DNA of 64,000 bases, from positions 44,224,655-44,288,654 of the forward strand of contig CM039503.1 in the NCBI GenBank assembly GCA_022432975.1, in the 5' to 3' direction. The notes beneath the pieces are model-generated. The model was given only the letters and a program-made list of their open reading frames with translations. It was not told where the DNA came from and searched no databases. Each line of letters begins with the position of its first letter. The stretch's first letter is position 1. Source of the stretch: Begonia masoniana (taxonomy: Eukaryota > Streptophyta > Magnoliopsida > Cucurbitales > Begoniaceae). Below are positions 1 through 64,000 of this stretch, piece by piece. Made by a program: the position numbers and the translations under genes.

Positions 1-153
1 ATGAATTTGTTAAAGCGTCCTCAGATGGAAAAGAAAATAAAATTGATAAATTGCATCTTGAGGTTCAACAAGAACTCAAAAGACTTTCCGAAACATCTAA
101 GAAGTTCAATCAAGCTAAGGTTGAGGAAGAGAAAACTCATTGACTCTTGCAAA

Positions 154-477
154 ATTATGGTGTTCTTAAGAGTTGATCAAATGGCTTCTTTGGATGCGAA
201 AAGAAGGGAAGTACTTGGAAATGCGGCCAGAATTATTCAAAGGCAAATTCGTACATATATTTTCCGCAAAAAAATTGTTGCATTGCATGAAGTCGCCATT
301 CAACTCCAATCATTTTCTAGAGGAATATTAGCTCGTAAAATATATGAGCAAATGCGAAGAGAAGCAAGAGCTTTAAGAATTCAGAAGCATTTCAGATAAT
401 ATCGAGCAAGAAAATCTTACCTAAGTCTACGGTCATCTGCAATCATTTTGCAAACAAGATTAAGAGCAATGATGACT
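154..477 (+). pseudogene. myosin XI neck (IQ-motif) fragment
   Basis: The translated frame reads like the end of the motor domain and the neck of plant class XI myosins. A segment FLRVDQMASLDAKRREVLG is followed by repeated IQ-type calmodulin-binding motifs (AARIIQRQIRTYIFRKK, AIQLQSFSRGILARK, ALRIQKHFR, AIILQTRLRAM). In intact myosins this neck binds calmodulin light chains. An in-frame TAA at 397-399 sits where the family has Arg, and homology resumes immediately after it. No intron interrupts the stretch, which could mean a processed copy, but I cannot verify the parental intron positions. The frame continues without a break into the next feature, a retroelement remnant. Upstream, bases 3-158 in another frame encode a Lys/Glu-rich coiled-coil-like stretch ending in a stop, which may belong to the same debris. 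Confidence 0.7.
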
Positions 478-770
478 CGTGATTTTAATGTCGACGACCT
501 GGTAGCTTATAAATGCCATTTTAAACCATATGTTGATCATTTTCTTCTTCCATCTATTGATTTTGCTCCTACTAACACTGTTTTTCTAACATGTCTTATC
601 ACAACACGTGATGATAAAATTGAGGCTATTTTAGATGAACAGATGGTATTTACTAATGAAGGTGAGATCCAGCACTTTCTTGTCCGTTGGATTGAATTAT
701 ATGTGGATTGCAAAGAGACACATTAGCATTTGGATCCAGACCTATTGGAGCTATTCTAAAGTCATCAGGA
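478..770 (+). pseudogene. Ty3/gypsy integrase C-terminus and chromodomain remnant
   Basis: The frame that carries the myosin-like IQ motifs continues into a segment starting DDLVAYK and running to a chromodomain-like core (EAILDEQMVFTNEG, then HFLVRWIELY) with a stop at 724-726. After the stop the same frame reads HLDPDLLELF, resembling the tail of plant chromovirus polyproteins (LDPDLLE). Chromodomains at the integrase C-terminus are known to direct integration to heterochromatin. This copy is far too degraded to act. No LTR edge is recognisable around it. Assignment to chromoviruses is by motif only. Confidence 0.5.
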
Positions 771-1634
771 TTTTTCTTTACCACATTCCAAGACAATGCC
801 AAAGATTCTCGATTCTGGCCTCCAGTAACAAAAGTTTATGATTGGGAGATTGATTAGCTGCCGAACTATGATTCCTTCAATTTGACTGGGTAGTTTCTCT
901 TATCCTAAGAGAATTGATGAGTCATTTATTATTATAATTTTTAATATTGTGTGATTTTCTGTTATGTATTTAATAGTTCATTACTGTCTTTGTCTTTCAA
1001 ACTTCTAGTGTTGAATTTTTCTATTTAAACTGTTGTATTGTAACTTTGTAGATGAAGTTGATGATTATGAATTGAATTGCAATGTGTTGCTATTTTCCAA
1101 TCTCTTTTTCTTTCTAGCTTTCTCTCATCTTTCTTCTTGGCTATACTCTTTCTTCTCTTCTTCCCCCTCTTCGACTATATTTCTTACTTTAATTCCGCTG
1201 CCTGCATCAAATAAGCTTTTGCGAATACCAATGGAAGCTGGCCTAGTGGACTACAATCAAATAACTGATGTGTCAAGATGGCGTGAAGAGTATATTAAAA
1301 CTAAGATGGTTGTAGAAGAAAAGTTCAAAACAAGGTAGAACTCCCTAACTCACCAATATATTGAATCACAGATTGATCACGATCCCAGTTGACAACCAAG
1401 TTATTTGTAATCAGAAATTGAGACTTCCTCGTACATAAAAACAAAACTACTTCAATATTCATAGTCCAACTTCTTATCAAGAACAATATATGCATATTCA
1501 TAGTCCAACTGATTAATAAAAAGGGCAGTTGATAGACCCATAAAAAAACAATAAATGGTTAAGATCTGTGCTACGATAAATTGGCTCGAATGTATCCGAA
1601 CGAGTATTCGAAGTGCAGGGAAAATCCACTCTCC
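771..1634. other. no recognisable gene; AT-rich spacer
   Basis: Mostly AT-rich sequence. One open stretch at 1231-1338 encodes a charged segment (VSRWREEYIKTKMVVEEKFKTR) directly followed by a GT, so it could be an isolated exon, but I recognise no family and see no partner exon. Nothing else is supportable here. Confidence 0.4.
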
Positions 1635-4600
1635 TCATGCCTGTGAATAATAAAAGAAAAGAACGCAGTTGTCAAGAGTTATCCGATCGTAAAAAAGCGC
1701 TTGGTTAGGTGTCTATATGCGCAAGCAGGGGTGTGTGTATTTATGTGTAGATAACATCTGGTTTGCAACAGCTGAAGCAAGAATAAAATAATAAAAAGCA
1801 AAAATCTTTGGGGATTGAGAAAAATGAAAAATAAAAGGCAGCAGTTCTTATCACAGTGTTAAATCTATAAATGTAGACTTGGGTCACCAACAAAAAGGAT
1901 TAAAAAGCTTAGAAAATGTCAGGAAAAGTAAGAGCTAGTTTATGACAATTGCATGAACTGAATTGCATAACTTCAAATCAAAGTAAACGAAATTGTATTC
2001 CAAGCCACATACCTGCTGTTTTTTCTTCTTTGGCCTCCTCTTTCGCCGAGGTTTGTATGCATCAGAATTGGAGCTTATGTTGCTACTCTGAGTTGTTTGC
2101 GAATTAGAGGATCCCCTAACCTTGGAGTATGATCCACTTCCACTAGTTGATGTATTGCTAGAAGTAGATATTTCTGCTCTCTGTAGGATGGAATTTGTGC
2201 CAGATGAAGATCCTATAACTGATTGAGCATGAACTGAACTTGATAATGAATTGGTTGGCCGAGGAGGAGGCATTAAGACACTGGCAGAAATCTGCCTCTA
2301 CATAAAAAGACTGGTCAATAGAAGGAGAAAAACATGCGTCTCAAAATTTAAGGCATCTTAGTATCAGACTGAAAAATCACAATATTAAATATAAATACGA
2401 AGATAAGGAACAAAAGAGACCTGGTTCCTTTCATCGCTTGACATTCCAGATGCTGCCTTGCAAGAAGCACTAGATGCCTGTTCCCTGCAAAATATAACGG
2501 TGAATTTTTCTCATCTTACAAACACAGTCTAAACAAGATATAGAAATTGGCATTGAAAATACAAGTTCAACATGATGTTAGAAGTATCTCAGCCAAAGTA
2601 AGCACTTCCAGGTCTAGTTCATATGCAAGTAAGATTGCATACTATTAAATTTTTTGTTACCTTCAAAATTCATCCTTAGAAACTGTCAGAATCCTTGCAA
2701 TAATTAGATTAAACTCAAATAATTTAAAACAGAAGTTCCAAACTTATATACCTCGTACTTTTATCAGTCCATTCATCATCAGCATCAGCTTCATCGCTTG
2801 AGCTTCCAGTCAGGAAGAAATCATCGTCACTCAGGTCGAGCAGCCCATCATCTTCACTTCCCGTCTCTGTTGAATTTGAAGAAAACCCATAAGGCTTTTT
2901 ACCACAAGAGAATATCTAAGCCCCCAATTTGCATAAAAAGGTTTAACTTAGTTGGAAGAAAAATTATGTTGGGAAGTAAACTGCTTTACAAATAAGTCAT
3001 TACTGAAGGGTATGATAACATTTCGCAGTTGTGCCCAGGCTGTTTACCAGTTTTTCTTGAAGAGTAAGTTAATATGAAGACCACTTTTTTCGCTTACTAA
3101 GAATGTACTTTGTCCAAGATCTACAAGCTACTGATAAGGTGTACTATTGGAGTATCGCCACCTCCCACATCCCAAAATTGTATATAATAGACAAAGCATA
3201 CTAAGAAACAGAGGATATACTCTACTGATGGAGCAAGACAATATATTTCATAATCAAATACCAGAAAACAAGGAAAAAATAACACAGAAAGATACCTTCT
3301 AAATCTTTTCCACTGGCTGCAGCAGCAATTAAATTTGCCTTAATCTGCTCGCGTAATCTGTTTCTTTGATCTTCTATGCCTGACTCATCCCCTCCAGTAA
3401 ATAAAGAAACATATTTCTCTGTCTTGGGAAAAAACTACAACCCAAATATAGCAGGAACGTCTATCACATGCATAAGAAAAAACCTTCTCCTTACTGGAGA
3501 AACATATGCACATAAAGGTGACCAACAAAAAATCACTTAGCACATTATTTGCAACAATCGGAGATGCTCTTTTTACTATTCTACTCCTTTAAATAGATGG
3601 TCAAATAAAGAAAACAGGTATATCAATACGGCTAACTTGATGGTATTATATGACAAGCAAATAGGTGAATATGTAAGATACTGATCTACTAAAGTGTTTA
3701 TGAGGGAAGGTCGTATGATTTTCAGTTTCAGCTTTTATTGCCACAGACCACACTGCATGACCCACATTATAACAACTTCATACATCACTATAAACAACTT
3801 TTTTTCTAATACAACTTACTCGAACATATTCAAGATCCTCTTTCAACTTAGAAAGTTGTTCAATAATATCCGAATCTTGTCTTTGACTGGATGAAGCACG
3901 TTGCAGTTTTTCCAAACGTCTGATTCTTCTTTCAATTTTTCTTCTCTCTAAAAAAAAAGGTGATCAATCATTAAATTGCATAACATGACGCCTGAAAATA
4001 AAATTGAGTGGTATTACATATGAAACACCAGTTCAATCGCAAATTAATACCAAAAAACTTAATCTTTCGGTCTCGCAGGAATATTTTGCGCTCTACAGCA
4101 AGACGAGAATGAATTTCCTGTTGTTTCTTAAGTCCTTCCAACTTTTTTTCCTGCGCTTCCCTCACCTCAGGCGGTAAATTCTGTAAAGACAATGAATGAA
4201 GAAAGCAATGAAAGATGCGAAAAAAATAAAAACAATTGAAGTTTTTAACTCCTTTTAAAAACCAAATTCTTAGAGTACCAGTTAGTTTAAAAACTTTGAA
4301 ATAAAGAGGCCGAATTTTCCACATTGAAATAAAAATAGTTCCAAAGAAAGCTTGGACTAGGTAAAAAGACAAGAGAGCATGTTTGATATAAAAAACAAAA
4401 CCTTTCGATTTGCAACTAGATAATTACTGCAATACATAGTTTATTTCAACAATATTAGACGCTTCAAAAATGAGAGCCAAAAAGTCTTGAAGTGGCTAGA
4501 AAAAATCCCGAAACTGGTAATAACATTAAATCAGTTAATAGAAATATAAACTCCTCCATGTTTTCAGATTATTAATGTTTCTTGGTTCTCCTACTAAATC

Positions 4601-4952
4601 ACTGGGCACTTAATATGATAACTCATTATTTCGCAAAATTTCAGGTCTTCAATAAGCTATGTTTCGAACCCAGATATTCCTAATAATACAAATTATATAT
4701 TTTAGCAACAGGTATTAAGACGATTGCTTCGAATATTACCAACAAACCAATTTTTCTTAGCATGTAAACAAAAAGCAAAATCAGAGAAACTAAGAAGAAT
4801 ACCTTGCGTAATATTCGCTCGATAGAACGAATTTGGTTCTTTAGAGAGACAGATTTAGGCTTCTTTTCTACTCCCAAACCCTTGGATCGACGAGCAGCGG
4901 GCTTCACTCGGCGCTTGCCATAGCCACCATGCGGCATGGCTTTACCGGTCAT
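1635..4952 (-). CDS. EFG1: rRNA-processing protein EFG1-like, eight coding exons
   Basis: Nucleolar EFG1 proteins act in early 18S rRNA maturation. I reconstruct exons 4803-4952, 4051-4180, 3820-3947, 3296-3434, 2752-2866, 2421-2484, 2013-2291 and 1635-1640, all with GT donors and AG acceptors on the minus strand and compatible phases, giving 336 residues. Family landmarks in order are HGGYGKRRVKPAARRSKGLG, SLKNQIRSIERILRK, NLPPEVREAQEKKLEGLKKQ, RLAVERKIFLRDRKIKFFE plus a basic coiled coil, FFPKTEKYVSLFTGGDES, an acidic patch (EDDGLLDLSDDDFF), a Ser-rich linker and a basic C-terminus (KPRRKRRPKKKKQQ). The last coding exon supplies only Ala and the stop TGA; without it, intron read-through would add about 20 residues and stop at 1935-1937. 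The start at 4952 is the first in-frame ATG; the internal Met at 4937 (MPHGGYGKRR) fits the family start better and gives 331 residues. This is the only intact host gene in the window. Confidence 0.9.
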
Positions 4953-5491
4953 TCAGGGGAGAGTACGAGAGATTTTAGAAAGGAAGAAAGGAGGATTTAA
5001 TGAGGGAGAGGTACAGATAATAGCCCTAATTGAAAAGTGAAAAGTGAAAAGGGATTTCTTCTGTTTTAAAGGATAGCTAATCCAGTTTTCTCCTAGCTTT
5101 GGACATGGTGGGATAGCGATGTCTTCACTCCCACCTCCTTTTTGCATGCTCCGAACCCATTTTTGCTTCGTTTCGCTCCACTGTCCATTGCTTTGATGAA
5201 GCCTACTAGTAACTTTCCTCCCTGATTTATTAGAAATTTTTTATTGATAAAATAATTACGAATAATAAAATATTTATTTCAATAAATAAATTATGCAAAA
5301 TAAAAGCATGAGAGTATTTATTTTTTATTTTGATGCATATTATAATTAATGATTATCTAATTTTGTAGAATATATTAATCCTCTTTTAAGTTTCTTAAAA
5401 TTATTTTGCTAAATGTGATTCTAATTTACACTTTGTTTTAGCTCTGCAATTATTTGGGTTAAAATTAACTATATTAATCACACTTCAAGTA
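4953..5491. other. upstream region of the EFG1-like gene
   Basis: Lies 5' of the minus-strand EFG1-like gene and should contain its leader and promoter. The first 200 bp are moderately GC-rich and the rest is very AT-rich. I see no convincing TATA element placed to decide a start site. The short open frame at 4953-5147 (minus) has no recognisable product. The last ~50 bases, just before the copia insertion, resemble sequence on the far side of that element near 22440-22490. Confidence 0.4.
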
Positions 5492-5496
5492 ATAAA

Positions 5497-5723
5497 TGTT
5501 AGAGCGTTACAGTGTTTTAGTTTAGTCAGTTTCCAACTTTTAGTTAGTACACTATTCAATGCTCATAATGAGCCCCCTACTGTATATACTTGTAAACAGG
5601 TTTCGATAAAGGATGAATCAGAAAAAGAATTTTCTCAAAAACTGTCATTGTCTTCACCATCTTTTTCTTCATCTTCTTCATCTCCTCTGTATTTGCTTTA
5701 CGTTCACTGTCTTAATCCTTACT
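5497..5723 (+). repeat. copia 5' LTR
   Basis: 227 bp, starting TGTTAGAG and ending CCTTACT. It matches the 3' copy in the segments around CCAACTTTTAGTTAG and GAGCCCCCTACTGTATATAC. The ending lacks the usual CA, so the exact edge was set by the target duplication. Confidence 0.9.
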
Positions 5724-5741
5724 TGGTATCAGAGCCAGAGA

Positions 5742-5930
5742 ATGACATAATCTAGCTCAACAGTACCCTCCTTCCCTTCGACTGTCATTTTCCCTTCTTT
5801 GCCCCAATTTCCATCTGCAAATCAAACTTTAACAATCTAATTAGACAACTCGAATTACCTGATATGGAAAGCTCAACTGTTAAACGTGGTTTTCGCTAAT
5901 GGCATGGATACCATTCTTGACGGCAGCTAT
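5742..5930 (+). pseudogene. copia gag, 5' piece (UBN2-type)
   Basis: The first codons after the primer-binding site encode a Ser/Thr/Pro-rich start followed by LDNSNYLIWKAQLLNVVFA, the typical opening of copia gag. In-frame TAA codons appear at the third codon and again before LDNSN, so it is not translatable. The frame is cut at 5930 by the gypsy element and resumes at 15572. Confidence 0.8.
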
Positions 5931-6060
5931 TGTAGCACCCGGCTCTATTAAACCAAATTTAATTGCCAATTTTAATGTATTAATTTTATGGAAGAATTGA
6001 GGGAGAAAGTGATTAGGTTAGTTAATAACTATGTAATGACAAAAGGGTAATTAGCAATTT

Positions 6061-6067
6061 TATAAAT
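6061..6067 (+). promoter_or_regulatory. TATA-like box of the gypsy 5' LTR
   Basis: TATAAAT lies about 130 bp inside the LTR, followed within 40-140 bp by a pyrimidine-rich stretch and then a splice-donor-like site. Placement fits a short U3 with most of the LTR transcribed. The same motif occurs at the equivalent position of the 3' LTR (about 13192). Confidence 0.5.
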
Positions 6068-6692
6068 GGATAACGTATTTAATGGAGGGTTTAGTGAGGT
6101 TTAGCTGCCACTGTTTTCCTCATTTCCCTACTCGGTATTCAGCTCAAGCACAGCAGAGCTCCAGGCGATTTCCCTCTCCGATCTTCATTCCTCAAACTAG
6201 GTAAGTTTTCTCTTCGTTTTCTGAAGATTTTAGTGGCTAGATAGCAGAGAGAGTGCAATGTGTGTATTTTTGATGATGTTGTGAGTGAGTGGAGTTCGAG
6301 TTTAATGTTGAATCGGAGAATGCACGAAGAACAGGATTCCTAACTAGCTTCCTTAGATTTCTGAATGAATATTAGTTGGTGCTTGGAGATTTAGAATCGG
6401 ACAAATGTTAGAATGATGATATTATTGAGTTTTCTGATTTATGGCATTGGTGATAGGATTCTAGGTGTTGTTAATATTAGGATTGAGAATCTGACGTTAG
6501 TATGAGTCTGGTAGCTTTAGTACACTAATGCCATCAGGGCCGGTGAGGGTTAAGCTACGCACACTAGGTGCTTGACTATATGACTCAGAGGCTTGAACTA
6601 ATATCCATGAATGATTTCTTTAGTTAGGATTTTACCAGCTTTGGGTTTAGGTTATTCTGGGTGCATTTAACATTGAATTATGAAATGTTTAG

Positions 6693-7272
6693 GTGAGGAA
6701 TGATTCAAGTGAAGACACGGGATTTGCAAAGGAGCCCAGGTAAGTAGAGTTTGCATGTGCCTTCGGGCCTACATCACAAAACAGTAGGATTTGTATGTAC
6801 ATGAATGTATGTTTCATTTCAGTTGCCATGCATCATATTTTGAAAGAAAACGAAAATGAATTTACATGAAGTAGCATGGTGAGATGCGAACAGACTGTGA
6901 CAGCATACTTTTAAGGGAATTAATCCGCCCCTTAAATCGTACATACGGATTCATACCCTGGGAAAACTGATCCACCTCCCATTGTATCAGGGATCGATTC
7001 AGTTGTTAAGGGAATTAATCGCCCCTTAATTGAGTATTAGGATTCATACCCTGGGAAAACTGATCCACCTCCCATTGTATCAGGGATCATCATACCAGTG
7101 AACGAACGCAACATAACTGAGGAATGAAAGTAGAAACTGCATGTTAGGATTTACATCTCAGTACACATTTCATTTCTTGCTTTACTTACTTAGCATTAGG
7201 CTAATAGATGAGTTTTGTGATGTAGGTGAAGAAGTGACAGCAGGTGAATCCTCTGAGTTCATTGAGGGATAG
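6693..7272 (+). other. putative spliced micro-ORF in LTR (exons 6693-6739 and 7226-7272)
   Basis: A 47-nt segment lies between an AG acceptor (AAATGTTTAG) and a GTAAG donor and contains ATG at 6700-6702. It joins in phase to a segment after TGTAG that encodes GEEVTAGESSEFIEG and a TAG at 7270-7272. The predicted product is 28 residues, acidic at its C-terminal half. Same layout as in five other LTR families in this window. Splicing and translation are inferred, not shown. Confidence 0.35.
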
Positions 7273-8539
7273 ACTGGTTGGGGGAGCACGCTCATGCCAC
7301 GGACCTAGTGAACTGATGAGGCGATTTAACTGATGTCTGTTGGTGAGAAGGTTTAGTCGACAGTGTTTAAATTTGGAAATGTTAAGTTCCCATAACAGTA
7401 GTGGTTTCAGTACTTTGAACACGTTTTGAAATTTTTCTGATAACGGTGACCTGTTGAGTTTTAAATGTTATTTTTACTGGATTTGATTAATGTAGGGGTT
7501 TGAGTTGTTTCTGAATGGTCTTGGAAAAGTAAGCAAATTCCGTTCTGTAATTAGTAATTTGTATGTATAATGAGGAGTAGATGAAATGTACTCTGTCTTC
7601 TACCGGTAGATGATGTCTATCGGTAAGTGTTGAGTTATGCTGTCTATCGGATGATACTTTCAGAAAAGCCATCGGATGATGTAGGTTTAAATCCATCGGA
7701 AGATGTCTTCAGAAAAGCCATCGGATGATGTAGGTTTAAGTCCATCGGAAGATGTCTTCAGAAAAGCCATCGGATGATGTATGTTTAATTCTATCGGAAG
7801 ATGTAGAATAGGTTTTGTCGTTTAGTCATCGGTGGTTGTAGAGTAAAGTCGACTGGATGAAGGGAATCAACCGGCTGACGTCATCGGAAGATGTAGAAAA
7901 TATTTTGTCGTCTAGCGTTCGGTGGATGAAGTGCATTCCTCCACCGGATGATGTAAATGGTGATTTGTCATTTAGTGACCGGTGGATGTCGTGTATTTGA
8001 TCCACCGGATGACTTAGAAAGTGTTTTGTCGTTTAGTCTCCGGCGGAGGTTTTGTGTTAATTCCACCGGATGACGTAGCCGAAGTGCTGTCGTTTTGGTT
8101 ATCGGATGAATCTTTTGTTTCTGCTTCATCCGTTGACTCTATTCATCGGCAGATGAATTTGACTTTTACAACTCTTAAAGTATTTTGCCATCTAAACTCT
8201 ATTTTCTTTTATCCGGTTACTTTTAACATTCCAACTGACTATCCAAATATCATTTTCATGGTTTTGTTTTACTTATATGATTTTCCGCTGCAAGTTTTTT
8301 TTTTTTAAAAAAAATAAGGTAGAAGTTTTAGTCATGTACGAGTATGAAGTAGCGAACCGGGTTTAGATAATTCAGGGCGTTACAGTGTGGTATCAGAGAC
8401 ACTCAGTTAAACCGTTCAAAAGATCACTCATCAGCGCCAATCGTTGCATGGGAGTACTCCAACAACTGTAAGTGTTTATGTTAGCCTTAGTAGTTAGATG
8501 TTTATAAAAATAGTTAACCCTGCGCAGGAATATAGCAAA

Positions 8540-9600
8540 ATGTCTCGACGACCAGGAAGGCCAAGAGTGCAGAGAGAGGCACCAACTCCGGGAAGCGCGG
8601 GAGATTCTAGTGTAATCGGACAGTTGACAGATCTAGTGCGACAGCAGGCAGAATTAATGCGTCAGCAATCCGATCAACTAGGAGTATTGCTGAACCGAGA
8701 GGTGCAAGGAAGTGCCAACTTGGGTTCTAGCAATGAGCATTCCGGGGATAGATTCCGGAGACTAAGACCACCCACGTTTGATGGTCAGTCATCTGATCCT
8801 GTTGTGGCTGAAGGGTGGCTTAGGAAGATAGAGAGCATGTTTAGGTGCGCCAGCATAGGAGAAGGAGATAAGGTCACGTTAGCAATATTTCACTTGGCTG
8901 GCGAAGCTCAACTCTGGTGGGAAACAGTTGAAACCACCACTGACATTCTGACTATGACTTGGTCACAGTTTAAGGACATCTTCTATGAGAAATATTTTAA
9001 CAGCACGGTCCAGACCGCAAAGAAGTTGGAGTTTCTGAATTTGAAGCAGACAGGGTCGGTGGCAAAGTACAGTAGGCAATTTGAGTCCTTGTCCAGGTTT
9101 GCTGGACATTTTGCTCATAAAGACGAGGATAAGGTGTTCAAATTTGTGCATGGGCTGAAGCCGGAGATTTATTGAGGAGTCAAATTCTGTGGCATTAAAG
9201 GTTTAACGTTCAGCGAAGTTGTGTCCACTGCTCTGGAAGTGGAATAGGCTGAAAGGAAGTGTGCTGGACCAAAGGAGGCCCCACAAAGGTTTAACCAGCC
9301 ACACCAGCAAAGGGGAACGAAGAGGCCAAGTGAAGGCCAAAGTAGTCAAGGAGCAGGAAGGAAAGTGCAGAATGTCAAGAATTTTCCCCAATGTCCAACA
9401 TGTTTGAAGAATCACCCGGGGGAATGTAGGTGGACTTCCAGAAGGTGTTTCAACTGTGAGGAGGTTGGACACTCATTCAAAGACTGCACTAAGCCCAGAG
9501 TCCTTCGATGCTTCAACTGTAACAAGCCGGGACACACTGTTAGAGACTGCCCAACGTCGAAGAGTGGCCCTACTAGAATAAAGCCGAGAATATTTTCCAT
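8540..9600 (+). pseudogene. gypsy gag with two zinc knuckles
   Basis: Capsid/nucleocapsid precursor that packages element RNA. From the ATG at 8540 it encodes a basic N-terminus (MSRRPGRPRVQREAP), a Gln-rich coiled segment and the retrotransposon gag core (AEGWLRKIESMFRCA, HLAGEAQLWWETV, FKDIFYEKYF, SRFAGHFAHKDEDKVFKFVHG). After a TGA at 9173-9175 (CGA in relatives) and a TAG at 9246-9248 (CAG expected) the same frame continues to tandem CCHC knuckles: [14 protein letters not shown] and [14 protein letters not shown]. Both stops fit C-to-T change, as expected for methylated transposon DNA. An upstream ATG at 8498 also exists, but the 8540 start matches the gag family better. Confidence 0.85.
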
Positions 9601-12600
9601 GACAGAGTCAGGAGAAGAGGACCAGCCTGCTGTGATGTCAGGTACTATATTGATCAACTCTGTACCTGCTTTTACTTTGATAGATTCGGGTGCAACACAC
9701 TCTTTCATAGCCTCTGCTTTTGCTGATAAGCTAGATGTACGGTTTGCTCCTTCTGAACATATGTTTAGTGTAGCATTACCTTCTGGTGAACGCATGCACT
9801 CTAACCAAGTGATGCTTGATAGTGAAGTGTTAGTAGGGAATGTAAGTCTACCTGCTGATCTTATAATCATGGATATAATAGGATTTGATGTAATCCTAGG
9901 AATGGACTGGTTGTTTAAGCATCACGCCACAATTGATTGTAGAACTAGAATAGTTAGTTTTCAACCCCCTGGTAAGTTGAAACATACCTTTCAAACTTCA
10001 AAGAAGAGTAAGGAAATGTCTGTGATGACTACTATTAGCACTAGACTTTCCCTGTGTGGAGAATATTTGTGCTTATTAGCTAGCGTTTTAGACACACAGC
10101 TTGTGGAAAAAGCAAATCCTCAGAATGTCCCAATCGTCCAAGACTTCCCCGAAGTGTTTTTAGATGACCTTCCCGGTTTACCACCAGATAGAGAAATTGA
10201 ATTTGTCGTGAATGTTTACCCCGGAGCCGAGCCTGTGTCTAAGAATCCATATAGGTTAGCTCCAACTGAACTTAAGGAATTAAAGAAACAATTGGAGGAT
10301 CTATTGGAGAAAGGGTTCATACGCCCAAGCTTTTCACCGTGGGGTGCGCCGGTCCTTTTTGTCAAAAAGAAAGATGGATCAATGCGTATGTGCATTGATT
10401 ATAGGGAATTGAACAAGTTAACTGTCAAAAACAAATACCCTTTGCCGAGAATTGATGACTTATTTGACCAACTTAGGGGTGCAAGAGTTTTCTCTAAGAT
10501 TGACCTTAGGTCCGGTTATTACCAGTTGAAGGTTAAATCTGAAGATATCCCAAAGACTGCCTTTCGCACAAGGTATGGACATTATGAGTTTTTGGTTATG
10601 TCTTTTGGCTTGACAAATGCACCAGCAGCCTTCATGGATCTCATGAATAAGGTGTTTCACGAGTATTTGGACAAGTTTGTCATAGTATTCATAGACGACA
10701 TTCTGATCTATTCTAGAACTAAGGATGAGCATGCAAGGCATTTGAGTTTGGTGTTAGGAGTACTTAGACAGCACCAACTTTATGCCAAGTTTTCTAAGTG
10801 TGAGTTCTGGTTGGACCAAGTTCACTTTTTAGGACATGTCATCTCTGGGGACGACATATCTGTTGATCCAGCAAAAGTTCAAGCAGTTAAGGAGTGGCCC
10901 CAACCGAAGAGTGCTACTGATATTTGAAGTTTTCTTGGACTAGCAGGATATTACAGAAAGTTCATTGAAGGATTTTCAAAGATTGCTACACCCCTTACTA
11001 AGTTAACAAGGAAAAATGTGAAGTATATATGGACGGAGGAATGTGAACAGAGTTTCATGACCTTGAAACAGAAATTAACCAATGCTCCGATTCTGACCCT
11101 TCCTGTTGATAATGAAAAGTTTAGCATTTACTGTGATGCTTCCAAGATTGGTCTTGGATGTGTGTTAATGCAAGATGGAAAGGTTATAGCTTATGCCTCT
11201 AGACAGTTGAAAACTCATGAGAAGAATTACCCTACGCATGACTTAGAATTAGCTGCCGCGGTTTTTGCATTGAAGATTTGGAGGCACTACCTGTATGGAC
11301 AAATTTGTGAGATATTTTCAGACCATAAAAGTCTGAAGTATATTTTCACACAGAAGGAACTAAACATAAGGCAACGACGATGGTTGGAATTTGTTAAGGA
11401 CTATGATTTCGAGATTAAGTATCATCCCGGCAAGGCAAATGTAGTGGCTGATGCCTTGAGTAGAGTAACAACATCAACCCCAACTATGAATTTCAGTATG
11501 CCATTAGCTTTAGAGTCAGAATTCCAAAAGTTTAATCTTGAAGCAGTATCCAGTGTATCAGCTATACTTTCAGCCATAACCTTAAAGCCTACCATTCTAG
11601 AGAAAATAGGGGAAGCTCAGGCGGATGATGATGAGTGTAACAAGTACAAGTCAAGCATGGATTCTATGGACCAATCAGATTTTAACTATTCTGCTAATGG
11701 GATCCTTAAGTTTAGAAATAGATGGTTTGTCCCTGCCATTAAAGAACTTCGGGATGAGATTCCTTTCAAAAGCACATTCCTCCAAACTTTCAGTTCATCC
11801 TGGAAGTACGAAAATGTACAGAGATCTCAAGCAACATTATTGGTGGCCAGGTATGAAGAGATGTGCGGCAGGAGTACGTGGAGTCATGTTTAGTCTGCCA
11901 GCAAGTCAAAGCTGAACATCAGAGACCTGCCGGATCATTACAACCCTTACCAGTTCTCGAATGGAAATGGGAACAAATAACTATGGATTTTGTTATAGGA
12001 TTACCTAGAACAATAAAAGGTCACGATGCAATTTGAGTTATAGTTCACCGTCTAACCAAATCTGCTCATTTTCTGCCAATTAAGATAACTTACTCAATGG
12101 ATCAGCTTGCTGAATTGTACATGCAAGAGATTGTCAGGTTGTATGGAGTTCCAAGTTCTATAGTTTCAGACCGAGACGCCAGATTTACATCTAAGTTTTG
12201 GAAAAGTTTGCACAAGGCTATGAGGACACAGCTTAGTTTTAGCACAGCTTTTCATCCTCAAACTGATGGACAATCCGAGAGAACTATCCAAACGATGGAG
12301 GATATGCTTCGTGCATGCATATTGGATTTTCAAGGTTCTTGGAGCAAGTACCTACCCTTAGTAGAATTCTTTTATAATAACAGTTTCCAGGCAACAATAG
12401 GTATGGCGCCATATGAAGCATTGTATGGACGAAAGTGCAGATCACTTTTGTACTGGGACGAAGTTGGAGAGGCACAGTTGCTCGGTCCTGACATGGTGCA
12501 ACAAACTGCTGAGAAGGTTGCCCTCATCCGACAGAGAATTTTGACAGCTCAGAGTCGACAGAAGAGTTATACGGATTGCAGGCGTAGAGAATTGGAATTT

Positions 12601-13083
12601 GTGATGGGTGATGAAGTTTTTCTCAAGGTGTCACCGTTCAAAGGAGTTGTGAGATTTGGAAAGAGAGGAAAGTTGAACCCCAGATACATTGGACCATTCT
12701 CGATCTTAAAAAGGGTTGGGAAAACAGCCTACCAGTTACAGCTACCAACCTCTATGGAAGGGATCCATGATGTGTTTCATATCTCCATGCTTAAGAAATG
12801 TGTACGAGACCCTTCTCAGATTGTGGAACAGCAGAGTATCAAAGTTCTCCCTACTCTTGCATATGAGGAGAAACCTGTAAGGATCTTGGACTATGCAGTG
12901 AAGGTATTGCGCAACAAGGAAGTCCCACTTGTGAAAGTCTTATGGCACAATCAGAACGTAGAGGAGACAACTTGGGAGCAGCCAGCAAGACATGATGGAC
13001 CAATATCCGGAACTATTCAGGTACTAAATTTTGAGGACAAAATTCTTTTAAGGAGGGTAGATTGTAGCACCCGGCTCTATTAA
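9601..13083 (+). pseudogene. gypsy pol: protease, RT, RNase H, integrase, chromodomain-like tail
   Basis: Continues the gag frame. Protease: [11 protein letters not shown] near 9677. Reverse transcriptase: [21 protein letters not shown], then FIDDILIYS near 10690 with the catalytic DD. A TGA at 10925-10927 replaces Arg before [12 protein letters not shown]. RNase [15 protein letters not shown] near 11130, ending near DALSR. Two frameshifts, near 11760 and 11865, break the integrase zinc-binding region. The integrase core keeps [17 protein letters not shown] and the Glu in GQSER, but there is a TGA where Trp is expected near 12035 and His for the Asp of VDRLTKS. The tail (VPLVKVLWHNQNVEETTWE) resembles Tekay-type chromodomains. 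The frame ends a few codons inside the 3' LTR. Confidence 0.88.
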
Positions 13084-15566
13084 ACCAAATTTAATTGCCA
13101 ATTTTAATGTGTTAATTTTATGGAAGAATTGAGGGAGAAAGTGATTAGGTTAGTTAATAACTATGTAAGGACAAAAGGGTAATTAGCAATTTTATAAATG
13201 GATAACGTATTTAATGGAGGGTTTAGTGAGGTTTAGCTGCCACTGTTTTCCTCATTTCCCTACTCGGTATTCAGCTCAAGCACAGCAGAGCTCCAGGCGA
13301 TTTCCCTCTCCGATCTTCATTCCTCAAACTAGGTAAGTTTTCTCTTCGTTTTCTGAAGATTTTAGTGGCTAGATAGCAGAGAGAGTGCAATGTGTGTATT
13401 TTTGATGATGTTGTGAGTGAGTGGAGTTCGAGTTTAGTGTTGAATCGGAGAATGCACAAAGAACAGGATTCCTAACTAGCTTCCTTAGATTTCTGAATGA
13501 ATATTGGTTGGTGCTTGGAGATTTAGAATCGGACAAATGTTAGAATGATGATATTATTGAGTTTTTGGAATTTTGGCATTGGTGATAGGATTCTAGGTGT
13601 TGTTAATATTAGGATTGAGAATCTGACGTTAGTATGAGTCTGGTAGCTTTAGTACACTAATGCCATCAGGGCCGGTGAGGGTTAAGCTACGCACACTAGG
13701 TGCTTGACTATATGACTCAGAGGCTTGAACTAATATCCATGAATGATTTCTTTAGTTAGGATTTTACCAGCTTTGGGTTTAGGTTATTCTGGGTGCATTT
13801 AACATTGAATTATGAAATGTCTAGGTGAGGAAGGATTCAAGTGAAGACACGGGATTTGCAAAGGAGCCCAGGTAAGTAGAGTTTGCATGTACCTTCGGGC
13901 CTACATCACAAAACAGTAGGATTTGTATGTGCATGAATGTATGTTTCATTTCAGTTGCCATGCATCATATTTTGAAAGAAAACGAAAATGAATTTACATG
14001 AAGTAGCATGGTGAGATGCGAACAGACTGTGACAGCATACTTTTAAGGGAATTAATCCGCCCCTTAAATCGTACATACGGATTCATACCCTGGGAAAACT
14101 GATCCACCTCCCATTGTATCAGGGATCGATTCAGTTGTTAAGGGAATTAATCGCCCCTTAATTGAGTATTTGGATTCATACCCTGGGAAAACTGATCCAC
14201 CTCCCATTGTATCAGGGATCATCAGACCAGTGAACGAACGCAACATAATTGAGGAATGAAAGTAGAAACTGCATGTTAGGATTTACATCTCAGTACACAT
14301 TTCATTTCTTGCTTTACTTACTTAGCATTAGGCTAATAGATGAGTTTTGTGATGTAGGTGAAGAAGTGATAGCAGGTGAATCCTCTGAGTTCATTGAGGG
14401 ATAGACTGGTTGGGGGAGCACGCTCATGCCACGGACCTAGTGAACTGATGAGGCGATTTAACTGATGTCTGTTGGTGAGAAGGTTTAGTCGACAGTGTTT
14501 AAATTTGGAAATGTTAAGTTCCCATAACAGTAGTGGTTTCAGTACTTTGAACACGTTTTGAGATTTTTCTGATAACGGTGACCTGTTGAGTTTTAAATGT
14601 TATTTTTACTGGATTTGATTAATGTAGGGGTTTGAGTTGTTTCTGAATGGTCTTGGAAAAGTAAGCAAATTCCGTTCTGTAATTAGTAATTTGTATGTAT
14701 AATGAGGAGTAGATGAAATGTACTCTGTCTTCTACCGGTAGATGATGTCTATCGGTAAGTGTTGAGTTATGCTGTCTATCGGATGATGCTTTCAGAAAAG
14801 CCATCGGATGATGTAGGTTTAAGTCCATCGGAAAATGTCTTCAGAAAAGCCATCGGATGATGTAGGTTTAAGTCCATCGGAAGATGTCTTCAGAAAAGCC
14901 ATCGGATGATGTAGGTTTAAGTCCATCGGAAGATGTCTTCAGAAAAGCCATCAGATGATGTATGTTTAATTCTATCGGAAGATGTAGAATAGGTTTTGTC
15001 GTTTAGTCATCGGTGGTTGTAGAGTAAAGTCGACTGGATGAAGGGAATCAACCGGCTGACGTCATCGGAAGATGTAGAAAATATTTTGTCGTCTAGCGTT
15101 CGGTGGATGAAGTGCATTCCTCCACCGGATGATGTAAATGGTGATTTGTCGTTTAGTGAACGGTGGATGTCGTGTATTTGATCCACCGGATGACTTAGAA
15201 AGTGTTTTGTCGTTTAGTCTCCGGCGGAGGTTTTGTGTTAATTCCACAGGATGACGTAGCCGAAGTGCTGTCGTTTTGGTTATCGGATGAATCTTTTGTT
15301 TCTGCTTCATCCGTTGACTCTATTCATCGGCAGATGCATTTGACTTTTACAACTCTTAAAGTATTTTGCCATCTAAACTCTATTTTCTTTTATCCGGTTA
15401 CTTTTAACATTCCAACTGACTATCCAAATATCATTTTCATGGTTTTGTTTTACTTATATGATTTTCTGCTGCAAGTTTTTTTTTTAAAGAAAAAATAAGG
15501 TAGAAGTTTTAGTCATGTACGAGTATGAAGTTAGCGAACCGGGTTTAGATAATTCGGGGCGTTACA
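13063..15566 (+). repeat. gypsy element 3' LTR (2,504 bp)
   Basis: Nearly identical to the 5' copy but about 50 bp longer, because it carries four rather than three units of the 49-bp CATCGGAAGATG-type repeat (about 14780-14970). It ends at GCGTTACA, followed by ACTAT. Confidence 0.92.
13825..14404 (+). other. putative spliced micro-ORF, 3' LTR copy (exons 13825-13871 and 14358-14404)
   Basis: Same exon layout and phase as the 5' LTR copy. The exon-2 ATG has become AGG, and one Thr codon in exon 3 has become Ile. The acceptor TGTAG, the donor and the TAG stop are kept. Confidence 0.3.
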
Positions 15567-15571
15567 ACTAT

Positions 15572-16450
15572 TCTTACCCCCACAATTTTTGGACAACCTC
15601 TCTTCTCAGCCCAATCTAGAGTTCAGTTCATGGCAGCGTTTAAACCGGCTCCTTATGAGCTGGATCTTCGCTTCTCTCTCGGAGGAACTCCTTCCCCAAA
15701 TCATTTCTTATCCTACCGCCTGTGAAATGTGGACCGCTCTTGCCCGACGATTTGCATCCTTCTCTTTAGCCAGAATAACAAACTTGCGACGCCAACTTCA
15801 TTCTCTCTCAAAAGAAGGAAGTTCTATTTCCCAATATATCTAGAAACTCACCTCCCTCTGCAACACTCTGGCAGCCATCGGACAACTTGTCTTCTACAAA
15901 GACCGAGTCATATATTTCCCCAACGGACTGGGCCCTAAATATAACTCGTTCGTCACCACCATCACTAATCGGCCTGAAAAACCGTCTCTCAAAGACATTT
16001 ACAGCCTCTTACAGAGTTTTGAATTTCGCCTGGAGGAACAAAACTCCATTGGCTATCTTTTGATCCTAACTCTGGTTCCTGCTCAGACAGCAGTTCAACG
16101 CTCTTTTCGACAAGGATGGGTCCCTTAGGCCATCTGATTTCTCTGATTGCCGACCTAGCGCTCTGCCACTATTTCATCACCAAGGGTTTGGGTCGACCCA
16201 ACCAGCCTCACAACCATGGCGATCGAATCGGCCCAACCATAGGCCCAGATGTCAAATTTGTAACAAGCTAGGCCACTCAGCCCAAGCCTGTTACCACAGA
16301 TTAAATACCTCCTACAGGCCTGGGCCATCAAAACCAACTTATCAACCTGGCCCACCTCCTTCCAACCGCCCTGCCCAAGCCCACTATACCCGAGCCCAAC
16401 TTCTGGACCCACTTGTCTACATCTAATCTCAGAACCCATATTACCCACCC
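15572..16450 (+). pseudogene. copia gag, 3' piece with zinc knuckle
   Basis: Resumes the copia gag after the gypsy insertion. The frame encodes LMSWIFASLSEELLPQI, CEMWTALARRFASFSLARI, LRRQLHSLSKEGSSISQYI, then after a TAG VFYKDRVIYFPNGLGPKYN, all typical UBN2 gag. A CCHC knuckle (CQICNKLGHSAQACYH) lies at about 16250-16300. Many stops and frame changes make it non-functional. Confidence 0.82.
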
Positions 16451-16539
16451 GACCTGTCTTCCCCTTTTAGTTTTCAAGAACCATCTATCGATCACCCTGT
16501 TTCTCCCCGAGCTCTCACTTCCGATTTGTTGCCGACACC

Positions 16540-16588
16540 TCCAGTCGTCGGCCTATGGGTTCTTGATTCTGACGCCACTCATCACTTC
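16540..16588 (+). pseudogene. copia protease start, cut by solo LTR
   Basis: Encodes WVLDSDATHHF, the copia protease active-site segment with Asp in place of the Gly of D-S-G. The frame is interrupted after the ACTTC target site and continues at 19160 with SPHLTALLHPQ, showing exactly where the solo LTR entered. Confidence 0.8.
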
Positions 16589-17535
16589 TGTAATATCCGG
16601 CCTGTACGGAATTTTAGATTATAATATATATCGGCATTTTCTATAAATATGTCAAATCAAACTCGTTTTACAAAAAGGAAGTGCCATTATGATCCTAATT
16701 ATTAATTGGAATTTTAAGGAATTTACGGGAATTTTCGGAGTAATAACGCTATATTCCGAGTAATTAAGTTTCTCGTAATGCAAAGGACGTTTCAGTAAAA
16801 TTAGTAAACGTGGTCCGATTTGTGAACGGACAGTTTTAATAAATCTCAAATAATAAGTTGGACTTATCGGTGAAATAAGGAGATTTGGTGGAACCGAATA
16901 GCTAGTTAATTAACGAAACGAAGGACGAAATAAATAGAAAACAAAAGAAGGGCAAAATGGTAAATTGCCAAGTCAATTTAACTAAAAACAAAAATTCTCT
17001 CTTTTCTTCCCCACTTTTCTTCTTCTCCACGCGAACCTCTCCCTTCCAGACGATTTCTCCTCCTTGCGCGATTCCACTGCCATCGATGAAGCTTCTCTCC
17101 GACGACCGATTTTCTTCCGATCATTCACGTTTTCTCCTTCAATCTCGACCCTTGGTATGATTCTACAGCTCTAGAAGGTTTACGTTCAAGTTTTACGGAG
17201 TTTGAACGATTAGGGTTTCGTTTAGGTTTCGTTTTAAAATCGAGATTTATGGTCCGAAATTGATAGGTTTGCCGTAATTAAGGATATAGTAAATGGATTG
17301 GACGTTATTGGACGAATTTAATTGATTTTGGACGAATATTAGAATTTGAGAATTTTCGGGTTTTAGGGAAAAACTCGTAAATTGTAGTTTCGAGGTATCG
17401 ATCGTAAATTGTTCATCGATATGCTTCGAATAATTAGGTTAAAAGCTTTAGGAAAATTCTTTAGTTAAAGTTTTGTTAATGTGGACGTTTAAAAGCTTAA
17501 ATTAGTTTTAACGTCGATATTGTGTTTTGCTTCAG

Positions 17536-18239
17536 ACAAACAACGCTCGTGGACGGAGCTTGAGCTGCTTTGGACACGAGGTAAGTTCTCGTGATTCTTC
17601 TCTGGCCGATTGGCCTACACCGTACGTCGAATGTCGTGTCGAGGAATTTTGGAGATGCACTTGTTTTATATTGCTTTGGTTGGGTAGCTAGGCTTATTTG
17701 TTTTATAGATTATGTCTTATAGTCTTTGATGGTATACATTATTGCTTGTTTACTTTAAGATATGAACTGTTCACGCATCACGTGTTTTAAAGAAAAGCAT
17801 GAAAATGAACTTCCGTACAGGGTTTTAAAGATAATGTAAAGCATAGCATAGGCCGAAAGACATATCGGCCGAAAGGCATATTGGCCGAAAGGCATATCGG
17901 CCGAAAGGCATATTGGCCGAAAGGCGTATCGTTTATCGTTCACGCGAGGTGGGGCTCAGGCACGGCTGTACGTGTTGTAAGCGTGTACCCCCCACCTCTA
18001 GCTGGAAAGAGTAGTCCTCCCGCTGGATGAGCTCTCTCCGGTTAGAGGGATAGGATCTCGGTGACACCTATCGTGCATTGCATAGTAAAGAAAATAAAGC
18101 ATGATTTATCGAACTCATACGTACAGCATGCATTGCATTTACGTAGAGCTTACTGAGATTTCATCTCATAGTGTGTATGTATGGTGTAGGTGATTACGAG
18201 GATATAGGTGAGGATGAGATTCCTCCTCCTGAGGCTTGA
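17536..18239 (+). other. putative spliced micro-ORF (exons 17536-17580 and 18190-18239)
   Basis: A 45-nt segment between TTGCTTCAG and GTAAGTTCTC reads KQRSWTELELLWTR in the frame that, once joined to the segment after GGTGTAG, continues GDYEDIGEDEIPPPEA and stops at TGA 18237-18239. No ATG is present in exon 2 (ACG at the position used as ATG in related LTRs), so any start would be in exon 1. Inference from phase and conservation only. Confidence 0.35.
17851..17930 (+). repeat. five tandem copies of a 16-bp unit
   Basis: Units of the form GGCCGAAAGGCATATY repeat five times, with the last base alternating C and T, giving a 32-bp dimer period. It lies between the two predicted exons of this LTR. 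Confidence 0.9.
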
Positions 18240-18779
18240 GTCCAGTTGATGGAGGATGACTGTGGTGGTGTGCTGGCGCAGTCGACGCTTACCTGACCCT
18301 GTGGGGACAATATGTATAGATTTTGAGGGTTTGGGACATTTTGGGGCTGATGTTTGTATAGAAATATTTTAGGTTGTTTGATTCTGGATAGTTGATAGGT
18401 ATATGTGTATATGTTGATGTCTTGGAAACTGTTTTATAATGGTTTGAAAAGTCTTTCATTGAATGTATTTTGGAACTGCGTGGTGATTTAAAACAGGAGG
18501 ATTCGTTTAGGTTTTAAACGTATCCATACACTTCGTTTTCATGAAAATGTTCTTAGTTTTAAAATGTGTTTCTAGTCGTTTATTGGGTGAACGGTGAAGT
18601 GTGAAAAGAATGAGGATATGAGAGAGTTTGTGTCGTGATGTTATTGTATGGTTGGTTTAGGGTGTAAGTATAAGTTGTATTGTGTAGTTGGCGCAGGAGT
18701 AAAGGAAAGAAAGGAATGGGATGGAGGAAAAGAATGGGAGAAGGAAAACAGAGCACTTGGCGAATAGTCGCCAAGCGCG

Positions 18780-18930
18780 GCGACCGAATCGCCTCCCTCT
18801 GGAGAAATCCAGAGGGTGTGGCGATTGATCGCCACAAACTGTGGCGATCAATCGCCACAGGCATTTCACAACAGGCGAATATTCACCTGTTGCGAATCGC
18901 CCCTGTATTTTGGGCGATTGCCCTTTTTGT
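18780..18930 (+). repeat. hairpin cluster near the 3' end of the solo LTR
   Basis: CCTCTGGA-GAAA-TCCAGAGG (18797-18816) forms an 8-bp stem with a four-base loop. Next, TGTGGCGATTGATCGCCACA (18817-18836) and its exact reverse complement (18840-18859) are separated by AAC, a perfect 20-bp inverted repeat whose arms are themselves near-palindromic. CAACAGG...CCTGTTG follows. Equivalent clusters occur in other LTRs here. Confidence 0.85.
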
Positions 18931-19164
18931 CCCTCGATGCTTAAGTTTTAATTAAAGTTTTATTTAATTGTTTTAAATTGTTAAATGTTTATTTAAATAA
19001 GTTTATATTTTAGTTTAAATGGTTATAAGTTCGATTACAACCCCGACTTCGATTCTAATTTCGATTTCGGTTTAGGTTCCGCTTAGGGTTTATTTAAAGT
19101 ATTTATATAAAAAAAATATATGTGTACGGGAAATTGGGTACAGTATTAGGGTCGTTACAACTTC

Positions 19165-22100
19165 TCTCCACACTTGACTGCCCTTCTCCATCCTCAGCCA
19201 TACTCAGGCTCCAATCACGCAGTAACAGCTGATGGTAAGCTGGCTAAAATTTTGCATACTGGTTCTGTTGTCATTTATACCTCTCTTCATCCCCTTCACT
19301 TACCTACTATCTGTCATACTTCACTATTCTCCCACGATCTACTTAGTGTTAGTAAACTTTGTATTGAAAATTTGGTTTATGTTGAATTTCATGCTCACTG
19401 TTCTTTTCTTTTGTTAAGGACTGCATCTCTCATTAAATCCTCCTTCAGGGCTTCCTCAATGATGGCTTATATCAGCTTCAACCTACCACTATCTATTCTC
19501 TGCCTGCTAGCGTGCCACCTCCCTGTCTCAAATTTGGCATTTTAGATTAGGACATCTGTCTACGTCTATTTTGCACCGTGTATTAAACTCTTGTAATGTT
19601 CCTTTTATATAAGCTAAAATGCCAAAATTTTGTACTTCTTGTCAAATGAGTAAAAGTTATTGTTTGCCTTTTCAAAATTATGATTCTCATGCTCGTTTTC
19701 CGTTTGAACTTGTGCATACTGATGTTTGGGGACCATCTCCTATTCTATTTGTTGTTGGTGCTCGTTATTTCATGTTATTTATTGATGATTGCACTAGGTA
19801 CACATGATTTTTTCCATTAAAATTAAAAAGTGAAGTTCACACCATTTTTGTGCAATTTCACAGTTTTGTTCATACTCAATTTGGCTGTCCAATCTGATTG
19901 GGGAGGGGAGTTCCAATCTCTCTTCAATCTCTTTAAGTCTCTAAGGATCCATCATCGTGTCTCGTGTCCATATACTCCAAATTAAAATGGTTGAGTAAAG
20001 CATAAGAACCGCCATGTCGTCGAAACAGGTCTTGCTCTACTCTTCCATTCCTCAGTCCCGCATCACTTCTAGCCTTATGCCTTTTCTACGGCTACCAGCC
20101 TGATAAATTTGTTACCGACTCCAGTCCTTAAAGATAAATCTCCTTTCGAGTGCTTGTTTAACTCTATTCCAGATTATACCTCTCCGCGTGTTTTTGGTTG
20201 CCTGTGTTTTTCCTTTATTCGTCCATTTAATCAACATTGCAACCTCGTTCGCTTCCGTGTGCATTTTTAGGGCCTAGTCCACATCACAAAAGCTATCTAT
20301 GTCTAGATCCTAAATCAAACCGATTGTACATTTCTCGTCATGTTAATTTTGATGAGTCGAATTTTCCTTTTTCATCATTGATCATCCCTCCTCCTCCCAA
20401 ATCTCCTTTCTCACTACTAATTCCCATTAATCCTATACCCCCTCTCCCCACCATGACCACCAGTCATCTGGTTCTTCTCACTTCCAACCCATTATCTCCC
20501 TCTCAAATAGAACCATCCACATCTACATCTACACCACCCCTACCTTTCATGACTATCCTCCTAACCTCAACCTCATCCTTAATCCTCCTATTATTAATAC
20601 TCATCCCATGCAAACCAGAGCCAAAGCTGGTATCTTTAAGCCTAAAGTCCTTTCAGTACAACCCTCCCTCAAACCCAAAACCTTTCAATAAGCCTCCAAA
20701 CATCCACAGTGGTTAGCTGCTATGCAAGAGGAAATAGCAGCTCTCAATGAAACTCATACTTGGACACTTGTTACACCTCCACAATGGGTCAAAATCATTG
20801 GTTGTAAGTGAGTTTTCAAAAGCAAGCTCAACTCTGATGGCACACTCAATAGGTATAAGGCTCGTTTAGGTGGAAAAAGCTATGACCAGACAGAGCGCAT
20901 AGATTATGAAGAGACTTTCAGCCCAATTGTAAAACTAACATCTATTCGCACTACTCTCTCTTTAGCCATCTCCTTTGGCTGGGTCATTCAGCAACTTGAT
21001 GTAAGTAACACGTTCCTCCATGGTGATCTAACTAAACAGTCTTTATGTAGTAACCTCTAGTTTCATAAGCTCTTATTATCCTTCTGTTGTATGCTGATTA
21101 CACAAAGCCTTCTATAACCTCAAGTAGTCTCCTAGGACTTGGTATACTAAATTGTACACAACCTTATTAGATTGGAGTTTCTCAGCATCAAAGTCAGATT
21201 CATCACTATTTATTCATCAATGACCTTCCTCGATTATCATTATGCTCATATATGTCGATGACATAATTCTGACTAGTAACTCTGTTTCTCTGCTCGATCA
21301 ACTTCTTGTCTACTTGAACTCTAAATTTAAAGTGCGGGATCTTGGACAGTTATCATTTTTTCTTAGGATTTCAGTAACTCACACGTCTACTGGTATAAGT
21401 CTTTCGCAGTCCAAATACATCTCTGAGCTACTGCACTGAGGTAACATGGGCTCCTGTAAACCAATTCCTACTCCAATGGTTTTAGGCCCCATTCTGTCTA
21501 AACATTCTAGTACCCCCTCCCTGATGGTTCTCTCTACCACAACGTTATTGGTGCTTTGCAGTATTGTTGTCTTACTAGACTTGACATTGTTTTTACTGTT
21601 AACAAAGTCTCACAGATTATGCATTCCCTTTCAAATGTTCATTGGCAAGCTGTCAAGCAGATTCTCCGATATCTTCAAGGTACCTTCTCTTTGGGTATCT
21701 CCTTTTTGCCATCTTCATCGTGCACTTTGACATGACCGTAAGAGTACTAGTCGATTCTATATTTTTTTGGGCTCAAATCTTATATTTTGATCTTCCACTA
21801 AACAAAAGGTTGTTTTCAAGATCGAGTACTGAATTCGAATATTACAGTGTTGCAAATGGCGTAGCGGAAGTGTTATGGCTCCAATCTCTACTCAAAGAAT
21901 TGGGCGTTGTATCTTCTGAGGTATTCCTTATACTCTGTGATAATCTGAGTGTAACGTACTTGGCCTCCAATCCAGTTTTGCACTCTAAATCCAAACACGT
22001 GGAGATCGACTTTCACTTTGTGTGGGAAAAAGTTCTACAAAAGACTTTGTCAGTAAAATTCACTTCTTCAGAAATTCAACTTGCAGACGCTTTCACAAAG

Positions 22101-22165
22101 CCTCTTCCGCCATCGTCCTTTTTGACATTTATGTTCAAGATTTTCGGCCTACGACCTTGCTCTTA
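19165..22165 (+). pseudogene. copia pol: integrase, reverse transcriptase, RNase H
   Basis: After the solo LTR the copia frame continues with SPHLTALLHPQPYSGSN and a pre-integrase segment (RLGHLSTSILHRVLN, near 19550). Integrase remnants (FPFELVHTDVWGPSP, FIDDCTRYT) lie at 19690-19810. Reverse transcriptase spans about 20720-21440 with EETFSPIVKLTSIRTTLSLA and the catalytic YVDDIILTSN near 21249. RNase H follows (SRSSTEFEYYSVANGVAEV, then HVEIDFHFVWEKVL and ADAFTKPLP) to about 22140. Stops and frameshifts occur throughout. The stretch 20235-20710 between integrase and RT is a Pro/Ser/Thr-rich linker without clear domain. Confidence 0.88.
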
Positions 22166-22173
22166 AGGGGGGA

Positions 22174-22394
22174 TGTTGAAGTGTACATGTACAGTGTTTT
22201 AGTTTATTCGGCTTCCAACTTTTAGTTAGCACACTATTCAATGCCCATAATGAGCCCCCTACTGTATATACTTGTAAAACAGGTTTCGATAAAGGATGAA
22301 TCAGAAAAAGGATTTTCTGAAGAACTGTCATTGTCTTCACCCTCTTCTTCATCTCCTCTTTTTCTGCTTTACGTTCACTGCCTTAATCCTTACT
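22174..22394 (+). repeat. copia 3' LTR
   Basis: 221 bp, starting TGTTGAAG after the purine tract AAGGGGGGA and ending CCTTACT before the ATAAA target duplication. It differs from the 5' LTR by several substitutions and short indels. Confidence 0.9.
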
Positions 22395-22399
22395 ATAAA

Positions 22400-22747
22400 G
22401 TGTGATTGGTAGTAATTATAGATAGTAGAATATTATTAATGAGTAATGATTTGGGTTAAAATTAATTATATGAATTAATCTAGGATAATAAAGCGAGATT
22501 GATGATGGTAATATATAGTAAATTATTGTTAATAAGTAGTCGATCATTATATTGTGAAGCCATTCATTAGATGAGATAACTTTACGAAGCCAATGTACTA
22601 AGCAAATACGAGTTTAATTGTAAACTATTTTAGGGCGATAAAGTAGAAACTCTAATGTAAAAATTGACAATAAAAGCGAGTCAATTGGAATTAAAATGAA
22701 AAGAGAGACAAATATAAAGTTAACACATTAGTAGAAAATAATTAGGA
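22400..22747. other. AT-rich spacer, no gene seen
   Basis: Pre-insertion DNA between the copia element and the next solo LTR. It contains GATTTGGGTTAAAATTAAT-like sequence that also occurs just left of the copia element (near 5450). No coding or RNA signal seen. Confidence 0.4.
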
Positions 22748-23335
22748 TTGCTTGTAACATCCGGCATTTTTGCCATATAAATATTCCTTAAATTATTCAA
22801 TGAGATTAATGAGAATATTTATGCAATGTGTATTTTTTTTTAATAATTGCTAATGTTTCCAATCGAACGTGTGTGATTCATAAAATCAATTTGTGGAAAC
22901 TAAATTGGTTAAAAGCCAATGACAGGGTAAATGGGGAAGAATTTAAGGTTGGTGGGAGGAAACCAATGGTTGAGTGACACGTGGCAGCTTGTTGAAGAAG
23001 CCAAGTTCTTCCTCCTACGTGAAACCCTCACTTCTCATCTGTTTCTTACCACTGCTCTCTGTTCTTCTTGTCCAGGGGATTGTGGCAAAGTATCAACACT
23101 TTGTTTTCTCCTGTTTCTTCTGTTCCCTTCAGCAAAAAGGTAAGCGTCTACTCATGCTAACAAATTTGGACGAGTAAAAGTATGAGTTTGCTGAAGTTTT
23201 AGGTTAAGTTATTTTGGAGAAAACTCTCGATTTTTGTATGGAAATACATTCGTTGTTTCCTACAAGTCTGCATAATCTTCCAAGTTATTAGTTAACATTT
23301 GCAGCATTGTTTATTTCTCTACGTGCATGTTACAG

Positions 23336-23958
23336 ATCTGTGCATTTTTGAGACTTTCCAGCTAACTGCATCGCGGATAACAGGTAAGTTCATAACCGTA
23401 GGTTGGCCCTTAAGGCCCTACATTACGGAGGTACTAGGTGTTTCATTTCTGTCGGGTTGTTTTGGGTAGAAACGTTATAGTTTATGTTCTGAGTTGTCTG
23501 TGTTCTGCTTCACAGTATGTTCTGTTATTTTTGTCGTCTGCTGTTGTAAGTTCAGGCACTGAAAATGTTCATGCATACACGTTTTCACCGAAAATTCATG
23601 CAAAACCGATTTCTGTACACTGTTTGAAACTAAACAAGATAAAATCTGACTGAAATGTATCGGTTAAGTGTGGGACGGGGACTGGCCCCCAGATCTGTTT
23701 CTGTACTGTACCGTATAACTGTTTGTGCCTGATAGTGCACCCACTGTTCGCTAGTTCCCCTATAAGCCCCACTTATACCCCACTGCCACTGAAACGTAAT
23801 GTTCTGTACTGTCACTGTATTTCTGAAAGTTCATGCATAGCATATACATCACTGCATTGTTTTATATGTTCTTACTGAGTTTTAGACTCATAGGTGAACT
23901 CCCTAATGTAGGTACTGAACCCGAAAATGAGGACTTTGTGCCTCAGTCTGATGAATAG
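23336..23958 (+). other. putative spliced micro-ORF (exons 23336-23383 and 23912-23958)
   Basis: A 48-nt segment between TGTTACAG and GTAAGTTCAT is open (LCIFETFQLTASRIT) and joins in phase to the segment after AATGTAG, which encodes GTEPENEDFVPQSDE and stops at TAG 23956-23958. The peptide ending is acidic as in the other families although the DNA is different. No ATG in exon 2. Confidence 0.3.
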
Positions 23959-24659
23959 GTGGCTGGTGGTTCGAGCTCTCGGGTTGGTTGTGGCTGTCAG
24001 ACAAATTCCCGACTGAGAGAGTGAAATTCTAAACTATGTTCTGTTTATGTATTTAAAACTTATGTTTTGGAAATTCTGCAAATATATGTTAGGTTCTGTA
24101 CTGATCCTCAGATTTTAAAACAATGCTCAGATTTTGATGTCTAAATTTTAAAACTACTGTATTTGACGTTTGGGGTTATTTTCTGTTAGTTTGTGCATGA
24201 ATGACTTCAGGTTTTTGAACTATCCATGCAGTCTGTTTCTTTGAATCCGTTAATTGTAAAATATATTCTACAACGTTGTTTAGAATCGGGTATTGAAGGT
24301 CTACAACTTTCATGCCTTCTGTTTGTGCTGTATTAGACAGTTGAATTATGTTCTGTTCTGAAGTATTCTGAAATGGTTTGGAATATTTTCTGTTAGTCTA
24401 TGCATGGATGATCTATGGTTTTGAACTATCTATGCAGTGTGATTATTCTTAAGTCTCTGTTATGCCTTCTGTTGTGCTCGAGAACCATGTTTTGAAGTGG
24501 TTTGAGAATATGAGACTTTTAGGTCTTCTGTTTTATGCTCTCTGTCTGTGTGTCTTCCTGTCAAAAGTTGTAAATTTTTCCTTTGAAACTATGTCTACCG
24601 ATTGATACTGTTCATATTTTGTCTTATTCATATCCACCGCCAAACAGTGTTTTTGCCTT

Positions 24660-25060
24660 AGGCTTTCTTCTACCGATTACGTTTAATGTCTGTATCTTCC
24701 GGTTGACGTCATCCATCTTTTGGCTGACGTCATCACCTCATCCGATTCCATCTGCTACCTGCATCTTCCGTCCGACGTCATCTCCTCTTCCGATGACGTC
24801 ACCCACTGTTTACATCTTCCGATTCCATCTGCTGCCTGTATCTTCCGGCTGACGTCATCCATCTTCCGGCTGACATCATCCCCTCATCCGATTTCATTTG
24901 CTGCCTATGTCTTCCGCCTGACGTCATCCATCTTCCGGCTGACGTCATCACCTCATCCGATTTCATCTGCTGCCTGTATCTTCCGACTGACGTCATCTCT
25001 GCTTCTACCTTCCAAACTACATCATCCGATAGATTTTTCCCGCCAGTCTTCTGCCTATGT
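24660..25060 (+). repeat. short-period repeats with clustered TGACGTCA sites
   Basis: Repeated phrases of the type CATCTTCCGGCTGACGTCATC are spaced roughly 20-50 bp apart. Several contain the full palindrome TGACGTCA, the core bound by plant bZIP (TGA-type) factors; others differ by one base. Regulatory function is inferred. Confidence 0.7.
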
Positions 25061-25502
25061 CTTCCGCCTTTATTTCTTGTTTTCTACTGCCATTTATAAC
25101 TGTTATTCAGATTCTTTTTACACTCCTTCCTGCACTCTTCAGATTTATCCTTGCCCGATATTCCAAATGTCCAAAGTTTAGTTTACATCTGTCTCCCTGT
25201 TTTCTTCAGTCTGTTATTTCTGTGGTTTAAAATTTTACATGTCTTCTGATTCTGTTTTAAGTATTCTGAATCCCTTCTGCCATGCATTCCTGCAATCCGA
25301 TTTCAATAGGTTTCTGCCTTCTGTTTCCTGTTTTCACGTCTTCCAGCCTTCAGTTCCCGTAAGGGTTTTCTTCCTGTGTTGTAATGTTCTAAATGTCAAA
25401 AAAAAATATTCACCGTTTACCATTTTCCGTTAATCATCCTGAGTGATGACTTGGCTCTTGGATCCTGCTGATTGGGATCCGAATTCGGGCTGTCACATTG
25501 CT

Positions 25503-26950
25503 TGACTATTGAAAGTCAAAAAAAGATTTTGAAATCGGAAGTGAAGAGCATAGAACATGTCAAATGGCACGTGTTAGTTTGATTTAACTATCAGGGCAAT
25601 ACAAATTATCAACTAATGGAACGTTGACACATGATGTCACGACCGAAGGTGGACTTCGACAGAAACACTGAGTTGAACGACCTAATCCTCGTAGAGTATC
25701 TGATTATCTAACCATAGACTCGCTTAGCATCAGAAGACTTAAACTGAAGGCATAGCCTACACAAGATAGAGTCAAAATCCACGTAATGATCAGGAAATAA
25801 TAAAATAGTGTAACATAAAACCAAAAGAAATAGTGTGATGAAATAAAATATTTCACACCCAATATAATATACAAACCAAGGAAGAAAAGAAAGAAATAAA
25901 AGAATCCTATGTAGGATTGATATTAAACTAAGAGGGGGTGCTTTAGGCTTTCTAAATTTTTTTTTGTGGAATTAAATTTACTCTTTCCTTTGCTATCTCA
26001 CTACAAATATTTTCTCTTAAATTAAAAAAATAAACTAAAACTAACATACTTGCAATTCAATGACGTACAGAGAGAAGGAAAAGAGAGTGCAAACAATTTT
26101 TTAATGTGATTCAGCCAATCTTGCTTGTGTTTGCACTCCAAGACTCCTACTTGAAGATTTTTGTAAGATATAATTAACTTAAGAGAGAGGTTAATTAGGT
26201 TATTGAAACATTTTTGTGATTTAAATTATTTTAGTTTGCAAGCACGAGATAGTATTGTTTCTTTTTCAATTTGATAATTTGAAAGCTAATTGATGTGAAC
26301 CAATGAGCGATAAATTTTAAACTCAAGGACCATGATGTATTAGAAGATAAAGGAGATTCAATGAACAAAACTTCCCATGGTTTAGTTGTGAAAACCCAAG
26401 AAAAAGAGTCATCCTAACATGAGTACAAGACTATGAAAATAAAGAGCTTCCTAGCATGAAAGTAGACCCCACAAAATTGACAAAAGGAGCCATAAAGTTG
26501 AGCCCCACAAATTCCCATGGATTGGATAGTGAAGGGTAAAGATCCATGCAAACTAGAAAGAGATAAAGATTCACATGGGTTGGAAAGTTATAAAGATTCA
26601 CATGGGTTGATTGATGATGTGATCCAAATTGACACCAAGTCAAAGCCCAAGAGAAATTATCTAATTAACTATATGGGCGGCCCAAAGACTAGAACAAGTT
26701 TGAATTAGAAATTGAGTTTTATTTAGAGATGATTTCTCTTTGGTTCTTTGCCAAGAATCTTGATCTTCTTCGAGTCATGCTTGAAGAATCTTGCTTGATA
26801 TTTTTGGTTCTTACCAACAAGTTTTGTCTGGGTCAAACTCCTGTTTTTATAACTACGGTTCCATCGAATTCTTCAATTGAGGTCTAGTTCCTTTTTATTC
26901 TTGAATTGAAAAGACATTTATTTGAACTATTCTGCCTGTTAAAGGGTCTC
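25503..26950. other. degenerate repeat debris, no gene seen
   Basis: No coherent reading frame. TGTCACGACC near 25635 looks like an LTR start but no partner was found. The stretch 26085-26165 (a GATTCAGCCAATC-type phrase) resembles 27025-27080, suggesting two decayed copies of one LTR family. A short direct repeat of AAAGATTCACATGGGTTG occurs at about 26563 and 26594. Confidence 0.4.
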
Positions 26951-27952
26951 AGATCTTCTAATGTTCACGGTTCACATCACTAATATCAAGCACAATCACA
27001 ATAATAAAAGAGAGGAGAGAGAGAATACAATTGTAAATTAATTTGTTAACGCGGTTCGCCCAAACTTGTCTACATCTAGACTTTAAGGCTCTTACGTGAA
27101 GAATTATTCCCAACTATACTTTTCGGTTCAATAGATTGAACTTCTGGGTATCAATCCAATACCTTACACTTGATTCTTGCTTAGTGCATCACCTTGTACT
27201 CATTCACCATTATACAAGAATGAATGTTTGAAAAATGGTATTGAACACTTTCACACTCTCTTAATAATTGAACTCTCAAGGTAAGATGAAAAGAGTGTGA
27301 TTTAAGCTGAAGGCAGAGAATCTCAAGTAAAAATAGCAGCATTTCATTATAGAATTCAGGTTTGATAATTTGTTCAGTGTAGCTTGCCTCTATGTATAGA
27401 CGCCTTCTAAAAATGGGGTATTGGTCGACCACTCAACGCTTTTGGTCGACATTTTCATGACCACTGCACTGGTCGACACTTTGAGAGACAAGTCAACACT
27501 TTTAGCTCTCGGGTATTTTTGAAACAGTTCTTCAATTGGCTTTGAAGATCGCATGGATCGATCCTTGCTTGTGTGGTAGATCGCGACGATCGACACTTCT
27601 CGGACAAGTCAACACTTTGAGTTCCCGAGAATTCTTCTCAACATTAAATCGAACAACCCTTCTTGGAACGGTCGTTACTTTATTCTCTCGAGTTTTTGAA
27701 ATGTTTCTTCACAAATTGACTTGCATCTCTTTTATTTTGATCATAAAAGCCCTATGACTTTAACAATAACTAAAAAGACTTAAGCACACATGTTAGCATA
27801 ACCAAATACACCTCTTCAAGGGTATTTCAAAATGGGATAAATATTCAAACTTTTTTGTTCACATTATTATTCAATGAACAACTTAGAATAAATTACGCAA
27901 TTTAGCATACTCACATCAAAGCTAATGAGCTTAATTCTCTTTAACCTAACAA
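26951..27952 (-). mobile_element. possible reversed copia (SIRE-like) LTR remnant
   Basis: The right edge reads CCTAACAATCTCTCAATTTT followed by ATGATGACAAACAT. On the minus strand this is TTTGTCATCAT, a purine-rich tract and then TGTTAGG, the usual join of polypurine tract and 3' LTR start in SIRE-type copia elements. The left edge near 26951 is a guess from the expected LTR size. No target duplication found. Confidence 0.4.
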
Positions 27953-28832
27953 TCTCTCAATTTTTTATGATGACAAACATAAGTTATTCAAAATTGTTCA
28001 TACGAGTTATTCCTCTTAACATATGCTATTTCTTTTGATTTTATCTATTACAAGTTGAGATAGATATTCATTTGATACCAGTTCATTACTTCTTCCTTTT
28101 TTTCATTATCAAAATGAGTAAGAAAAAAAAAATTGGAAGAGTAATGTCTTTGTTTAGACTCCCCCTTTGCAAAGAAACATACATACCAAGTTCAAAACAT
28201 AGTAAGTCAATATATAATAAGTAATCAAAAAAGTTACAAACATTTAGTGGCAAAGTATCAACCAAATCCATGACAAAAATATAAACCAAATCCAGAGTAA
28301 GATAGTAAAAAAATTAACCCAAGAAATGGCAAAATTATCAACACAAAATTGTTCAAACCAACTAGAATACTAAATCTAGAGGTTTGAAGAAGGAATGTCA
28401 GTGGTATATTTGCTTCAACTGTGCAGGGAGGTTCATCTTCAAATGATTAGTCCAACAAACGTTTGAAAACTCCGAAATACATCAATCAATAGAGTCATGA
28501 TTCATTGAAATCTCTGTTCAAAAACATATGAATGAGGAGCCTTGATCTTGGAAGCGATGCCCAATACTTATACAAAGGTTGGATAGACATATTGCCATGA
28601 GATCAATTTTCTCCTCCAACTTTGAAAATTCCACCTTGAGAGTGAACGTGATCAGAGCGAGACGAGGATTGTTAAGTTGAAGCATCAACTATATCACATT
28701 TCATTAAGTGTCTACCCCTTGAACAAAAATTGAACATGTGATTTTTCCTGAGGGCTTGATGTGTCGATCGAGCTTTCACGTGTCGACTGATTGGATCATT
28801 TGATTTTTCCAAAAAAACTTGGAGTGTCGATC
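27953..28832. other. decayed internal sequence of the reversed copia-like remnant or spacer
   Basis: AT-rich with no usable frame. A second purine-tract-like phrase (GACTCCCCCTTTGCAAAG on plus) lies near 28159. GTCGA-rich phrases near 28765-28835 continue on the far side of the next insertion at 37018, showing they are one pre-insertion block. Confidence 0.35.
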
Positions 28833-30717
28833 GAGCTTGTAACACCCGGTTCTTTTTCGGGTTTTAGATTTTCCGCATATGAATGACAATTTTGTAAATA
28901 TACCAAATCAAGCCTGTTTTGCAAATGGAAAGTTTTATTGGAACTCTATAAATAAATTAGAGTATTTGGAGAAATGAGGGAATTTTTGAAGATGTAACGC
29001 CAATTTTACGAGATTTTGGTATTTCTCGTAATATAGGGGTATTTCAGTAAATATAGCAAACTAAACCCGTTTTATGAACGGAAAGTTTTAATAGAACCCT
29101 TATGACTAATATGAATCTTAGGAGAAATATGAAAATTTTAGAAATCCCAAATCGAAGGTATACGGTCAAGTTTCCATTTTTAACCCTATAGTGGTTTAAT
29201 TCGTAAAAATAGTAAACTAGACCTGTTTGACGGACGGAAAGTTTTATTAGAGCCCTAGGAATGAATCGGAATTGTTGGTGAAATAAGAAAATTTGGAGAA
29301 ACCAAATCGATAATTAAATAATGAAATAAGCAAAGGTTAAGTATAAAAGGGTAAATTAGTAAATTATTAAGTTAAATTTACATTAAAAACAAAACCCTCC
29401 TTCCTCCTTATGCAATCCACGATTTTTCCTCTGCAACCCCTCCCTTTCCAGCCGACGATTCCACGCCAAGCTCCCTCCTTTGTTGAAGATTAAAGGTAAG
29501 TTGGATTTTTGGTTTAATGATAGTTGATTTTAGTGTTTATGAGTGAGAAACTAGGGTTTTTTTGGAGGTTTAGAGATTGGGTTTTCTCCAAAAACCCTAA
29601 CCTACGAATTCTCCTCTGAAAATGGATCGTTTGTTGAGTTAAATATGTTTAAATGCGTTCTAAGGATTATGTTTAGATTGTAATGGAAGATGGTGTATAA
29701 TAGAAGAAAGAATTAGAAATGGGTTTGAAAAATGTACAAAAACAGAACACTTTTGGTTTTTTTGAGATCTGATCTAGCTCTTGATTCTAAATTGTTAAAT
29801 GGCTTGTATCAGTGGATAGGGGACTCTTAGAGGAGTCCATAGCAACTTGAACCACTTGATTTCATTAAGAATTGATTAAGTTATGGATTTTTGAAGTTAT
29901 TATGCAAAAACTGGAAAATTTCAGCTGCCAGATCGGTTTTTGATTTTCTGGCGCTAACTGAGTTAGATATTTGGCAAATAGACTCTAGCATGTTAAACTA
30001 AACATTGTAAGGATTCTATGACATTTTGAATTATTGAATTCGGATATGTGTACGATTTATGGTGAATTTTCGAAGTTGGACAAAAAGTAATGATTTAAAA
30101 ACAGAGCAGTTTCGGTTTTAGTTTTTCTTCCAGTATATGTGAATGGCTTTTGATAAATGAGTTTCATCACTAGAAAGTAGACATTCTAAGGAGTCCATAC
30201 CAACTCGAATCACTCGATTTCGTTAAGAATTGATTTAGTTATGAATTTTTGAAGTTGTTGTGTAAAAACTGGAGAATTTCCGCGGTCAGTTCGGTTTTTG
30301 GTCTTTCTGTCACTTTTCTGTTTTATTTTGGATAAAGGGTTGATTCCATGTTAAAATAGATATAATAAGGTTTTCAAAACATGTTGAATCATTGAAATCG
30401 GATAAGAATTGGAGAAGTTATGAATTTTCAAAGTTTAAGTAAAATAGTAAAACGAAATTTCGGGCAGGTCACTGTTCTGATGCAGATTTTATCTTGCAAA
30501 ACTGTTTTTGTGGGAAGAATTAGATACTTTAACAAAGCCGTGGCCTTTGGAATCAAGTCGTTTCAACAATTGTAGAGGAAGTTATAATTTTTCGAAATTG
30601 GTTCATGTTTTGAGCTTGAATAGAGTTTAGGAGATTTTCTTTAGCTAGGAGTTTGTAATTTTCTAAACTCGATAGTTTAGAATTGATTTAAATGACAAAT
30701 GTTGTGCTTTGCCCTAG

Positions 30718-31461
30718 GTGAACCACGCTCGTGGATGGAGCTCGGTGTGCAACGGACGCGAGGTAAGTTCTCGTGATCTTCTCTGGCCGATTGGCCTACA
30801 CCGTACGTCAATGTCGTCTCGAGGAATTTTGGTGACGTTCTGTTTAAATGCTTTGGTTGGGTAGTTAGGATAGGTTGCTTTTATAAGTTATGATTTATCG
30901 TTTTGATGGTACACATGTGGTTGTTTATTTATAATATGAATTGCTCATGCATCACGGTTTTAAATTATACATAGAAAATGAATTTCCGCACTATGTTAAC
31001 ATGTAAAGTGATGTGGCCTGAAAGGGGGCTATCGATCTATTGTGAAAGCCAAAAGAGGTCTGTCACAATACCACATCGTGATGTGGCCTGAAAGGGGGCT
31101 ATTGATCTATTGTGAAGGCCGAGAAAGGGGTCTGTCACAATACCACATCGCCCAAATCGAAATGCACTTTGTTTTCATGTAATGTGATGTGGCCCGAAAG
31201 GGGGCTATTGATCTATTGTGAAGGCCACAAGGGGTCTGTCACAATACCACATCGTGATGTGGCCTGAAAGGGGGCTATTGATCTATTGTGAAGGCCGAGA
31301 AAGGGGTCTGTCACAATACCACATCACCCAAAATGATTTCTGAAACTCATACGCACAGCATGCATCTGCATTTACGAGACTTGCTGAGATTTTTATCTCA
31401 TAGGTGTCTGTATGGTGTAGGTGATTCCGATACAGGTGACTACGAGATCCCTCCATTCTAG
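30718..31461 (+). other. putative spliced micro-ORF (exons 30718-30762 and 31421-31461)
   Basis: A 45-nt segment between TGCCCTAG and GTAAGTTCTC reads EPRSWMELGVQRTR, with ATG at 30735-30737. It joins in phase to the segment after TATGGTGTAG, GDSDTGDYEIPPF, with TAG at 31459-31461. From the ATG the product would be 22 residues. The 72-bp repeats lie in the intervening intron. Confidence 0.38.
31008..31325 (+). repeat. four diverged copies of the 72-bp repeat
   Basis: Four units of the form GTGATGTGGCCTGAAAGG ... TCACAATACCACATC, in two pairs separated by a short unique spacer at about 31151-31183. Units differ at several bases, unlike the uniform array at 32459. This looks like the older source of that array. 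Confidence 0.88.
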
Positions 31462-32349
31462 GAATGATCAGTAGAAGAAGGAATGGCCCGTGGGAGTGCA
31501 CTGGCAGTCGGAGGCGTGATTTTGACCCGTGGGGACATAGGTAAATGTTTTGGGATTTGATAGATAAAAAGAAATGTATAGTTGATGTGTTAGGATGTCT
31601 GGATCTGGATAGTTAATAGAAAGTGTTTTTGGGAAATTGAAAGTGTTTTGAAATGTTTTAGTTGTAACACCCGACAACTTCAGTCAGGTGATTTTCTCAA
31701 TAGAATTAACTGTCACCTGTTTATTTTTTTTTTTAACCTTTTGATTTAATGTCTTAATGCCAAGTTTTTATGTATTTTGTCTTAAACTTGTGCGGTGGCA
31801 GATTGGTAATAAAGTGGTTTTGGCTTATATAAATAGAATAAGGAAATCCTTAAACCTCTCAAAAACCTCACTGTAGCCGTCACACTTTCCTCTTCGAATT
31901 CTCCACTCTCAAGAGCTCTCTCTCAGCCGGCGACTTCTCCACCAGCGAGCGATTTCTCCTGTATCCACTCTGATAACCCACATTCGAGGTAAGGTTCTGA
32001 CAATGTAGTTGTTGGAAAAGTTATTTAGAGCTCTGCTTTTAGCTAGAAACCCGCAGTCCGGATTTTGTTATGATAGAGTAAAATAGGAACATTGTTAAGC
32101 TGAGTTTGGTAATAGCATTGCCGATTTCAATCTGAACTTTTGACAACCGACTGTAAATAACTGCTAGGTTGAATCCGAATGTCTGGAATCTTGGAGCTTA
32201 ACCCACGCACCCAAGGTGCTTGACAGAAAAGACTAAGAAATACAGAGTTTAGGATGACACTTAGTTAGGACCTTACTAGTTTTGAGTTTAAGTTATTTAA
32301 CTACGAATATGAAATGTCATAGGCAAGGAAAGCTCAAGTGAAGGTGCTG

Positions 32350-32450
32350 CTCAGCTAGGGAATCCAGGTAAGTGAATGTATTAAGATTCGGCCACTAGGG
32401 CCCTACACCGCAAGGGTATTAGGAAATCATTGAGATGTCTGTCTGTTGAC
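32350..32450 (+). repeat. left copy of a 101-bp direct duplication flanking the array
   Basis: Begins CTCAGCTAGGGAATCCAGG and ends CTGTCTGTTGAC. The same 101 bp occurs at 34458-34558 right after the array, so the array is bracketed by a duplication of its insertion site. Confidence 0.92.
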
Positions 32451-32458
32451 TTGACTAC

Positions 32459-34457
32459 GTGATGTGGCCTGAAAGGGGGCTATTGATCTATTGTGAAGGC
32501 CGAGAAAGGGGTCTGTCACAATACCACATCGTGATGTGGCCTGAAAGGGGGCTATTGATCTATTGTGAAGGCCACAAGGGGTCTGTCACAATACCACATC
32601 GTGATGTGGCCTGAAAGGGGGCTATTGATCTATTGTGAAGGCCGAGAAAGGGGTCTGTCACAATACCACATCGTGATGTGGCCTGAAAGGGGGCTATTGA
32701 TCTATTGTGAAGGCCGAGAAAGGGGTCTGTCACAATACCACATCGTGATGTGGCCTGAAAGGGGGCTATTGATCTATTGTGAAGGCCGAGAAAGGGGTCT
32801 GTCACAATACCACATCGTGATGTGGCCTGAAAGGGGGCTATTGATCTATTGTGAAGGCCGAGAAAGGGGTCTGTCACAATACCACATCGTGATGTGGCCT
32901 GAAAGGGGGCTATTGATCTATTGTGAAGGCCGAGAAAGGGGTCTGTCACAATACCACATCGTGATGTGGCCTGAAAGGGGGCTATTGATCTATTGTGAAG
33001 GCCGAGAAAGGGGTCTGTCACAATACCACATCGTGATGTGGCCTGAAAGGGGGCTATTGATCTATTGTGAAGGCCGAGAAAGGGGTCTGTCACAATACCA
33101 CATCGTGATGTGGCCTGAAAGGGGGCTATTGATCTATTGTGAAGGCCGAGAAAGGGGTCTGTCACAATACCACATCGTGATGTGGCCTGAAAGGGGGCTA
33201 TTGATCTATTGTGAAGGCCACAAGGGGTCTGTCACAATACCACATCGTGATGTGGCCTGAAAGGGGGCTATTGATCTATTGTGAAGGCCGAGAAAGGGGT
33301 CTGTCACAATACCACATCGTGATGTGGCCTGAAAGGGGGCTATTGATCTATTGTGAAGGCCGAGAAAGGGGTCTGTCACAATACCACATCGTGATGTGGC
33401 CTGAAAGGGGGCTATTGATCTATTGTGAAGGCCGAGAAAGGGGTCTGTCACAATACCACATCGTGATGTGGCCTGAAAGGGGGCTATTGATCTATTGTGA
33501 AGGCCGAGAAAGGGGTCTGTCACAATACCACATCGTGATGTGGCCTGAAAGGGGGCTATTGATCTATTGTGAAGGCCGAGAAAGGGGTCTGTCACAATAC
33601 CACATCGTGATGTGGCCTGAAAGGGGGCTATTGATCTATTGTGAAGGCCGAGAAAGGGGTCTGTCACAATACCACATCGTGATGTGGCCTGAAAGGGGGC
33701 TATTGATCTATTGTGAAGGCCGAGAAAGGGGTCTGTCACAATACCACATCGTGATGTGGCCTGAAAGGGGGCTATTGATCTATTGTGAAGGCCGAGAAAG
33801 GGGTCTGTCACAATACCACATCGTGATGTGGCCTGAAAGGGGGCTATTGATCTATTGTGAAGGCCGAGAAAGGGGTCTGTCACAATACCACATCGTGATG
33901 TGGCCTGAAAGGGGGCTATTGATCTATTGTGAAGGCCGAGAAAGGGGTCTGTCACAATACCACATCGTGATGTGGCCTGAAAGGGGGCTATTGATCTATT
34001 GTGAAGGCCACAAGGGGTCTGTCACAATACCACATCGTGATGTGGCCTGAAAGGGGGCTATTGATCTATTGTGAAGGCCGAGAAAGGGGTCTGTCACAAT
34101 ACCACATCGTGATGTGGCCTGAAAGGGGGCTATTGATCTATTGTGAAGGCCGAGAAAGGGGTCTGTCACAATACCACATCGTGATGTGGCCTGAAAGGGG
34201 GCTATTGATCTATTGTGAAGGCCGAGAAAGGGGTCTGTCACAATACCACATCGTGATGTGGCCTGAAAGGGGGCTATTGATCTATTGTGAAGGCCGAGAA
34301 AGGGGTCTGTCACAATACCACATCGTGATGTGGCCTGAAAGGGGGCTATTGATCTATTGTGAAGGCCGAGAAAGGGGTCTGTCACAATACCACATCGTGA
34401 TGTGGCCTGAAAGGGGGCTATTGATCTATTGTGAAGGCCGAGAAAGGGGTCTGTCAC
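32459..34457 (+). repeat. 72-bp tandem array, about 28 units
   Basis: Nearly identical 72-bp units of the form GTGATGTGGCCTGAAAGG ... TCACAATACCACATC. Three units are a 70-bp variant (GGCCACAAGG instead of GGCCGAGAAAGG), at 32571, 33217 and 34007, spaced 646 and 790 bp apart. Because 72 is divisible by 3 and the unit lacks stops in one frame on each strand, long open frames appear on both strands; they are by-products. Each unit can fold: GATGTGG pairs with CCACATC and TATTGTGA with TCACAATA. Confidence 0.97.
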
Positions 34458-34558
34458 CTCAGCTAGGGAATCCAGGTAAGTGAATGTATTAAGATTCGGC
34501 CACTAGGGCCCTACACCGCAAGGGTATTAGGAAATCATTGAGATGTCTGTCTGTTGAC
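34458..34558 (+). repeat. right copy of the 101-bp duplication
   Basis: Same sequence as 32350-32450, beginning CTCAGCTAGG. It includes a second copy of the GTAAGTGAATG splice-donor context. Confidence 0.92.
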
Positions 34559-35454
34559 TATGACTAGTTATTGCCATGATATGAAGAATTTGTGTAAGAA
34601 GATATTAAGTTACAGGATGTTTTGCTTGTCCTTATGGTATGACTTCTCTCTGTGAACTTCATGTTTATGCATTGAGTCCACGTTTATGACTAAGTTAAGA
34701 ACATGAAAAGTAAATATAATCATGATTAAGTGCAGGACGGGGAAAAGAGACTATGACAAGTATGGCTAGCGGATTCTCCCCCTGGTGGAGGCCGAGTTGA
34801 TGATGTGTATGGCTCGCGAATTCTCCCACTAGGTGGAGGCCGAGTTAGTCGTTACTATGATTGCCGCGATAGGCAATGACCATGTACCCCCGTCTTTCTC
34901 CCTCGTCTCCTGCCTTAATACATGCTATGTAAATAATGAAAATGAGCATAAATGAAGAAAGATTTACGGACTTATGTTTATTAATTTGTACACTCATGTA
35001 TGTCTGCCAGCATGCATTCCTTACTAAGCATTAGGCTTATAGTTAAACCTTATGGTGTAGGTGAAGAAGGTTCAGGTGAGGATGCTATGTTCAAAGAGAA
35101 TGTTTAAAGCTGGTTGCTGGAGGGTGCTCAGAATGACAGTGCAGGACTGGAGAGGCGATTTATGACCCTTGGTTATGCTCATAGTATGTCAGTCGTTTAT
35201 ATGATAAAGAAGGTCTAAGTGGATTAAGATTTCTTATAACAATGGAGTCTGAATTAGCTGATTTAAAATTTGGAATCTGTTAGGGATTTCAAGGATTAAT
35301 GAATGGTCTGCTTTACTTAAGTCTTCCGTTATCTACACTCTGAATGAATTGTAGTTTATCAGTAAGGTTTATGGTCAAGTTGAGCTATATAAATGTTGGA
35401 ATGAGTTCTGTCGTAGAAGTTTCTATCGATGGAAACTAAGTTAGCGTTTTCTAC

Positions 35455-36155
35455 CGGTAGATGTGGTATAGCTATCGGTAGAAGTCGAGATAAATTTTCC
35501 CTTTCGGAAGATGAAATCTGTGGTGTTAATGAGGCACGTGAGAGGCTCGTGTCGAGCGGGCAGAAATAAAGTGTCATGTCATCGGCAGAAGTAGAGTATT
35601 ACGTCATTGGCAGAAGTAGAGTGTTATGTCATCGGCAGTTGTAGGTATTTATGTCATCAGCAGATGTAGAGTATTACGTCATCGGCAGAAGTAGAGTGTT
35701 ATGTCATCGGCAGTTGTAGGTATTTAGTGTCATCGGCAGATGTAGAGTATTACGTCATCGGCAGAAGTAGAGTGTTAAGTCATCGGCAGAAGTAGAGTAT
35801 TTTGTCATCGGCAGATGTAGGTATCTATGTCATCGGCAGATGTAGCGCATTTTTCCACCGGAAGATGTAAGAGTTATTTTGTCGTTAAAGCTACCGGAAG
35901 ATGTCTTCTTGATCGTTGTTCATTAATGGACACGTGATCTGCACATGTTCACTGGTAGATGTATTAGGAAGTTTGTCGTTAGTGCCCGGATGGGGTGTTT
36001 TCTATCGGTAGATGAAGCCCTTTTTTATCGGCAGATGTTGTGTCTGTGAGTATCGGCAGATGCCGCTTAAAAGAGGTGTAGAAAATATGTGTTGCGTGGC
36101 TGGCACGTGACCATCGGTCGATGTGAGCCTAGGACTCCATCGGCAGATGCATTAA
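35455..36155 (+). repeat. CATCGGCAGATG-type short repeats in the nested LTR
   Basis: More than a dozen copies of TCATCGGCAGAWGTAG-like units, spaced about 20-40 bp. The same core with one or two changes (CATCGGAAGATG) fills the equivalent part of the gypsy LTRs at 5931 and 13063. Confidence 0.85.
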
Positions 36156-36593
36156 GATGTGTTTCCAAAAAAAAAATAATAATATAAAAGTAAACGCACG
36201 TTAATGAATAAGATGCATGAAGCATGAACCGAATGATTAGGAGATTAAGAATGGTGATCACGTGACGGCTCCTGGCCGGGGTCGTTACAATAGTGATTTA
36301 AAAACAGGATGATATGTTAAACTTTTAAACGGAACCACGCGGTTCATTTTTATGACATTGGTTATGTTCAATTGTGCTTTGAGTAGGTGAATAGGTCTTT
36401 AATAGCGTGTGTAATGTATGCAAGAGATGGGGTTATTGTATGGATGTATGTTTTTGTGAAATGTAATGGTGTGTGAAGAAGGAATGAGAAAAAGGGAAGA
36501 GTATGTGGTTGTGTTGGGTGTTGTGAGTGTGTGAAGTACAGGGTGTGAAGGGCGTGAAGAAAGAAGGTGGGAAGAGGAGCTGTGCTCTCTGGA

Positions 36594-36780
36594 AAATTTC
36601 CAGAGAGCATGGCGATTGATCGCCCACTTGGGGCAATCAACCGCCCCTCTATGCCTGGCGATCGCTAGGTGATGGTGAGATCGCCTAAGGCGATTGCTCG
36701 CCATGAGCAATCGCCGAAGGGCGATTGATCGCCCACTTAGGGGCGATCAATCGCCACCTGTTCTGCCGTTTGGCAGAACA
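36594..36780 (+). repeat. hairpin cluster at the 3' part of the outer solo LTR
   Basis: Successive inverted repeats: GCTCTCTGGAAA/TTTCCAGAGAGC; GGCGATTGCTC/GAGCAATCGCC; GGCGATTGATCGCCC/GGGCGATCAATCGCC (perfect 15-bp arms); TGTTCTGCC/GGCAGAACA with a GTTT loop. Same layout as in the LTRs at 18780, 40264 and 58755, with different bases in the stems. Confidence 0.85.
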
Positions 36781-37017
36781 TATATATAAAAAAAAGATTT
36801 TTATTTAAATGTTTTCTTTTAGTAATTAATTGTTTAATTAATGGTTTTAAGTTTATTTTATATAGTTTTCAAAGAAATTTTCAAACGCCGTTAACAATTT
36901 CAATTCCGATTTTAAAAGTGTTATTTCCGCTCAAAAGTCAGATTTAAAGTTTGTACGTATAAAAATGAAAAATTTGTACGGAAAAACTAGGGTACGGGTA
37001 AGGGTCGTTACAGAGCT

Positions 37018-37311
37018 TGCATATGTCGACCGAGAGGTTCAAGGGTCGACTTGTGCTAACATAGGGTCGACCCCGTCCAGGGAAAAGCTCAACTTTGATC
37101 AAATTTAATTAACCCCAATCATACTCTAATGCTATTAAATGTTTTCTCATCTAAAGGCCTAGTAAAGATTGTTAGCTTTAAGTGATTTAAATTTAAAGTA
37201 TTTTGATGATGAGTATTTTAAATGTAATTCAATTAAGTTTTTTATTTGTCACGCCCCATAGGAGACACGAGACTGAACCAGGAACGACTCAAAAATCGGA
37301 CCAAGTCATCC
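37018..37311. other. pre-insertion spacer, no gene seen
   Basis: Continues the GTCGA-rich block seen before 28838. TGTCACGCCCCATAGG near 37248 could be the start of another LTR, cut by the element that follows. Nothing coding. Confidence 0.35.
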
Positions 37312-38350
37312 TGTAACACCCGGCTTTACGGGATTTTGATATTCCGATATATAATGGCATTTTTGTAAATATGTCAAATTAAGTCTGTTTTGTGAAAGGA
37401 AAGCGTTATTAGAATTCTAATAATTAATAAGGATTTTAGGAGAAATACAAGAATCTTTGGAGTTGTAATGCTAATTACGAGGATTTTGCATTTCTCGTAA
37501 TATAAATGATGTTTTAGTAAAAATAGTAAACGAGGTCCATTTTACAAACAGACGGTTTTAATGGAACTCTAGTAATAAATTGGGATTTATGGTGAAATAA
37601 AAAAATTTGGAGGAATCGGATCCATGGTTAATTAACGAAACAAAGGACGAAACAATAGAAAATTAAAAGGAAGGGCAAAAAAGGTAATTTGCCAAGTAAA
37701 TTTTATTAAAAATCACAAAAATCCTTTCTTCTCCACCACACTTGAGATTTTCTTCTCCAGAGAACCCTCCCAGGCGATTCTCTTCTTGTCCTCTCGGCGT
37801 TTCTCTCTTCCAGCGGCAAGCTCTCCTCCGGCAACTCGTTTTCTTCGTGCTTTTTCCTCTAATCAACGCTCTAGGTAAGGTTCTATAGTTTTCAGACTTT
37901 AGTTTTCGATTTTCACGGAGATAAAACGATTAGAGTTTCGTTTAAGGTTTCGTTAAAAACGTGATTTAGGGTTTGAAACTGATAGGTTTACTGTAGTTGT
38001 TGTAACGACCCTTACCCGTATCCTAATTTTTCGTATAAATTTTTATTTTATTTTTTTATTTTTTATTCTTAGAACTTTTAAACCTAACGTTTGAACGGGA
38101 ATCAAAACTTTTAAAATTTGAATCGTTGAAGTTTATGCTTTTAAACTATTTAAACTAGGCTTAGAACAATTTAAATAAACTTAAATCAATGAATTAAACA
38201 ATTAAAAACCATTAAAATCCATCGGCTGAAGGGAGGAGGGCATAAGGGGCATTTGCCCCGAAAAAGTGAGGGGCGATCGATCGCCCATAACAGGCGATCG
38301 ATCGCCACTATCAAAAGGGAGGGGCGAACGTGATCGCCCCTCTTCATGGC

Positions 38351-38430
38351 CATCCGATAAAATTGGAACGATACAGAGAACATTAGCATGGCCCCTGCGC
38401 AAGGATGACACGCACAAATCGAGAAATGGT
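38351..38430 (+). ncRNA. U6 snRNA copy, 5'-truncated pseudogene
   Basis: About 80 bp match plant U6 snRNA from CATCCGATAAAATTGG to GAGAAATGGT, including the ACAGAGA box and GCATGGCCCCTGCGCAAGG; the only difference I notice is a C after ACAGAGAA (normally G). The first ~13 nt and the 3' tail are missing, and there is no USE/TATA promoter upstream, so it is not a working U6 gene. The 3' end overlaps TGGT, the start of the retroelement primer-binding site. Confidence 0.92.
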
Positions 38431-38441
38431 ATCAAAGCCTG
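38427..38441 (+). promoter_or_regulatory. Cassandra primer-binding site (Met-tRNA type)
   Basis: TGGTATCAAAGCCTG is complementary to the 3' end of initiator tRNA-Met apart from one changed base (AAAG for AGAG). It is followed by about 50 bp of internal sequence and a purine tract (AGGGGGTGAT) before the LTR at 38494, the standard compact Cassandra internal layout. Confidence 0.75.
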
Positions 38442-38493
38442 TACCCAACTAAAAATGTGGCCAACGAGGACGTTAGGTCCCCTAGGGGGTGAT

Positions 38494-38870
38494 TGTGATG
38501 ACCCAAATGTGCAAGTATGTGTACGATGGCTACACGAACCAGAACCCGGATGGCGGTATGTCCGCGCGGGTTAACTGAAAGGTGACAGGTCGTAGAAAGG
38601 GGGTCGTCACAATCCCACATCGCTTGGGGAAGTATGTGGAAATGAAACATATGTAAAGAGACCCTTCCAACATAGTAAGACGTATTTTGGAGCACAATTG
38701 ACAACGGATCCCATAAGAACTCCGAAGTTAAAAGTGCTTCGGCGAGAGCAATTCCAGGTTTGGTGACCTTCTGGGAAGTTCTCTCCAAACAAAGCCGTGA
38801 GGGGAGGATTTTGGGCTACGGCACAATCCCCAGAGCGGACAATATCTTGCTGGGAATAGGGGTCATTACA
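38494..38870 (+). repeat. Cassandra TRIM 3' LTR (377 bp)
   Basis: Starts TGTGATGACCC and ends GGGTCATTACA (inverted ends) and contains a 5S rRNA-like segment in the same orientation, the defining trait of Cassandra TRIM elements. The phrase GTCGTCACAATCCCACATCG near 38605 resembles the core of the 72-bp repeat at 32459. Confidence 0.85.
38690..38800 (+). rRNA. 5S rRNA-derived segment inside the Cassandra LTR
   Basis: Matches the 5S internal promoter region: CGGATCCCATAAGAACTCCG, AGTTAAAAGTGCTTCGGCGA (box A region) and TTTGGTGACCTTCTGGGAAG (box C region). It has several changes from canonical plant 5S and lacks the normal ends, so it is an LTR component, not an rRNA gene. Pol III transcription is possible but unproven. 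Confidence 0.82.
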
Positions 38871-39112
38871 GTTGTGAATATAATGGAAGTATCGAGCGTT
38901 ATTGGACGAAGTTAAATTGATTTGTGAGATATTTTAGGGGTTTTTGGAAAAACTCGTAATGGAGGTTTTGGGGTGTCAAGCGTGAATTGCTCGATAAATG
39001 CCTCGATTAGTTAAATTAAAACTTTAGGATAATTCTTTAGTTAAGATTTTGTTAATTTGGACGTTTGACGGATTAAGCTCGTATTAACGACAACTGTTAT
39101 GAATTGCCTTAG

Positions 39113-39744
39113 GTGAACGACGTTCGTGGATGGAGCTAGAATTACAACGGATGTGAGGTAAGTTCTCGTGACTTACTATGGCCGATTAGCCTACACCGTA
39201 CGTCGAAGTCGCGTCGAGGATCATTGGTGAATTGCTCGTTTAAATGTTTTGGTTGGGTAGTTAGGATTAGTTCTTTTATAGGTTATGTTTTGTTGTCTTG
39301 ATGGTATATTTGATGTATGTTTACTTTACGTATTTAACTGTTCATGCATCACGTCTTTTAAAATAGCATGAAAACGGATTTCTGCACATGTTTAAGAAAA
39401 TGAAATGAACAAACGAAATGAATCTACGTAATTTGTTATCTAGTCACGGCGAGGTGGGTTTAGCCCTCGGTAACAATCTGTCTGCAACCTAATTAAAAAG
39501 TAAAATGAACCAATGAAATGAATCTACGTAATCTGTTATCTGGTCACGGCGAGGTGGTTTAGACCTCGGTGACAATCTGTCTGCGACGTAATGAAAAAGA
39601 ATATGTCTGTATGATTCATGAAACGCATATGCACAGTATGCATCTGCATTTACGAAACTTACTGAGCCTTTAGCTCATAGTTGTCTGTATGGTGTAGGTG
39701 ATTTCGAAACAGGTGAGGACGACGTTCCTCCTCCCGAAGCATGA
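39113..39744 (+). other. putative spliced micro-ORF, decayed (exons 39113-39157 and 39698-39744)
   Basis: Same layout as the 3' LTR copy at 46303. In exon 2 two C-to-T changes at CpG sites have turned the Thr-Arg codons into ATG TGA, so the frame is stopped here. Exon 3 still reads GDFETGEDDVPPPEA then TGA. Confidence 0.3.
39410..39600 (+). repeat. two copies of a 100-bp repeat
   Basis: Units around AATCTACGTAA ... GTCACGGCGAGG at 39421 and 39521. Present again in the 3' LTR at 46611 and 46711. Each contains CGAGG...CCTCG-type inverted arms. The slot matches that of the 16-bp and 72-bp repeats in related LTRs. Confidence 0.85.
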
Positions 39745-40263
39745 GTCAGGTTGAAGAAAAATGGTCGCGGGAGTGTGCTGGCGTAGTCGAGGCATTTTTG
39801 ACCCGTGGGGATGTATGTAAGTATTTTGGAGACACGATAGTTAGATATGAACGATGAATGTATAGTTGAACACATTAGGATATTTGGGACCTGGTTAGTG
39901 ATAAGTTTATGTTTTGATGTTTTGGAAACCTATTTTATAAACTGTTTTGTTAAGCTTTGTTGAAAGTTCACTTGGATTGCCTGTTGGTTTTAAATTTCTT
40001 AGGAATTTGTTAGTTTTCAAACGGAACCACGCGATTCGTTTTCAGGAAATTTACTTTGTTTTAAACGTTTTGAATCGTATTTATAGTAATGGGTAAAACG
40101 AAGGATGTGAATGAGTGATTTTACGTTAAAGCATTTTAGAATGTAAATTGATGTTGAAGTGTTTTGACAGGATAAATTGTATTGAAAGTTGAAGGCGGAA
40201 TGGAGAAAAATAGAGGGAGAAGTATAGGTGAAATGTGCAGGGAAAAAAGAGAAATAAGAGAAG

Positions 40264-40446
40264 CAAGCTCTCTGGAAAAATTCCAAAGAGCTGGCCGATC
40301 AATCGCCCGAATGGGGCGATCGATCGGCCCTCTTGGCTACGCTCTGGAAGAAATTTTAGAGCGTTAGCCGATTGATCGCCCAAAAAGGGGTGATCAATCG
40401 GCGGTTCTGTTCATGTGAACAGTACGTTACTGTTCACGTGAATAGT
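40264..40446 (+). repeat. hairpin cluster in 5' LTR
   Basis: AGCTCTCTGGAA/TTCCAAAGAGCT, GGCCGATCAATCGCCC/GGGCGATCGATCGGCC, CGCTCTGGAA/TTTTAGAGCG and GCCGATTGATCGCCC/GGGTGATCAATCGGC follow each other, then CTGTTCA/TGAACAG and a CACGTG near 40437. Some stems here are less perfect than in the 3' LTR copy (58755-58915). Confidence 0.82.
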
Positions 40447-40877
40447 GCCAGAAAAAAAAAAAAAAAATAAAAATAAAAAGGGGTTTTAACTAAATTATTT
40501 TGTCATGTTGACCACTTTTGCCCCCACGTTTGTTGTTATGCTGTTTCTCCTTTGGTTTTAAGTTTTTAAAAGGTTATTTTTAAGTACAATTGTTTTATTG
40601 TTTTTTTTAAATGATTTTCAACGATTTGGACTTTGATTTAAAGTGTTGTTAAAAAAAAAAAAAAAAATTCGTACGAAAAATTAGGAATAGTTTAAGGGTC
40701 TCTACAGTTATGGTATCAGAGCCCCCGGGTTTTAAAATCGGTTCTGTAGGCTGCTCGACTACACAGCCACTACGCGGACATTCTTCCTCAACCGTAAGTA
40801 TATTTAAATGCTTTATTTGATTTCGATTTCTTAGAGTTATTTGTTTTAACTTTTATAGGCGTTATATAAAAAAAAAC

Positions 40878-41890
40878 ATGGTTCAAGGAAAAGATCCTAG
40901 GGATGAAGCCCTAGACCGACTTATAGAATTGCTGGACCGTCAGGCTCTGCATATGGATAGGCAAGCGCAACAGATCGAGCGTTTGGTAAATAGCGACGAG
41001 AATAGCGCCCAAGAGGTGGTCATTCCAAATCGTCAGGGTATGAAGAGATTCCAGAGATTGCAACCACCGGTATTCAATGGACAGTCATTGGACCCATCTT
41101 TAGCCGAGGAATGGATCCGAACCATGGAGGACATGCTTGGGTATGCGGAGGTAGAGAACGGGAGTAAGGTGGCCTATGTCACCTTCCATTTGGCGTTGGA
41201 TGCCCGTTTCTGGTGGGATTCGATCAAGTCAACGACGGATGTGTCAGTCATGACGTGGGAGCGGTTTAAAGCCGTGTTCTTCGACAAGTACTGCAGCCGC
41301 ACTGTGAGGGTGGCTAAGAGGAATGAATTTACACAGCTGAAAAAGACAGGTTCAGTTACGGATTATATAAGGAGGTTTGAGGCTTTATCTCGGTTTGCAC
41401 CGCGCCTTGTTAGCAATAATGAAGACAAAGTGCACCAGTTTATGGAGGGACTGAATCTAGAGATCCGGATGAACATTATTGTATCGGGAATTATAGATGT
41501 GCCCTATTCTGACATCGCAGCTAGAGCTCTGGACTTCGAGGCTGCTAGGATGACTTGTGTTAGGCCGAGGGAGCCAGCTAAGGGCTTCTTCCGTGAGATC
41601 CATCCTCAGTCACAGAATCGAGGTTGGCTGCCTAGAGTACAACAACCCCAGCAGCAATAGAGAGGTGTAAAGAGGCCTTCAGAGGGAGGTAGTGATCGGG
41701 GCAAGGGGAAGCATGTACAGGGGGCTCCTCAGATGCCCTGGTGCCCTAAGTGCCAGAAAGAACACAGTGGCGAATGCAGAATAGGCACGAATAAGTGTTA
41801 TCGGTGCAGTGAAGTCGGCCATTTTGTTAAAGATTGCCCAAAGCCGGGCCGAGATCAGTTGAGCGGAGATCAGAGAAGGGTCATGCCAAG
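40878..41890 (+). pseudogene. gypsy gag, second Tekay-type element
   Basis: Starts MVQGKDPRDEALDRL with a Gln/Asp-rich coil, then the gag core (AEEWIRTMEDMLGYAE, HLALDARFWWDSIK, FKAVFFDKYCSRTV, HQFMEGLNLEIR) and, after a TAG at 41658-41660 where Gln (CAG) is expected, one CCHC knuckle (CYRCSEVGHFVKDC). It has a single knuckle where the element at 5931 has two. Role as for that gag; not functional because of the stop. Confidence 0.85.
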
Positions 41891-44800
41891 GATATTTGCC
41901 TTTATTGAGCCTGGTGACGTCGACGACGAGGCTCAGCCGTCTGTGATATCAGGTACTATATTGATTATGTGCATAGCTGTACTTTCTTTGATAGATACGG
42001 GAGCTACGCACTCATTCATTTCAACTGCTTGCATGACTAGATTGGGATTAGAGTTTGAGTTAGCAGAGTTCGAGTATAGAGTGATGCTACCTTCGGGAGA
42101 GCATATGCAGTCATATCGTATTTTCCAGGGCAATGTCGTCTCAGTGGGGAATAATACCCTTTATGCTTGTTTGATAGTTATGAGCATAGAGTGGTACGGT
42201 CTTATCATTAGGGATGGACTGGCTGTCACAGCACTTCGCCACCATCGATTGTCGATCCAGGATTGTGACTTTTCGGCCCCCGGGTAAAGCCGAGTTTGCT
42301 TATCAGGCGATGAACAGGTTGAGTGGGTCGCCTACTTCCTATTCTATGAAGGTCAACGAGCAATTTAGAGGTGAATGCTCGATTTATCTGGCCACAATCA
42401 GTTGATACTCAGTTGCTCAGTGGAGTAAAGCCGAGTGACCTTCCTATAGTCAGAGAATTCTCTGAGATTTTCCTTGATGATCTTCCCGGATTACCGCCGG
42501 ATAGGGAGATCGAATTTACCATTGATGTGTATCCGAGCTCCACGCCAGTGTCTAAGAATCCATACAGATTGACGCCTACTGAATTGAGAGAGTTGAAAAC
42601 TCAGCTTGAGGAGTTGCTGGATAAGGGTTTCATCCGACCCAGTTTTTCTCCTTGGGGTGCACCCGTTCTGTTCGTTAAGAAGAAGGACAGGACTCTCAGG
42701 ATGTGCTTGGATTACAGAGAGCTGAATAAGCTTACAGTGAAGAATAAGTATCCACTGCCCCGAATAGATGATTTATTTGATCAACTGCAGGGTGCCCAAG
42801 TGTTTTCCAGGATTGAACTACGCTCGAGTTATTGCTAGTTGAAGGTCCGGAGAGAAGATATTCAGAAAATAGCATTCCGAACGAGGTATGGGCATTACGA
42901 GTTCCTTGTTATGTCTTTTGGACTTACTAATGCCCCTACAGCGTTTATGGACTTGATGAACCGTGTTTTCAAGGAGTATTTGGACAAGTTTGTTGTTGTT
43001 TTCATCGACGACATCTTGATCTATTCTAAAATGAAGGAAGAACATGAGGGGCATCTGAGGATTGTTTTGAGAATTTTGAGTCAACACCGTCTATATCCAA
43101 AGTTTTCTAAGTGCGAGTTCTGGCTGGACAAAATCGGTTTTCTTGGCCATATCATATCACAGGAAGGAGTTTCTATGGATCCGAGTAAAATTCAGGTGGT
43201 CAGGGATTGGCCACAGGCTACAAACGTGCGTGAGATACGTGGATTTCTCGGGTTGGCTGACTATTATCGGAAGTTCATAGAGAGATTTTTGAAGATTGCA
43301 GTTCCTCTCTCACACTTGACTCGGAAGAATGAGAAGTTTATATGGTCGGCTGCTTGTGACTGGACTTTTATGGAGTTAAAGCAGAAGTTGACTACAGTTC
43401 CAGTTCTGACACTGCTCGTTGAAGGTGACAAGTTCAGCATTTATTGCGATGCGTCTGGAATTGGGCTCTGGTGCGTATTGATGCAAGAAGGGAGAGTTAT
43501 TGCTTATGCTTCTCGGCAGTTGAAGCCATATGAGCAGAATTATCCTACGCACGACTTGGAATTAGCAGTTGTGGTCTTCGCACTGAAAATTTGGAAGCAC
43601 TATTTATATGGGCAACAGTGCGAGATATTTTCAGACCATAAGAGCCTGAAGTACTTGTTTACGCAGAAAGAGCTGAATATGCGACAACGAAGGTGGCTGA
43701 AATTTGTTAAAGACTATGAGTTTGAAATCAAGTACCACCCAGGAAAGGCGAACAAGGTCGCTAATGCTTTGAGCCAAATGCCTACTGCAGTTAGCCATCA
43801 CTTGCAGCGATGTCGATTACGTTGAGGTCTGAGATTGAGAAGTTTGATGTGGAGATTGTGGCAGAGTTGTCCAGTATGCTCACCAACATTTCTCTCAGGC
43901 CGACTATTCTGGATAAGATACATGAAGCTCAGCAGAAATATATGGAGTGTGAGGAGCTTCGATTGAGCATGACGTCTGGAGACTTGTCTGATTTTAACTT
44001 GTTAGATGATGGTATTCTGAAGTTCAGGCATAGGTGGTATGTGCCTAACGACGAGGAGCTAAGGAAGGAAATATTGGCCGAGGCGCATTCTTCAGCATAC
44101 TCTGTACATCCAGGAGGTACATAAATGTACAGAGATTTAAAGCAACACTTCTGGTAGCCGAACATAAAGAAAGAGGTCGCCAAGTACGTGGAAACTTGTT
44201 TAGTTTGTCAACAGGTAAAGGCAGAACACCAGAGACCGGTTTGAACATTACAGCCACTGCCGATTCTGGAGTGGAAATGGGAGCAGATCTCCATGGATTT
44301 TATTGTGGGGCTCCCGAGGGCGACGAAAGGGCATGATTGCATCTGGGTGGTTGTGGACCGATTGACAAAGTCTGTGAAGATGACATCTTCTATGGATCAG
44401 CTCGCCGAGCTTTATGTGCAGGAGATTGTTAGACTGCATGGAGTACCAATTTTGATTGTCTCTGATCGAGATCTGAGATTTACATCGAAGTTCTGGAAGA
44501 GTCTGCACAAAGCTACGGGGACTCAGCTAAATTTCAGCACGGCCTTTCATCCTCAGACTGATGGTCAGACAGAGAGAACGAATCAGATTCTGGAAGATAT
44601 GCTCAGAGCTTGTGTGTTGGAATTTCAGGGATCGTTGAGTAGGTATTTGCCACTGATCGAGTTCTCTTACAACAATAGCTTCCAGGCTACCATCGGTATG
44701 GCTCCGTACGAGACATTGTATGGTCGAAAGTGTAGATCTTCAGTTATATTGGGACGAGGTTGGCGAAGCTAGTATTGTTGGTCCTGAGATTTTACAGTAA

Positions 44801-45319
44801 ACGACAGAGAAGATTGCCGTTATCAGACAGCGTATCGAGATAGCTCAGAGCCGACAGAAAAACTACGCTGACACGAGATGGAGGGAACTGGAATTCGAAG
44901 AAGGTGACGAGGTTTATTTGAAGATTTCTTCGTTCAAGGGAGTTATGCCATTCGGAAGAAAGGGCAAGCTAAGCCCTCGATATGTGGGGCCCTTCCTTAT
45001 TTTGAAGAAGATCGGGAAGATGACGTATCGACTACAGCTTCCGGATTCAATGGAAGGTATCCACAATATATTTCACATGTCTATGCTTCGAACGTGTTTG
45101 CGCGATCCATCGCATATCGTGGAGGCAAGAGAGATCGAGGTACAGCCTACCTTGACTTATGTGGAGAAGCCGGTATGTATTCTAGAATCTTCCATCAAGG
45201 TGTTGCGCAATAAAGAGATTCTGCTAGTCAAAGTTTTATGGCGGAACCACGGGGTGGAGGAAGCTACTTGAGAGCGACAGCAGGATATGATGGCTAAGTA
45301 TCCTGAGTTGTTTCTGTAA
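41891..45319 (+). pseudogene. gypsy pol, second Tekay-type element, heavily broken
   Basis: Protease has LIDTGATHSFI near 41985 (Thr instead of Ser in D-S/T-G). Frame changes occur near 42205, 42370 and 43815. Reverse transcriptase: PPDREIEF, then FIDDILIYS near 43003 with both Asp; a TAG at 42836-42838 replaces Gln in the YYQLK motif. RNase [15 protein letters not shown] near 43438 and an altered DALSR (NALSQ). Integrase: stops near 44122, 44155 and 44242, MDFIVGLP and IVSDRDLRFTS kept, then a frame change near 44745. The chromodomain-like tail (ILLVKVLWRNHGVEEAT) has TGA where Trp is expected, then runs to a TAA near 45319. Confidence 0.87.
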
Positions 45320-45359
45320 TCAAATTTTGTGGACAAAATTTTAAATAAGGTGGATGGAA

Positions 45360-47457
45360 TGTAACACCCGGCTTTACGGGATTTTGATATTCCAATATAT
45401 AATGACATTTTTGTAAATATGTCAAATTAAGTCCGTTTTGCAAAAGGAAAGCGTTATTAGAATCCTAATAATTAATAAGGATTTTAGGAGAAATACGAAA
45501 GTTTTTGGAGTTGTAACGCTAATTACGAGGATTTTACGTTTCTCGTAATATAAAAGATATTTTAGTAAAAATAGTAAACGATATCCGTTTTACGAACAGA
45601 CAGTTTTAATGGAACCCTAGTAATAAATTGGGATTTATGATGAAATAAGAAAATTTGGAGGAATCGGATCCATGGTTAGGTAACGAAACAAAAGACGAAA
45701 CAATAGAAAATCAAAAGGAAGGGCAAAAAAGTTAATTTGCCAAGTAAATTTTATTAAAAATCACAAAAATCATTTCTTCTCCACCACACTTGTGATTTTC
45801 TTCTCCAGAGAACCCTCCCAGGCAATTCTCTTCTCCTCCTCTCCGCGTTTCTCTCTTCCAGTAACGAGCTCTCCTATGGCGACTCGTTTTCTTCGTGCTT
45901 TCTCCTCCAATCAACGCTCTAGGTAAGGTTCTGTAGTTTACAGACTTTAGTTTTCGATTTTCACGGAGATAAAACGATTAGGGTTTCATTTAGGGTTTCG
46001 TTAAAAACAAGATTTAGGGTTTGAAACTGATATGTTTACCGTAGTTGTGAATGTAATTGAAGTATCGAGCATTATTGGACAAAGTTAAATTGATTTGTGA
46101 GAAATTTTAGGGTTCGAGAATTTTAGCGGTTTTTGGAAAAACTCGTTAATGGAGGTCTTGGAGTGTCTAGCATGAATTGCTCGATAAATGCCTCGATTAG
46201 ATAAATTAAAACTTTAGGATAATTCTTTAGTTAAGATTTCGTAAATTTGGACGTTTGACGGATTAAGCTCGTATTAACGACAACTGTTATGAATTTCCTT
46301 AGGTGAACGACGCTCGTGGATGGAGCTAGAATTACAACGGACGCGAGGTAAGTTCTCGTGACTTACTATCGCCGATTGGCCTACACCGTACGTCGAAGTC
46401 GCGTCGATGATCATTGGTGAATTGCTCGTTTAAATGTTTTGTTTGGGTAGTTAGGATTAGTTCTTTTATAGGTTATGTTTTGTTGTCTTGATGGTATGTA
46501 TGATGTATGTTTACTTTACGCATTTAACTATTAATGCATCACGTCTTTTAAAATAGCATGAAAACGGATTTCTGTACATGTTTAAGAAAATGAAATGAAC
46601 GAATGAAATGAATCTACGTAATCTGTTATCTGGTCACGGCGAGGAGGGTTTAGCCCTCGGTGACAATCTGTCTGCAACCTAGTTAAAAAGTAAAATGAAC
46701 CAACGAAATGAATCTACGTAATCTATTATCTGGTCACGGCGAGTTGGTTTAGACCTCGGTGACAATCTGTCTGCGACGTAATGAAAAAGAACATGTCTGT
46801 ATGATTCATGAAACGCATATGCACAGCATGCATCTGCATTTACGAAACTTACTGAGCCTTTAGCTCATAGTTGTCTGTATGGTGTAGGTGATTTCGAAAC
46901 AGGTGAGGACGACGTTCCTCCTCCCGAAGCATGAGTCAGGTTGAAGAAGAATGGTCGCGGGAGTGTGCTGGCGCAGTCGAGGCATTTTTGACCCGTGGGG
47001 ATGTGTGTAAGTATTTTGGAGACACGTTAGTTAGATATGAACGATGAATGTATAGTTGAACATATTAGGATGTTTGGGATCTTGTTAGTGATAAGTTTAT
47101 GTTTTGATGTTTTGGAAACCTATTTTATAAACTGTTTTGTTAAGCTTTGTTGAAAGTTCACTTGGATTGCTTGTTGATTTTAAATTTCTTAGGAGTTTGT
47201 TAGTTTTCAAACGGAACCACGAGATTCGTTTTCAGGAAATTTTACTTCGTTTTAAACGTTTTGAATCGTATTTATAGTAATGGGTAAAACGAAGGATGTG
47301 AATGAGTGATTTTACGTTAAAGCGTTTTAGAATGTAAATTGATGTTGAAGTGTTTTGACAGGATAAATTGTATTGAAAGTTGAAGGCAGAATGGAGAAAA
47401 ATAGAGGGAGAAGTATAGGTGAAATGTGCAGGGAAAGAAGTGAAATAAGAGAAGCAA
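45360..47457 (+). repeat. 3' LTR of the second gypsy element, first part
   Basis: Matches 37312 onward and carries the empty site of the chimeric insertion. It is cut at the AGCAA target site by the CRM-like element and resumes at 58750. Confidence 0.92.
46303..46934 (+). other. putative spliced micro-ORF, best-preserved copy (exons 46303-46347 and 46888-46934)
   Basis: A 45-nt segment lies between TTTCCTTAG and GTAAGTTCTC. Its ATG (46320-46322) opens MELELQRTR, which joins in phase across the predicted intron to GDFETGEDDVPPPEA and a TGA at 46932-46934, a 24-residue acidic peptide. A branch-point-like ACTTACTGAG and TATGGTGTAG precede exon 3. Upstream in-frame codons in exon 2 (ERRSW) are shared with related LTRs, so translation could also begin in exon 1. 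Expression is unproven. Confidence 0.4.
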
Positions 47458-48728
47458 TGACGTGCCTCGTAGGCTCGTTACTAGATCACAAACCCGGACA
47501 CAAAATTTAACTGTTCAATGTTCTAACGACTTGTCTCTTTTTGCAGGTTTCGATTCACTCATGGACTTCACTTGGGAGCCGACTAAAGAGGATGAGGAGA
47601 AGCCTTACCATGTCATTCATTGGAGCATTCGCACGGAGCTTGCTGATAGCCCCATGGGAATTTGTCTTCCTGGGCCTTAATTTGTAATTTTTAATTTTTA
47701 AAACTCATTGGCATACATTCGCCTTTATTGTAAGGATTTTATAATTGCATTTCATGCATTAGATTGTGTGGTTAGGACTAGATGTATGGTGGTGGATTTG
47801 AGTTGGAGGAAGTTCAACAAAATATTCAAAGGAAAAGGCCCTACAATAAATGGAGCCCAATGGAAGCCTTGGCCCAAAGAAGAGCCCACAAAAAAAGATA
47901 TAATTTTGCAAGTACAAAAGTTAGTGGCAACATGGATTGATGATGTGGCAAGATTCCCTCCATTGATCCATTTAGGCATGACATTCATCTCCTCCCTAGG
48001 ATGTGTGCTTGTTTGCCTTGATCTTGGCCATCCATCCTTTTTGATCCAAGGGCCCTAATCCACCTAGGACTTCTATAAATGCATGGTATTAGTGATTGTA
48101 GACAACTTTTGGCTAAATCAATATACTACTATTTCCCTAAATCTCCCAAATTCCTTTGGTGATTTTTCCTTGGTTCTTTGAACCAAGAGGAGTTAGCCTC
48201 CATTGCTAGCCTAGCTTGGGTTGCTAGGTTAGCTCTTAATCATTCCCTCATCTTCTCCCTTGGGAGTTGAAACGAGGACGAAAATCCCCAGCCTACGGTG
48301 GTCGTTTTCTTTACGGAAAACGTGTATCCGGGAGCTTAAACCGTAAGCTCGCTCCTCGGATCCACCAAGGGTTTTCTTTACTTTTATTGCTATCACTTTT
48401 GCACACAAATCACTCTTTACTTTTCAGCTTTTCATTATCCACACACTCACTTTCTATTTTTTTATCTTTCTTATTTCCATTGCTTTACATTTCCTTGTCA
48501 TTTCTAACATATATTGTCATCTTATTCTCTTTATTTTCTTGTAATTTTGCTTCTCTTTACTAACCTATAATCTCGGCCATCATCTTAACATTTGTCTTCT
48601 TTATTTCTTGCCTTTAGTTTAGTATTTTATTTCAATATTCAAATATTGTTTACTAGCACCCAACCGAGCACCAACCTAGCATATTCGTGGGTCGTACACG
48701 GGCCCCCTTTCTAGGGGCCCCCGTGTCA
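47458..48728 (+). repeat. CRM-like element 5' LTR
   Basis: Starts with the same codons that end pol in the 3' copy (reading PRRLVTRSQTR from 47462). A TATA-like TATAAAT is at 48074-48080. A T-rich leader follows, and the end is CCCCGTGTCA. Confidence 0.93.
48074..48080 (+). promoter_or_regulatory. TATA-like box, CRM-like LTR
   Basis: TATAAAT about 615 bp into the LTR, downstream of the segment that is coding in the 3' copy. Conserved at 58096-58102 in the 3' LTR. This places the pol-coding part within U3. Confidence 0.5.
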
Positions 48729-49952
48729 AGTGGTATCAGAGCGCTAGACTTCCCTTGATGTGTTTTTGATGCATTTGGCAATCGCTAAAAGCTATACACA
48801 AAAACCGGGATAGCGCTCAATTTGTTTCTCGCATTATTTCTTATATATTTGGTGCTAATTTTGGCTAACTTGTGCTAATCCAACTTTTATTTTTGCTACC
48901 ATTATTTTGCTATATTAATGCTTGTTCTAATGTGGAAAAATATGGTGAACAATCCTACAAGAAAACGCACAAGGTAAAGCCCCAAATCTCTTAGTTTCAT
49001 TCCTTTATTTTCTCGGTTTCTTCTCCTTTGTGTGCCACGGTTTCTACCTTGTTTTTGCTTTATTTTGAGTCCTTATTTTTCTTTAGATCTAAGCCGAAAC
49101 TCTGTCGAAAATTTGGTAGAAAAGCAAGCATGAAATCGGCTTAAAGAAAATTGCTAAACCGGGTTATATTTGTTGCATAATCTTCACGATTTTCACTATA
49201 TTTGCCTCGGTTTATTGCTCCTTTAGTCTCGATTTTTGTTGGCATTTCTTGTTAGCATTTTAACCTTGTTTTAGCACTTAATTATTGTCCAATAACTATA
49301 TTAAAATTCTGGAAATTTTGGTGCTTCAATTCGGCTTGGAACTATTACTATCGAAAATAGGATTATTGTTGAAATTATCGCATCGGTTTTGTCTCTTTTG
49401 TTAAGCTCGAATTTGTCTATTATTTTTGCTGAATATTGCTCATGTTTTAGTTCATAAATTTACCTAATATATGCTGTTAAGTGAATGGATTAAATTGGTT
49501 AACAAGAAATTTGCAAAAGCATGAATTAAAGTAGCAAATTGGAGCTAGACATTAGATTAACAATTCTGCTATATTTGAATTAAATTCCAGCATGTTATTT
49601 TAACTTAAATGATGTTCTAAATTTTATCATTTGCTGTTTTTAGAGTTAATTAGTTGTCATTAATATTTCTCTAGTTTGTCCTTAGTAAAAATTGATAACT
49701 TGATTGAGTTTCTTGACAATTTGTGGTGAAAATGAATTATTGAAAATATTCACTTCTTGGTTGAGATATCAAGTGTTATTAAATTGTCTAGTTATCATCC
49801 TAATTAGCGTGATCCCTATTTTTATTGTTGTCTTAGCTAAGATTGTTCCTTAGTTCCTAAAATTGTCTAAGACATTAAGAAGATAAAAATCACACTAATT
49901 TAGGGAAATTTACTCAGACAAGAATTTCAATTTTTAATTAAATCACTCAACC
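48729..49952 (+). other. untranslated leader of the CRM-like element
   Basis: About 1.2 kb between the primer-binding site and the gag ATG. AT-rich with no open frame of note; typical of a long 5' leader. Nothing else recognised. Confidence 0.6.
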
Positions 49953-51250
49953 ATGCCTAATCGAAGTGGACTCAATCGAGAATCACCACACCAAGAACCA
50001 CATCGGACTAGGGATACTCTCCCACCCGAACACACCCGTTACGAAGGAGAAACTAGCTCTCAAGGAGGCATGCAAGGACAAATTGATGCCTTAACGAATA
50101 TAGTTAATAGCCTTGCCCAACAAGTCCAAACTATGCTGAACAATCCTCCTCGTAGAGAATTTCATGAACGTGTCCCCTCTCAAGAGACCTCCTCTAGGAT
50201 TATTCCCGAACGCCCTAGGCGTAGAGCACCTTTTCAACCACTTATAGAGGAAGAGGAATGGGTTGAACCCCAAAGAAGGAGACCACGTCATTTTAATTCG
50301 GAGGATGATAATTGGACGGAAGATGATGAAGAGTACCGACCTAATCGTCGTAGGGACAACGACGACCTCCGTAATTTCAAGATGACAATTCCCCCTTTCA
50401 ATGGGACGTGTGATGGAAACACGTATCTTGATTGGGTTGATAAGGTAGAGAGAATCTTTGAGTGTCACGACTATTCCGAGCGAGTCAAAATTCAACTCGC
50501 CTCCCTTGAACTAACGGGCCACGCCGCATTATGGTGGTCCAACCTTAAAAACCAAAGAATGCGTACACTAGGATACCCCATCTCAACCTGGAATTCCATG
50601 AAAGAGGAAATGCACAAGAGGTTCGTTCCCCGACACTACAAGCACGAACTCTTCCACCAACTTCACAACCTTAGACAAAATTCTCTCTCTGTTGATGAGT
50701 ATATCACGGAATTCGAAACTCTCAATATGCGTTGTGCTATTGATGAACCCCAAGAGCAACTCATCGCGAGATTCATTCGAGGTCTTAACCGCGATATTGG
50801 AGATGCGGTTGAAGTACAACAATTGCAAACCATGGACATGGTCATTCAACTCGCCCTCACGGTGGAAAGACAACTCAAACGAAAACGCAAGACCAACTTC
50901 CCAACTAAATTTCCACCTAGGCACCTAGATCAAGATAAACCCAAACCTCCATGGAAGAATGAAGAGAAAAGGCCCATTAACCGTAATTGGCCACCTAAAA
51001 CCCCATTCAACCAAAACAAACCCTTTCCTACGGACAAAAATCAATCAAACCCTCCTAAAGGACAAAGAGCCCGTGACGTCCAATGCTACAAGTGCTTAGG
51101 CAAGGGACATTACGCAAATGAATGTTCTAACCGTCGAGTGATGGTTATCAAGGAGTCAACCGGAGAATGGGAGAGTGAGAACGATGAAGGACAATACCTC
51201 GATAAGGAAGTAGGAGAAGAGGTAGATGACGAGAGCGAGCACGAGTCGGA
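49953..51250 (+). pseudogene. CRM-like gag (intact N-terminal part of a broken polyprotein)
   Basis: The frame opens MPNRSGLNRESPHQEP and shows a coiled segment (IDALTNIVNSLAQQVQTML), an Arg/Asp-rich stretch, the gag core (FNGTCDGNTYLDWVDKVERI, LTGHAALWWSNLK, MKEEMHKRFVPRHYK, LHNLRQNSLSVDEYI) and a CCHC knuckle CYKCLGKGHYANEC near 51085. This part has no stops and could in principle still be translated; it is labelled pseudogene because the polyprotein fails later in RT. An acidic linker (about 51160-51270) leads into protease. Confidence 0.8.
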
Positions 51251-54200
51251 TGAGTGTGCCGCTCAAGACGGACCACTTTTAATGGTGATTAGAAGATCCC
51301 TTGTCTCTAAAAATGTTGAGGAGGACTGCCAACGCGGAAACATTTTTCAAAGTAGATGTGCAGCCAAAGATAAAGTATGTTCGGTGATTATAGATAGTGG
51401 AAGTTGCGTTAATGTAGCTTCCCAAGATATGGTTAACAAGCTTGGATTGGAGTCGACAAACCACCCTAAACCATATAAATTGAGATGGTTGGATGATAGA
51501 GATGACATTAAAGTGACCAAACAAGTAACTATTAATTTTACTAGTGGAAAATATAAGGATTCGGTTACTTGCGATGTCGTGCCGATGAAAGCGAGTCATC
51601 TTCTATTAGGACGACCATGGCTCTATGACCGTAGGGTACATTATGATGGTTACCTCAACAACTATAGTTTGAAATTCGGCGGTAGAAATATCAAATTACT
51701 TCCTATGACCCCTGAACAAATTGCTCATGATGATGCGCTTAGGAAGGAGGAAAAGACTAAAGAAAATCTTTTGTTGACCAAAAAGGGATTAAGGGCTGCT
51801 GTGACTAAGGGAAAAATGGTGATTCTTGTTTTATTTAGAGACCGAATTATGGAGCTTGGAGAGATTCCCTTACCGATTCAAAACCTACTTAAGACTTATC
51901 AAGATGTTTTTCCTGAAGAACTACCCCCTGGACTACCCCCGATTAGAGGAATAGAACACCAAATCGACCTCCAACCCGGTGCTATGTTACCAAATCGACC
52001 GGCCTATAGGATGAGGCCTGAAGAAGCAAAAGAATTACAAAATCAAGTCCAAGAATTATTAGGGAGAGGATACATAAGAGAGTCGATGAGCCCATGTGCT
52101 GTACCTACCCTATTAGTACCTAAAAAGGATGGCTCTATGCGAATGTGTGTTGATAGTAGAGCTATCAACCAAATAAGATATGTTGGACGAATTGAGTGGA
52201 GCCTCAATTTTCTCTAAAGTTGACTTGAAGAGCGGGTATCACCAAATACGGATGAAAGAGGGTGATGAATGGAAGACCGCCTTCAAAACAAAATACGGAT
52301 TGTTTGAATGGATGGTTATGCCATTCGGTCTTACAAATGCCCCGAGCACCTTTATGCGGTTAATGCATCATGTTCTTAAGGAATTCCTTGGAAAATTTGT
52401 TGTCGTGTATTTCGATGACATCTTGGTATATAGTCGCGACCTCCCACAACATGTCAACCATCTCGGGATGTTATTTCAAACTCTCCGTCGTACTAAATTG
52501 TTTGGGAATTTGAGTAAGTGCTCCTTTGGGCAAGAGAAAGTTTACTTTTTGGGTTTTATCATTTCTAAGGATGGCTTGGAAGTGGATGAAGAGAAGGTTA
52601 AAGACATCAAGGAGTGGCCCACTCCTAATAGTATCACTGAAGTCCGTAGTTTCCACTGATTAGCCTCTTTTTACAGAAGATTCATTAAAGACTTCAGTTC
52701 TTTAGTCGCTCCTATTACGGAACTCACTAAGAAAGGAGTTGACTTTAATTGGACACCGACATGTCAAGGTAGCTTCGATATGATAAAAGAAAAACTTTGT
52801 CAATCACCCGTTTTGGCCCTTCCCGATTTCAACAAGGTTTTTGAGATCAAGAGTGATGCCTCCGGTATTGGCATTGGAGCTGTATTGATGCAAGATGGCA
52901 AACCTCTTGCGTATTTTAGTGAAAAATTGAAAGGAGCTGCTTTGAACTATTCAACTTATGACAAAGAGTTTTATGCCGTGATTAGAGCTCTTGAACATTG
53001 GCAACATTACTTACTTTCAAAAGAGTTTGTGATTCACTCCGACCACCAATCCCTTAAGCACATTAAGAGCCAACACAAACTCAACAAGCGTCACGCAAAA
53101 TGGGTGGAATTCTTGGAAAGATTTCCCTACATTCTCAAATATTTGAAAGGGTCTGATAATACCGTTGCCGATGCTTTATCTCGTAGACGTATCCTCTTAA
53201 CGGAATTAAGTGTTAGATTTTTCGGATTTGAATGGATCAAAACCTTGTATGCATCCGATAAAGATTTTGGATTGCCTTATCACGTTTGCCAAACTAAGGT
53301 TGAAGGAGGATATAGTCTTATCGATGAATTTCTATTAAAGAATGGGAAATTGTGTATTCCTAATTGCAGTCTTAGACAATGCCTCATTAAAGAAGCTCAT
53401 GGAGGAGGATTGTCTGGGCATTTTGGGGAAAAGAAAACCCTCGAACTATTGAAAGAAAAATTTCATTGGCCTCACATGATGAAAGACGTACACCACTATG
53501 TCGAGAAGTGTATTGTTTGTAAGAAGGCTAAAAGCAAAGTTCTACCCCAAGGACTTTACCTTCCTTTACCAGTTCTTACACACCCTTGGGTAGAAATTAG
53601 CATGGATTTTGTTTTGGGGTTACCACGAACGGGACGTAATAAAGATTCTATACTCGTGGTTGTGGATAGATTCTCCAAAATGGCGCATTTTATCGCCTGC
53701 AATAAGACTGATGATTCTGCTGCTATAGCCGACCTATTCTTCAAGGAGATAGTTAGACTCCATGGAGTGCCTCAATCTATTGTGTCAGATCGCGATACTA
53801 AATTTTTTAGCACTTTTTGGAAAACTTTATGGAAGAAGTTAGGGACTACATTATGTTTTAGTACATCTTTCCATCCCCAAACGGACAGCCAAACGGAAAG
53901 TGGTCAATAGGACTTTGGGAACTCTTCTCCGAAGTGTCATAGGTAAGAATCTAACCAATTGGGACATATTACTACCCCAAGATGAATTCGGTTATAACCG
54001 AAGCCTTCATTCCACCACTCAGCAAACGCCATTTGAGGTAGTATATGGTTTTAATCCGAACATACCCTTGACACTTATTCCTATTCCAACCCAGGACCTA
54101 ATTAACCCTTCGGGAGTGAATAAAGCAGAGCAAATGAAAAAGTTGTATGAAAAGGTTTGCCAAACCATTGAGAAGAATAACGCCAATTATGCGAAGCATG

Positions 54201-54718
54201 TGAATAAAGGACGAAAGAAGGTAATTTTCAATGTTGGAGATTTGGTGTGGATACACCTTAGAAAAGAACGGTTTCCCGCCAAAAGACGCTCCAAGCTATT
54301 ACCTAGAGCTGAAGGACCCTTTAAAGTTTTAGAGCGCATAAATAACAATGCTTACAAATTGGAGTTACCTGGTGATTATGGGGTATCATCCACCTTCAAC
54401 GTGCAAGATTTGTCCCCTTATATTGGAGAATTGGGACATGAAGAGGAGGCTGAGCTAATGGATTTGAGGCCAAATCCTCAGCCACCCGGAGGGGATGACG
54501 TGCCTCGTAGGCTCGTTACTAGATCACAAACCCGGGCACAAAATTTAACTGTTCAATGTTCTAACGACTTGTCTCTTTTTGCAGGTTTCGATTCACTCAT
54601 GGACTTCACTTGGGAGACGACTAAGGAGGATGAGGAGAAGCCTTACCATGTCATTCATTGGAGCATTCGCACGGAGCTTGCTGATAGCCCCATGGGAATT
54701 TGTCTTCCCGGGCCTTAA
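51251..54718 (+). pseudogene. CRM-like pol reading into the 3' LTR
   Basis: Protease keeps IIDSGSCVNVAS near 51387. Reverse transcriptase has GLPPIRGIEHQIDL and [15 protein letters not shown]; then a small deletion with loss of frame at about 52170-52185 removes the stretch before [29 protein letters not shown] and YFDDILVYS (near 52410) follow. A TGA at 52657-52659 replaces the residue after FH in the [11 protein letters not shown] motif. RNase [15 protein letters not shown] near 52850. Integrase: zinc-finger and core motifs ([22 protein letters not shown]) and then a one-base frame change near 53900. The last 74 codons (54496-54718, from VPRRLVTRSQTR to GICLPGP) lie in the 3' LTR. Confidence 0.87.
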
Positions 54719-55070
54719 TTTGTAATTTTTAATTTTTAAAACTCATTGGCATACATTCGCCTTTATTGTAAGGATTTTATAATTGCATTTCATGCATTAG
54801 ATTGTGTGGTTAGGACTAGATGTATGGTGGTGGATTTGGGTTGGAGGAAGTTCAACAAAATATTCAAAGGAAAAGGCCCTACAATAAATGGAGCCCAATG
54901 GAAGCCTTGGCCCAAAGAAGAGCCCACAAAAAAAGGTATAATTTTGCAAGTACAAAAGTTAGTGGCAACATGGATTGATGATGTGGCAAGATTCCCTCCA
55001 TTGATCCATTTAGGCATGGCATTCATCTCCTCCCTAGGATGTGTGCTTGTTTGCCTTGATCTTGGCCATC

Positions 55071-55749
55071 TGTCACACGGTTAAATTCTTGCCGGAATTT
55101 TCACCGAGTGATGGCGCCAAGTCCTCGACTAGGCCAGCCCCTCCTCTCAATAATGCGGAATATAAAAGAGACAAAGTGTTTATGGGAAAACCCTCCCAAC
55201 CCTCCTTGATTTCCGAAAACAAGAACTAGGAACAATTTCTCTCCAAGGCAAACCACAATGCTTAAGACACTCTTCCACTCGAAGTTGATGTCTTGGCTTG
55301 GTTGCTCATGGCCTATTTATACACAAATGGCCAAGGCCATGTACATGAATCTTCATAAGTGCAAGCACTAACATAAATAAGCACTAACATAAATGAGAGC
55401 ACTAACATGAATGAGAGCACTAACATGAATGTGAGCACTAACATGAATGTGAGCACTAACATAAATAAGCACTAACATAAATGAAGCACTAACATAAATG
55501 TCATACTACCTTCTCGCGTGGGCCTGCCTCATCGGCCCAGCACTCAGCGCTCGGCCCAGCGCCATATGCGCCTGGGCCAGCGCGCAGCACCCAGATTTGG
55601 ACTACCCCACTCCAAGTGATCCAGCCCGCGTGCTTCAAGTGCCCACCAACACTTAGAATATTTTAGCACGCCTAAGGAGGATGCCGCGCCCCTCCTTCCT
55701 TGGGCCCTTGGCCCATGTTTTTATGCATCATGAGAAATGGGGCGTAACA
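55071..55749 (-). repeat. TR-GAG LTR (element 3' side)
   Basis: 679 bp. Includes a block of GCACTAACATRAATG-type units at about 55363-55500, and GGCCCAGCGC-rich sequence. One 18-bp unit more than the other LTR. Confidence 0.9.
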
Positions 55750-56184
55750 ATCTCCCCCACTTATCATGGTTGACGTCCTCGTCAACCCCCAACTAGGTCC
55801 ACCTCTTGAAATGCCATAGACCCACGTCCTCCCACGTAGCTTCCATAGGCCCACTTCAAGTTGTCTTCAAACAATTGTAGCACCCACTTGATTTTGGATG
55901 TTCCACATCTATGCACGGTAATTGGCTTTCCTCCAAAGACCCGCGCCCTCCCATCACTCGACTCCCACGCCCAAAAGCTTCAACAAACCCTCCTCGGCTA
56001 GCTTTTGTTGATGATGATACCTTTGACAAAACTCGTCAAATGCCGTAGTCCTTGCCTTCCTCATGTCCGTTTGAGTTGCTTAGCGACCACTTTTGCCTCC
56101 CCTTTGCATCCACTTCGCCCACCTTGGCTCGGTCAAATGCACCATGGATTCCAAAGGCCTTTACGGAACCTGAAAGTCTCCTCA

Positions 56185-57339
56185 TCACTTCCTTGCAAGG
56201 GGACCACCCGCCCCCTTTTGTTGCTCCACAACGGTATCTAGTAGTTGAAGTGAATTCACCCGATACACTTCCTCATCACCACTAGAAATGGTATTGACAA
56301 GTTGCATGGAGTTAGCTCGAGGCACCTCCTCTCCGTCGGAGTCCTCTCCTCTAACCCGCAATGTGGACACCTTGCCTTTGCTTGGGCACTCTCTTGCAAA
56401 GTGAGATCCTCCACAAATGAAGCACCCCGAAGTCTTCCTCGGTTGTGATTGATCACCTCCCACCGACTTGAAAGCACCTTGAGATGTTTTCCCCTTCTCT
56501 TTGCTCTCACCATGTGCCTTACCCAAATGTTTGTCCTCCTTCCCTTTCTTCTCGGATGAGGACATGGCTTTGTAGTCCACCAAACTCTCGGCTATAGAAA
56601 TGGCCGATTGAACATCCTTTACCCCATGCCGCCTCAACTCCACTTGAGCCCATGGTTGAAGACCCGCCACAAAGTTAAATAACTTGTCACTCTCGTGCAT
56701 CTCCCGAATATCAAGTAGAATAGAGCTAAATTCCCTTACATATTCGCGCACCGAACCCGTTTGTTTAAGCCCCCTCAAAGCTTCCTTAGCCGTCCATTCC
56801 GAATTAAGAGGTAAGAACCGATCTTTCAACTCTCTTTTGAAAAGCTCGAAAGTGTCAATTCGTGGCTCCATGTGTTGGATTTGCCGCCACCATAACTTGG
56901 CATCCCCCACCAAGTACATGCTTGTGATCGTGACTTGATTCTCCTCCTCAATTCCAGCCACCATGAAGTATTGCTCCATGTCCCAAAGAAAGTTCTCAAC
57001 CTCCTTTGCATTGCGGTCTCCATTATAAGGTTTTGGCTCCGGAACCTTATATTGTGTGGCCGAGGTTCCCAACCTCCGACTTGAACCACCAACCGCCTCC
57101 TTGCCTATCCGAGCCAACCCTTTGTCTATCCTTTCGATAGAGCCCTCCATGCGTTGCTCGATAGCAAGAATATCCGCCCCCACCGATGCTTGGAATTCAT
57201 CCAACTCCAATCTCATCGTTCGGTGACCCACGATCAATGGCTTGTCCTCCGATGTCACCATTGAAACGCCCATTAGGCTCTCCAACACTTCGAGCCTCGC
57301 AAGAATAGCCTCCAAGGTTCCTTGCGGAAGAGAATCCAT
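56185..57339 (-). CDS. gag protein of the TR-GAG element (384 aa)
   Basis: Complete frame from MDSLPQGTLEAIL (ATG at 57337-57339) to a stop at 56185. Residues about 1-80 form a predicted coiled coil (LARLEVLESLMG). A linker (GSSRRLGTSATQYKVPEPKP) leads to the retrotransposon gag core (DRNAKEVENFLWDMEQYF, YLVGDAKLWWRQIQ, FKRELKDRFLP, ALRGLKQTGSVREYV, LFNFVAGLQPWAQVELRR). A CCHC knuckle (CFICGGSHFAREC) near residue 310 would bind RNA, and a Ser/Glu-rich tail follows. It is the only element protein here with an unbroken frame and no partner pol. It probably makes capsids that rely on enzymes from other gypsy elements. Confidence 0.88.
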   Translation of the reverse strand: MDSLPQGTLEAILARLEVLESLMGVSMVTSEDKPLIVGHRTMRLELDEFQASVGADILAIEQRMEGSIERIDKGLARIGKEAVGGSSRRLGTSATQYKVPEPKPYNGDRNAKEVENFLWDMEQYFMVAGIEEENQVTITSMYLVGDAKLWWRQIQHMEPRIDTFELFKRELKDRFLPLNSEWTAKEALRGLKQTGSVREYVREFSSILLDIREMHESDKLFNFVAGLQPWAQVELRRHGVKDVQSAISIAESLVDYKAMSSSEKKGKEDKHLGKAHGESKEKGKTSQGAFKSVGGDQSQPRKTSGCFICGGSHFARECPSKGKVSTLRVRGEDSDGEEVPRANSMQLVNTISSGDEEVYRVNSLQLLDTVVEQQKGAGGPLARK

Positions 57340-57370
57340 CTATTTGTGGTCGGTTTGTTCCCAACGAAAC

Positions 57371-57385
57371 CGCGCTCTGATACCA
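57371..57385 (-). promoter_or_regulatory. primer-binding site of the TR-GAG element
   Basis: On the minus strand TGGTATCAGAGCGCG lies a few bases inside the LTR edge at 57389, complementary to initiator tRNA-Met over the first 11-12 bases. It sets the orientation of the element as minus. Confidence 0.85.
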
Positions 57386-57388
57386 AGT

Positions 57389-58049
57389 TGTCACACGGTT
57401 AAATTCTTGCCGGAATTTTCACCGAGTGATGGCGCCAAGTCCTCGACTAGGCCAGCCTCTCCTCTCAATAATGTGGAATATAAAAGAGACAAAGTGTTTA
57501 CGGGAAAACCCTCCCAACCCTCCTTGATTTCCGAAAACAAGAACTAGGAACAATTTCTCTCCAAGGCAAACCACAATGCTCAAGACACTCTTCCACTCGA
57601 AGTTGATGTCTTGGCTTGGTTGCTCATGGCCTATTTATACACAAATGGCCAAGGCCATATACATGAATCTTCATAAGTGCAAGCACTAACATAAATAAGC
57701 ACTAACATAAATGAGAGCACTAACATGAATGAGAGCACTAACATGAATGTGAGCACTAACATAAATAAGCACTAACATAAATGAAGCACTAACATAAATG
57801 TCATACTACCTTCTCGCGTGGGCCTGCCCCATCGGCCCAGCACTCAGCGCTCGGCCCAGCGCCATATGCGCCTGGGCCAGCGCGCAGCGCCCAGATTTGG
57901 ACTACCCCACTCCAAGTGATCCAGCCCGTGTGCTTCAAGTGCCCACCAACACTTAGAATATTTTAGCACGCCTAAGGAGGATGCCGCGCCCCTCCTTCCT
58001 TAGGCCCTTGGCCCATGTTTTTATGCATCATGAGAAATGGGGCGTAACA
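57389..58049 (-). repeat. TR-GAG LTR (element 5' side)
   Basis: 661 bp, nearly identical to 55071-55749 apart from a missing 18-bp GCACTAACATGAATGTGA unit and a few substitutions. Confidence 0.9.
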
Positions 58050-58749
58050 CCATCCATCCTTTTTGATCCAAGGGCCCTAATCCACCTAGGACTTCTATAA
58101 ATGCATGGTAATAGTGATTGTAGACAACTTTTGCTAAATCAATATACTACTATTTCCCTAAATCTCCCAAATTCCTTTGGTGATTTTTCCTTGGTTCTTT
58201 GAACCAAGAGGAGTTAGCCTCCATTGCTAGCCTAGCTTGGGTTGCTAGGTTAGCTCTTAATCATTCCCTCATCTTCTCCCTTGGGAGTTGAAACGAGGAC
58301 GAAAATTCCCGGCCTACGGTGGTCGTTTTCTTTACGGAAAACGTGTATCCGGGAGCTTAAACCGTAAGCTCGCTCCTCGAATCCACCAAGGGTTTTCTTT
58401 ACTTTTATTGCTATCACTTTTGCACACAAATCACTCTTTACTTTTCAGCTTTTCATTATCCACACACTCACTTTCTATTTTTTTATCTTTCTTATTTCCA
58501 TTGCTTTACATTTCCTTGTCATTTCTAACATATATTGTCATCTTATTCTCTTTATTTTCTTGTAATTTTGCTTCTTTCTACTAACCTATAATCTCGGCCA
58601 TCATCTTAACATTTGCCTTCTTTATTTCTTGCCTTTAGTTTAGTATTTTATTTCAATATTCAAATATTGTTTACTAGCACCGAACCGAGCACCAACCTAG
58701 CATATTCGTGGGTCGTACACGGGCCCTCTTTCTAGGGGCCCCCGTGTCA

Positions 58750-60856
<2,107 letters not shown>

Positions 60857-61879
60857 TGTAAGATCCGCCAAATTTTAGTAGTTGTAAAAATTTGAATAAA
60901 TTTTTCGCAAATTTTAATTGTAAATAATTGGGATTAATTTCACTAATTTTACGGTAAGAATTTAGATCGTGAAACTGAACGTTAAATTAAATATAATTAA
61001 TTGTAAAATTTAATAAAAAGAACCAAGTAAAATTTTAAAATAAAAAATAAAATAAAAGAATTAAATAAATATAAAATAAAATAATAAATAAATAAAATAA
61101 ATAAAAGAAAAAGTTAAAAGATAAGGTTTCTAAAAGAAACCTTATCTCTGTCGGCAGTAAGCAAAAAAGAACCAGAGAAAAGAGAGAGAGGAAAGAAGCC
61201 GACGCGAGGGAGAGAACCGCCGACGCCGGAACGACCTTCGTTCGTCGCAATTTTGGTGTCAAAACGTTCATCTTGAAGGGTAGATCAACGTTTGTGAAGG
61301 ACGTTTTCGAAGGTAATCCCTCTTTCTCCCGATTTTTGCCCGAGAAGTTTCGGGTTTTAGGTTTTGTCAGATCTGAGTTTTTGGGGTCGATTTCTCGGTG
61401 TTTTTGGCAGGGATCCACTCGAAAAGTGGTTAGAAACGCGTTGGAAAAGAAATTTGGCAAAAAACAGGTAAGAAATCGTGATTTTTCTGACGCAGGTTAG
61501 TCGCCGGCGTGTCGTCGGAGTGTCGCCGGCGTTTGGTTGTCGACGGTCGAGTCAACTCGACTGTGGGCTGAGTCAACTCGGGTGTTGGGTCTAGTTGACT
61601 CAGGCCCAAGGCCGAGTTGACTCGGGCCAAGGGTTGAGATGGGCCTGGGCCGACTTGGACTCGGTTAGGTTTGGCCAAGCCCGATCCGGCTTCGGGCCAA
61701 GCTGGGCCCAGACCCTATGGTCTTCTGGGCCGGGTTTGACCCAGCCCATCAGGCCGGGTTTACCCAGCCCATTACGGGTCGAACCCGCCTGGTCCGACCG
61801 ATCTGGGTTTGGGCCGGGCCTAGCTCGAGCCCAGTTGGAACGGGTTGGTCTGGATCAAACCGATCCGACCCGGCCCAAC
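60857..61879 (+). mobile_element. start of an LTR-like unit, then degenerate GC-rich repeat
   Basis: TGTAAGATCCGCC at 60857 resembles a gypsy LTR start. It is followed by an AT-rich part, a leader-like GA-rich stretch, and splice-donor contexts (CGAAG/GTAATC near 61312 and ACAG/GTAAG near 61468). From 61500 the sequence becomes GC-rich with repeated GAGTTGACTCGGG- and GGGCCGGG-like phrases that grade into the 56-bp array. No end is visible, so identity is uncertain. Confidence 0.45.
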
Positions 61880-64000
61880 CCGAACCGATTTGGTTGGACC
61901 CGAACCAGACCTGACCAATTTGGGTTCAACCTAACCCGAACCGATTTGGTTGGACCCGAACCAGACCCGACCAATTTGGGTTCAACCTAACCCGAACCAG
62001 TCCCAACCAGATTTGGTTGGACCCGAACCAGACCTGACCAATTTGGGTTCAACCTAACCCGAACCGATTTGGTTGGACCCGAACCAGACCTGACCAATTT
62101 GGGTTCAACCTAACCCGAACCGATTTGGTTGGACCCGAACCAGACCTGACCAATTTGGGTTCAACCTAACCCGAACCGATTTGGTTGGACCCGAACCAGA
62201 CCTGACCAATTTGGGTTCAACCTAACCCGAACCGATTTGGTTGGACCCGAACCAGACCTGACCAATTTGGGTTCAACCTAACCCGAACCGATTTGGTTGG
62301 ACCCGAACCAGACCTGACCAATTTGGGTTCAACCTAACCCGAACCGATTTGGTTGGACCCGAACCAGACCTGACCAATTTGGGTTCAACCTAACCCGAAC
62401 CGATTTGGTTGGACCCGAACCAGACCTGACCAATTTGGGTTCAACCTAACCCGAACCGATTTGGTTGGACCCGAACCAGACCTGACCAATTTGGGTTCAA
62501 CCTAACCCGAACCGATTTGGTTGGACCCGAACCAGACCTGACCAATTTGGGTTCAACCTAACCCGAACCGATTTGGTTGGACCCGAACCAGACCTGACCA
62601 ATTTGGGTTCAACCTAACCCGAACCGATTTGGTTGGACCCGAACCAGACCTGACCAATTTGGGTTCAACCTAACCCGAACCGATTTGGTTGGACCCGAAC
62701 CAGACCTGACCAATTTGGGTTCAACCTAACCCGAACCGATTTGGTTGGACCCGAACCAGACCTGACCAATTTGGGTTCAACCTAACCCGAACCGATTTGG
62801 TTGGACCCGAACCAGACCTGACCAATTTGGGTTCAACCTAACCCGAACCGATTTGGTTGGACCCGAACCAGACCTGACCAATTTGGGTTCAACCTAACCC
62901 GAACCGATTTGGTTGGACCCGAACCAGACCTGACCAATTTGGGTTCAACCTAACCCGAACCGATTTGGTTGGACCCGAACCAGACCTGACCAATTTGGGT
63001 TCAACCTAACCCGAACCGATTTGGTTGGACCCGAACCAGACCTGACCAATTTGGGTTCAACCTAACCCGAACCGATTTGGTTGGACCCGAACCAGACCTG
63101 ACCAATTTGGGTTCAACCTAACCCGAACCGATTTGGTTGGACCCGAACCAGACCTGACCAATTTGGGTTCAACCTAACCCGAACCGATTTGGTTGGACCC
63201 GAACCAGACCTGACCAATTTGGGTTCAACCTAACCCGAACCGATTTGGTTGGACCCGAACCAGACCTGACCAATTTGGGTTCAACCTAACCCGAACCGAT
63301 TTGGTTGGACCCGAACCAGACCTGACCAATTTGGGTTCAACCTAACCCGAACCGATTTGGTTGGACCCGAACCAGACCTGACCAATTTGGGTTCAACCTA
63401 ACCCGAACCGATTTGGTTGGACCCGAACCAGACCTGACCAATTTGGGTTCAACCTAACCCGAACCGATTTGGTTGGACCCGAACCAGACCTGACCAATTT
63501 GGGTTCAACCTAACCCGAACCGATTTGGTTGGACCCGAACCAGACCTGACCAATTTGGGTTCAACCTAACCCGAACCGATTTGGTTGGACCCGAACCAGA
63601 CCTGACCAATTTGGGTTCAACCTAACCCGAACCGATTTGGTTGGACCCGAACCAGACCTGACCAATTTGGGTTCAACCTAACCCGAACCGATTTGGTTGG
63701 ACCCGAACCAGACCTGACCAATTTGGGTTCAACCTAACCCGAACCGATTTGGTTGGACCCGAACCAGACCTGACCAATTTGGGTTCAACCTAACCCGAAC
63801 CGATTTGGTTGGACCCGAACCAGACCTGACCAATTTGGGTTCAACCTAACCCGAACCGATTTGGTTGGACCCGAACCAGACCTGACCAATTTGGGTTCAA
63901 CCTAACCCGAACCGATTTGGTTGGACCCGAACCAGACCTGACCAATTTGGGTTCAACCTAACCCGAACCGATTTGGTTGGACCCGAACCAGACCTGACCA
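61880..64000 (+). repeat. 56-bp tandem array, about 38 units, open at window end
   Basis: Units built from CGAACCGATTTGGTTGGACC, CGAACCAGACCTGACC and AATTTGGGTTCAACCTAACC repeat every 56 bp. The first two or three units vary (an irregular one near 61990-62010); the rest are essentially identical to the end of the window. The length is not a multiple of three, so it does not encode a repeat protein. Confidence 0.97.

What the first reader, a model, noticed from the sequence alone, without database searches (positions are those of the whole stretch)
38001..38870. Three-part chimeric retro-insertion: antisense gypsy LTR end, U6 snRNA and Cassandra TRIM
Seen: a single 870-bp unit with TG...CA ends and perfect GTTGT duplications; the host element's other LTR shows the empty site. 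Its left end is the reverse complement of a gypsy LTR 3' terminus, the middle is U6 snRNA, the right is Cassandra PBS-internal-LTR with 5S-like sequence. Known: LTR-element reverse transcriptases switch templates between co-packaged RNAs, and Cassandra carries 5S in its LTR. Inference: one cDNA was assembled from three RNAs in one particle and integrated by integrase. Both outer ends derive from U5-type (…TTACA) ends, so integrase seems to have accepted a molecule with two U5 ends. I know of no described element of this make-up.
Basis: partly seen in the sequence, partly recalled or inferred. Interest (0 to 1): 0.93.

Follow-up and report, generated by a model that had tools for sequence, protein, structure and literature searches.

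The report
U6-bridged two-headed retrotransposon DNA insertions
The 870-base insert is a real patchwork of a gypsy retrotransposon end, a piece of a cellular splicing RNA (U6) and a Cassandra mini-retrotransposon, and this plant's genome holds several similar inserts made separately, which shows how these elements' copying enzyme stitches different molecules together and still gets them inserted.

Summary
Window 38001-38870 is one insertion with a perfect GTTGT duplication; the host element's other LTR shows the empty site. It joins the antisense 3' end of a Ty3/gypsy LTR (354 bp; relatives up to 92% identical), U6 snRNA nt 12-91 (79/80 identical to a genomic U6 gene) and Cassandra PBS-internal-LTR with 5S-like sequence. 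The junctions share CATC and AAATGGT.

The intact unit is single-copy in the search, but its build recurs. U6-AAATGGT-PBS occurs at 10 loci (9 events); an eleventh locus joins full-length U6 at Cassandra's U3 boundary. U6 length and left partner differ. Seven of these 10 events are head-to-head with U5-type outer ends (one right end truncated) and 5-bp duplications (six perfect, one 4/5). Three further such units lack U6; one is another gypsy-Cassandra chimera.

Best explanation: Cassandra minus-strand cDNA runs off its template, jumps to U6 RNA by 7-nt identity, then onto a second tRNA-primed minus strand (Cassandra or gypsy), giving two-U5 DNA that integrase accepts. Inverted TRIM dimers and LTR template-switch chimeras were known; my paper searches showed neither U6 bridging nor gypsy-Cassandra hybrids.

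The parts
37996..38000 (.). target site duplication GTTGT, left copy
38001..38354 (-). antisense 3' (U5) end of a Ty3/gypsy LTR; outer end TGTAACGACCC is the LTR terminus; last 4 nt CATC shared with U6
   Evidence: reverse complement matches 3 of 4 LTR ends tested in the window, not the two LTR starts tested; relatives up to 92%; exact breakpoint from three relatives
38319..38342 (.). perfect hairpin near the inner end of the gypsy arm (9-bp stem, 6-nt loop)
38351..38430 (+). U6 snRNA nt 12-91 (numbered on the genome's own U6 gene), 1 mismatch in 80; starts at the base of the U6 5' stem-loop
38424..38430 (+). AAATGGT, shared by U6 (CGAG-AAATGGT-CC) and the Cassandra U5/PBS boundary (TTAC-AAATGGT-ATC): the template-switch site
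   Evidence: same letters in 10 of 10 junctions printed
38427..38438 (+). Cassandra PBS, TGGTATCAAAGC (11/12 to the published TGGTATCAGAGC)
38427..38493 (+). Cassandra internal region with G-rich PPT at its 3' side (CCTAGGGGG, 38481-38489)
   Evidence: 89% to cINT 1-65 of an ordinary copy
38494..38870 (+). Cassandra LTR, 377 bp, TGTGATGACCC...GGGGTCATTACA
   Evidence: 93.9% to an ordinary copy over 1-377
38685..38795 (+). 5S rRNA-like stretch of the Cassandra LTR; box A 38726-38737 (10/12), box C 38756-38768 (11/13), 18 nt apart
   Evidence: motifs from PMC7215508
38871..38875 (.). target site duplication GTTGT, right copy
37312..40706 (+). host: 5' LTR of a Ty3/gypsy element, interrupted by the unit; PBS TGGTATCAGAGC at 40711 (tRNA-iMet type, label recalled) and gag-pol ORFs downstream on +
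45360..47457 (+). host element's other LTR (first part), carrying the empty site

Best explanation
The unit is an integrated head-to-head product of reverse transcription made from two tRNA-primed minus-strand cDNAs bridged by U6 snRNA. (1) A Cassandra minus strand was made in a particle, passed the first strand transfer and reached the PBS, where its RNA template normally ends. (2) Its 3' end, ...ACCATTT, paired with AAAUGGU near the 3' end of a co-packaged U6 RNA and copied U6 up to the base of U6's 5' stem-loop. (3) The new 3' end, using CATC identity, moved onto a gypsy minus-strand cDNA, probably a strong-stop product that ended about 350 nt in, within a hairpin-rich tract, and copied it to its 5' end, the gypsy U5 terminus. 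(4) The double-stranded molecule then had U5-type termini at both ends and needed no plus strand primed at the PPT. Integrase joined it to a GTTGT target inside another gypsy LTR. Shown by sequence: the parts, polarity, junction identities, termini, duplication, empty site and recurrence. Inferred: the particle, RNase H run-off, the order of jumps, and which element's integrase acted.
For: Single integration with TSD and empty site. Polarity: the left arm is an antisense U5 end.

Recurrence: 32 of 32 first-look U6 candidates in the genome were scored. Twelve matches in 10 loci run U6 straight into the Cassandra PBS at AAATGGT, and one more locus joins full-length U6 to the U3/PPT boundary. Seven are complete canonical copies taken as the genes and 12 are other copies, two of which were not cut out or looked at. 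Two C13 loci are a segmental duplicate (left flanks 96.5% identical over 2.87 kb), which leaves 10 U6-Cassandra events.

Of these 10, seven have U5-type outer ends with TSDs GTTGT, GAGCC, ACTTC, GATAA, TACTG, GGTAG and CTATC/CTATT (4/5); one (C4) is an ordinary two-LTR element with a 40-nt U6 patch before the PBS, TSD GATTT; two have an unresolved left side. U6 5' endpoints vary (nt 1, 2, 5, 12, 12, 13, 35, 47, 52, 53, 54) and so do left partners, so the events are best read as independent.

Three two-U5 units without U6 have TSDs AAATT, CATAG and CAACG; the last is again an antisense gypsy U5 arm joined to sense Cassandra. Switch points lie at the U5/PBS or the U3/PPT boundary, the two expected run-off ends, except the direct gypsy-Cassandra joint inside the LTR. 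U6 is packaged at about 1 copy per MLV or RSV virion, and cellular RNAs can splint non-homologous retroviral recombination (PMC4997597, passages).
Against: No cDNA or particle was observed. The order of jumps is not fixed: two minus strands could instead have annealed by their 3' ends, or tRNA could have primed on U6 itself. L181 and L188 do not fit cleanly (SINE-like palindrome; sense gypsy LTR on the left), and no left copy of their right-flank pentamer next to a TG end was found. L191's right LTR lacks about 60 nt of its 3' end, so only ...ACA remains of that terminus. The direct gypsy-Cassandra joint in L126 lies at LTR position 314, not at a run-off boundary. Seven of ten carriers have 1-5 mismatches in U6, so junctions in older copies are less certain. 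No clear TATA box marks the inner end of the arm as the 5' end of the gypsy RNA.
Confidence: 0.78

Rival explanations
1. The cDNAs were joined after reverse transcription: a Cassandra-U6 cDNA and a gypsy (or second Cassandra) cDNA were ligated end to end by the cell's microhomology-mediated repair, and the product was then integrated by integrase.
For: The left junction has only 4 nt of identity (CATC) and left junctions vary between events; both are also typical of end joining (general knowledge).
Against: It still needs reverse transcription to make the U6-PBS junction, which is identical in 10 of 10 junctions printed. It does not by itself predict that the second molecule is joined so that its outer end is U5, although end joining of minus-strand products could give that.
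Confidence: 0.15
2. A Cassandra subfamily acquired U6 once next to its PBS, and the loci are its ordinary or rearranged descendants.
For: The U6-PBS junction is identical in all 10 printed junctions, and some carriers group in a tree of the internal region plus LTR: trio L181/L182/L189 support 0.90, quintet L185/L187/L188/L190/L191 support 0.98.
Against: Carriers fall in at least four places among 28 comparison copies; many branches are weakly supported, the 28 are the best matches to the window unit rather than a random sample, and two of them (L126, L148) are themselves chimeras without U6. Inside both groups the U6 length and the left partner differ. The only element seen with LTR-U6-PBS-LTR order carries U6 from nt 52, too short to be the parent of the longer ones. 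L187 joins U6 to the U3 boundary instead.
Confidence: 0.05
3. The three parts are separate, nested or successive insertions.
For: Nested insertions occur here: the host LTR itself, and L128, an ordinary nested Cassandra with TSD GGCCC.
Against: No duplication at any internal junction. One 5-bp duplication brackets the whole, the arm's outer end is exactly the gypsy terminus, and the same build recurs with other duplications.
Confidence: 0.01
4. Assembly artefact.
For: Reads were not available.
Against: Ten two-U5 units at separate places carry their own 5-bp duplications, nine perfect and one 4/5; an artefact would not create these.
Confidence: 0.01

Closest known systems
Inverted tandemly arrayed TRIM (maize Zma-SMART, TSD CTTCA; Gao et al. 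2016, PMC4717578, Fig. 2C legend; passages seen)
   Same: Two TRIMs in inverted order within one target duplication.
   Different: In the passages seen: one element family, no U6, no gypsy partner, nothing on U5 termini or mechanism; 'template switch' and 'head-to-head' occur 0 times in the main text.
Template-switch complexes of LTR retrotransposons in Triticeae (Sabot and Schulman 2007, PMC1950507; abstract and results section read)
   Same: Two templates fused during reverse transcription, one 5-bp duplication.
   Different: Same strand, with a third internal LTR and similar outer LTRs; no antisense arm, no cellular RNA.
LINE-mediated tripartite chimeras (Gogvadze et al. 2007, PMC2104539; abstract read)
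   Same: Three different transcripts fused by successive template jumps.
   Different: LINE machinery with longer duplications (14 bp in that case); here LTR-type ends and 5-bp duplications.
Retroviral snRNA packaging and tertiary-template patch repair (review PMC4997597, passages; Giles et al. 2004 cited there, paper not held)
   Same: U6 in particles; cellular RNA splints non-homologous joints with short homology.
   Different: Retroviruses of animals; here integrated plant examples with a fixed 7-nt switch site.
Cassandra TRIM (PMC7215508, PMC10853983; passages and one section seen)
   Same: LTR with 5S-like boxes, PBS TGGTATCAGAGC, short internal region, arrays.
   Different: In the passages seen, arrays are tandem; 'head-to-head' occurs 0 times in PMC7215508 and 'snRNA' 0 times in either main text.

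Membership tests
Cassandra TRIM (right part) | 5S-like LTR sequence with box A and box C 18 nt apart | tested here: met
   boxes 10/12 and 11/13 with 18-nt gap; Rfam 5S 37.0 bits, just below the cut-off of 38; 13 of 14 related loci hold a match above it
Cassandra TRIM (right part) | PBS TGGTATCAGAGC next to the LTR | tested here: met
   11/12 at 38427; the ordinary copy L123 has it two bases after the LTR
Cassandra TRIM (whole unit) | two LTRs in direct orientation | tested here: not met
   only one Cassandra LTR, the left one is replaced; the unit is a chimera, not a Cassandra element
Cassandra TRIM (whole unit) | TG...CA ends and 5-bp duplication | tested here: met
Ty3/gypsy LTR (left part) | terminus and sequence of an LTR of an element with gypsy-type proteins | tested here: met
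   matches the LTR 3' end of the host element (score 97, shuffle maximum 81), whose + ORFs carry gag, protease, RT-RNaseH and an SH3_Tf2-1 domain; closest genomic LTRs 92%, their own coding regions not examined
U6 snRNA (middle) | U6 covariance model | tested here: met
   84 bits against a cut-off of 44. Of the related loci, 7 of 14 have U6 at the cut-off; the 38-45-nt U6 fragments in L188-L191 do not reach it
LINE-made U6 pseudogene | 3' poly(A) or LINE tail and long variable duplication | tested here: not met
   5-bp duplication, LTR ends, no tail
Same-strand template-switch complex (Sabot and Schulman) | direct order with closely similar outer LTRs | tested here: not met
   outer ends come from different elements in inverted order
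Inverted TRIM dimer | two elements head to head in one duplication | tested here: met
   met in form by 10 units; in three of them, this one included, one half is gypsy, not TRIM

The most novel reading that the evidence does not exclude
LTR retrotransposons have a side pathway that makes integration-competent DNA from two minus strands joined head to head, with U5 at both ends and no PPT-primed plus strand. In this plant U6 snRNA is its preferred splint because Cassandra's U5/PBS boundary and U6 share AAATGGT. The gypsy arms are a physical trace that this gypsy lineage packages and integrates Cassandra, whose autonomous helper is unknown.
Probability: 0.5. Interest if true: 0.85.

Novelty: new variant of a known kind. 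Interest (0 to 1): 0.72.

Why it matters
These loci are natural records of aberrant reverse transcription caught by integrase. They indicate that a cellular RNA (U6) enters LTR-retrotransposon reverse transcription in a plant, that the entry point is set by a 7-nt sequence identity, and that two-U5 DNA can be integrated with normal target duplication. The gypsy-Cassandra hybrids offer a route to an open question: a 2024 discussion states there is no indication of which autonomous element mobilises Cassandra (PMC10886601, discussion section). The U5 ends of the two elements differ at 1 of the last 10 positions in this unit and are identical there in the ordinary Cassandra copy L123, as one helper integrase would require.

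Tried and rejected
Separate insertions: rejected by the internal-duplication test. Left part as an LTR start in sense orientation: rejected, because the two LTR starts tested do not match and the forward strand does not exceed shuffles at the LTR ends. LINE-made U6 copy: rejected (5-bp duplication, LTR ends, no tail). A TATA box near the inner end of the gypsy arm, which would mark it as a full strong-stop product, was looked for by eye in the printed LTRs and not found clearly, so I do not claim that the arm ends at the RNA 5' end.

It was uninformative and none was examined. A protein search with a neighbouring gag gave hits whose named sources were flowering plants, the best 41% identical; I did not identify the species. 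The tree had two mis-oriented rows and was redone. L193 was incomplete and left out of counts. L181 and L188 were left unresolved; L186 (U6 without Cassandra) was not explained. A count of all Cassandra PBS sites could not be obtained: the pattern search never got an answer, so no frequency is given. One search scored only 40 of 7511 candidates, so 'single copy' means among those, and the comparison copies are the closest ones, not a random sample. Novelty searches: (open-licence papers only). One search listed 15 of 69 papers holding at least three of four terms; none of those 15 held both U6 snRNA and Cassandra.

Full report
THE UNIT. Window 38001-38870 lies in the 5' LTR of a Ty3/gypsy element (37312-40706, PBS TGGTATCAGAGC at 40711, gag-pol ORFs on +). 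It is bracketed by GTTGT, and the element's other LTR reads through the same place without it. The two host LTRs differ by K2P 0.054 over 2080 aligned sites, about 2 million years at 1.3e-8 per site per year (rate recalled), and the unit is younger than the host insertion.

ANATOMY. 38001-38354 is the reverse complement of a gypsy LTR 3' end. Within the window it matches three of four LTR ends tested (scores 205, 186, 97 against shuffle maxima of 78-81); the forward strand and the two LTR starts tested stay within the shuffles, and a fourth LTR end of another type does not match. In the genome the closest copies are 92% identical over the whole query (40 of 2643 candidates scored). Three fetched copies show the gypsy sequence running ...CTCTTCATGGCCATC-GATCG (GATTG in one) while U6 runs ...GGGACATC-CGATAAAA, so CATC is shared. 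38351-38430 is U6 nt 12-91 with one mismatch in 80. 38424-38430, AAATGGT, is shared by U6 and the ordinary Cassandra boundary ...GTTACAAATGGTATCAGAGCC. The rest is Cassandra: PBS, internal region, PPT, and a 377-bp LTR that is 93.9% identical to an ordinary copy with a 5S-like stretch.

NOT ALONE. Among the candidates scored (40 of 7511) the whole 870 bp occurs once. A search with U6 plus 10 nt of PBS scored 32 of 32 first-look candidates. Twelve matches in 10 loci run from U6 into the Cassandra PBS at AAATGGT. One more (C12:30.78 Mb) is U6 from nt 1 through its 3' tail joined to the Cassandra U3 boundary. Seven are complete canonical copies, taken as the genes; 12 are other copies, of which two were not cut out. 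Two C13 loci are one event copied by segmental duplication (left flanks 96.5% over 2.87 kb). That leaves 10 U6-Cassandra events.

ARCHITECTURE. Seven of 10 have an antisense left half whose outer end is a U5 terminus and a sense Cassandra right half: window (gypsy arm, GTTGT); C12:26.25 Mb (about 45 nt of antisense Cassandra U5, GAGCC); C13:9.60 Mb (antisense Cassandra, ACTTC); C3:20.41 Mb (antisense Cassandra, CTATC/CTATT); C12:30.78 Mb (antisense Cassandra array, GATAA); C13:34.02 Mb (antisense Cassandra through PBS and the end of U5, TACTG); C2:36.78 Mb (antisense gypsy arm, GGTAG; right LTR truncated). One (C4:4.45 Mb, GATTT) is an ordinary two-LTR Cassandra with a 40-nt U6 patch between U5 and PBS. 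Two (C2:45.22 Mb, SINE-like left side; C7:42.78 Mb, sense gypsy LTR on the left) are unresolved. U6 5' endpoints are nt 1, 2, 5, 12, 12, 13, 35, 47, 52, 53, 54 (11 U6 copies in these 10 events).

WITHOUT U6. Of 29 loci L122-L150 (each about 1.5 kb either side of the match), three showed both orientations. L148 is a 1526-bp head-to-head Cassandra with AAATT. L126 holds an antisense gypsy U5 arm of 281 nt joined directly to sense Cassandra, nested in another Cassandra with CAACG. L128 is an ordinary nested insertion (GGCCC) and serves as a contrast. L192, taken because one search listed opposite strands there, is a 2048-bp head-to-head Cassandra with CATAG. L193, taken for the same reason, was incomplete. 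All three gypsy arms (window, L191, L126) are antisense U5 ends of one LTR family (scores 97-205 against maxima of 100 plain shuffles up to 66) and end inward in the same hairpin-rich tract. This family is common here (at least three LTR ends in the window alone, 2643 first-look candidates), so abundance may contribute to its being the partner.

MECHANISM. Joints fall at the U5/PBS boundary or at the U3/PPT boundary (L187, L148, L192), where minus-strand synthesis is expected to run off its template (established LTR-element replication, recalled); the direct gypsy-Cassandra joint in L126 is an exception. From there the strand jumped, in the 10 U6 events onto U6 (nine of them at 7 nt of identity), and then in seven of the 10 onto a strand that carried it to a U5 terminus. 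That second template is most simply a minus-strand cDNA, whose 5' end is U5 by tRNA priming. The product has U5 at both ends. The host gypsy element with the same PBS has other bases before it (ACAGTTATGGTATC at 40711), and none of the U6 matches whose flanks were printed (30 of 32) ran into a PBS other than Cassandra's.

INDEPENDENCE. In a tree of internal region plus LTR the U6 carriers fall in at least four places among 28 comparison copies, with two groups of carriers (supports 0.90 and 0.98) inside which U6 length and left partner differ. Many branches are weak, and two comparison copies (L126, L148) are chimeras without U6.

PRIOR WORK. An inverted TRIM dimer with a duplication was shown in maize (PMC4717578, legend in passages), same-strand template-switch complexes in Triticeae (PMC1950507), template switching by Tnt1 in tobacco (PMC2923131, passages), and a LINE tripartite chimera in a fungus (PMC2104539, abstract). 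U6 is packaged at about one copy per MLV or RSV virion, and cellular RNAs can splint recombination (PMC4997597, passages). Nothing seen in my ten searches reports U6 bridging in LTR elements of plants or gypsy-Cassandra hybrids; most hits were seen only as listings and subscription journals are not covered.

LIMITS. One assembly, no reads, species not named, no total count of Cassandra sites, and no experiment. The identity of the helper is an inference from co-occurrence in one molecule and from near-identical U5 ends.

Noticed in passing
38612-38685: The Cassandra LTR holds a perfect plant snRNA-type USE (ATCCCACATCG, 38612-38622; consensus RTCCCACATCG from PMC9845283, passages) 73 nt before the start of the 5S-like stretch, and a TATA-like ATATGTAAA (38649-38657): the layout of a U6-type Pol III promoter placed in front of a 5S-type internal one. 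It is the only exact match in the window; expected by chance 0.04.
   Followed up: partly
31068-34397: A 72-bp tandem array and a shorter repeat inside a gypsy LTR carry ATACCACATCG, one base from the USE motif, 30 times (3 + 27); with one mismatch allowed the window has 32 sites against 1.08 expected. Part of the unit resembles the Cassandra LTR (26/30).
   Followed up: partly
28838-37012: Apparent solo gypsy LTR of about 8.2 kb, swollen by tandem arrays, with TSD GAGCT.
   Followed up: no
16589-19159: Solo gypsy LTR of the same family, TSD ACTTC.
   Followed up: no
59033-60157 and 61874-64000: Apparently about 1.1 kb of near-pure A (only its end was printed) and a tandem repeat with a period near 56 bp reaching the window end.
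   Followed up: no
L181:1-3932 (U6-plus orientation), C2:45.22 Mb: U6-Cassandra joined on the left to a SINE-like tRNA-type sequence (my reading; ARAGORN found no tRNA) and a large inverted repeat next to a gypsy LTR start; the outer left end was not found.
   Followed up: partly
L186:3994-4080, C15:34.66 Mb: U6 copy next to a GATCGATCG hairpin tract like that of the gypsy LTRs, without Cassandra.
   Followed up: partly
L183 and L184, C13:9.60 and 4.46 Mb: One event with two successive U6-PBS joints in the same unit, copied by segmental duplication; the right end is lost in one copy.
   Followed up: partly
U6 copies in L121, L181-L183, L185, L187-L191: U6 5' endpoints cluster at the RNA 5' end (nt 1-5), the base of the 5' stem-loop (nt 12-13) and nt 47-54, with one at nt 35; this may mark reverse transcriptase pauses on U6.
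   Followed up: no
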